A stretch of 64,000 bases of DNA, from the NCBI GenBank assembly GCA_903813345.2, contig CAIIXF020000001.1:55753885-55817884 (forward strand). Direction: 5' to 3'. The DNA comes from Owenia fusiformis. Taxonomy: Eukaryota; Annelida; Polychaeta; Sabellida; Oweniidae. The position numbers and the translations under genes are program-made. Under the pieces are notes generated by a model. It was not told where the DNA came from. It was given only the letters and a program-made list of their open reading frames with translations, and did no database searches. Each line of letters begins with the position of its first letter. Positions within the stretch are counted from its first letter, which is position 1. Positions 1 to 64,000 of this stretch are shown piece after piece.

Positions 1-3000
1 TCAATTCAAAAATTCAAATAAAACTTAATCCAAATAATATTTTTTGTATTGGTTACCTTGACCTCTTACGAGGGGGAGGAGTCCTTGACCTTGATTTGGA
101 TATAGCCTTAGGGGAGTCTACATGTTTCAGTTTTGGGGGTGAAGCCGATCTGGATCCAGAGCGGGATCTACTCATCCACTTCTTGGGTGGAGGTGACTTT
201 GATCGTGAGCGACTTACTTTCTTCTTAACTGGAGTTCTACTACGACGTGGAGTTCTACTGCGTTTCTTTCTGCGCTCTCTGAAAAATTACAAAACATTAC
301 AAAAATATACATTTAAAGCTGTAATTCTCTTAAAAAGCCAAATGATTTCCAGGATAAACATTGTGTTACTAGTTGCAATAAATATTTGTAGGACATTTAT
401 CAATTGTTGAATCAATCTGTCAAGAGTTAGGTGAAAGCAACTACCTTGATCTGCGCCTTTCCCTTGAACGTGACCTTGAACCTCTGCGCCTAGGTGATGG
501 TGACCTGCGCCTTCGCCTCTCCCTTTAAAATAAAATATTTACCATTTAATACAGGGCGTCTATGCCATGATAGGAAGCAAGTGTAATAGTTCTTAGTGCT
601 GTATCTCACATTTTTGCCTTCAAAATATCGTCAACACACAACAGATGAGAAAGAGATTATAAAAGATTAGAGTACCTTGATCTGCTCCTGGATCGTCTCT
701 TTGGAGACCTGGACCTTCTGCGTCTTGGTGACCTTGACCTTTTTCTTCTTGAAGCACTTCTTGAACGTTTTCTGGACCTAATAATGTAAACATTTAAGAA
801 GACCTAAATCTAATGCTGGCATATAAGGCACTTTCACCACCTGCAATTTGTTTCAGACGCCGAACACAAAACGCTGCCACAAAAAATTGAAGAATGCTGA
901 CTGTGATATATCAGTAGTATATTAAGTAGATGACTTGTGAAAGATGTGTTTTCATTCTTTGAACTACACTTAAAACACAGACAATGCATACTATACCTTG
1001 AGCGCCTTCTTGAACGCGATCTCTTCCTTGATCTTGACCTCTTTCTTGATCTTGACCTTCGGCCTCTCGATCTGGACCTACGAGATCGAGATCGGGATCT
1101 GCGACTTCTTGAAAAATCTGAAAAATACAAATATTTTGAGTTTTTCCGAGTTGACCAATGATTAATTTGATCATTTGAAAATTAAGACGATAATATTTCG
1201 ATAGAAAAATTGCACTTTCTACTTATTTGGCTAAATTGATACACATGTACATTGCCTGTACAAAACAACATGCTGATGTTTTAAAACTCGTCTCCAATTC
1301 CAACTGGAATTTTCCTGCATGCTGACAACAAAGCAAAGTAAAGTTACACACTCATAAAGAGTAAATTCGTAACTCAAGCAGAATGTGCTAGTACCATACT
1401 GATGCATGCTAACATTACACTATCTTTCAAATCCAAATACAAGTTAAATAAAACAAGGCATTTCAGGACAAAATGGCACCACCTGACAATGGAAACAAAA
1501 GTGTGACAATTGTTATGAATTCTGAATATTGAAGCTGACCACCAACTGCCAGTCACAAAAATTGGTGATTAGAACAATATAATGAGATGATAACAATTGG
1601 TGGTGACAAAAATTAGTTTGAATAAAATCAAGGAAGCTCAATTTATGATAATTATGAGATGACATGGAAATAAAAATAAGACTTTTAGTATAACCAAAAT
1701 ATTCAGTACATTGCAAGACACAAAGGCCATATAACATAAGGTATTATTAAATGTGGTACACTTATTTTGACTGTTTTGCATGTTTACTTTCCATTCTTCA
1801 TGATAATAAACTGAATTTTGACTTAAATAACACATACAAACTCAGGTTTCTCACCACATTGGATGCACCCCCCCCCCTAATATAAAGTCTAATTTAAGGA
1901 TACCATAGTCTATTGCAATGAACAGAACCCACCAAAGCCTTCATTGACAAAAATGTATGAAGCACATGGGTGAAATTAATCTTCCTCTAGCTTTGTTATG
2001 TCCTTAAATAACATAATTATATCAATTTGCAGACAGTCATCAGTAATTTGAGGAAAATTGAGGAATTCCTGTACATACATTATGTGGGAATGGCAAAGCT
2101 GCAGAATTTTGTGATGAAATGATAGGATGGAATTGTTGAGGTTTCAAAAAATTTATCGGTGAGAAGCCTGAGAGTGTATAACCTTTCAAAAGCATCATTT
2201 TATGATTATTTCTATGGCCTTGTGAAAGCTATATATTTACCTAGCAGGTCTCGTTGCTTGCCTAAATGAAGGTTTGTGGTAAATGGGCAGACTGGCACAC
2301 TTTGTTAACAGTGTACAACATAACAACTCAGATTGCATATCATTCTCAACACATTACAGAGCAGTCAAATAATTAAGGTGGCTTCTGGTGAAATTAGTAA
2401 CTTGTCTTAACACAAGTAGCCACTTTTTCTCTCTTAATTTGATTTATTTGCAATATTGAAGTTAACAAAATTAACTTCTTTCTTCTACAAGTGTTTACAT
2501 TTGGACACCATCCCTGTGACATACATGTGACAAATGAACTTACTAGGATCAATAGCGGCTGCGATAAGAGAGTGGGCATCTTTCACTTTCTTAAGAGCAT
2601 CTTCGATCTCCTTAGCTGAACTAGCATTGTTGCTAGAGGGCTTTGAAATGGCAGACATTGAATGGGACACCCTGGAAACATACATTATAATTGTTAGACA
2701 TGTATTTATGGAATTGTTTATCAGGACATTGTAATATAATATAAAAAACTAAATCGCTTAAATCAATTTGAATCGCTAAATAGTGTAAAGTGTATAGTTA
2801 CTAGAGATTTAGCAATAAAAATAGCATTTAGAAGCACATTACAAAGAGAGTAAATGTATTCTATTGATTCAAGTCTAGTGACTCATTTTTAAGGCTGGGT
2901 ATGTACTTGCATTGCACTCCTTTGTACCTACAGTAGGGGCCTGCTATGATTACCACAATGGATTAAGGAATGCTGGGTATGTACTTGCATTGCACTCCTT

Positions 3001-6000
3001 TGTACCTACAGTAGGGGCCTGCTATGGTTACCACAATGGATTAAGGAATGCTGGGTATGTACTTGCATTGCACTCCTTTGTACGTACAGTAGGGGCATGC
3101 TATGATTACCACAATGGATTAAGGAATGCTGGGTATGTACTTGCATTGCACTCCTTTGTACGTACAGTAGAGGCATGCTATAATTACCACAATGGATTAA
3201 GGAATACTGGGCATGTACTTGCATTGCACTCCTTTGTACGTACAGTAGAGGCATGCTATAATTACCACAATGGATTAAGGAATACTGGGCATGTACTTGC
3301 ATAGCACTCCTTTGTACGTACAGTAGAGGCATGCTATAATTACCACAATGGATTAAGGAATACTGGGCATGTACTTGCATTGCACTCCTTTGTACTTACT
3401 GTAGGGGTCTGCTTTGGAACATAACACCATTATATGTAAGTGCAGTAGCCACACTGGGCTGCTCTGAGAATTCCACATATGCAAATCTTGTAGGTAGATT
3501 CTCATCTCCAGCCATTCTCACATATTTCACCTCTCCAACTTGTGTGAAGAAGCTCAAAAGCTGCTCTGATGTTACCTGGAATGAAGAATCATATCAGAGG
3601 TTTCATTAGCAGAACTTAATTCGATCAGGTTGGTTTTTTTAAATATCATGTTGTTTCAATAAATTTTGCAACCGCCTCCATGTTAATATTACTATTGCAA
3701 ATTCTCATGATATCCCTGAATATATAAATACATTTGATCAAAACATCAATTCTAGCATTTTCAGTAATGTGAAATAGTTGTTTTTCTGGTTTATTAGAAT
3801 TATTACAAAAAACCTCAAAAATATGATTCATGGCAAACATATAGACATGGATTTTATTTTGCCATGGGGGCCATTGCAAAAGACGTGCATCACTTCCTAT
3901 TTTTTGATCTTTTAGCAAAAGTCATGAAACTCTATAATCTGCACCACAAATCATATCAAAGAACCTAAGTGTTTATTCCATTTATAGAGAATGTTCTTAC
4001 GGTTGGTCCGAGATTGCCAACATATATGGTACACCTTATCTCCTCTATCTTGGCTGGGTCTGTTGTGATTGGGAGTGAGGGGTAGGCAGGCAAGTTGAGT
4101 TGCTTTAGTCGCGGGTCAACTGTCATTATAATCTGACTAGACCCTGTGCCTGCAACCTGAAGACAAAAGCAATATTTGTATTTCAAAATTTAATGGAATT
4201 CATGGCATTTCCTTTCATACATAATAAATGTATAGATAATTTACCAAACTAACATCACAATGAATGCTTAAATACAGAATTATACATTTCTCAACTGTAG
4301 CCATGTATCAAAATCTGATTATGAACTAAGCTAAAAACAATAGGAAATTTTTGATTTAGAATAGGTTCTGTATTTCTGGAGTTATAATCCAAAGTTCAAC
4401 ATAACAGGGATCTTGCAAGTGTGAAGGATTTAGGCCCCAACTCAGGCCCTAAGTCCCACTTCAAAATCAGGTCCAAGTCCCCATTTTGAGACTCAGGCCC
4501 AAAGTCTCAGTTTGTGAGATGGAACATTCAACTTGGAGCTCTCCGGATATTGTACTATAGCTTAGGTGTAATAAAGCTTAGAACTTTACTGAACTAGTAA
4601 CCTTATTTATAAGAACCCCACACTACTAAGGTTGACCAAGATCTTGATATAGACCTTGATATCTGACAAACACATACCTGGTTGACAACATTAGTGGGCC
4701 AATCAGATGTCGAGGGAAGGCGCCCAGCAACAGCATTAGCAGGCGCTGCTACCTGCATAGCTTCCGTTTCACTTGGGATTTTGCCTGTAATTATAATAAA
4801 CAGTAACATGAATTACATGAGCCTGGCCATGGGAAAACTGGTCCTCTCTCAAAAATTAAAATTGTGCTGCAAAGCCAAAAATGTGCCCAAGATTAAGAGG
4901 AAAGTGTGCTAAATTCAAATCTGACTTTTTGGTCTATATATGCAAGGAAAAATGGTTAACACATGGCTCATTTGAAAGGTCTCTTTGTGCTTTTTAAGAT
5001 AAACAAAAAAATTAATATTGAAAAAAAATCCCTTTTCCTGTGGCTCTAAACTATATTGTTAATTATATTAGTCTGTAATTCAGGCAATTTTAAGGCAGAA
5101 ACAGAAGTATAATGTATTTTAAAAATAAAATATAATCTTAGATAGTTAAAAATGATTTTTAGTATTTCTTACAAAAAATAGAAAATGCATTTTCAACCAA
5201 AATGTGATATATCTAAAATCATCGCTTGAACAAATGAATACTGACCATCAGACACTGGCACAACAATAAGGGCCCTGTCAATAAATACTGTGTTGGTTAG
5301 ATGTAGGGCAACTCCTGCATGGCTGGAATCCTCAAACTTTATGTAGCAAACTTTTGTAGAACCAGATCGATCACTGAAATGAAAACAATAGATTGTACAA
5401 ACAAATGCCTATCATACTATCATGGTTAGCATGCTGATACTCACCAAGAATATCAACATAATTGAATAATTATGCGCTGAGATGCAATGCCAATAGTGTC
5501 AGTGTACAATTTAGAATAACATAGATCCAGTGGTGTCAAATAAGAAATTTATATGATATTCAACACGTGTCTTCTTACCAGTATATGATAGGCCCTTTCT
5601 TTATGTTACATTATGAAATTTAGCCAAACGCAGCAATGAAGACAATATTCTCCACTGTGGGTCATATCCACTCGACAGTAGCCCCAGGCGGATGTAAATA
5701 TTTAGAGTCGAGTGTAAAATTGAAGTGCCTTGCCACATTGTCTAACATGAAAAACATGAAATTCGTCATTTTTGAATATAAATAGAAAAATTCAATTTTA
5801 AGCACTTTCATAAACATATTACTTTGTTTAAGGACTTTTATTCAGAAGAAAACTGTGAGTATACATGTAATTTATCAACAGTGGCAACACTGTGGCGAGT
5901 GTAATTTTTCATCGGCGAGTGCGAAAACACCGCCACTTGACCAAAACTTTGTGATGTTTCAATTTTAGTTTTTCACATGTTTTGTTTACCTTTTAATTTA

Positions 6001-7881
6001 AAGGCTGGTCCTATTTCAATGCATCATTTCAGATATGTATGAATAAATCAATAGGCAGACAATATAAACATAGATCCAGTGGTAGTAGTTCGAGTAGTAT
6101 ACACTATATATCATTAATATGTTTATATGATTAGGACGAATTCAGGTAGAATAGTGACCTAGATCACAGACTTACTGTAGACTTCAAAATTATTTCAGAA
6201 AGATTGCATGTTTGCTTTAATGAAATGATATTAATCTGCCTTGATGTCATGAATATATCAGTCACCACTCAAGTAACCAACAAATTTGAAGAACTCCATT
6301 TGCCACGAATCGATCTTCAATTTACATCGGTACATTGCTACATTCACTATTGTGTTTGGTGGAGTTTCACAATGTAACCTAAGGTACCAAGGGACCTATC
6401 ATATACTGGTAAAAAAGACACATGATGAGTATCATATATATATGAATATGCTCTTATTTTTCAGACTCAAAGTTAGGGCGAAGGGGTATAACATTGATAC
6501 CAATTTGAGGTTTTGACACCTTGTTGTTTATTGATCTAATTTCAGATCTAGGGGGAGTCCATGTTTTTTTCTCACCAAGATCTCGCGAGATTTTAATTCT
6601 TCCAGAAATCAAACATGACGGAAAACAGAATTCTATCTTCTAATAAGTAAGTGTCAAAGTTACCCCATTTCTCAAGTCGACATTATCCCAAGCATCAACT
6701 TTTCAACCCTTCGCCCTTAGACAATTTTTTTGAAATTTGGAATGAAAATATTCAGACTATAGCCCACATATGTTAAAATTTGGGATTGAAAATTATTTGT
6801 TTACATAGGAAGTGCCATTCAAAATGGCCGACTGTTATCCCGTACCGTCCTGCGAACGTCTTATTCTTTTGCCTGTACGATTACAACATGGGAGAATTTT
6901 CTACGCTTCTTACACTTAAGATACCTATTTCAATAGATTCCTTGGTATTTTAGCATTCTTTTCGTCTTGATTGTCTGGGTTTATCGGCAGAAAAAAGAAA
7001 TTTTCGTTTTTGATCGCAATATTTGCGTGTAATATTTAACTTATTTCAACCATCAAATTCTTCCATTTATTGGTTATCCGGGCCACTTCCGGGTCAGTCA
7101 AACGGGGAATCCCCTTTTAAATCCAACCGCCATCTTGGAAAGTGACGGAATATCTCTCGATGAAAAAGAAAAATGTTCCCATTCTGCCGATATACTCAAA
7201 CAATTGTGGATTCAACTACACGAAAAGAATGCTAAAATACCCAGGAATCTATTGAAGTAGGTATCTTCAGTGTAAGGGGCGTAGATAATTCTCCCAAGTT
7301 GTAATCGTACAGGCAAAAGAATGCGCTGGTTACAGGACTATAGTCATGGCACGGGATAAGCCGACTGGGTAAATTAATTTGCATGTTTGTTACTTCCCCT
7401 AGCTTTATTTCCATTTGACAATATGCTGTGTTACTTTTTATAGCATTTAATTGTACCTTACTACTTATTGAATTGTTATAATGCTTATTTTTGGGAAGTG
7501 AAGTTTGCAGGAAATTTCCTGTTTTTTCCCACAGGAGGAACATAATGATCAATAGACTGAATTCTCAGGAAATTCAGTCTATTGGATATAGACTACCTTC
7601 GCCCTTGTGTTGTTGCGATTTTAATCAGTACATCGTGATGTAGAATCTATATCGCCAAAAGTGATTCTGGCAATGCATTGATGGGCAAGATTTGTTTGCC
7701 AAATAGATGTATTTGAAAACCATAGTAATATTAACAGCACCAGGTTAGAATAAGAAGCTTACCCTTCTGGATAAAGAATCACGGCATCTAATTTTCCAAT
7801 GTATCCAAACAAAGTTTTCAGTTGATCTCGTGTACAACTTGGAGCCACGTTTGTGACCTGGATAACTCGCGAAATCCCCAT
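1..7881 (-). CDS. SREK1: SREK1, splicing regulatory Glu/Lys-rich SR protein (3' end outside window)
   Basis: SR-related nuclear splicing regulator. Exons, in transcript order: 7763-7881, 5246-5373, 4678-4784, 4001-4156, 3400-3575, 2544-2671, 997-1117, 676-777, 445-522, 57-278. All junctions are GT-AG and all phases agree. The first 445 residues are visible. RRM1 is encoded by exons 1-2 (starts MGISRVIQVTNVAPSC; contains HLTNTVFIDRALIVVP). A linker has APANAVAGRLP. RRM2 is in exons 4-5 (TIYVGNLGPT, then TRFAYVEFSEQPSVATAL). Exon 6 encodes the conserved helix AKEIEDALKKVKDAHSLIAA, and exons 7-10 encode RS/RSP repeats. The two RRMs followed by this helix and an RS tail match the long isoform of human SREK1. 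SRSF11 is the nearest alternative, but it has one RRM. The start is the first ATG before RRM1. Exon 10 ends at a consensus donor at base 56, so more RS exons lie outside. An upstream non-coding exon cannot be excluded. Confidence 0.93.
2893..3415. repeat. 78-bp tandem array abutting the SREK1 exon 5 donor
   Basis: About 6.6 copies of a 78-bp unit, with unit starts at 2903, 2981, 3059, 3137, 3215, 3293 and 3371. The last partial unit is the 3' end of SREK1 exon 5 with its donor, so the array was built from the exon/intron junction. On the minus strand each unit carries a GTAGGT or GTACGT in place of the real GTAAGT. The period is 26 codons, so frames stay open through the array on both strands (2912-3304 plus, 3006-3380 minus). 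These are repeat artefacts, not genes. Confidence 0.93.
6580..6646 (+). other. Candidate antisense first exon with TCTCGCGAGA palindrome
   Basis: A 12-bp palindrome containing TCTCGCGAGA (6581-6590), a motif known from CpG-type bidirectional promoters, lies 24 bp before ATGACGGAAAAC. That frame runs 11 codons into a consensus donor GTAAGT at 6647. It sits inside SREK1 intron 1 on the opposite strand. No downstream plus-strand exon could be found, so this is only a candidate. Confidence 0.25.
6827..7370. mobile_element. Inverted-repeat (fold-back/MITE-like) element in SREK1 intron 1
   Basis: The stretch 6827-6985 reappears as its reverse complement at about 7187-7370. Shared blocks include the sequence around TTTTGCCTGTACGATTACAA and the one around TTTTAGCATTCTTTTCG. 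Arms are about 160-180 bp with small indels and the loop is about 200 bp. No open frame lies inside. It is probably a non-autonomous DNA transposon. Confidence 0.75.
7551..7583. repeat. Short hairpin, 13-14-bp stem
   Basis: AATAGACTGAATT at 7551 is followed after a short loop by its reverse complement ending at 7583. It lies in SREK1 intron 1, next to the hAT-like fragment at 7606. Confidence 0.7.
7606..7690. mobile_element. Fragment of hAT-like MITE
   Basis: The sequence GTGTTGTTGCGATTTTAATC, followed by ACATCGTGATG and GATTCTGGCAATGCATTGATG, matches the left end of the complete element at 21317. The right end is not recognisable, so this is an older or truncated copy. Confidence 0.5.
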
Positions 7882-8028
7882 AATTCTGGTCCAAAAGATC
7901 CTACAACATTCCAAGGTTGCTTTTAAACTGAGACATATATATTTGATTGACTTATTATGACGATAAAGGCGTAAATAAAACGAAAAATTCGTTTTCTTTT
8001 CACAAAAGCATTAGCCGGAAGCAGAATA

Positions 8029-8042
8029 CGCCACCTGGTGGC
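8029..8042 (-). promoter_or_regulatory. CTCF-like motif upstream of SREK1
   Basis: The minus strand reads CCACCAGGTGGCG, close to the bilaterian CTCF core (CCASYAGRKGGC), about 150 bp upstream of the SREK1 start codon. Assigned by motif similarity only. Confidence 0.35.
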
Positions 8043-11000
8043 AGAAGTGCTGATATCACGAAATACGAGTAAATGATCACGAAATAAATGCTCTGTTCTG
8101 GAACTAATATTGGTATGTTGAAATCCTTATGGTGCTAGGCATTAAATGATTAGCAACTGAATTATGCAAATGAATTGTAACTAGGTATAAAATGGACTGA
8201 TTCATTGTTACATAGAGTAGGGCAATTTTACTCAAGTCTAGCCAATTCTCAATGGTAGGGTAATTTACCTGACCCCCAGAGACATTGCAAGATCGCAGTT
8301 TACCTTTTGTGAGAATTCTGAGGGATTTGAGGAATTACATAACCAGTTAATTGATCTGAGGGCATTCTTTACATAAATCAATGAGGTATAGATTTGTGAC
8401 ATGAAATCATGTTCCAATGATGCACCATATATTCACCAAAGTGGCTGATATGTGTACTGGTAAATGATATAAGCACAAGAATCTTACCTGGAAATAATGC
8501 ATCCAATTTGATAGTGTATGCATTTAAAATGAGTCCAAAGATTAGCATATACAATTAAATGAGTGCAATATTCTAAAGATAAAGAATAGGTACTTGTGCT
8601 TAAATCATTTTAACAGTTGGATACAGAGAATGGGATTGAGTCACGGCCCTGATACTGACACTTGGACAAAATAAAAACCATGAATTTGCATTTCAGAGAA
8701 CCTATGATTAAACTGTTCTATGATTAGACAGAGTGAGCAAATATAGAAGGCAAAGTGGGTTTCAAGATGCAACATCTCAACAGTACCAATACACTATAAG
8801 AATATTGATAAAAATGTACATCTGTTTTAGATTATTGACTTGTGAACTTTATGTTTTTTCAACATCTTGTTTTCAGATTTTAGGAGAAAATATTATGAGA
8901 CATTTATTCTCCAGGTGACAAATAGTTGGATGTTTCAAGCCATCTATTCTCAGTGGTTCAATTCACATAAAACTGAATGTTTTTAGGTATCATTTAAATA
9001 TTCTTTATTATAGATAGCTCTCTATAGATGCATAGTGTAAAAAGAAGTACAGCTTTTATTTTTACACATTTAATCTCGGCACACACAATAATAAATAGTG
9101 CAATTTATATGTACATATTTTACAATTACGACCATAGTAGATACATATGTACAATTCAACAATAAAAAACTACACTTTGTACATGATTTCTAACAAATAA
9201 AACACTTTCCCCTGATTTGTAACATTCTTTGACACACAAGGTGATAATTTACTGTGTTTTGTCACATTATATAAGTATATCTCTAGTCCATGGAATACAT
9301 GAACAATACACATGCTAACAACAATGATTTATAGAAGCTCAAGTTAGTTGTACTAAAATGAAGTTCATACAATAAATTATGATACATTATATGAAATTAG
9401 GACACATTCAATTCATGCAATAACAAATTGCCTTAGGAAAAGACCATTAGATCTAAGGTATCTTTTTGTTGTTAGTTCTAACCTTTTTATTGTTAGTTCT
9501 AGCCTTTTCTGTTAGTTTCAAACTTTAAATTGTTACTTCTAAACTTTTTCACACTTGAGTGGAATATATTTTGAACAACGCCCAAAAATACGTTTATCTC
9601 AACAACTTGATAAAACAAATAAATATTTGTTATGAACAGTTTCTTTAATGCAAGACCTATTCCATCAATATTGAGTTCCAAAATGTTTTTCTGAAAAAGT
9701 AAGGTCTCAAAGATCAAATGATCTGCCCCTAAACTTGAAGCAGGGTACACTAAGTAATGAACACACATCATGTATCCTGTTATGACTTTGCACAAATCAC
9801 AAATCTAAAAATGATTTTGACAATTTTTCTTAATTTCAATTTAAGAATGCATTGATTTTTTATTACACTAAAATATTGTATTGCTGATGAGCCCTATACT
9901 TTCATCCACATATACAGCCATGTTATTCATCCAACCTTGCCACCAATGACAAAGAATTCAGATTGTTTAAGCATAATATTTCTATTAGGGAGATAGCTGG
10001 TCAGTTTTTGGTATTTGCATGAATATGTGCTTTTCCTGTTGGTCTATTCAAATAGTAAAAATGTTGATTTTATCAAGACTAGCAAAACAGCAACTCCCCG
10101 GAGAAGCAAAACCCATTGAACAAATATATTTATCAAATAACTCATTTGAATTGAGCAGCCATCTTGAAGTTTCCTTTTTGACACCCATAAAGCATCAATA
10201 AAATCCTATTCAAATCAACTGGTACTTTTTGAATTGAGCAGCCATATTGGATATTCCTTCTCAAGCAGAGGTCCTATTCTCATAAGAGATTAGCCATCAA
10301 AATTTAGACCAGATCTGATAACTAGCATTTAAAAAGCATAAAAATTTACCTTTTCCTTGAAGAATGGCATCATTTTGAATTCAGTAGCTATAATGGAAAA
10401 CTTTTTTTATGAGTAAAGGTCCTATGTCCCCAAGGCGAATAAAAGAATCCAAAACATAAACTAGTATTTGACTTATCAAATCAAAGATTACCCTTTACAA
10501 AAAATGGCAGCCATTTTGAATTGAGCGGCCATATTAAATAATCCATTTATGCACATAAAGCCAAAAATTTGAACCAAATCTGTCAATCGGAGTTATTACC
10601 TGGTCAGACGAATTAAAAGATGGACAGACAGCTTCTCTATATCCCTTCCAAACTTTGTTCAGTGGGATACTAAAATTTGTATTTTTAAATGAGATATGGA
10701 AAATAAAGAAAGGAGGAATGTTTAAACCCCTAAATCTGACAAGTTAACTCCCTCAGTCAACAGTAGCATATGTGTGTGATGTTTGTAATAAATTCATTGC
10801 ACTGTTCATGATGCCTTGTAATTTTAGAACAAGATTTGTAAACTAATGCATTTTAGTACATAAGAGTTAATGCATGCTTACTCATCGTATAAAAATAAAA
10901 AATAATGAAATATTTGTGACCAAGTTTTTGCCACTTCTGTAAGTTTGAAACCAAGACTAGTCATACAAAAATATTAGTCATTGTACAAAAACATAGCCTT

Positions 11001-11580
11001 ACACTATAAAAACTAGCTCTCCAAAAAGCAAGATTCTTTTACAGATGTTTGTCTTAAAGCGTAAATCGAAATCAAAAAAAGTTATTGTTTAAAAAGTTTA
11101 AGTTTTCTGAGAAAAATGCGTACAAGAAGAGTTTTCATTATTCAAAGTCCAAACACTGTCCTTAATGGAATTGAAGAGATAGAGAGTTAAAAATGTTTGA
11201 AGCAAAATTTTCAAAAAGCATGCCAATGTTTTCCACACTATCCTCATTTATTTTCTAAAAAAATTAAGAACCCTGATTCAATAAAGAAGTCGGACGACGA
11301 AATATCCAAATTCATCTTTTTTTGCCGGATACACTAAGATTCAAAGGATTATTCTTAAATAAATCTAGAAATATTCAATTTTGTTGAAAATTACATGATT
11401 TAATGACGAGAGCAAAGAAAATATTGCAAAATTGTGACAATTTTTGAAATTCTTCTCTATCCCCTCTTTTCCTTTTAAAGATGCTTTATGCCTTTTTGTC
11501 ACCATCATCTTCAAACATCAAAAGATTTTTAAAATCCTTTCTTTTTAACTGGTATCAACAAAATGTTTTGGACTATATCA
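8043..11580. other. Intergenic stretch with no gene seen
   Basis: Between the SREK1 5' side and the long tandem array, all open frames are short and without codon structure. From 10140 to 10680 there are three diverged copies of a motif around TTGAATTGAGCRGCCAT, ending in a GATGGACAGACAG tail, typical of an old dispersed repeat. Part of the interval nearest 14.9 kb may be 3' UTR of the zinc-finger gene, but no clear cleavage signal was identified. Confidence 0.6.
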
Positions 11581-11639
11581 AAGTAATAATTCAAACAAGG
11601 CATTAACATGACAAAATGTCACCACCTAAAACAATTTGG

Positions 11640-13430
11640 TCAATTTAAAGCAAGTTGGAAAATACCTTTTGACCTTAAGAAGAACTTCTGAGAACATGTA
11701 GATGATTTTGAAAAAAAATTAGTCAATTTGAAGCAAGTTGAAAAAAGACTTTTTTGACCTTGAGAAGGTCATTGAAGGTCAAAGGTCAAATCTAAAGTCA
11801 GATTTGAACTTCTGAGAACTTGTAAAGTCAAATTTGAACTTCTGAAAAGATGTAGATGATTTTGAAAAAAAAAATTGGTCAATTTGAAGCAAGTTGAAAA
11901 CAGACCTTTTTGACCTTTTTTGACCTTGAGAAGGTCATTAAAGGTCAAATGTCAAATCTAAAGTCAGATTTGAATTTCTGAGAACATGTAGATGATTTTG
12001 AAAAAAAAAATTAGTCAATTTAAAGCAAGTTGAAAAAAGACCTTTTTGACCTTTTTTGACATTGAGAAGGTCATTGAAGGTCAAATGTCAAATCTAAAGT
12101 CAGATTTGAATTTCTAGAAACATGTAGATGATTTTGAAAAAAAATTTAGTCAATTTGAAGCAAGTTGAAAAAATACCTTTTTGACCTTTTTTGACTTTGA
12201 GAAGGTCATTGAAGGTCAAATGTCAAATCTTAAGTCAAATCTAAAGTCAGATTTGAATTTCTGAGAACACGTAGATGATTTTGAAAAAAAAAATTAGTCA
12301 ATTTGAAGCAAGATGAAAAAATACCTTTTTGACCTTTTTTGACATTGAGAAGGTCATTGAAGGTCAAATGTCAAATCTAAAGTCAGATTTGAATTTCTGA
12401 GAACATGTAGATGATTTTGAAAAAAAAAATTAGTCAATTTGAAGCAAGTTGACAAAAGACCTTTTTGACCTTTTTTGACTTTGAGAAGGTCATTGAAAGT
12501 CAAATGTCAAATCTTAAGTCAAATCTAAAGTCAGATTTGAATTTCTGAGAACACGTAGATGATTTTGAAATTTTTTTTAGTCAATTTGAAGCAAGTTGAA
12601 AACAGACCTTTTTTGACCTTGAGAAGGTCATTGAAGGTCAAATGTCAAATCTTAAGTCAGATTTGAATTTCTGAGAACACGTAGATGATTTTGAAAAAAA
12701 AATGTAGTCAATTTGAAGCAAGTTGAAAACAGACCTTTTTGACCTTTTTTAACCTTGAGAAGGTCATTGAAGGTCAAATGTCAAATCTAAAGTCAGATTT
12801 GAATTTCTGAGAACATGTAGATGATTTTGAAAAAAAATTTAGTCAATGTGAAGCAAGTTGAAAAAAGACCTTTTTGACCTTGAGAAGGTCATTGAAGGTC
12901 AAATGTCAAATCTTAAGTCAGATTTGAATTTCTGAGAACACGTAGATGATTTTGAAAAAAAAATTTTGCCAATTTGAAGCAAGTTGAAAACAGACCTTTT
13001 TGACCTTTTTTGACCTTGAGAAGGTCATTGAAGGTCAAATGTCAAATCTAAAGTCAAATTTGAAGGTCAAATGTCAAATCTAAAGTCAGATTTGAATTTC
13101 TGAGAACATGTAGAAGATTTTGAAAAAAAATTTAGTCAATGTGAAGCAAGTTGAAAAAAGACCTTTTTGACCTTGAGAAGGTCATTGAAGGTCAAATGTC
13201 AAATCTAAAGTCAGATTTGAAGGTCAAATGTCAAATCTAAAGTCAGATTTGAATTTCTGAGAACATGTAGATGATTTTGAAAAAAAATTTAGTCAATGTG
13301 AAGCAAGTTGAAAAAAGACCTTTTTGACCTTGAGAAGGTCATTGAAGGTCAAATGTCAAATCTAAAGTCAGATTTGAACTTCTGAGAAGATGTAGATGAT
13401 TTAGAAAAAAATTGAAGTCAGTCTAAACAG
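11640..13430. repeat. Array of about 13 units of 126-165 bp rich in GAAGGTCATTGAAGGTCAAA
   Basis: The block TAGATGATTTTGAAAAAAA recurs about 13 times between 11699 and 13394. Each recurrence is followed by TTGAAGCAAGTTGAAAA, one or two TTTTTGACC blocks and AGTCAGATTTGAATTTCTGA. Unit length varies because the GACC and AGTCAAAT sub-blocks expand. The array is bounded by TGTCACCACC sequences (about 11617 and a hairpin at 13540-13569) and by a 7-bp ACGCCRG minisatellite at 13465-13505. Diverged copies occur at 22190-22460, 37880-38000 and, inverted, 41940-42250. Confidence 0.9.
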
Positions 13431-13574
13431 TATTTGTTAAGTTATAGGAAGTTGTAAGAAATTGTTACAGACGCCAGACGCCGGACGCCGGACGCCAGAC
13501 GCCAACCACCAACCGCCGTCGCAAAAAAACGGAGACCATAACAATATGTCACCACTTTTTGGTGGTGACATAAA

Positions 13575-14933
13575 AATATAAGGCACACTAGCCAGCAAGC
13601 TTTTGAAACTTCTGTTGCTTAGGAGAACATTTTTACAAGTTTGGATATTCAAATAAAAAGAGCTTTGTATCAAACCCAAATTAATTTTTTTCATATGACT
13701 ATTCTAAGGTTCAACAAGGCTTTTAAGACAATAAATTAATTATAAGCTGTCATAATGACATTTCATTACTCTTTCAGCCAATAGCCTACTGTCCCATGAA
13801 ATTACATGCATAATTCAATCTTTTATTGAACAATCTTTATATATATTATATACTCATCATGAGTGTGTGTGTATTTTTGAGAGACTTAATATCAAAATAA
13901 CTGGACACATTATTAAGCTAATATTTAAGCCTAAATGGTGCAATTTATAAATCAAACTCAGAAAAAACAGAATGTAATTGTTTTTTCTTTTACTAAAATG
14001 AATTTTGTAAAGATAATGATTAACCATCTTAACCATTTTGATTACATTGATATTTGATAAAAAAGTAGCTAAAGTTACATATTATATCAAACTTTAATCG
14101 CTTGAAAATATATCCAGTTATTTTATGAAAGGAAATTGTGCTGTGGTGTGGCATTGTAACACCTGGTACTATGAGACAGTTATACCTACAGAATAGACTA
14201 GATGCCAGTACAAGTATTTTCATGATTAAATATACTAAATTCAGTCAAAGTGCTATCATAATAATTTAAGCTACCTATAAGTTACAACTCTCTAAAAGAT
14301 TAGATGAAAATTGGTCCTCTGAATTATATGGGGATATCTGCAATGTTATTTGATCGAGTAAACCACCTGGTAAAGAAACCACTAACTACTGGCACCTAGC
14401 ATTTAGGTGTTGACATTCACATTTTTTCCTGCTCAATTTGTCAAATGAAAGCAATTTGAAAATGTAACTTATGTTTTTGACAGAAGTAGACAGGTAAGGG
14501 CTAAACATAGAAGCACTGAACTCTTCTTGGAATATGATATATAAGACGAAGCAAAAATATAATTTACACAATCACAGGCTAGCATGCTAGTTACAAAATT
14601 ATCTGATGAAAACATGTCTTTGTACTGTCTAAAATATTGTCGTATGACGTAAGGCTAAAGGGAAATTACAACAATGCTGTTAAGTACAATTTCTATATAG
14701 AGGTAAAAAATGTGTGAGTGTAGAATATAGAATGCTAATAAAAACTTTAATTTTGATCTCAAAGGTCAAAATCATTACAATTTCAAATAAATTATTATAT
14801 TTCAAGCAAATATCGATTGAAGAACTACTGTATTTTCATATCTTATGATAATTTTGCAACTAGCCAGTGAGAACTTTTAAACAATGTAATAAATAACTAA
14901 AATACATTTCTGAACACCAAATCAGACTTTAAA
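13575..14933. other. Probable 3' flank/UTR of the zinc-finger gene
   Basis: AT-rich sequence after the stop codon of the minus-strand gene at 14934. No coding frame with plausible composition is seen on either strand. At least part is expected to be 3' UTR, but I could not fix the polyadenylation site. Confidence 0.45.
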
Positions 14934-17900
14934 TCAGTCATTGTTGCTTATGACTTCTTCCAGTAGATGGTCAACCTTTGGTCCTTTGAGATTAGAATCC
15001 ACATTAAGGTCTGGAAGAATCGCTTGCAGAAACCGAACAATCTTCTGTCGGAGATTTTTGAGGCATTTATCAGGTTTGTCACAGAGGATAACAAAGGGTT
15101 TCATTGGTCCTTTCTTCCGTTTGCCCTTTGCTTTACTTTTAAATGGCTTTGGGCGGGGCAGTTTGCTGTTCTGTTTTTCTCCTTTTAATACTGTCTGTAC
15201 AATTTTATCCATCATATACTCCACATCATCTGTGTTCTTATAGAAATTGTATGGATACTCAAGAAAGGGAAATGCTGTGTAGAATAATCTATAAACTTTA
15301 TTCCGAAGGTCTATGATTTTACGACTAACTGTTGAATGTTTGTACATATCAAAGTTTTCTGGAATTTCATAGGTGAATGTGGGCTCTGATGGTTTTCTAG
15401 TGTCATTTTCTACATCAGCCCCATCATTATACAGTTTCTGTAATACATGACGATTCTTTTTTCGCAAGCCATAATCCTTATTTGGTCGACTACTGGCGTG
15501 ACTAGTTTTTGAAACCTCAGTATCACTACTACTAATACTCTCAGAATCACCAAGGACAGCAGAGTCATCGCTACCATATCCATGACGACTATTATAACTC
15601 CCTTTTCTGATTGGTCTTTCCACAGAAACAGAATTGTGTCGACTGAAATTTTTCTTGAATCGTTTTGGACATGGCTTATTTTTAACTTCACTATGGTTTC
15701 TCTTAGCCCCAGGGATAATTTCACTTTGACTCCTTTTGAAGCTCTTTGGACAGGGCTTCTCAACGGAATTAGTTCGAGATTTTTCTGCTTGATGTTTTAT
15801 GACACCAGCAGCTTTTTTGTTTTTTCTTGGTCTACCTGGTCTCCTCCTTCTACCTCTGGAGCTATCAGGATCAGGCTTATAATCAGATTCATCTGAGGAA
15901 TAGTCTTTAGGAGGTGGTTTCCCAGACAGTCCAAGCGTATGTACAAACATTTCATATTGAGTCTGAAATCCTCCACTTCCAGGAGATTTTGTTTCACTTT
16001 TTGGACTTTTGGTTTTTGGTTTATGTAACAAGTCAGACCTTTTTGGAATATTGATGGAGAGTGGGGTGTTTATGCTGGGCTTTACATCTTCTTCATCAGC
16101 ACTGAAACCAAGATCCATGTCTAACCCAGTGTTTGTAAATTTGGGCTTCTCTGTAGCATTGTGAGGCTCTTTGGCAGGTTTTCTTGTGGGTGATTTCAGA
16201 GGATTGAAATCGACTCCTGTAAATAATCCTAGCATTTTGAGTGACTCCAACGAGCCTGTAATGGGAGGAGATGTAAGAGATTCCTGTTGAGGAGGGCTGC
16301 TAGACTCTGGTTTATGTCTGGCTATTTGTGGTGACCATCTACCACTTCGTCGAGGTTCCTCAGGCTCCGCAGGTATTATCATTGCTGGTGTAGCATCAGG
16401 GTTAGAGATCTGTGGCGACCACCTACCACTGGCCTTTGGCTTTGGCTCCTCAGGCCTTATAGGTGGAGTATCCATATCAACAATGGGCTCTGCAGTCGCA
16501 GGGAGATCACAAGTGGCAGAAATCTTTGGTGACCACCTACCACTGGGCTTAGGTTCTCTAGGCTGATCAATTGCTGGCACAGGATCTATAACCGAGGCAC
16601 TTGGTGCTACAGATGTTTCAGTCAAAACAGGAGTGCTAATACTTGATTCTTGACTAGTGGTCTCAATGCAAGTTGGTGGTGGTGTAGTCTCCTTAACTAA
16701 ACCACCAATACTGTTACCATCCAATGTGAAGTTCAAAGAGTTCTCCAGTTCATCTGTGTCTTTACTGTTTAATAGAGAAACAGCTGGCTGGGTTAAACTA
16801 TCGAGAAGTGTATCATTTGCCTGGATTGAGGTTAAAGATTCCATGAGGTTCAAGGGATGGTGTGAGGGACTCAAGGTGGGGCTTAATGTATCCATTAGAT
16901 TACCTGATTGTTGAGGGTGATCATCAAGAGGATCAATAAAGTTCATGACTGATTGTGAAGATGTAATTGTGTCCACTGGCTTTTCGACTGGTTGTACAGA
17001 AGTGACTGTCTCTACATTATGTGTAGCTGATTGTTTTGGAGGTAACGGTTCGATCAAATTCACAGCTGATTGTGTGGAAGTTAATGATTCATTTACATGT
17101 GTGTTTGACTGGGTTGATATTAATGTATCCATCACTGCTGGCTGCGAAGGAGTTGATGTATCCAATTTACTCATGGCTTGTTGTGAAGGGGTGAATTTGT
17201 CTATAATATTCATGACAGATTGAGATGGGGTTAACGTATCTATTTTATTTAGGTTTACGTTTGGCTGCGTAGGGGTCAGGGTTTCCACATGGGAGACAGT
17301 TGGTTCTGCATGAGCATTGGCATTCATTAATGTCACTGCGGACTGTGTAGATGTGGTATTCAAGAGGGATTCGACTGAATGGGAGGATGTACTAGAACTA
17401 CTGACAGGTTTATTTAGATAACCATCTGGTGATGCTTTTGAGGCTGGTGGCATTGGAGATGAAGGTGCATCTGGGAATTTCTTCAATTCTGCTCTTACAT
17501 CTTCAAAAAGATTCTGAAATTCATCTTTATTTGCTTCACGGTCATTAAGTCCTAGACTCTGTCGACGCTCAAATGCTGATTTTAACTCACCAATGTCTTG
17601 AGATGTTTGGTCATATGCCGACCATGGTTGGGTCATTCGATACTGCTCCATATAATGCATTCTTTGATCAGAGTAATGACTTGATTCAGCTGTTCGTTTA
17701 CGTGGATGAGCATTACCATATAATTGATTCTGTATTGTCTGCTGGACTGTCTCATTGAGCTTGCTGAACTGAAGATTCTGAAGTTCCTGGTTAGAGGGCT
17801 GTTGTGCTTGACTTGATGGAATGCTAAGATTTGATGCACTTCTAGACTCCTGTCTTACATCAAATTGATGATCAACCTGAGATTTCATAAGCTCTCTGAT

Positions 17901-20900
17901 GTCCATGGGACCTTTGACTGCTGCAAGTTCAGCTTCTAGCCTAAACCTATGTTCCATAGCTGCCTTCAAGGCATTAGGGTGCATCCTACTGACATCTTGC
18001 TGTCTCATCAAGAACTCATACGCTGCTAGGCTCTGCATCAAATTTTGATTTACTCCACCTATTGTTTTATTGTGGAAGTCCTGTATGGGATGTTGAATTA
18101 TATTTAGTCCTAGGTTCATTAAATTAGTCATGGACTGTACACTCTGTCTGCCATAAATATCATTCATCTCTTCAGCTATGGGGAAATTACTCTGATTTCT
18201 GTAATCCAGTCTGGATTGGGATAACTGATCGTCTGTTTGATGTATAGCCTTATTTGGATCATCAACAGATTTGCTGAGAGAGTCAAGTTTGGAAATATTG
18301 CACTCATCATGAGGTTTCATGGCTTGTTGTTCACTATTTAGCCCTGGCATCGCACTTTCCAGAGGAGCTCCATAGACTGGGTGTTGCTTGAATTGTATGT
18401 GTTCTGTAGTGGTAGCATCTTTAAGATCCTTAAGGGTTGGTATGTCCGAAGATGGCATAGCTGGGGCTGGGGGCTCTGGTTTATGGGGATCAGGGGACAT
18501 TTCAATCACAGGTGGTTTTGGGGGTGGTTTTGGTGGGGATTGATCAATCTGCAACTGTGCATATTTCCGCTTTTTAGGTGGAATCAGTCTATTAGCTGAG
18601 GATGTAGTGGTAGATGCCACCCCTGAGCCAGAGAGAGCATTGGAATTGTTAGCACCACGAAGGGGGAGAATACTATTGCGAGTGACTGGGATGATAGGGG
18701 TTTCATTAACAAAGGGCTCTTCAACAACTGGGGGTTTAACTTCTTCAACATACGGAGCAGGTTTTGCCCTTACTACTGCCCCCTTTCTCTTTCCTTTACC
18801 CTTTGCTGCCTTTTTCTTTCCTATTACAGGAGTTGGCTTAGCATCTGATTTTGCAATGAACTCTCCAGTGTTTTCATCAAGCACAAGAGAAGCACTGAGG
18901 CCAGGTTCACTTGCTGTTGAAGGTACTGTTGTTGGTTTAGGTTCAACCGTCACAGCAGAGGCTGCTGTTGTTTCTGGGGCTAAAGGGGTAGAATCTATGC
19001 TGTTAATTGACCTAAATTTCCCCTTTTTTGCTCGGCCTTTTGTGATCTTGGTAAAAGCATCACTTATAACTAAATCTTTGGATTCAACTTCACCACTAAG
19101 CTCTTTATTTGCACTGATAGAGACATTTTCTTTTTCTTTAGTTATATCTGGCTTTTGTAAGTGCATTTTGTTGACTTCAACACTACACACTGACTTCAAT
19201 TTGATGTCCATAGTTTTAGATAGGTCATCAAGTTTAACAATCGGAACCTTTTTAGTTGGTATATTGCTACTCTGTTTCTCTGTCACACTTGGCACTGGTG
19301 TACTTTCCCGTTTAGCTTTCTTCTCTTCTAATGAATCATCTTTCTTCTCAATAGATTTATTTTTATTTTCATTTGATTCTTCTTTCTTTTCATTCTTCTC
19401 CTGCTCTTTCTCATGTTCATGAAACATGGCAGTTTCATTATAGTTGATTTTTTTACCACGAGTTCTAAGTGCCCTTCTTCCTTTGGGAATCGGTTCACTA
19501 ACCTTACTCTCATGGTTATCCTCTTTATGTATGGCGCTGATACTAAGTTCTGTCTCAGAGCTATCTTTGATTTTCTGTTGGAGCAAGCTTTTTATAACTG
19601 ATCCAGAGTGTTCTGTGTCAGTTTTGGCTATTGGGGTACTTGTTTTTGGACCAGACAGTGCAGGTACATCATTGGGTGATTTTGGAGTGGATGAAAAATC
19701 ATTAGGTAAAGTAGCTGGCTTAACTGGTGTTTCACTAAGCGCATCAAGCTTCCCTTCACCATCAGATGTGATTGTGGCATCTGTTGTTTTGCTTGGAGTT
19801 GTATCAGGATCAAGTTTCACTGCTTCATATTTTGGAGCATTAGATATATCACCTTCTATTGTCTTTTTCAATGAGATGCTTTTTGACTTGAGGAGTTTTC
19901 CAAGATTTAGTCTGATAGGTGGCATTTTAACAGGCGGATGTTTAACTGGTGATAATTTTGTGTCGATTGGCGATAATCTAGGAGGAGGGGGGTGGTTAGA
20001 TTTTCCAAATCTGATTTTTATGCGAGGAGCAGCTGATTTGTCAGCATCTGTTGAAGTATCTATTACAGTCACAGATTCCCATGTTCGTGCAGAATCATCA
20101 CTTCCAGGACTATTTCTCTTCATATCACCTGAAAATACGAAAATAAATCAAATTAACAATATTTTAATTTTTGACAAAACATGCATAGATAAGCTCTGGT
20201 AGAATCTGTACCAAATAAAATAGTTTAGGTCATATGGATAAAAGCTCATCTTTGGAGTTTCATTTGGCCAAGAAATCGATGTAGTTGTGGAATATAATGC
20301 TACAGATCAAAGCCATATAGTCTACAAGTGTCAACTATTTATTTCATTTGAAGTCTTAAAAATTCTATGAATAAAATAAATGAATAATGGAAACAAAAAA
20401 CAACAAATGAGGACTGATGAGAACTTTCAAGATATAGGAATAATGTCCAACTGACACGTAGGAAGTGATGAGTAAAAGAAAACAGCATTTCAGATATTAT
20501 ATACTTCAACTTTTTTTCTACTCTATTAGTAAGAGGTAGGTCAATGTTTCTTTTCTTATTTTTCTGAGCATTCAACAAAAGAAACCACATGGCTTTAGCT
20601 TATGTTTTGAATGAAAATTAAAAATACTGAAAGTTAAAAATGGTAATATAAATTATATATATAATACATAATACATCTTATATAATACAGTACATCTGTA
20701 ATTCTAATTTCTTGTTTCTGAGTAGTGCTTTTTATCTAAATCACAGGGAGACCTGATTTAACAGGCCTTTTCCAAAAATTTAATTAGTAAAAATAATTGT
20801 TTAAAAAAAGCAGTCTACAAGTACTCCATATGAACAGAAATGTTGCCAGCATATGTGATAACATATTCCATTTAACTACAAGGTTTATACCACAAAATGA

Positions 20901-23900
20901 TGGCAATTATGATTTTTGTACTCAATAATGCTAATAATAAGTGATCTCCCAGCACTGATATGCTGTGCCCATCAGTTGAGCAAATTATTGAACTCTTTAT
21001 CATGATTTATATCATCAATTTACACTGTACTGTATTGTTTTTATGCACATTCTTAGCAAGTTTTAGTCTTAAGCTTACGATGCATTTTTCCATAATTGTA
21101 AATAAATAATTAAATCTAGAAACTACATGGACTAGCAAAGTCCCCCAAAATATTTTTCCTAAATCATTATGGTCCCATCTTTTTCAAAGATTAATCATTT
21201 GGAGAATTCCAAGCTAAAATATAAATAGCAGAAATTGTAAAAAAAGATGTTATTAAAATATCACATTTTACTGGAAGTTCAAACTATTATTTGTGAATTC
21301 AACCACAGGCTGTCAGTAGTGTTGTCGCGATTAATCGATACATCGCGATATCATCGCCAAAGCTGATTCTGGCGATGCATCGATGTCTGAAACAAAACAT
21401 CGATGCATTTAAAAAAAATTTAATTTGCTAAAAATCACCCTTTCTTATCTTATTTTGACGCAAATCGCTTACCTTTCTCATGTCTTATTTCATTTTCCAA
21501 TGTTTTCTGATATTCTTTCGCATTAAAACTTTTTTAGCTAGTCGAAATGAACCATTAATCTTAAAAAATTTACTTTACTTTCATTTCATCGTTACTAGAA
21601 GTTCCCGGATGTACCAGCGTACTCTTATTAATTTGTTCTGTTCGGTATTTTAGTGCATTAGCGTTCGGTATTTCAGTGCAATTTTCTCGGACTTTTTCTC
21701 GATGTGCATCGATGTTTACTACTGAAAATTGCCGATGCATCGATGTACGATTATGGCACATCGTGACAACACTAGCTGTTGGTTGAAAACAATGTGTTAT
21801 AGCCCATTCATTTAAATATGAATGGAATAGTGGCAAGTACTATTCAAATTTAAATGAGTTTGCCTTAAAAGAGTAGGTTAAACCATCAGTCATCAGTTGA
21901 ATTTGCCAATGCTACGATTTGCTGACCAAGTTAATTTAAGCATTTGAGTAGTTACCTTGAATTTCACAAGGAGCGAAAAAGAAGCGAATAGGAACAGAAT
22001 AGTGGTTTCATTGAAAAAAGGAGAATGCAATTAGGCATGAAATTATTACCATACCTAACTTAAATGAAGGACCCACGGTCCTATGCTCACACAGTTTGGA
22101 ACCTTCAGAGGAATTTATATCCGGACTTTCAAACAAAGATATTGATTTGGATTTGTAGTCTCAAACTTTGAGAAACTTAGATAGCATAGTTGTGTGACCT
22201 AGTTTGATGACCTTTGACCTTGAAAATTTTACTTATTCAGAGCTCAGTAAGGTCTTTTGTGATTAACCTGACCAAAATTTACATCCAAAAATCAATTTGA
22301 AAAATCAACTTTTTTGACCTTTCGAAGGTCACTGAAGGTCAAGTAAAGGTCAAATCCTAAAACTAATGTCAGATTTGAACTCCTGGCAACTTGTAGATGA
22401 TTTTCAAAAAAAAATTTGGTCAAATTGAAGCAAGTTGAAAAATAACTTATTTTTACTGTTTTTTTACGTCAAATATCTCAAAAACGGTAAAAATTTGATG
22501 CTGACATATGTTGAGAAATATGTAGGGAATGCTTAAATCTATTAATGATGTAATTTATTGCAGGAAATGATCAAGTATAAGGCAAACTTTAAGAATCTTG
22601 TCAATCACAAAACCTGCCATTGACTTTATACATGAGAAAGCTTCCTGAAAATGACTAAGTCCTACTTTTTTTCAAATTTTATAGAGTAAACACCAAAAAC
22701 CGTAATTCCAAGAGCTTTGAAATCTTCAGAGGACATACGTTGCATATACACCAACTACTAAAAGTTATTTGAAAGTTCTACTTCAACAAAGTGTCTAGTA
22801 TTTACAGAAAATTTGACTTTTTGACGTCAAAATCCGCAATTTCTCGGAAACCGGGCGAACTTGGGAAATGGCGATGATAGGTCAAATAGGCATTATGGAT
22901 ATACATAAAATGAATGTGGATATGACTCAATCCGAATAGCAGTTTTAATTTGTGCGGCCAATGTTGATGGACGGACGGACGGACGGACCAACGGACGGAT
23001 GCCTGGTCAATCCCATAGGCTCACTGTGTGAGCCAAAAACAGTACCAGTTCACATGAATACACTACCTTTAATGTCTGTTATTCTTTCAAGGGTTGGTAA
23101 TGGTTTGTCCTCATTTTTGTCATCTTTATAGTTCTGTTCTATTGCACTCTGTCTAAGCGTTATAGGTGTCTTAAACATTGGTAGTTTTGGACCAGACTTG
23201 GAAGTCCCAGGCTTTGGGGTATCCTTCATAGCTGGGATAAGAGGAGCTGGATGACTATGGGGCAACACTCCATTCCCTCTTGGTAGCTGTTCACTTTCCA
23301 GTTCATCCATTATAAATAGGTCTAACAAACTCTCTTCAGCAACATCACTGGGCAGTGTAGGCACTGATTTAGAAGGGTTTGGAGGTGTTACAGTTTTATT
23401 TGGGAGCATGTTACGCCTGCTAGCAAAACCAGATCCAGTCGGCCCCTTTTTAGTCTTTGTAATTTTAGCCTTTTTGAAGGGACTTTTAGGCTTCGTAATA
23501 GGAGAAGGGGGAATAATTGGAGATTTTGCAGTTCGTATTTCTATTTGGTGATTCTTACGTGGACAATAACTAGCACCTCTACTCATTAGTTTGTGCTTTA
23601 AAAACTTATTAGGGGATGGCTTGGGAGGAACTTCTGGTGGCTGATGTTTAACATCTGAAGGGACATTTTTATGTAAGGGATTTTTAGTCACTTCTTTGTT
23701 ATGATTGCCCGTAACATCTATTGTTCCACTGTCCTCTAAATCCTCTTTCAATGTCTCTGATGTTGCACTACTATTGCTATGGGTATCAAGACCATTTACT
23801 ATGGGATCTTTACATTCAGATTTGCCTTCACTCTGATTGTCTTTATCCAGTTCTTCAGAGGATTTCTTAGGCTTCACTACAAACTTCATTTTTAACGTCT

Positions 23901-25620
23901 CACCTCCACTTTGCTTTATACTGAGAACAAGAGGTTGTCTAGTTTTTGGAGGCCTCAATTGATTATGAACTTTTATCCGATGTAAAGTCAAGTCAGGTTG
24001 CTCTATAAATCTGGCGAGACATATCTGACATATAAAAAGTCCTTCTCCTTTATGTTTGCGTTTGTGTTGGGCAAGGTGTGCCCAGTGGTAGAAGTGTTTA
24101 TCACATACTGTGCACCCATAGGGCTGTTCACCACGGTGGTACCTCCAATGTTTCTGCAACTGACTGATTTGACTGAAGGTCTGAAAGACAGGACAAATCT
24201 ATATCAGGTACACGTAAATAACATTAAATTATTGTGAAAATAATCTATAATGAATTCACTCTGAATACATGCTTATTATTTCTGATATACAACAGACGGT
24301 ATCGAAGAAACTGGGTCAATTATAAATATGTCAATATTTCAAACTAATTATGGTAGAGGAAAAAAAAACACTGCACATTGAGGAGATGTAAATTTAATGA
24401 ACAATACTTGGTTGAACAAACATAGGGGAGATGTGGTCTGAGATTTCATTATATCAGTTCCACAAAAAATTTAATTTTTGACCCAGTTCAAATAAGTGTA
24501 AAATTCTAAGTAGGTTTATGCTAGTAAAAACAAAGCCATTTTAATCAATGTAAGTATTTCTGGTTCAGGCCAAATGGTCATCTTGGTTACCAATTTATTA
24601 TGATAATTGAGATTTACTGAAAATCAAATTTTGGTTGTAAAAATGAATGTCCTTATAATATTGTAAGCAAGGAAGACACAGATTTTGCTGCTTCTTTCTC
24701 TCTCTTCACCTATGGCAGTGTTAAAAACAGCTACACGAAACATATTATTTCAATAAGTTCTGAGCTTAAAAAGGAGATACGTTTCCCGTAATATTTAAAC
24801 TCCAACGAGAGCATTAGAAGGTACCTAATACTTACCCTTTTGCACTTTGGATATTGGCAATTATATGGCATGGCTTCTGAATGCCTGATACGCACATGAT
24901 GCCCCAATAGCACCTTTGTCGCATAGAGTGTATTGCACTTCATACATTCAAACTCCTTCATCTTGAGTGTTACACCTGGAAAAGAAAAGAAAGTATACAC
25001 ATCGATATAAAGAGATTTAGAACCTGCTTTTTACCAGTGTAATTTTCAATCAATAAGATCAAGGATATATGTTAGATAAAATAAAATATTTATAAAATCT
25101 AGAGTATTCTTGAAATATTATGAGTTACAGTACTAAAAATATGTATAGGACTGGCAGAACTGATACAAAACATTTAAGATATGCCCTTACTACTTCCACT
25201 ACTCTGAAAAATAGAAACGAGCAAAGGGTTATGTTATTTGCAGCAAATACAAACGCTAAAATGTGATTTATTGTGCACAGTCTTATGTAGTTTAGAACTC
25301 AAGATTGGGGATAGACTAATGAATCTTTTTCAGAACTAGATCTACTAATTGAAACTAGAATCTAGCCTAGATCTAGCTTGAAGAGCCAAGAGAATTTGTC
25401 TCATAATTTGTAGACATGAGAGCAAAAGAGATCAGTCCTGAGATCAGTTACTTAAGCGAATCAATAAATGGTATTTGTAGTTTGGCATAATATTTTATTT
25501 ATATATTCAAATTTCCCATCTTCACTCTAAAATTGTGTTCAAAAATAAAAATTCAATTTTTTTCAAAAAACTGTTTTCTTTCCCTGAATTTCTATTTTGG
25601 GAAGTAAAATACTCACTCAT
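14934..25620 (-). CDS. Large C2H2 zinc-finger / AT-hook nuclear protein, about 2150 aa
   Basis: Exons: coding part of exon 1 25617-25620 (ATG A, donor GTGAGT), then 24836-24975, 23067-24180 and 14934-20128. All phases agree. Four C2H2 fingers lie at about residues 10-110: FECMKCNTLY..HHVRIRH; YNCQYPKCKRTF..HWRYH, split by an intron; YGCTVCDKHF..HKRKH; FICQICLARF..HRIKVH. The next 1300 residues are low-complexity and Ser/Thr/Pro-rich with basic SPIT/KPKSP patches. They include three SGRWSP(K/Q)I repeats at about 1617-1690 and an AT-hook (GRRRRPGRPRKNKK) near 1850. The last 170 residues look folded (YEIPENFDMYKHSTV; then ILCDKPDKCLKNLRQKIVRF). DNA or chromatin binding is inferred from the fingers and AT-hook; the family is not recognised. 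If the micro-exon is wrong, translation could start at ATG 24961, six codons later. Confidence 0.82.
21317..21774. mobile_element. hAT-like MITE with 8-bp target duplication
   Basis: Terminal inverted repeats are TAGTGTTGTCGCGAT on the left and, as reverse complement, TAGTGTTGTCACGAT on the right. Flanks are GCTGTCAG (21309-21316) and GCTGTTGG (21775-21782), identical at 6 of 8 positions, as expected for a decayed 8-bp hAT duplication. Sub-terminal CATCGATGCATCG motifs are repeated in both orientations. The element is 458 bp, has no transposase frame, and lies in the last intron of the zinc-finger gene. Confidence 0.78.
22160..23010. repeat. Dispersed repeat with GACC and GGAC tails in an intron
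   Basis: From 22200 the sequence matches the 11.6-13.4 kb repeat unit (GAAGGTCACTGAAGGTCA; TTGAAGCAAGTTGAAAA). It ends with a (GGAC)n run at 22971-22996, followed by a TCCCATAGGCTCACTGTGTGAGCC hairpin region. The GGAC run probably marks the end of a longer repeat. It lies just downstream of the donor of the zinc-finger exon 23067-24180. Confidence 0.6.
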
Positions 25621-25860
25621 GTAGCGAGATCGCTACCTTCTATGTTGCCCTGCTCAATGATTGTAGGTTGAAATTTATATTTCCAAGACTAATATTTGTA
25701 AAAACAGCGACATTATGCTGTTTCTAACAACATTTTAGTTGAAATTTGGAACAGAACGTTTATCGGACACCATATTGAAAGTAGATCTGAAATTGTTGAT
25801 ATTGGAATATATTACTACGCGCGATGGAAATCATTACAAAAGGAGGTCGAGGTGGAGAGT
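25617..25860. promoter_or_regulatory. Candidate bidirectional promoter with divergent short first exons
   Basis: The minus strand has the palindrome AGCGATCTCGCT just before ATGA|GTGAGT (25620-25611). The plus strand has GCGCG then ATGGAAATCATTACAAAAGG running to 25858 and a donor GTAAGT at 25859. The two starts diverge across about 200 bp. The minus exon fits the zinc-finger gene in phase. The plus exon has no partner exon that I can find. Confidence 0.4.
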
Positions 25861-27300
25861 AAGTGATAATTAAATCACCAGCTCATTGGATTTAATTGAA
25901 CGTTTCCGAGAATACCACTATATTCGTAACATTTAGGGATTTACATGAGTACTATATTCTTAAAGCTAATGTATAAAAGAGAAAATAGGTCCAAAGGTGA
26001 AGGTCATGTGACCAAAACATTTCCCGGCAAATTTGGAAAACCCACGCTAGAGAAACTCTTCCTCCAACAAATCCTAATCTTGACCACTGGTCCAATACAA
26101 CTTGTAAAATAGAAAACAATTGACCATGGGTAGTAAATAAGCGTAATGTCTTATCTACAAAGAACCATGACAGGGAATCCCGGGCAGGGAATCCCTAAAG
26201 CGGCCAGGTTTCAGGCCCCGGGGTTCACTCAGTCATAATTTACCTTTTTAGGTCAAAATTCAGTTTTTCTACAAAAATTGTATTAAATCAGCTGTCAAGA
26301 CCTGGGTCAAATCCCGAGACAAATCACTCGAAAGTGGATTTAACAATATCATTGCGGGAAATTTAGTCCTTGCTAGCAAACTCCAAATGAAAACGCGGTA
26401 CTGGCCTGACAGTCGCCCCAGGGTTACTCGAGTCTCTAGCCAATACTTGCAATACAGTGGCCTTAGAAGAAGGTAACCCCAGGGTATTCCAACATAAAGG
26501 GACTTCCTAGGGGGGTACAGGGGCCAACCAGGAAGGTTCCTTTCAATTTTAAAATGAGTTGTAAACCATACTGGATCTATTTTTAAATGTTAAGGTTTTA
26601 AATTCTATTCCATTCAAATTCTATCACTTATATATCTGCTTTATAGATTATGGGCTTATTAGCCTTTTGCAGATTATTGACATAGACATAGGAAATCGAC
26701 CGTGGCATTTGAGAGGAATACAATTAATTTCGGTATACAGTGTACAAAGTAACATACATGTACATGTATCAGTCTTAAATACTGTTTTTACATATTGTTT
26801 ATCTCTGATATGGCATTGCTGCAGTGCGAACATTTTAATATTCCGGCGAATATGCAAATCTGAATAAAAGGGAAAGTGTCAAAAATAACTTGAGGCCAAA
26901 TTTTCACATTTTGAGGCAAATTGAAAAAAGGCATAACTTAATAGAGGCCGGTGTAAAAGGGTATATGGTCCCTATCAACTTTTGGTCCTACTCTCTATTG
27001 ATTTATATGGTGACCTAATTTCAATTATTTCCCTTATTATTTATACACAGTCAGGGCCAGTAAGGGCCGTAAGGAAAGGGGACCATTATCCCCAGGGGAC
27101 GATAATTTCTTTAACACCGGGTCCGCGCGCCGAAATTCACAGCGACCCCTTGGTTACGGCCATATCTCGTTCCCAAAACTATGAAGAGGATTGTTGGAAC
27201 AAGATAAGCGTAAAGCCTCTGTCACATTTGCTCTACGGGCGGCTGTACGACGGCCGTTTTCACAAGATTTTGATTCGGGGGGGGGGGGGGGGGCTGGGGT
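25861..27300. other. Intergenic stretch with no gene seen
   Basis: No supported gene. A duplicated CAGGGAATCCC lies at about 26170-26195. At 27213-27300 a fragment GCCTCTGTCACATTTGCTCTACGG, followed by ACGACGGCCG, matches one end of the GC-rich MITE family seen at 39541. It runs into a homopolymer of about 17 G at 27277-27293. Confidence 0.55.
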
Positions 27301-27319
27301 GCCCGTGATGATACAAGCA

Positions 27320-28575
27320 AGACCAAAAACACATTACACTGATGGGCCATATTGCAACTCGTCGTTCTGATGCTACACGCAATACTATACCACGTTGGAA
27401 CACATACACTGATATCAATACATCGTTCTGATGCTACACGCAATATCACATTAGAACACATTACATTGATACAATATTACAAACAATCGTTGTGATGCTA
27501 CACGCAATACCACGTCGGAAAACATTATACATGCAATACCAAGTTGAAACATTGCAACACATTGTTCTGTTGCTACATGCATTGAATACCACGTTGGAAC
27601 ACATTACGCTGATACCATATTACAAACAATCGTTGTGATGCTACACGCAATACCACGTCGGAAAACACTATACATGCAATACCAAGTTGAAACATATCAC
27701 GCTGATACAATATTGTAACACATCGTTCTGATGCTACATGCAATACCACATAAGAACATATTACACTGATACCATATTACAAACAATCGTTGTGATGCTA
27801 CATGCAATACCACATTAGAACACATTACACTGATACCATATTACAAACAATCGTCGTGATGCTACACGCAATACCACGTCGAAACACACTATACATGCAA
27901 TACCACATTAGAACACATTACACTGATACCATATTACAAACAATCGTTGTGATGCTACACGCAATACCACGTTGGAACACACTTACGTGTAATACCAAGT
28001 TGGAACACATTACACTGATACCATATTACAAACAATCGTTGTGATGCTACACGCAATACCACTTTGGAAGACACTGTACATGAAATTCCAAGTTTGAAGA
28101 TATCACGCTGATACAATATTGTAACACATCGTTCTGATGCTACATGCAATACCACATTAGAACACATCACACTGATACCATATTACAAACAATCGTTGTG
28201 ATGCTACATGCAATACCACATTAGAACACATTACACTGATACCATATTACAAACAATCGTTGTGATGCTACACGCAATACCACGTTGGAACACACTATAC
28301 ATGCAATACCAAGTTGGAACATATAACACTGATACCATATTACAAACAATCGTTGTGATGCTACACGCAATACCACGTTGGAACACACTATACATGTAAT
28401 ACCAAGTTGGAACATATAACACTGATACCATATTACAAACAATCGTTGTGATGCTACACGCAATACCACGTTGGAACACACTATACATGTAATACCAAGT
28501 CGGAACATATTACACTGATACAATATTGTAACACATCGTTCTGATGCTACATGCAATACCACATTGCATCTCAAT
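27320..28575. repeat. Satellite-like array with 406-bp higher-order unit
   Basis: Many copies of related blocks: CAATCGTTGTGATGCTACACGCAATACCACGTTGGAACACA and TACATGCAATACCAAGTTGGAACATA..CACTGATACCATATTACAAA. The CAATCGT block falls at 27784, 27848, 27941, 28033, 28190, 28254, 28347 and 28440. Spacings are 64, 93, 92, 157 and then 64, 93, 93, so the pattern repeats every 406 bp. Open frames inside it are repeat artefacts. Confidence 0.9.
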
Positions 28576-28633
28576 ATTACAACACAACATGCATTAGACA
28601 TACTGCTGCATGGTAGCAACGCAACAATTAATA

Positions 28634-29608
28634 CAGAGTGACCGGAAAAAAAGGAGACCATTGAAATAGGCAATATCTCCTAAAATAGACTAGTGACATC
28701 AATGAAATTTTGCATACATCAGGACAGTTCTATGGAAACTTGTTCCTGAAAGTGTCAATACAAGCAGTCAACTGGTTCAGGAGCTATGATCATTTACATA
28801 ACATGCTCCAAATAGGCGCAATTGAGACCAACGCAGAGCTGGATACATTTGGCAAATACCCTTACATATTCCGACCTTGTTATGGCATTACATTTAGCAT
28901 TTATTGCCACCTTTAGGTCAGCAATTGTCTCAGGATTGTTTTGGTACACATTGTCTTTCAAATTGCCCCACAAAAAATTTGAGGTGTATGGAGACGAAGC
29001 TTATCTGACCTATGGCTTCTGACTCAGTGGTCCCACTCAGTTACAGTATCATCCTAAGGAGGTTTTGGGCAGCCCTTGGTTTTCATATGGGATTTAATTG
29101 TGCCATATAGTGGTTTTAGTAACATGGCACTATGCCCAATACCTAAAGTGACTCTTAAGATTTGGTAAATCAGCACTTTGGCAACAGGATGATGAACCAC
29201 ATGTCAGATAACCCTTCATTGCCATTACAGCCTAGACTTGAATCCTGCTGATTTCTTTTTGTATGGATATTTGAAAGACAATCTATACCAAAACAATCCT
29301 CAGACTATTGTTGACCTAAAGAAGGCAATCACTGCTATATGTAATGCCATAATAATGCCATAGAGGGCAGAACATGTAAGGGTAGTTTGCCATATGAATC
29401 CAACTCTGCGTTGGTCTCAATTGTGCCTATTTGGAGCATGTTATGTAAATGATCATAGCTCCTGAACCAGTTGAATGCTTGTATAGAAACATTCAGTAAC
29501 AAATTTCCATATAACTGTTCCTGTGTATGCAAAATTTCATTGATGTCACTAGTCTATTTTAGGAGATATTGCCTATTTCAATGGTCTCCTTTTTTTCCGG
29601 TCACCCTG
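28634..29608. mobile_element. Mariner/Tc1-type fold-back element, transposase remnant
   Basis: Ends are CAGAGTGACCGGAAAAAAAGG and, inverted, ..CCGGTCACCCTG, with TA on both sides (28632-28633, 29609-29610). Arms are about 215-225 bp. Near the right end, plus strand 29230-29345 encodes DLNPADFFLYGYLKDNLYQN and TIVDLKKAITAI, the typical C-terminal part of a mariner/IS630-type transposase. Stops and deletions remove the rest, so it is non-autonomous. Confidence 0.85.
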
Positions 29609-29645
29609 TACATAGTTTTGCAACAATTTTATACCACATGATATA

Positions 29646-30268
29646 CAGGGTGTTAAAAAAACGCAACCCAAAGAAATCGCTATATCTTAGAAAATACTAA
29701 TCCAATTGTATTATTTTTTCAGTCAGAAGTGACTGCCACAGCAATGATACCAAATAACTTTTTAACCATTGTGTTTTGGCACTTCAGATTTGGAACAAAT
29801 TATCCTTGTTCAATATGTGGTGAATTTGTGGAGTTTCATCAAAATCACTATAGGGACTTTACAGTCATGGTCAAAATGCCTTCTTAAATCTGCCTGAACC
29901 ATGGCGTTTGACTGCGATTTGAAAGCATTTCGACCATGACGGTAAAGTCCCTGCAGTGATTTCGATTTCACTCTTTAGATTTACAATACATTTAATAAAG
30001 ATGATTTGTGCCAAATTTGAAGAGCCAAAATACTATGGTTAGGAAGTTATTTTGCTTTTTTCTGGGTTGCAGTCACCCCTGGCTGCATTTTTCGTATTTT
30101 CCTAGTACAACTGTCTTTTGAGCAGGTGTCCAAGGTATCATGTTTTACAACTAACCATCTACAAGAGATATACATACGCAGTATTTTCTTTCTTTCCTGA
30201 AAAATGAACATAATTGAACCAATATTTTTCAAGATATAGTGATTTCTTTGAGTTGCGTTTTTTATCAC
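29646..30268. mobile_element. Degenerate mariner-type MITE
   Basis: It starts CAGGGTGTTAAAAAAACGCAAC after a TA. The arm 29650-29705 is inverted at 30214-30268 (AAGAAATCGCTATATCTT / AAGATATAGTGATTTCTT). A second inner inverted pair surrounds CTTTACAGTCATGGTC (about 29860) and GACCATGACGGTAAAG (about 29933). The right terminal CACCCTG has decayed. It starts only 37 bp after the previous element. Confidence 0.65.
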
Positions 30269-30379
30269 AACAATGGGACAATATGATACCAAATGAATGC
30301 CAAGTGGCAATGGCAATACGGAGGCGCCCCAGTAACTCATATAGCTTTAGTCTGCCTTAGCTATAGTGGTGTAACTATC

Positions 30380-31307
30380 GATATCCACGGGTAACTAGAG
30401 TATCCGCGTATATTGAGTATGACCGGTTCTTAGGCTACGAATATGACCTGTTTTGGAAAGTCATGAGAGGCACAGCTGCTTAAAAATGGAAAATAAAGGT
30501 TAACTTCTATATTATCCTTTTTGAAATTGTGTTTATTGAATATAGTTTATGCTGTATTTAATAGTAATGTAACAAAAAAATGTTAAACATGAGCTATTTT
30601 AGCAATGTAACTGTTCATAATGGAATATCAATCAGAAAGTACAGATTTCTCGCCTTAGAGCCAAATCATTAATATCACAGTAGAAAAAAAACAAATCCCA
30701 AACCTTTTTATGGCTAACCTGAACAAGATCTCCAAATCTCAGTTTATATGATCCCCCGTAGAGTGAGCAAGAGAAGGATTTATCTTTTCCCAGAGGATAC
30801 GCTTGTGAAATGTCATGGAAACGAGTGTAACGCGGCCCACTGATTGTTTCACAATCGTATTCTCCAATAATGGGGCACCAGTGACATTCGTATTCTCAAA
30901 AATTCAAAGATGTATCATATTTGGACAGAGCAGGCTAAATTATTTGAAATATTCATGACTAATTCGTAGATCTAGCTATATATTATACATAAGATGTGTC
31001 ATCCTCTTCGGAGTTGCGTTGTGTTACACAAAAACTGATCAAAGATGCTGGAAACTAGGATTTTACGGCTTCAATCTAATATTAATACGTTTTCTCTTGA
31101 TTAAGGCCCCTTGTGATATGCCTGGCATTATAATTATACCAAGTATCATTCATTGACCAAGTAGGATAAAAAGAAAACGTTCGAAAGTGTTCATAAAAAG
31201 CAAGTACTCACCTCGTCTGTTTATAGGAACAGAAATACGGTCACACTCGTAAGCTTAGAACCGGTCATACTCAATATACGCGGATACTCTAGCATCCCGT
31301 GGATATC
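30380..31307. mobile_element. Inverted-repeat element, about 75-bp arms
   Basis: GATATCCACGGGTAACTAGA..TATCCGCGTATATTGAGTAT at 30380-30455 is inverted at 31234-31307. Arms are roughly 90% identical and the interior is about 780 bp with no convincing frame. Class unknown. Confidence 0.7.
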
Positions 31308-31319
31308 TGTAACGAAGTA

Positions 31320-33590
31320 ATTTTGAGGTGTTTCACAGGTACCTAATTTTGGAGCTTTTTTGTCAAGATGCAATTCATAATCGCATACACACTACTAGAG
31401 TAAAATAGATGGCATACAACACCTACAAAAGACCGTATTCATACCCCATCTATTCAACCTTGCAAATAAATATGCAAGAAAAATACCAAAATGGGAAAAC
31501 AAAAGAAAAAGGAATATTAGAAAAGCAAAATCAAGCAGGAAGAAACAAAGCTCGACAAACCCAAACAACTTCCAAAACGTACAAATGTAATCCCCTTCCC
31601 CTTAATAATTAGGCATCAAACATTTAAAAAACAATTTGAATATCAGTTTCAAGCAAAATAATGTGTCCAGTCGCAACTTGAAATGGGGGCCCTGAAATGA
31701 TTTAGGGAACAGTCGAGTTCTCAAAAGTCCACAAGCACTATGGAAGAAGTGGATGTGCCCGATACGAAAACTGATGCGTTTTGGTATTAAGATGTTTGGT
31801 ACAATTAAAAGTTAAGAGTATTCTGCATTTTTGAACCCGTCTGTTCTTGTTCTCACAAAAGTGAAGAACTGTTTTGATGATTCTGGCATCTTTGTCTACA
31901 TTTCTTGAAATCGAGGGAAAGAAAAATCGTTCAAAATTATCCCCCAGAGCCAGTGTATTTTGTAACCGAAAGGGATCGGTTTTCTATCACCTTTTTGAGT
32001 CCCTCCATAGTGACAAAAATTATTGAATTTAAATTAGACTAATGGAATTAAATCTTTCCTTTTAAAATGTCAACGGTACACATTTTCCTGTTACTGAAAG
32101 TGTAAACAAAAATAGCATTGTAACTTTAGTATATAACTATATTGTAACTGCTTTAACATATTTCTATCTGAAACAAAAAAAGTAAATAAAATAAAAAGAG
32201 AATCTACACCCAAGCCAGACTTACACAATCCAACAATAACCATTGTATTAGGACATGTAGGAGGAAACGACAGCTGTTCGATCCCTATTACCCAACCAGG
32301 AACGCTTACTTAAATCAGCACATGTCGCGGTATTTGTTTCCAGTTCCACCTACACATTCAGGGGGTGCCACAAATATGATCACTATGACTCAGTCAATTT
32401 ATTGATTTATGAATTGATGAGATACAGAAAATGCACAGTCTAAAATGGCATCGTTTATGTAACAAGATAGACTGATTACATACGTTGAATTAATAGAATT
32501 ATTTCTGAGACTATTATTTACTCGTGTTAATCATTTAGACAATTGCTTAAACAAAAATCCATTTAAACCTGCAAGAAAAATATTGGAGACGATTTGTAAC
32601 GATCCTGATAAATAAAACTCATTGATCAAAGAACAATGGCGATGTCAATGTAGATGAATATAAAGTAATGGATTAATATCATCGATTTTTGATACCTTAT
32701 AAACAAAATTAACCCACCCCTGGAAATAACACTAAAGATGACGTTTGATATGATGAGTATCCTGTTGTTTAACATCATCACTGAGTTACATATCTTGCAT
32801 TGATAATCGCTTAAAATAACTTGGATCTTGAATAAATGTGGGCTTGTTAGGGCCAAGAAAATTAATTTGTTGTTTAGTGATCACCAACCAGACAATTTTG
32901 TGAGTGTTACTTTTTGCTAGGATAGATTTTTTGTCAATTTTTGTTTTACAAAAGGATGCTGCTTTCTTCGTGAATGACAAAAACTCAAGGGCTGAAAGTT
33001 GAAATTTATGACATTTCTGTTCGTTACTAATCTAAAGTACATGATCACTAACCACACAATTTTTGTGAATGTTATTTTTTGTTGGTAGCATGAGATTTTT
33101 TTGTCAATTTTGTTTTTATATAAGTATGCTGTTTTCTTCGAGAATGACAAAAAGCTAAAGATTGAAAATTGAAATTCATTTCTGTTGGTTATTTGATATA
33201 AAATAATTATTTTGATACTCTCTCATAGCATCTTTCTGTTTCACCAAAGCTGAGAAGCAATAACTCTGATGCAATGAGATGTCATGGTTTATCGTGATGT
33301 TAAGTCAAAGTAAGATGGATTGAAAATGTACCGATAAGATGTAAAAGTCACACCCTTTAAAATTTTGACTTCGTTAGCTTGTCAAAATTATCCTCAATGC
33401 TAGGCCCTTGTGCAGGCAGTCAGGTACACCGCACCATTGATCGAGGTATTTATAGTACTTCTTGTGGAGCCATGATGTCATAATAAAGGTAGTACATACA
33501 CGACATGGAAAGTAGCCAACTGCGTAGAGATTTTGTTTCATAATATGGTGATGACAAATGGCCCGAGTTAGTAATTACATTGAATTAGAC
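31320..33590. other. Intergenic stretch with no gene seen
   Basis: No coding structure on either strand. It contains a diverged two-copy tandem duplication of about 165 bp at 32877-33190 (GATCACCAACCAGACAATTTT..GAATGACAAAAA, repeated as GATCACTAACCACACAATTTT..). Around 31900-31980 a weak similarity (GGGAAAGAAAAATCGTTC, TTTTGTAACCGAAA) to 58500-58560 suggests two old copies of a repeat. Confidence 0.55.
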
Positions 33591-33597
33591 CATCGTG

Positions 33598-33604
33598 TAT
33601 AAAA
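33598..33604 (+). promoter_or_regulatory. TATA box candidate for the prohormone gene
   Basis: TATAAAA lies about 350 bp upstream of the candidate first coding exon ending at 33959. Several upstream ATGs in between mean that the 5' leader may itself be spliced or the start may be nearer. Confidence 0.3.
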
Positions 33605-33955
33605 CAGTGCCGAATGAAATGCTTGTAAATCATAAGGCATACCCCCAAACTGCATGTCAAAATTGATCTAGAAATTGGCTATATCATATGATAGTACCGA
33701 AGGGACGTTTGGGTTAACTGTTTCACTGCTTGCGCAATACAACTCAATTAAATTATTTTAGTTAATGAAACAGCGAAAATCTATGCAGTACCCTCATGAG
33801 ACGTCATCAATAGTATTGGGGTGTAATTGGATGGAAACTTGGATAAAAATCGTTAAATCTTAGAAATACAGCAGTTAATAAGAAATCGGAAGCACCGTCT
33901 CAATCCATTGGAGGTTGGAATTCCAAAGAGCAGGACACGAAACAAGTATATAGAT

Positions 33956-36900
33956 ATGGGTAAGTTTGCACTAAAGAATTAAAAAACTCGAGACATTATA
34001 ATTAACATATCAAATAAGAATGTACAGGTACACGATGTAGGGGTCTATTACATGTGTCGACGGCAATAATTATCTCGATTTCTGTCGTTTTGATGTTTCC
34101 GTCGAGTAAATGTTACATCATGATAGGTCTATATCTAAGTCTATAATTATATTTTTGCGTCATCAACAGTCCTAAAGACTATGTAATCATATTGATAATG
34201 GTACGAATTGTCAAATTTCAGTGTTGCACTACACGCACTGATTATGTCATTATGAACGAAGATAACTACCATGAAAACAACCCCAATTAAAAATCCCTAA
34301 GCCACAGGCTAAGGAAACGAGTAAATTGATACTGGCCAGAGAGATTAGATATAATTATTTCGTTCTATCGGGGGTGGGGTTCTCTCCCAAGAAATACTAG
34401 TATTTCCCGATAACCAGAAAACAAGGGAATATTAATTTTGCAAGTGATAAAGGTATTCCAGAAAATAGAATGGAATATTTGTTTTATTTCTTGAAGGGAT
34501 ACTAAAAACGAAGTGTAGGAAATATTCGCTCTCCAGAACGAGGCACCAGGTACTATGTTTAAACGGCCTTGTATCAAAATCGGTGAGATAATGAATTGTG
34601 TTGTATTTTTCTCGAGTGGGTGCATTTTTTCACAATTGGGTTTAATATACCCTTCTTCAATCGGGTGTTTTCATTTGGGTGCAACTTATTTTTGATATCT
34701 CAAATTGGTGGAGCAAAGCTGGGGAGATGATTTGTCTGCAATATTTTGTGAATGCATTATTGTAACTGATAATTTCATTTTGAACTACTTCAGAAACAGT
34801 TCTAATCTATGATCAAAAAAAACATTGACCATTTGATTCCGGAGTTCATAACATCTCTCTGACATTTTACCAATTGTAATATGTATGAAATACTACTAAT
34901 TTCAAATACTGACCATTCCCCTTGTTTCACAAAAGTTATACCCCCTAACGTGTCTTAGAAATTATTGAACAAGCTTTCCAGAATAGACTGCCTATACCAT
35001 TGGGACCATCGGAATTCGGAAAAATGAGATTCGGACCACGGGATTCGGAACCAATGGGATTCGGATCATTAAGATTCGAACCGATGGTGTTTCCTGGCTT
35101 TGCCTACCTTATAGCTAGGCCCATGATATTTCACTATTTGAATCTGCTTTGGGTCTGGGAAACAGTCCGGTCGTATTTCAAGAATTAGCCAATACATCCC
35201 CATGCATAAAAAGCAAGTTACAATATCTGACATGTTTGCCAGAATAAGCAAGTGTAAGTGGAAACATCAAATGGGAAATCAAGTAATTAAACAAAATCAA
35301 CAATTCCAGCGTTGATTAAAACATATTGTATTTGGTCGAAATAGTCTTTTTGTATCGATCGTCAATCGACCTAACCCTGTCACTGGTATCAAATGGATTG
35401 AAACATGTTCTATACTGTATTCTTGATTAGACACGATGTATAGATGATTTGCTCTGGGAATCATCGGTATGAACAAATACATACATTAAACACAAGTGCG
35501 CACTCGATAGTCCAACTGGCTATCATAAATCTTATTGCAAGACTTCTCCATTCTTTGAACTAGAAGACAGAAACTCCAATCAGTAACAAATAAGATATTC
35601 AATTGTATGTTTTCTCAATTTTATTTTCGTATTCCTCATTTTTATTTATTTAATCTACTCTCAATGTATTTTCAACAATTTCTAAAATGAAAAACTGATC
35701 CACAGTTAAATCTAAAATTGGGGGTCAATTTACATCTAAAGGTAAAGGGCAACAACCATATCAGAATTATGGATGGTTAAAAAGAATGTTCATGGAGAAA
35801 AATAGTGCTATACATCTACAGGGTGGTCCAAAAAATGGGACACTCGTATTTCAAAAATAAATATTGATTTTCTTGAGGAAAACATGTCATATTATATACC
35901 AGTGGATAGGGAATTTACTTATCTTTAATTTGGTATATCATCAGTTCAAATTTATCATAATGTCTGTCAACCAGCGTCCATACTATAAATGACGTCATTT
36001 TCGTTTCAAAACAGGTTTTCCGAAACTTGCAAAACCAAGTTTTTTGTCAACTTGATTTACATATACAGACGCTCAATATGTCCACCATTTTGATCAATTA
36101 TAGCCCTCAATTTTGATATAAACTGGTCAAATGCATCATTCACATGCTGTTGAGACAGTGAATTCAACTTCTCAATAATTTTGTCCATAAGGAACTGAGT
36201 AGATGTAAGGGGTTCATGGAAAACCAATTCTGTTAGTTCTTCAAATACGCGATAGTCGCAGACATTGACATCGGATGATCCAATTATGTTGTTTTTGGAC
36301 CATCCTGATATGAGCTCATTTTCGAATCATTACATTTTCTAACACGATAGGGCTCCAAGCAATAGATCTCACAAGAGTGTCTAATGTTTAAAGGGATGTG
36401 CCTAGATTCATCTCTCCTTAATCACTGCCTCGCCCAGATCACCCGATTGCCCAACGTCTGCAACTCCCACGTATGGGGAGAACTGGCAGAATTGGTATAC
36501 CATAAATCCTTAAGATCTATTCAGTCCCTTAAGAGGTAAAATTCATTGTCTCAACAGCATATCAATGATGCTATTGACCAATTTAGGCCAGAATTGAGGG
36601 CTACAATTGATCAAAATGATGGACATATTGAACATCTGTTTATATAAATAAAGTTGACAATAAAACTCGATTTTTGCTAGTTTTGGAAAAACCGTTTCGA
36701 AATGAAAATGACGTCATTTATATTATGGACGCTGGTTGACAGACATTATAATAAATTTGAACTTATGATATACCAAATTAAAGATGAGTAAATTCCCTAT
36801 CCACTGGTATATAATATGACATGGTTTCATGAAGAAAATCAATATCTATTTTCGAAATACGAGTGTCCCATCTTTTTGGACCACCCTGTACTACAATGAG

Positions 36901-37583
36901 ATTCAGTTACGCTTTCCGTCGAGGTACATGCTTTCATGTTAGATTGTCCAAAATCTGTCAAAAATGCAATTATCTGAAATTGGGATTTCTGTGTTTGCAT
37001 ATACTATATATTTACACATTTATCTGCGACTGAAATTGATTTGCCAGCCTATTTGATGAAAATCGACAAATATATATTTTTGAAATTGCATAACAATTTA
37101 AATGATAAGGCGCGAAAGCATGTCTGGAAAGAAATTGCTTTTTCTTAATCTCAAGAGTTCCAACGTCAGTTTTCACACCTGTTATATAATTTGGCACATT
37201 AGTCGCAAGAAGTATTGGCAAGGTGGATAACAGTCTAGTACCAACTATAGGATAACCTTCGTTGAGAGACACTAATATATTTTTCGCCGGAAATGTGCGG
37301 GGTTTTAATTAATTGAAAATTGATAAGTGCCCCAGCTGTAAACTTGGGTTACACAGACAGTTATTTCTATTTCCAGTAACTACTCCGTATAGAATATCCA
37401 TTTCTTATAGCCTAATTATTGTTGTCTGGTTCGTTGATATTAGAATATTATATAAAATAGTATATTCTTGTTTAATATATTTAAGTGATGGCCTGCCCCG
37501 AGCGATTTTACCCACCCACGCCCCGTTTTCCTTCTTATTAGACTCCAGATGATAATCTTGAGTCTATTGTTTTGCCTCTTTTT

Positions 37584-37615
<32 letters not shown>

Positions 37616-40600
37616 ATAATTATCATTTTACTAAGCAAGTTTTCTTTACAACCATAAAGTATTCAATTTTAGACAACCACATGGTTAATTAAGGTACATC
37701 ATCTAGTTGGTGGGAAGTTGGGTCAAATTTTGATCTAGGTCAAATCCTATATTTTCAAAATTTTCTCAGTTATCTTTGTCAATTTTCAATATTTTTCTTA
37801 ATCTTTTTTTTTAAATGTAGCCAAGGAAAACACAATTCGACATCTGTTTCTTGATTACACTTACCTTTTTTGAGATAGTTGACGTCAAAAAATGGTAAAA
37901 TATATGTCATTTTTCAACTTGCTTCAATTTGACCGATTTTTTTTTTAAAAATCATCTACAAAGTCCCAGGATTCCAAATCTGAAATCAGAATTGAAATAC
38001 CAACTTCCACTTAAAATTCTACACCATTTTGAAAATTACGAAAACATCAATTTAATGATATCCACGTAGAAAGTCAAAAATAGTGATAAGTCTATCTAAA
38101 TGTCTATCTATATAAATGTCTTTCGATTTATCTTTGTCTATTTTGCTATCTATAAACTAAAAACAAATCTGACATCTGGAGTCTGAAATTGAACTTATTC
38201 AATTTCCAATTTCTAGTTTTGATTCGGTAATGATATCCATATCCAGACTGACTATCCACCTATCCCCCGATACACTTTGTATACGGTTGTGCAGATTACT
38301 AGTATTGATGAAGATTGAGACAGCAATGGGATTTGGTTGGTTTTCCCATATGAATATAAACATAATTCAGACGTGATAGTCTACAATAACGACAATATGA
38401 CAATAACTGTGGAGATTTTTTTTAATTTTTGGATAAATTCCAACTGCTCTCCACAGAGCAAGCGTTTAAAATTTTCCATGGATTTCGTCACTGTTTTCTC
38501 AAAATTCAACATTCTAATTTTTGGCAAAATGCCTGGTTAGTTTCCGTATCATTCATTTGCACCTCTTCCTTGAAATAAGGATGTTAATGATTTATTCAAT
38601 AATTAATATGAATATAATAAGATGAATGATTGAATAATTAAGATGAAATGTCACTGTGACATAGAGATGCAACCTTATTATGGAAAAATTATAATGGGTC
38701 CTCCTTCAATTTTCTTGCATAACCTTTAATGATCAATTCGTGTAAAGTCTAGCTACAAGCCCTTGTGCCCCCCACCCACTACTCATATCAAGAAGGTGTG
38801 CAGTCAAGTAGAGGGAGGGGATCACAGGGGCTTGTAGCTAGAATATGCTTTATTGCATCCACGTCGGGACTTACAGAAATCACGCTTTCCATCAGATCTT
38901 TTCCATCGAGGTATGCTCTCAATCAACATCATCCCGGATTACAGAAATCTGTATTTGTCAATATTAACTAAATATGCAAGTCAGTGCTACTATTACACGC
39001 ACAAAAATATAATTGAGAAAGTTATTTTGATATAAGACGTTTGTGTTACCCTGTATTAATTCCTGAAAGACTTTGCCAAATGGACATTTGTTCTGATCAA
39101 AATGTAAGTTAGACACCAAGCGTGTAAATCACAATTGCCTCCTGGGAGTGTCCTGTGCAGAAGAACACTTTAATACCTGATTTGAAAGCAAATCACGGAG
39201 CGAAATGAGATTAGAGATTTCATTTTGGTCCTGACGACGGTTGGAATTATAGCTGACGAGACAGCGATTGATGTACATTCTTATTGATGGTAGGGCTATA
39301 CTCATGGGACGATATGCATGGCTGGTCACTTGCAGTTCAAATCGTTATATCGCGTGGTTCGTCGTTGGAAAAATTGAGAAGATAATTTTTCAGGGGTAAC
39401 TCAAACAACAAAACATGCTTGATATAAATGTTACATCATCTGTGATATCTGATAGTATTGGTCACGAATCAACTTCTAGTTTGGAAAGCGCGATTCATTG
39501 AGGAATTCCTGATATTGTCCCCTAGTGTAATATCAGCGTAAAACCTCGGTCACATTTGCTCTGACGACGGCCATACACGGCGCCCATAGCTTCACAAAAT
39601 CGATATAGAAAATCGGCGAGCGTACGGCGGTCGTAGACTTCCAAATATCGAGAGAAATATGCAGCATAAAATAAGGGATTTAAATATCGATTTCGTGAAA
39701 CTACGGCCGTCGTTTGCCCGCCATTGAGCAAATGTGACAGAGCCTTTATCCCTATATTTTATGCTGCGTATTTCTCTCGATTTTGGGAAGCCACGGCCGC
39801 CATACGGTTGCCGTAGATCAAATGTAACTGAGGCATAAGTGACATGTGACAAGATTACTTATTAATTTATTACTTAATTTCTATTTTCGCTATGAATTCG
39901 TCGAGAGATACAGTTGAAAACACAATAACGTTTGATTGGATATCACTCTGTTTAAATGAGCAGGCAAGTATAGAGATCTAGATAGAGCTCTATACTTCAA
40001 CAAAAAGCAAACGTTTCTATATCTCGGAGTGTTCTGCTCTCTCATCTTTGAAGTGTGACCCCAAATATATATGCCGGGTGGAAACTCAAAATCACTGTCT
40101 ATCCAAAAATAAAAGTTTTCAAAACTAAAATACAAAATTGTTACTATTTTTGTAGTTACGTATTTTGCTTGATAATCGTGTATTTGTTATACTTGTATAA
40201 TTGTCGATTCAAAGAAGATCTATATATCTATAAAACGGCTTGTATAACGAGACGGATTTTCGTCATTGTAACATCGTGTAACCATGTTGTTACGCGATGG
40301 GGATCTCGTTCAGCAAAGTAGATGTATGTAACTTATGTAGTCACGTTGGTAGGCAGGCTAAGATGTATCTATCACCATGGGCTTTCAACTCTTAATATTG
40401 AAACCCCATGCTATCACATGCCAATAGAAAGGACAAATCTCAAATTTATTTGCGTCTGATTCCACTCTCAATGTATTTGACTTGATTGCTGCTGCACATT
40501 AAATAGACAATGAGCCAAAATAACCCAATAAGACACCACTTAGGTTTAATCAGCTTGATTAAGAATTAATCAAATTCGATAGAGTTCTAAAATACAAGCC

Positions 40601-43600
40601 GAGCGATATGCATTTTGTATTTCTGATAAAATTTTGTTTTTAATTCCAATAGGATTTGGAAAATAAACCATCCGTGAATTCAATTTCAAAATAACGTAAT
40701 CTCTTGGTTTTTTGAAGAAGGTCGAAATTGTCGTCACGACGTCTTGGATCAATACCAATTTTGTAAATGCCGATTGATTCTTGGTCTACGAACAAATAAA
40801 TAACAAATTCTAATAAATGGACGTAACCACAGTGTGGGTTTTATAAATGTCGTTTCCAAAACACTTCATCCTGCCTAAGGAGTTATTTTTACCGAACTTC
40901 AGTGAAACATGGAATTATGGCAATGTCATGGGAGCCCATTATCTCGAAGGGAATAATATGAGATATCATTTGATTAAAAAATGTTTATCACATCTCAAGT
41001 TACCTTGTATTTTGCCAAGTACTCATCTGCAACAGAGCAATAAAAAAACGATTTAGTCACTCCCACTCAATTAATAATAATTAATATGCCTTTTGTTTTT
41101 AGATGCAAAACTAGTCATATTTGGCGTAGTAATTTCTATTACGATTCAAGTCATAGCTGGAGATGAAACAAAATGGAATCCCCTCAGGAACACATATTAT
41201 AAGGTAATATTTTATGAAACTATTTTGATTAACTTTGAAATTGTACAATGCTTTTCCAAGTTGTAGGGAAACGTGACATTCCGGGTTTGTATTTCTGATT
41301 CACCATGGAGTCTTTTGATTATTATTTATGCTAATTTGCAGACTATTTGTAAAAAGAACACGGTTTGATGGTTTTACTTTTCACAACCCAATAGCAAGAA
41401 ATATCCATTTCTCTAAAACAACCCTGTCCTATACGTTCTTAGAGAGAGGTTCTGACACATGCAATTATAAGAAAATATCAAGTTGTCCTAAAAGTTTTGC
41501 GATCTGCGAACGAAAGAAACATACTCATGTTAACATGGACTTTCAAGAAGTCCATGATGCTAACAATCAAATAGTTGAATAGTGCTTGGCACTACATATT
41601 CAAATTCAATTGTGTATTTCTTCAGTAGCAAGGTTCTTTTGGTTCTTCCTGTTTTGGATTGTTAACTGTATCCACCATCCAGCATAATTTCCATGTAGTG
41701 TAATGTAGCCTAGACACATTGCGATTTGGTTTTCTCAAGAACCATCGATCATGATTGATCAAACTGGTTTTATGCATCGGTACCCTTACTTTCCCAGCAG
41801 TATTGTTTCGATGTCAAAAATCTTGATTCATTAATGTGGGTCGACCATTAATACTCATGAATAATTTTTGATATATTTATTCCCTTGGTGTAATTAGAAG
41901 TAATCCTTGTATTAAGTTCAGGTCTGAGTTTAGATTGACTTCATTTTGAATGATATTCTCAAGGTCAAAAGGGTATTTTTCAACTCAGTGCTTCAAATTG
42001 ACCAATTTTTTTGTAAATCATCTACAAGTTCTCAGAAGTTCAAATCTAATTTTAGATTTTAGATTTGACCTTCAATGACCTTCTCAAGGTCAAAAAAAAG
42101 TACAAAAATGTATTTTTCAACTTGACCAATGTATTTTTTCAAAATCATCTACAAGTTCTCAGAAATTCAAATCTGACTTCAGATTGAACTGACAATATTG
42201 TAAGAAACGAGGTGGTGACATTTTTTCATGTCAATGCATTGTTATGACTGCTTCAACTGTTCATATTTTACTTCAATTTATACAATGACAATGTTTTATG
42301 GGTATGTTTTTTTTATTAGCATGGTTTCATTTCAACGTTATAAAATAAGTTATAACAATGCAAAAAGACTGGAACCGACGAATAAGGGTTGAAATATTGT
42401 AAGCAACATCGGTGATTCATAGACGTTGGGCCTGGATAGACATAAAATAATTGGCCCAATCAAGAAATGAAAATCAATATCAATGGTTGATGATACCATA
42501 AATTTAGTATAGACTTCATTGCAATAATCCACTTCGACCTTGGCTAATACCAACACATTTTCCCACAGCAAGCCTAGTTATCAGCTAAATTCCCTGATTG
42601 ATGAGAGAAGTAATCAATTCTTCTAACTAAATATTGAATCACCTGTTCATATGTATTTATAATTTTTCAGTGCTCTTCCACGGGGAACGTTTGCTACAAT
42701 AGCGGGCAGTGTTGCGATGGATTGATATGTGCAGAACAATTTGGGAATAGGATAAGTAAGAGTCCATTATTTATATGTTTTTTTCATCCAGCTACTTCCA
42801 AGGTGGTTTGATACAATCGGTGCATGCCCATTTTACATATTCATTTGACGTTTTTTGTCTTAATTCATTTACAAAATTGAAAATTGCGCAAATTAACAGG
42901 ACCTGTATCATTGGTTATGCACAAGATAATCCACGCTGATTTACTCAGCGACAGACGGAGACTGCAAAGTAAAGAATTATTAAATTCAAGGGCAATGAGA
43001 AAAATTAAAGAGGAATAATTCCCGAAGAAATGAAATTTATTATACATTGTTTGAAAGCAAACACTTAGGCAAACTGCTGACAGATACAATATACTAATTA
43101 CTACATTACAAATAACTTACTTGATTATACCATATAATCATTTTCATATTTTTTTAAATCATGATATTTTTCGGGATAAATAAAAAAGGGGGATCAATGA
43201 ACTCTAATAGGATAGTTTCTAAATAGCAGAAAAATCAATGAAATCTCGTGCTGCCATCTTTTATTCAGCTTTTAACTCTGGCTAGAGCTCCATTCACTTA
43301 CATGCTAAAATCTTGGAAAAGTGGCTTAATTTCATGATTTATCAAAGTGTGTTTGTTGAATCTGTATAAAACTTGAATGATATACCACATTATGACCCTG
43401 TTTATGAACATGTTGTGATTAAACATGTTAATGTTGATTGACATACAAATAATCCACGGTTTTAAAGAATTTTAGCATTGCATCTATGGACATTTGGCCC
43501 AATTTTTTTTAAATTGTCATAGAAAATTATTCAAATTACATAACTGTGTAAATCAAAGCTATTTTAGGAGAAAACATTCCACTGAATTCAAATATACCAT

Positions 43601-45604
43601 TTAAAAGAAGGTAATGTAAGTCATTAGAGGTCTAATATGCAAGTCTCTTAAAATCTCACGAAAAACGAGATTTAGCGAGATTTCAAAAGCTATATGGAAA
43701 CTATACTATTGGTCTGTTAATTTTTGAAAATTGAAATCAAAAGAAGCTAATCACATACACCATGTTAATCTCTGAATAAACTACCATGGCATACCATTAC
43801 GATTTGAGTATGGATTAAAAGACAAATGAGGCCTCTAATAGCGTATAATTCTTGCTCAAACCAGAGTAGTACTTTAGTCAATCCAATTACATTTATATTG
43901 CTTTATTAGTGATAAACATATTCTCATCTCAACCCGTTTATTAAGGACTTATATTTAATCTGACAGTTTCAAATCCCACTCGTCTCATATCATCAAAGAA
44001 TATGGGCAATGGATCACGGAACTTGCTTGATTTTGTTTCAAATATGGATCGATACATAACTGCTGTATTTTCCCACTTATCTGCAAGCGTGGCATAATAT
44101 GTGGGGGATTGTTATGGTCCTATCAATCTGTCTCTTAGAAGTACTCATATGAAACTATGTTCTTAGACGTTTTTTGTTCCAAGTGGTTTTCAGAAAATAA
44201 CCTCTTCTGATATGAGTTTTCAACAGTGCTTTAAGTTTCGGGGAACACTTATGTATAAAGTGTGTGTATTTGTATTCAAAGTACGTGTATTTTACATATA
44301 TTTGCGTTGATCATTCCCTTGCATACGATATATCATAAGAGAGTTGCTAGATATTAACAACTCTAACGTAATGCAGATATTAATATGCATGGATGTGTCT
44401 TGTAATTGTTTCTTTTGTCATATCCGATATCTCGTTTTCATCTCGGATGAAACAGAATTTCGGTCTTTGAATTCCAGTTACGTTCCATTTATTCTCAGTC
44501 ATTCCACGTAATCATTCAGTTGTAGACATTAGTATGTAAGGTAGCATTTGTACCGTGTAATGATAGTAGATTATAGAACAAGATGCTCATTCGAAAAACT
44601 GGGACTTGGTGGGACTCCGTCGAAATTTGCTCCTACGGGCCTTACCCCCATCGATTCCCACGTGGAAAAGCTGCATGGAGTTCCAGGAGTTAACTATATA
44701 TCAATGAACATGGCGTCTATGGAGGTCCCACCATGCCCATTGGTCTCCATTGAGCTTTAGGGCCAAAACATACTTTTTAAAACGATCGACTCTAATAATG
44801 TCAAATATTCATGCAACCCGTGCTAAAAATTTCCAACAATACAAAACACATTTCAAGTATGGCTACGAACTTTGTAAATATGAGTTGCGAATTTTTGTTT
44901 TTATAGGAACAAATCCAGAAACCCCTGGCATGTGTATACGAGAGAAGGAAGTTGATCACTGTCGTTCTGATGAAGAATGCCCACAAGACTACATTTGTTC
45001 CGTGGTTGACGTGAGAGGCCTCGTAAGGTCTAAAGAAGTCATCACTCGCTGCGAGATAGATTCGTTCAATATTAAAAAGATTCATTTGCGTGGTGAAGGT
45101 AACCATCATAGCATATCATATTGTCGTCCCTAGATTAGAGAGACATCTTTAAAATTCAAAGGTAGTATCACATACATTGATAAAAATGAAATAAACTATG
45201 GTCTGTCTGGAATATTTGGGTGGACCTCCTATAGGGTAATGAACAGAATAGACACTTTAATCATCCGGAAAACTATGGCTTTTCTCATGTTTTTCTCATA
45301 ATTTGTACGTGTGTCGAGGATAGAAATATTGAGATTTGCTTAAAAATTGGTACTATATATTTTTGAGTCTACAGTTCATACAGACCACCTTTAGAAGGCT
45401 ACGAAATATAATTGTCATTTATATTTGAACAACAGTATATATTTTATGTATTTTGTAGGCGACCAGTGTCTTGATAGCTTAGACTGCGAGCCTGGCTTGT
45501 GTTGTCAGGATGTCAGGAGATGGCGGCAGCCACTCCGAAGAATATGCGACCAGAAAAGGCGATTCACGAAATGTGTGACGGAGAATGATGTTCGAAAACG
45601 ATAG
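33956..45604 (+). CDS. Secreted cysteine-rich prohormone, prohormone-3/ITG-like family
   Basis: Exons: 33956-33959 (ATG G, donor GTAAGT; tentative), 41103-41203, 42671-42755, 44907-45098 and 45459-45604. The four downstream exons join in phase with GT-AG sites and end in TAG. The product is about 175 residues. Exon 2 encodes a hydrophobic signal peptide (AKLVIFGVVISITIQVIAG) then DETKWNPLRNTYYK. Later exons are cysteine-rich: CYNSGQCCDGLICAEQFGNR, DHCRSDEECPQDYICS, CLDSLDCEPGLCCQDVRRWR and a final C. The GLCCQ..RR..R.IC pattern is what I recall of insect prohormone-3 (ITG-like peptide) and resembles the colipase fold of Dickkopf C-termini. It is probably a secreted neuroendocrine factor. Exon 1 is the weak point, chosen because it is phase 1 and gives an immediate start before the signal peptide. 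A Dickkopf/prokineticin-like protein is the alternative. Confidence 0.7.
35000..35090. repeat. Imperfect 16-18-bp minisatellite
   Basis: Five to six copies of a unit like GGGATTCGGAACCAAT, with varied bases (GGAATTCGGAAAAATGA, GATTCGGACCACG, GATTCGGATCATTAA). It lies in the large first intron of the prohormone gene. The plus-strand open frame across it is repeat-derived. Confidence 0.7.
35819..36888. mobile_element. Mariner-type fold-back element with two inverted transposase tails
   Basis: Ends are CAGGGTGGTCCAAAAAATGG and, inverted, TTTTTGGACCACCCTG, with TA on both sides (35817-35818, 36889-36890). Arms are about 240 bp or more. Inside, the minus strand at 36060-36140 reads AFDQFISKLRAIIDQNGGHI and the plus strand near 36570-36650 reads AIDQFRPELRATIDQNDGHI, each followed by a stop. 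Both are the same transposase C-terminus in opposite orientation. No catalytic core is left. Confidence 0.87.
37580..37614. repeat. (TTTC)n microsatellite
   Basis: About eight copies of the tetranucleotide in the large prohormone intron. Confidence 0.9.
37680..38060. repeat. Diverged copy of the 11.6-13.4 kb repeat, inverted
   Basis: Contains TTTTTCAACTTGCTTCAATTTGACCGATTTTTT and AAAATCATCTACAAAGTCCCAGGATTCCAAATCTGA, the reverse complement of the tandem unit. One to two units only. Confidence 0.65.
38748..38842. repeat. Hairpin, about 20-bp stem
   Basis: CTAGCTACAAGCCCTTGTG at 38748 is complementary to CACAGGGGCTTGTAGCTAG ending at 38842, separated by a CT/GA-rich loop. Possibly the ends of a tiny MITE. 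Confidence 0.6.
39541..39838. mobile_element. GC-rich MITE with CGGTCACAT ends
   Basis: The left end AACCTCGGTCACATTTGCTC pairs with the right end, whose reverse complement is TATGCCTCAGTTACATTTGATC. The interior contains several ACGGCCGYCR blocks in both orientations plus an internal end-like sequence (GAGCAAATGTGACAGAGCC, 39726-39744), suggesting a nested or duplicated element. Ends resemble those of the Harbinger-like element at 55741. Confidence 0.6.
41320..41582 (+). pseudogene. FLYWCH-like zinc-finger remnant in a prohormone intron
   Basis: The frame 41328-41582 (84 codons) reads VKRTRFDGFTFHN, SKTTLSYTFLERGSDTCNYK and CERKKHTHVNM. This has the order of a FLYWCH domain (hydrophobic-DG-F, aromatic pair, C, then HxH), but the first W-x-C is replaced by Y-T-F, removing one zinc ligand. 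It sits between prohormone exons 41103-41203 and 42671-42755 on the same strand. No start context or flanking exon is recognised. It may be a decayed retro- or transposon-derived gene fragment, or a chance resemblance. Confidence 0.3.
41930..42260. repeat. Inverted copy of the GACC repeat with TGTCACCACC-type end
   Basis: Two units of the 11.6-13.4 kb repeat occur in reverse orientation (TTTTCAACTY.., AAATCATCTACAAGTTCTCAGAA, ATTTGACCTTCAATGACCTTCTCAAGGTCAAA). They are bounded on the right by AGGTGGTGACATTTTTTCATGTCAATGCATTG, the mirror image of the boundary at about 11596-11628. This supports a mobile element that carries the tandem units inside. Confidence 0.7.
43100..44890. other. Prohormone intron 3, nothing else supported
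   Basis: AT-rich sequence without supported features. The plus-strand frame at 44548-44760 has no start context or splice logic and is treated as chance. Confidence 0.5.
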
Positions 45605-45838
45605 GTCGACAGAATCCGTTTCGAAAGAAGACAAACAATTTGCCATTTCTCCATATCGGTGTCTTAGTGTATCTTTGTATTGTGGTCCTACATGTAAAAC
45701 GAAAAGAAATGAAGTACTTAAATGATTGTTTTGTACCAAATGAAAAACATCACACACAACATATTTGAAGAAATATTTATCTATCATATAAAACAGAATT
45801 TGATTACATAACTGGACTACCCTTTGTGTGGAAGAGCA

Positions 45839-45844
45839 AATAAA
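45839..45844 (+). terminator. Polyadenylation signal candidate for the prohormone gene
   Basis: AATAAA 235 bp after the stop codon. Another run (AATAAATAAA) lies at about 45925. Confidence 0.5.
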
Positions 45845-46489
45845 TCAGGATGCTTCGTCACTACATGCAACTCAACAATGATTAAGATTAATGCAACTAC
45901 AGCAACGACTGTTAGTAATAAAAAATAAATAAATGAACATTTTTCACAGACTTGTCAGGATTGATGGGCAATATTCCATATTTAAACAATTATGCATTGG
46001 AATATACCAAATTGAAATATAGTCTAATACAAAAATATGAAAGCTATTTTAAATATACTTGTAACAAAATTCCTCATGACATTAACAACATATATAATCC
46101 TCATTCCAAGTTTGGCGACCCTGGCTCGCAATTTAATAGAATGTTCTCCTGTTTGTTTAATAACACTCCTCAAAGTGCGATTGCTACATTTTTAGAGGGG
46201 ATGTTTTTGTATGAATTGATAAAAATGATATCCAAGTCTATAAAGTTGTTCTTCAAAAATGCCAGTTCATAGTCGGATAAATGGTATACTACAATTTTGT
46301 TGGGTCTGTTGATTGATCAGTGGTTAAGTAGGAAACAATTTCATACTTATTTCATAGCCCTGACCACTGGTCGAACTCCAATTTAAGGCATTGACTTCTA
46401 CAAATACGTTGCCTTTGAGGAACCGAGTATTAAAAATGAGACAAAAAATGTCAATGATATTTGGGGATGATCGCATCTTTGGTTTCTTC

Positions 46490-49400
46490 TTAGAACATTG
46501 TTAACAGAATTGCACCAACAAGCAATATTGTTGTTGGGACAAAAACAGCTGAGGCACTTTCACCACCAGCCCCTCCTTGCGCATCTGTAACCTCCTGATC
46601 TTCCGATTCGACCGCCGCATCTTCCTCATTAAATTCACTGTTTGCCGTCGTGATCTAAAAAAACAAAAAGCATCTCATAATACCAATACCAATAATAACG
46701 GTAAGACTAGAATGAAGAATTATTGTCTTGGATAAGAGTATAAGAGACTTGTTTAAGAGTGCTTCGGGAGACAGTTCGTTATTCACTTGTCCAGTCACTG
46801 GTCCCCACTGGTTATAAAGACGTTACGTTAAGCCCTACCACTATTCCCCAGAGGTTTTTAAATGAAGCTCGATTCTAATTAAAAGCGAAACAAACTTTTG
46901 AAAAGGGTATGCATATCAACTTGAATGGTGACTCAATATCGTATATCTAGAATACATAAAATATAATACACTCCACCCACTACCATGGCTCAAGTCAAGT
47001 CTTTTTGGAATAAAGTCAATACAAAACTAGTTTTGCACCGACGCGAGTCTGTGCCCCAATTCCCAAGCCATTCTGTTTGTATGAAAATAGATGGGGCACT
47101 ATACAAGATACCAAGTGGCTCAGTAAAGGATGATGATGTTAATTGAAGTACTCACCGATTCAACCGTAGCATAGGCGGAATCGTAATTACACACCACGTC
47201 ATCAGAAGCACATGATGTTGCACGTTTTCGGCGTGTACTGCCAACTGCAAAAAAAACATTTTCCTACGGTAATAATTGTTAAGCCTAAATTACACATTCT
47301 GTATGTTGAAACCAATCAAACCATTAATATATAGAGTGACAAAGTTTACTTTACTTTCGCATGAACCATAAAATATCACTTAGTTTACCATCTTCCGGTT
47401 CCATAATAGACATCATCCATTCTGTTTAAAAGTAGGAATAGAGATCTGAGTGAATGATGTCTGTAGCCCTGCGTTTGGAGGATGATAGTGAACTTTTTGT
47501 GATACTGACTGACTCGTTAACATTGATCAAAACGACCTGCGGGAAATGTCCTACCATTAGAGGTGTCAACAACGTTGTCATCCGGGACTCCAGAGACGGC
47601 CAATCCTGACATAGCATTTTCAAAAAGTTTCGCAGGGATTCGAGCTCCAATCATACAGAATCTGGTCTTCACCCCGCTGCTGTTTTCGTACTCTGCCTTT
47701 TGCAATAAGATATGAACTCCGCGTTTCTTGCTGCGAATAACATTGATCTTTGGTTTGGGAGCCCGAACGTCGGTTTCGTCCGAACCTGTAATTGATCATA
47801 CTGTAGTAACAAATAAGAATCAGATAAACAAGATAAAGAGAGACTCTGATATATCAGAATGGGTCTTCACTGCGTTTCGACGGGAGCCGAATAAACAAAT
47901 ATGGCCTCAGCATGCAACATTGAATACTCTAAGAAACTACTTTATCTTGCTTATTCGTTGATGGCAATTCATTGCAAAACCAACAGCACAAACACATTGA
48001 TATCATTGGCCCTTTGTAAGAAAAACAAAAAATCATCTACAAATGGAACACGCGAAACGACGTGCATCTTATCCCAAGACTTATGACGGAAACTTGATGT
48101 ATTTGGGTTTGAATTTCAACTTCTGATTTCAAAGTATAAAAACTTCAGAGGCGATAAATAACTTCCAAGATGACAATTAAAACCACAGACTTACTTCCCT
48201 CGTCACCAACAGTTGTAACAGCAGGCGTACTCGGATTACTGGAAGTAAGAGACGCCGCCAGATCAGCGGTTGTAGTACAATCCGTCTGTTTATCAACAAT
48301 GGTTGACCCATCCCGTCCAGTCATTGTTAATTGTACCTATAAGCATATTTCAAACTGACTGTATGGTGTTTCGTAACATGATTTTAACCGTTCATTCATA
48401 TGGCTGCCACACGACATGCAAGATTATTACCTTGCATTGGCGGATCCAGTGGGGGGATGGGGGCCGCCCCCCTCTTGTGGGTCCAGAAAACTTTTTTAAT
48501 TTTAGGGCCCAAACCTTTTTCAAATTGGCCAATTAGGCCTTTTTAAGCCAAATTATCAAAAATGGCCTTCATTTTTCAAAATTTGGGCCCAATTTTTGGT
48601 TTTAGGGGCCCACAACTATTGGCTGACTCGAAAGTTGCCCCCCCCCCTTGTTAGTTTCTGTATCTGCCAGTGCCTCGGAATAAAATCTTGGTTCACCATT
48701 TCCAGATTGTACAGAAGAAATAGACTGAGTTGGTTATGATTCACTCTTAAAGACGTACATAATTCTTATATTGGCAATACCCCAGTCTTTTATTGAGAAT
48801 TTCGTGTCATTATAATTGATTCATAAATAGTCAAAAATATTTTCTATTGCACTATTCTGAAAAATTCCATACTTACGTTTGTGATGTAGACAGGGCCACC
48901 GCTACTCAACTCCGCGACTGTGATTTTGATTTCAGTGTTGTTATCTTTCAAGAAGGTGTGTTCCCCTACTGCTAACTTCACCGTTTGATTCTTGCGTTTA
49001 CCTGAGCATGGATCTCTGAACGTAAGATGCCCATAGCTTTTGAAATATATGGAAGCACGTTTCTTTCTGTTCTCTTTGTTATTGAAGTCAATCTGAAATC
49101 AAAGAGCGATTAAAAATGAAATTATAATAGGCAAATCTGTGTCTCTGCTTGTGTCATTTTATTTTTTTTGTCTGGGTCCAGGTTGGTTAAGATGGTGAAC
49201 GTTGGGCCCGACGTTGAGTCACATGGAGAAAACACCATGTGACCTATTTGGAAAATAACAATTTTAACCATTTTGCTGTTCTGCAACTGGTTCTTTTGTC
49301 TCTCTCGGTAGTTAAGAGGTTAAAGAAATATACACGTATATTATTAAGTAAAGTGGTTCCTTTTACGTACCTTTTCTCTATCAGCAGTGAATTTTTGAAC

Positions 49401-52400
49401 TCTTTCCTGGAAACCATCGCTGAATGGTACTTTATTAAGCAGCATCCGTTTCATACTGAGGAATTTCTTAGTTTCGCTGTTACACGTGCGTATGGATTTA
49501 AACTTGTCTTTGACACAAGAAGTCGAGCTCATAAGAAATCTGTAATGCACAGATGCGTTTGGACGAATAATTAATGCTGATTTGATGATAATATTAAAAA
49601 GTAAGAGACATACATATTGAGCCATGGCCAAGTGTGGTGCTGGTCTTGATAATATGATGGGAGATTTACGTACTTTTATAACATATGATAACAATTACTA
49701 TATGTATATTTTTATTGGACTTATGCGTACCGACATGTTTTGTTGCCTTCAAGTTCAAGAAGTGTTCTGTTGACGCTTGGGTCATCTGGATCTGGTCGCC
49801 CTGTTCGATTTTGCTGAGCATCCAAGTCAGCCGAACATTTGTCAATGGCAGTCATTTGAGATCCCGTGAGGCAGGACGTGTTAACTTTGGACAAGACTGT
49901 AATTATAAAGAAAATAAAAAAATTGAGATGTGATGAACGCCACAGAAAGCCCATCCTGAGAAACTATGTCCTTCTTCTAGTTCCTTTCTATTTAAAAAAC
50001 AACAAAAAACCGTGATGAGTATCAGAATGTAGAAAATCAAACGGTTTAGAATCTTTTGAATATACGCACCGTGAAGTCGTCGATCGCATTCTTAATCAAT
50101 GTAGAAATTCACTAGACATGGGAATAGTAATCGGAGGCTTCTATCATATATTAAGTTTATTTATTACTATCATTTCTGCTATATCATAAATGATATTGGT
50201 AGTACTCTTCAATATGTGTGTTTCCAGGATGTTTGAAATGTCAAAATTCATTGGAAACAGGTTTGACATGGATTATGAATGCAGGAGGATTGGCTCCCAG
50301 GGTTCCAACTCGATATTCTGCCATATATGGAGATGTCGTGATTACAAAATTCAAATTCAACAAGGAGGATTGGCGGCCAGAATGCAACATCGATATTCTT
50401 TAACAAAGCTAGCGTCAGTCCTGGAGTCGTAAAAAAGTGATCGATATATAATAAAAAGTTAAACAATAGTATAATAATAGAAAATAACGACATTCTGACA
50501 TTTTAATCATCGAGTTGCGTCCCTGGGAGTGGGGGGGGGGGGGGGTTGAACCAAGGATGATTGGAAGCCGTTATTCAAACTCGATACTTTTTTTGAAGAG
50601 TAGAACTGCTAAGGAAGCTTGAATAGTACCAAAATATTAGTAATGACCATATTTTAAAGAAATACTCGGTCCAAAGAGAACATTATCACCCTTGGTATAC
50701 GCAGCTAACGAAAGTTGAACGGTACGGGTCAAAAGCTGGACCGGTACGGGTTAACGGTTTTATTTGAATTTAAAATAGCCATAACTTGCTCAATATTGAC
50801 TTCCTCGTGTCTAATTTGAAATATATGATGCCTCCCGATGCTTTTAAGTACCCCAATTTTTTACAGATTTTTAAACGGACCAAAACTCTCTAAATGCGCA
50901 TTTATGCTCTTTTCTCTCGAGAACGACTGTCTCATTTTCACGATAACTTTTATTTAGTACTTCTAACTTATAAGATCTATTTTCCCCATCAAGGTATGAT
51001 GTAAGTGACATGCTATTTACATCTTGTGAGTTTCAATGACGCGCATTTGATTTTATAAAAAATGCCAAACTTTGTGACAAAGAATTTCATCAGCTATTGC
51101 CCCGAACCGGTCCGTCTTCTCGCTGCAAGCAGATTGCCCCGAACCGGTCCGTCTTCTCGCTGCAAGCAGGAGGAAATTCTTTGTCACAAAGTTTGGCATT
51201 TTTTATAAAATCAAACGCGCGTCATTCAAACTCACAAGATGTAAATAGCATGTCATTCACATCATACCTTGATGGGGAAAAATAGATCGTATATGTTAGA
51301 AGTACTAAATAAAAGTTATCGTGAAAATGAGACAGTCGTTCTCGAGAGAAAAGAGCATAAATGCGCATTTAGAGAGTTTTGGTCCGTTTAAAAATCTGTA
51401 AAAAATTGGGGTACTTAAAAGCATCGGGAGGCATCATATATTTCAAATTAGACACGAGGAAGTCAATATTGAGCAAGTTATGGCTATTTTAAATTCAAAT
51501 AAAACCGTTAACCCGAACCGGTCCAGCTTTTGACCCGTACCGGTCAATTTTCGTTAGCTGCGTATACCAAGGGTGATTATAGAAATATTTTTACTAAATT
51601 GTTCCACTGCAGGCAATGGAGTATCGAGTTTGAATAATGGCTGCCAATCCTCCTTGGATTGAACTTACTATTTAAAATGGTCGGAGAAGCTGCTTCTGAT
51701 TTGTTACATATGTGCTTGTACGCTGTAGCAAACTTGGAGAAGATTGTGTTGTCAGCTCTGAAGACATCTCTGTGCACACAGCCCGTCGTTTGGCTCATAA
51801 CAATTGATTTTGCAGCCTCAGCAGTCTTGTTCAAAACGCTGAAAGGTTGTTATTAATTACTAGATATGCTGTATGTAACAGTTTTTGGGCAATGTGTGGG
51901 CGGTTTTTAGGGGCTTGTTGTAAAATATTCATTTCTTTTGTGAAACAAGTTTTACTGAGCCCACGGATTTTGCCAAGGGGAGAGGTGGGTTTAAAAATTC
52001 AATTGGAGTTCATGTTTGACAATTTAGGGCCAGAATCACTTGAAAAGTGCTTAAGAATGGTGAAACTGGTGCATGATTTTGGAGTAAACCTTGGCCAGGG
52101 GGAGGGGGGAGGGGTCGAACGGACCCGGGCGGAATTGTGTAGATGCAATATTCTTCACGCCTTCAATATAAAATACATGTGGTCATAAACAGGACCATTT
52201 AAACTAGCTTTTCTAACGATTCTAAATAACCACAAACAATGCAAAACCGTTTCCTATACTTTACCACATAGAACACGGTTCCACATGGGAAATCAGGTAA
52301 GGTGAAACAGACTTTATAAGTATACTTACTGACACATTTGGCCTAGCAACGTTGTTAATGAATTGCTGTTTGGGTTGTCTTTTAGCATTCGACGAAACGC

Positions 52401-54313
52401 CGCACCCTCACTCTCGAGGAAAACGTGAGCGGCCCCATGGTCTGTTCCATTCGTTCGATTCAAAAATTCCCCTAGCTCTTGTTGAAAGAGAGCTTTATCA
52501 CATCCACTGGACTGCTGCGCCGTAACTATGGGCACTGCAATTGTAAGGTATCATTATATGTATTCAATCAACATTATAGTTTGCGTTATGATGTATGTGT
52601 TTTAGTCCCTTAATTTCCATTCATTCAACATATCACCTCACCTTTTATTTCAAGAAAAATAACATGACACAATCCGACAAAGCGGAGTTGACAAAACACA
52701 AGATTATGGTTGTTCAACGGATGGTTCAATGATATTCAGGGTGGTCCAAAAAAGGAACCCTTGCAACAAGCTATATCTCAGTTATTACTTGCATTCATGG
52801 GCTAATACTCTCACATGTTTTTGGGGAAGGTCTAAAGTTTTTGTTGGTACCATAAGGGACACTGCAGTCTTAAGTCTTGCAGAAGTTACATGGCATCAAC
52901 AGACATACATGCCTGATAGTGATAAATGGGTGATGAGCTCAATCCATGCTCCATGGTTCTGGATGGTTCTGCTCAAATAACATTAGATACACAACCGATC
53001 CACAACCACATGGAACCTAACAGCGAGAATCTACCTGGACCCACAGGAATTCCAGATGTAATCCACATGGATTTTAGGCACGTTAATTCACGTGGAATTG
53101 GGAAAGTTTTTCCATGTTTATTCGCGTGGAATCCTTGCGAAATATTCAAGTTAAAATGTGTGACAATAATGTGGATCCATGTGGATCAAATTCAGATGGA
53201 AATAGTGTGAATTTTATGTGGAATCTATAGCTACTTGCTACACATATGCAAGTGGATTCCATGTGGATCATATTGCATTGGGGGTGTACAACAGTTTTTT
53301 CCTTAAAATAAAGAAAAATGTTTTAGAATTACAAAACACCCCTAGATATACTTGAACGAGCAATGAAGAGCTTCAACATTCGCGTTGCAGTTATCCAGAA
53401 CCATGGAGCATTAATTGAGCATATAATCAGGGATCTGTCGATGCCATGTAACTTCTGCAAGACTTAATACTAAGTGACTTTTATGGTACCCACAAAAACT
53501 TTCAGCCTATTAATGCAAGTGATATCTGAGATACAGCTTGCTGCAAGGGTTCACTTTTTTTGGACCACCCTGTATATCATGAACAGATTTGTATACAAAG
53601 CGGTGTAGAAAATACACAAGATTATGGTCGTTCGATGAATGTTGAAATACAAACATGAATGTTTTTGAATATCATAAATATGTGTGTACAGTGTATGATG
53701 TGTATTGATGATTATGAAGCATATACTAGTGATTTCATTGAACAAGCAATATGCATAAAATGATAACATATTGGGAGATAAATGACAAAAATCTGATTTC
53801 GATCTTTGTTGTTGCCTTGTCACGCCCATTCTGAACCTACCACAACCCTTGGTATTACATGCAATGAATCATTAGTCTTAGGGAAAAGCATGAGGTATAG
53901 AACAGTAAACATTTCCAATTTCTAATCAAAATTATGAAAACAGATTGTATTGTATTGTATTGTATTGTATTGTATTGTATTGTATTGTATTGTATTGTAT
54001 TGTATATCTTTATTCCCCATAATAAAATGGAGATACAACTCATATGTACAGTAAATGTAAAATAAAAGTTCAAATTATGACAACATTATATACATGTTAA
54101 ACATATAAAAAAGCTATTCATCAAGCGAAATGCTGTTAAAGTTGAGTCAGAAACTGTTTTGTAGTGCAATGAAAAAATATAATCATATCATATTTGATAA
54201 ATTTTCTGGAAGCAATTTTAAAAAGCGAAGCTGACAACACATTTTCCAAATAAAACGAAATTGATGAACTTACCGATGATCAGGCACCCCGCTAAAAAGA
54301 CACCTATTCCCAT
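46490..54313 (-). CDS. GPI-anchored cysteine-containing secreted protein, 541 aa, family unknown
   Basis: Eleven exons: 54274-54313, 52330-52534, 51669-51838, 49731-49896, 49371-49539, 48877-49092, 48195-48336, 47555-47785, 47389-47421, 47156-47244, 46490-46654. Every junction is GT-AG, phases are 1,2,1,2,0,0,1,1,1,0, and the sum is 542 codons including TAA. The N-terminus is a signal peptide (MGIGVFLAGCLIIVPIVTAQ). The ectodomain has scattered cysteines and NxT/NxS sites; the exon 2 and 3 products look helical (C-DKALFQQELGEFLNRTNG; C-VHRDVFRADNTIFSKF). Basic motifs RKKRAS, RSKKRG and RRKRAT suggest proprotein-convertase cleavage. The C-terminus has an acidic stretch, GGAGGESASA and a terminal hydrophobic segment ending without basic residues, as expected of a GPI-anchor signal. 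It is convergent with the prohormone gene, stops 886 bp apart. I recognise no family; a surface or immune-type role would be guesswork. Confidence 0.8.
48435..48672. mobile_element. G-run MITE with CATTGGCGGATCCAG end
   Basis: The left end CATTGGCGGATCCAGTGGGGG pairs with the right end, whose reverse complement is CACTGGCAGATACAG. Flanking 5-mers are CCTTG (48430-48434) and CCTCG (48673-48677). Inside are G and C runs and GGGCCCAAA motifs. It lies in intron 6 of the GPI-protein gene. Confidence 0.65.
50280..50660. repeat. Diverged copies of a GGAGGATTGGC repeat, with poly-G
   Basis: GGAGGATTGGCTCCCAGGGTTCCAACTCGATATTCT (50283) and GGAGGATTGGCGGCCAGAATGCAACATCGATATTCT (50367) are two copies. 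A third is at about 50559 (GATTGGAAGCCGTTATTCAAACTCGATA), and an inverted one is at 51618-51660 next to an exon donor. A run of about 17 G lies near 50530-50546. All sit in the same intron as the giant palindrome. Confidence 0.65.
50682..51580. repeat. Giant near-perfect palindrome, about 405-bp arms
   Basis: The arm 50682-51088 and its reverse complement 51173-51580 are almost identical over about 405 bp, with a few substitutions. The 84-bp spacer holds two exact tandem copies of a 37-bp sequence beginning ATTGCCCCGAACCGG (51096-51132 and 51133-51169). No transposase frame is present. It lies wholly inside intron 3 of the GPI-protein gene, so the pre-mRNA would contain a very long hairpin. 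Confidence 0.95.
51890..52140. mobile_element. Decayed copy of the CAGGCCCGTAGCCAGG-type MITE
   Basis: The core AATTTAGGGCCAGAATCACTTGAAAAGTG..GGTGAAACTGGTGCATGATTTTGG..TTGGCCAGGGGG matches the interior of the intact element at 58956-59173. Terminal repeats are no longer recognisable. It lies in intron 2 of the GPI-protein gene. Confidence 0.55.
52737..53572. mobile_element. Mariner-type fold-back element with inverted transposase tails
   Basis: Ends are CAGGGTGGTCCAAAAAAGGAACC and, inverted, ..TTTTGGACCACCCTG. Arms are about 230 bp. TA follows the right end, and the left flank has decayed to TT. The plus strand near 53390 reads RVAVIQNHGALIEHI, and the reverse complement near 52945-52985 reads IQNHGAWIELI, the same transposase tail in opposite orientations. 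The middle is rich in CCACATGGAWTCC motifs in both orientations. It lies in intron 1 of the GPI-protein gene. Confidence 0.83.
53944..54004. repeat. (TGTAT)n microsatellite
   Basis: About twelve uninterrupted copies of the pentamer TGTAT in intron 1 of the GPI-protein gene. Confidence 0.97.
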
Positions 54314-55740
54314 TCTGATATATGTTGAATAGTCAGCCCTCTGGTTTAAAGTGGGATAAACTGAGATAGCGTCTAATATTTAAATTACAAAGTCGTCCAA
54401 TGTTTGATTTTATTTACGTTACAAGAATAATGGACAGGGTTAATCAAATATAATTTCTGTTAGGAAGTATTGATCTTTAGATTTCTGTATAATGTTTTTT
54501 TCTTTTGTATAGAAGGGATCGATCATTTTATGGATGAAGTATTATAAATGTAAAATACTAAATTATGCGGAGTATGATCGGGCTGTTTATGACACATATT
54601 TATTAGGACAAAACGAGATTTGTTTTTCTGAGATTTAGCGAGTAATATCCCTTTCCCCTCGGCCAATTGCACCCACCACGTTCTTGTACTTGGAACACAG
54701 AATGACGGTCCATATAACAATTCGTCCCATCTCGTGACTCGTGTTCGTTGCCACCATTGATTTGTTTTATTGAACAAATAAGCAAAGCTACTGCTGTTTT
54801 TGCAACACTATGCAACAAAAGTACAATTTATAAATTGCTATGGTATGCAATAAACAGTGAATCAACCTAAAATAATGTATTTGTGCATTGTTCATGCCAT
54901 TTCATGACCTCGGTGCAATTTTTGCTTTAAATCCTTTCCATTACATAGATAGAGACTACTTCCCGAACTTCAAAAATAGCAGTATATGATTCAAGGAAAA
55001 TCGTAGTTAAACCAGAATTATTGGGAAATCACCGATCATAAAATTGAAACGCTGCCACATGTGCCAGTGTGTTTGAAAATTGGTGATATTATTTGGTAAT
55101 GCTTAATCATACATACACTCCAAGTTAGGATAACCATTTTAAACCTCATGGTCTGATTCCTTTAGAAATTCAAACTGAAGAACTGTGAAGGTGCAATCTT
55201 GCAATTGTGAATTAGTAAGATAAATATAAATAAATAAATGTACAATAATATTATGAAAAAAGGAAATTGTTGACAGAAAATATCTTAACTTTAAAGTGAA
55301 CTATACTTTTAAGAAGAGGAATAGTATATTCAAGTGGCTCTTGGATAACCAAGATAAAGGATTCATTGATAAAAAATCAAACTGGCAAAGGAGTATGTGG
55401 CTATCTGGTGTTATATTTAAATTGAAAAGATACTATTGTTTTAGTTGTTTAATCATCAAGAATTAATCATGAAGTCGACATGCGTAACAATATAAAGGCC
55501 ATTTTGATCAATAAAGATATTAAATGCCTTTCCAGGAAAATAATATTGGATGACTAGAATAGCACGACTAAAGGTTGAGATGATAAACGTGGCATGAAAA
55601 AGGCAGTTCTTAATTAGCCCAAAATATTTCAATAGACCTTGAAACAAACTCTGTCTCTGAAAATATCAAAGGTTGAACCTAGTAAGCAGTACAACAATGT
55701 CCAAATTGAAGAAACAAGTTAAAATATTTTTGGGTTGTTA
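54314..55740. other. 5' flank of the GPI-protein gene, no further gene seen
   Basis: The promoter and 5' UTR of the GPI-protein gene must lie here, but no TATA box or initiator stands out. No other coding structure is supported. Confidence 0.5.
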
Positions 55741-57412
55741 ATGCCTTGGTCACATAGGCTCCGATTTTTACTACGGCGCCCGGCCGATGAGTATTTTGTT
55801 CAAAATCGGCCGGCGAGCCCGGGCATCGTACGGGCGCCGGGCGATGATCGCCACTCATCGGCCGATTTTTAGACATCGTACGGGCGCCGGCAGAGTTTTA
55901 TCGCGGAGATAAAAGTTGCCGATGTCTTGGCGATTTTTTCTCAACCAAATTCATCGGTACCTACCCGGCCGTGTCCCGTCCGGTCATCGTACGATTATCT
56001 TACGGCGCCCGGTGGCATCACACGGTCATCTTGGGATTTTGCGTGCTGATTTGTTGATAAATCTTAATAATGATTACTTATAAAGTGATATAAAGGTTTT
56101 AGAAATAATGAGGTAAGGAATTATAATTACTACTCACTGTCAGAGATTTTTTATAAAACATAAATGGAACGATTAGGCTTACTGTAAAACAATGACACAC
56201 ATTTGAATGGCTGTGTGGGTGGGTAGGTTGATCTAGTCGTTCTTATATTGACATTAATCGTGTATGTCTGTCATACACATTGAATAGAGTGATACATTTT
56301 ATGCGTATATTCACTCATGCATATACCATTACAAATCATTTATTTTAAAAATCTTCTGAATGTTTTTGTGAGTACAGTATTTTCAAGGGTCACAATTTTA
56401 ATACGAAAGTTCACTGTCTCAATCACAGTTAATATGCCAAAGACTAAGGATAATGGAGATAAGGCCAATGGGCCATATATGAGGAAGGCCTTGGGAAGAC
56501 AGGTGGAAAAAGAAAATAACAATGCTAGTGAGCTGATGGATGATGAAGATTTAGATGTGTCGAGGGAAGAGGGTACTCCACTTGAAATAGAAGAAAAAAT
56601 TGCCAAGTTCTTTGAAGAGAGGCCATATTTTTATGACCAAACAAATTCTCTTAACGAGAACAGACAAAAGAAAGATGCAGAAACATGGAATTTTGCTAAT
56701 AGCATCGGATGGACAGTTAGACATAGTATTTGTTTATATGAAAGATCTAAAAATGAATTAAGGTCAGGGTGCACTTTGATGAAAATACCACGTGCAGTAT
56801 GGCAAGTGATTTTAGACGGTCATATCTTTCAACATGAGAACTTTCTGGGCATAAATAGTAAATACAGTGTTTTTATTAAAACAATATGTTTTCTTTCAAT
56901 TGAAGTACCCATGATAGTAAAAATATCAATCAAACAATTTGAAATATTATGAATAGGGACCCCATGTCAGCATTTTTACTAAATATTAAACCTATTTACT
57001 CAAAAGAGGACCTTCTTTTTGTGATTTTTATTGCATGAAAACATTATTATCCTGGAAGTCCTGTCTATCGAAGTATTTCGTTTTCAAATCTTGCATTCAC
57101 GCCATGTGGAACAGTCATTCTGGGCATGGTCCATGTTCTGGGTCATACTAGAATTTAGTATAAATCTAGAGGCCTGTAGATCGACCGATGTCCTGGCGGG
57201 TGCCGTACGGCCATCGGCAGATAGCCTTGCGATACCCGTGCGATGTCTTTCAGATTCAATTGATTGCGGGCGCCGTACGATGCCTATACTAATGTGACCA
57301 TACTCACGATTAGATCAAGACATCGGTGAAAAGTCACCGGCGCCCGGTCGATTTAGAAATCGGCCGATGACTACTCATCGGCCGGCGCCCGGCGGCTATG
57401 TCACCTAGGCAT
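55741..57412. mobile_element. Harbinger-like element carrying a Myb/SANT-like frame
   Basis: The left end ATGCCTTGGTCACATAGGCTCCG pairs with the right end, whose reverse complement is ATGCCTAGGTGACATAGCCGCCGG. Beyond the ends, both sides carry GC-rich GGCGCCCGGCCGATGA blocks in several orientations (55770-56030, 57180-57400), unlike the AT-rich surroundings. The interior encodes a Myb/SANT-like protein at 56434-56952, the accessory gene typical of PIF/Harbinger transposons. No DDE transposase frame was found. A clean 3-bp TTA/TAA target duplication is not evident (TTA left, TAG right), so class assignment rests on the ORF. Confidence 0.6.
56434..56952 (+). CDS. Myb/SANT-like (MADF-type) transposon protein, probably decayed at the C-terminus
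   Basis: Starts MPKTKDNGDKANGPYMRKAL and has an acidic stretch. A helical segment follows, IEEKIAKFFEERPYFYDQTN then NRQKKDAETWNFANSIGW, with the spacing of a MADF/Myb-SANT-like DNA-binding domain (ERP.LYD..., N..KK...W...A...GW). An upstream in-frame ATG at 56317 adds 39 residues; I prefer 56434 because the protein reads as hydrophilic and domain-like only from there. After about GINSK the sequence turns AT-rich and unlike a protein, so an intron or decay is likely. In PIF/Harbinger elements this protein helps the transposase bind DNA and enter the nucleus. Confidence 0.5.
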   Translation: MPKTKDNGDKANGPYMRKALGRQVEKENNNASELMDDEDLDVSREEGTPLEIEEKIAKFFEERPYFYDQTNSLNENRQKKDAETWNFANSIGWTVRHSICLYERSKNELRSGCTLMKIPRAVWQVILDGHIFQHENFLGINSKYSVFIKTICFLSIEVPMIVKISIKQFEIL

Positions 57413-57545
57413 TAGGATCAAGACTACAGTAATTACCTTTTCATCGTTCATTTAGTTATACACACTTGAAAAAGTAGAACAGTCGGGTAGAATCAAATAA
57501 AAACCATGGGAATGATTTAGGGTGTATTATAAAACATGGTATTTA

Positions 57546-57652
57546 TGCCCGGGTCACATTTTTGCTCCGATTCATCGGCCGGCGCCCGGCCGATTGAGTT
57601 CAAAATACAGTTTTGACCAAAATACTCAATCGGAGCAAGTGTGACCCAGGCA
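57546..57652. mobile_element. 107-bp MITE of the CGGTCACA family
   Basis: TGCCCGGGTCACATTTTTGCTCCGATT is inverted as AATCGGAGCAAGTGTGACCCAGGCA, with CATCGGCCGGCGCCCGGCCG in the middle. The whole unit is a near palindrome. It shares motifs with the Harbinger-like element 134 bp away and with 39541-39838. Confidence 0.75.

Positions 57653-64000: not shown

Follow-up and report, generated by a model that had tools for sequence, protein, structure and literature searches.

An 889-bp palindrome in an apparent intron of Owenia fusiformis is very probably a recently inserted foldback-type MITE

Introduction

Palindromic MITEs are short, non-coding elements with terminal inverted repeats and target-site duplications that occur in many near-identical copies. 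The terminal repeats of MITEs are usually short. Elements of the P superfamily (Galileo type) make target-site duplications of 7-8 bp, while Transib and some hAT transposons make duplications of 5 bp and have CA...TG ends. Transib has a RAG1-like transposase and ends of the CACWATG type.

The closest described systems are two foldback elements of Drosophila. As portrayed in sections of one report, Galileo (P superfamily) has long inverted arms, non-coding copies with two arms, solo-arm copies, internal tandem repeats in variable number and sequence exchange among copies, and some of its copies carry transposase sequence (PMC3573991). Excerpts from the account of Tetris/DAIBAM of Drosophila virilis describe an apparently non-autonomous foldback element with variable internal tandem repeats; those of Tetris gave rise to satellite arrays, and Tetris has duplications of 8-10 bp, repeats of ~220 bp within its arms and three structurally complete copies (PMC4079207).

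The palindrome analysed here lies in a 64,000-nucleotide stretch of DNA from the annelid Owenia fusiformis, to which we refer as the window. The family to which it belongs shares with Galileo the long inverted arms, the non-coding two-arm copies, the solo-arm copies, the variable internal tandem repeats and the exchange of sequence among copies. However, its duplications are mostly 5 bp long, its arms nearly meet and its tandem repeat is the spacer itself; the likeness between the two is one of structure. With Tetris it has in common the foldback structure and the variable tandem repeats, and a relative of the family (L059) has an array of about 25 17-bp units near its terminus; it differs in its mostly 5-bp duplications, its 37-bp central repeat and its hundreds of termini. 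In contrast to the usual MITEs, the inverted repeats of the Owenia element fill all but 78 bp of its length. Foldback-type MITEs are a known kind of element, as exemplified by Galileo and Tetris, and the Owenia family is new within it. A literature search for the string CACCCTTGGTAT gave only matches that were unrelated by title and abstract; we do not claim that the family is missing from print or from repeat libraries.

The case illustrates that a striking intragenic palindrome can be accounted for once its copies are counted and their borders inspected. With its arms of ~400 bp and hundreds of young members, the family makes it possible to measure directly the breakage, flipping and decay of palindromes in the genome of an animal, and could show whether the host converts inverted repeats into small RNAs.

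Results and Discussion

The palindrome and its host gene

The palindrome is 889 bp long (50687-51575), runs from CACCCTTGG to CCAAGGGTG and is flanked by 5-bp ATTAT duplications within 50682-51580 (Table 1), an interval that is tiled by inverted repeats of 306 nt (98%) and 112 nt (96%). Its arms differ by 10 substitutions in 405 positions (about 97.5% identity) and, judging by their lengths (405 and 406 bp), by one missing base. The two central units are 100% identical and start ATTGCCCCGAACCGG. These coordinates bear out the preliminary description of the locus, which had reported a palindrome of nearly 900 bp with almost identical arms of about 405 bp and exact 37-bp tandem repeats at its centre; the end points given there, 50682 and 51580, are the outer edges of the target-site duplications. 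The subterminal motif pairs are suspected, from their sequence, to be the region bound by a transposase. The longest stop-to-stop frame listed inside this copy has 81 codons (51040-51285), and a search of the window against Rfam gave no matches at the gathering threshold.

Table 1. Features of the palindromic element and of its host gene in the window.
Feature	Position	Strand	Basis or remark
Left target-site duplication ATTAT	50682..50686	.	Identical 5-mer at 51576-51580
Left arm, 405 bp, starts CACCCTTGGTATACGCAGCTAACG	50687..51091	+	Inverted repeat; terminus repeated genome-wide
Left subterminal motif pair, family consensus TTGACCGGTACGGGTC + TGGACCGGTACGGGTT	50715..50752	+	Read directly
AGCT, opening 4 bp of the 78-bp spacer	51092..51095	+	Consensus arms stop after 406 bp
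Whole spacer, AGCT and two 37-bp units	51092..51169	+	Consensus of full copies
Central 37-bp unit, copy 1	51096..51132	+	Tandem-repeat reading
Central 37-bp unit, copy 2	51133..51169	+	Tandem-repeat reading; unit number 1-6 across copies
Right arm, 406 bp, inverted copy of left arm, ends CCAAGGGTG	51170..51575	-	Inverted repeat
Right subterminal motif pair	51510..51547	-	Read directly; mirrors 50715-50752
Right target-site duplication ATTAT	51576..51580	.	Identical to left 5-mer
Host intron holding the insertion, GTAAGT...TTACAG, 1,772 bp	49897..51668	-	Splice sites; hand-made model
Host exon upstream of the intron	51669..51838	-	Open frame across splice sites, hand translation
Host exon downstream of the intron, own donor uncertain	49731..49896	-	Open frame, splice signals
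First host exon seen	52534-52330	-	Open frame and splice signals

The preliminary description had also placed the palindrome inside intron 3 of a gene. An intron is indeed apparent from the well-formed minus-strand splice sites of our hand-made model, in which the reading frame is kept across both junctions of three exons upon hand translation and becomes ambiguous past the third exon. The acceptor of the most upstream of these exons is in phase 1, so that at least one further upstream exon is expected, which makes the intron number plausible. The three joined exons gave no matches in Pfam.

A 38-nt inverted pair (92%; 50551-50588 and 51620-51657) brackets the element 40-100 bp outside its ends, with direct cousins further to the left (50283-50319 and 50363-50399). 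Given this pair, the element seems to have landed within or next to another repeat. Elsewhere in the window, two cysteine-rich frames on the plus strand (44900-45604) have sub-threshold Dickkopf-like Pfam matches (E-values of 0.058 and 0.072) and look, from their sequence, like exons of a secreted protein. Large tandem arrays are found at 11682-13411 (period of about 136/157 bp), 27362-28566 (about 64/93 bp), 2894-3407 (about 78 bp) and 53944-54005 (about 5 bp).

A family with hundreds of copies, fixed ends and 5-bp duplications

A search for the 24-bp terminus in the 498-Mb genome (525 contigs) gave 1,014 matches with at most two mismatches, 524 in forward and 490 in reverse orientation, while the reversed pattern used as a control had no match on either strand. 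Comparison of one arm with the genome, which had been proposed as a check for a mobile family, gave at least 74 matches of 89-100% identity with 40 of 768 candidates scored; the paired arms among the scored matches are mostly spaced by 88-89 bp. The window palindrome is therefore not unique to its host gene but one among hundreds of copies with shared ends, and the proposed check pointed to a mobile family.

We then considered a sample of 40 loci, comprising the window and 39 fetched loci. It should be noted that these loci were those matching the left arm of the window copy best, and that the sample therefore leans to young copies with complete arms. It contains 18 full-length copies (889-890 bp), six two-ended copies with internal deletions and 14 one-ended copies; one of the remaining two is incomplete at the fetched edge (L006) and the other has a single end and an expanded centre (L017). 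The element has fixed termini, CACCC...GGGTG, and all 18 full copies end alike. Exact 5-bp target-site duplications flank 21 of 25 two-ended inserts, namely those at the 24 two-ended loci of the sample and a second small element in L003. Among the four exceptions, L001 matches at 4 of 5 bp, L005 and L024 fit duplications of 6 bp, and L010 has none. In 31 inserts with exact duplications, the second base of the duplication is T in 19 cases and the fourth is A in 21. On the largest contig (C1), the 100 exact termini listed form 27 close pairs, nine of which are 889-890 bp long, five 853-860 bp and two 924-926 bp, with 11 of other lengths. A search with a variant terminus pointed to 28 places (control 0), five of them within loci already examined, and the 20 loci fetched from this search yielded further family copies as well as relatives.

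The repeated termini, the full-length copies and the 5-bp duplications at two-ended inserts lead us to regard the family as foldback-type MITEs. Two arms of 406 bp within 890 bp and an internal 37-bp tandem unit present one to six times are what is expected of a foldback element, and fixed inverted ends, duplications of fixed length and a high copy number with low divergence are what is expected of a MITE. We are thus highly confident that a palindromic DNA transposon of this type, non-autonomous and without coding sequence, inserted here recently. The fixed ends, the duplications, the hundreds of copies, the consensus arms that match over 406 bp and the independent decay of the arms (see below) have to be weighed against the absence of a transposase from the matches examined, the 4 of 25 exceptions among the duplications and the bias of the sample towards the window's arm. 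Because the same palindrome is found at other loci with differing flanks and with duplications of their own, an assembly artefact is very unlikely.

A transposase made elsewhere would cut the element out and paste it in, presumably by recognising the terminus of ~18 bp and probably also GGACCGGTWCGGG-like subterminal motifs. The central 37-bp unit contains a related motif and varies in number like a small satellite. The palindrome would later tend to break near its centre, giving rise to one-armed copies. Most likely, the element is a passive passenger in the host gene, to whose pre-mRNA it adds 894 bp (the element and one copy of the target site) and a stretch able to form double-stranded RNA.

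Search for a transposase partner

By their duplication length and CA...TG ends, Transib and the hAT transposons with 5-bp duplications resemble the Owenia family and are possible drivers of its movement. However, no transposase of these groups was linked to the element, and two copies fit duplications of 6 bp. The end of the element, to be compared with the CACWATG type of Transib, is CACCCTTGG. A transposase with the termini of the element was not found in the subsets of hAT, P-like, MULE and RAG1 matches examined: the downstream flanks of 20 of 138 hAT matches held no convincing terminus, 3 of 8 MULE matches had no link to the element termini, and the RAG1 model gave no matches in a search whose controls were silent too. 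For the 14 hAT matches on C1, the nearest listed terminus is at least 85 kb away. The family does not fit the P superfamily in the features examined: its duplications are mostly 5 bp and, of 13 P-like matches, the five inspected have no paired termini.

Other candidates for an autonomous partner were likewise discarded. The far-apart termini on C1 (L040-L044) belong to copies, single or adjacent, into which other DNA has intruded, including in one case a 1,050-aa frame that we take to be LINE-like. A further search (seven matches, reversed control 1) led to L045-L049, which are rearranged copies together with a 226-bp relative in L045. A 327-aa frame in L083 looks like POP1, a gene of the host genome.

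Two P-like loci, L122 (G000:C4) and L123 (G000:C10), are 99.5% identical over 4.3 kb and each contain a 591-aa frame. They belong to four equally scoring P-like matches, have no link to the termini of the palindrome and look like members of a recently active family.

The arms are young and decay independently

A majority consensus built from the 18 full copies is 890 bp long; its arms match each other at all 406 positions and enclose a spacer of AGCT and two units. Individual copies diverge from it by 0.3-1.9%. These copies were drawn from the best-scoring matches to the window arm, and the family as a whole may be less young than this selection makes it look.

The preliminary description had proposed that the arms are either young or maintained by gene conversion. 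In all 18 full copies, the number of substitutions between the arms is what one obtains by adding up the private changes of either arm. Moreover, among 9,689 position pairs in 52 copies, each of which was mapped by its best match only, 90 changes were found on the left arm only and 101 on the right arm only, none was the same on both arms and one position was changed differently on both. The arms are thus alike because the insertions are young and not because of ongoing gene conversion; the proposal of youth stands and that of conversion is not supported. The identity of about 97.5% between the window arms would agree with conversion at this locus, as would a variant at arm position 90 that is found on either arm and thus points to at least one exchange between arms or flip of the centre within the family. 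Set against the additive divergence in 18 of 18 full copies and the lack of any shared change at 9,689 position pairs, to which L098 is a possible exception, conversion as the cause of the likeness of the window arms is extremely improbable.

The position-90 variant could be read in 24 copies, which comprise 10 T/C (right arm), 8 C/T (left arm), 5 T/T and 1 C/C. If the arms were independent, 4.1 copies with the variant on both arms would be expected and only one was observed. This copy, L098, is a rearranged one of 721 bp that falls outside the best-match count of 52 copies, and it is possibly the one exception to the pattern of changes on one arm only. On the simplest reading, a one-armed variant changed sides with respect to the centre on at least one occasion, which resembles what recombination between inverted repeats would do. 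Alternatively, the same change may have arisen twice independently.

A predicted RNA hairpin

RNA of the element in the sense of the host gene is predicted to fold at -717.9 kcal/mol into a single stem of ~400 bp, compared to a mean of -205.4 kcal/mol (sd 9.0) for 20 shuffled sequences (z = -57). If the intron is transcribed, long double-stranded RNA is thus expected on physical grounds, and this prediction agrees with the earlier claim that the pre-mRNA could form a long hairpin. Such a stem, and its position in an apparent intron, would also be expected if the host retained the palindrome because double-stranded RNA from the pre-mRNA yields endo-siRNAs or is edited. However, any insertion of this family with its hundreds of copies would give the same structure and position, and the 191 changes on one arm without a compensatory change on both in 52 copies give no sign of selection for pairing. 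We therefore consider retention for such a function very unlikely.

One-armed copies

In the 40-locus sample, 12 of the 14 one-ended copies stop between positions 390 and 590 of 890, counted from the intact terminus. Copies had entered this sample by virtue of a complete arm, and L017, omitted because of its expanded centre, would fall in the same interval. A second, fairer sample consisted of 20 unpaired exact termini taken in order along C1, with two earlier-fetched ones skipped; seven of these were set aside, as L103 and L104 were full-length, L106, L108, L116 and L120 two-ended and L109 interrupted. Among the remaining 13 one-ended copies, nine stop at 390-590, compared to an expected 23% (binomial P = 0.0005, with the interval chosen from the first sample and the breakpoints of the second entered by hand). 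The one-armed copies thus tend to look like palindromes that broke near their centre after insertion. Breakage at this point fits the hairpin and cruciform models set out for other systems in parts of PMC3315005, although some one-armed copies may be truncated insertions.

The same clustering, at 12 of 14 and 9 of 13 breakpoints, would also arise if one-armed copies were the ends of a longer autonomous element. In that case sequence past the break should be shared, whereas the 12 copies of the first sample that were compared share nothing there (E 1e-3, up to 500 bp) and the 40 matches listed for the second sample are family arms except for two pairs of 165-194 bp and 81-85% identity, which fit other repeats. 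An origin from a longer element is thus very unlikely, and breakage of palindromes remains our preferred reading.

Three half-elements of 515-520 bp (L046, L116 and L120) retain a single long arm, the centre in whole or in part, and no more than ~16-30 bp of the far terminus. Each carries its own 5-bp duplication, and they are either still mobile or were deleted after insertion.

Central units and subterminal motifs

Counting of the central 37-bp units in 51 loci gave two units in 42, one in seven and six in L017, while the four units of L042 represent two copies within one locus. Length steps of ~37 bp in the pairs on C1 fit one, two or three units, with three-unit lengths fitting 2 of the 27 pairs. 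The central unit matches the subterminal motif at 12 of 14 positions, which was equalled by 15 of 5,000 shuffled units. In the relative L059, ~25 units of 17 bp (ACTGTTGTACCAGTCAC) extend from ~40 bp off the terminus to beyond the fetched edge. This array and the motif match of the 37-bp unit suggest that amplification of subterminal motifs is recurrent in the group. The motifs themselves may bind a transposase.

The amplified 17-bp motif of L059 (L059:1-475; G000:C3:7245500-) is a possible satellite seed. A 54-bp tandem array of ~20 copies is present in L089 (191-1299; G000:C6), where it begins 90 bp inside a terminus of the group.

Older relatives

Related elements have the terminus of the family and carry duplications. 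One of them is the 226-bp element in L045, flanked by a duplication of its own, and a search with it led to older elements among L050-L061. When five older relatives were folded, L053, L057, L058 and the L045 element formed end-to-end hairpins and L056 did not clearly do so. With four of the five folding in this way, the palindromic design probably predates the young family. Compared with the young consensus arm over 92-197 aligned positions, the outer arms of the relatives, with L056 left out, show 69-82% identity. The young family differs from L053, L057 and L058 by 25-31% over the aligned outer arm, a difference that is partly due to decay of the relatives themselves.

These three relatives are hairpins already and have homologous arms, yet they are 25-31% removed from a family whose consensus arms match over 406 bp. 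This raises the rather doubtful, though conceivable, idea that master elements, along their lineage, make their own palindrome perfect again, so that the arms would change together in the masters and decay apart after insertion. A hairpin-capped intermediate could, for instance, be copied into a new perfect palindrome, with the central tandem unit and its relative of the subterminal motif as the variable hinge of the hairpin. If so, this would be a distinct way for foldback elements to persist. A plainer alternative is that an asymmetric, unseen parent produced the palindrome afresh each time. An arm tree of the older relatives, with 1 of 8 inner branches well supported, was too poorly resolved to reveal how the arms pair.

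Lastly, a related element in L092 (101-1776) is interrupted by an insert that we presume, from inspection by eye, to be Tc1/mariner-like, and its outer ATTAA duplication is intact.
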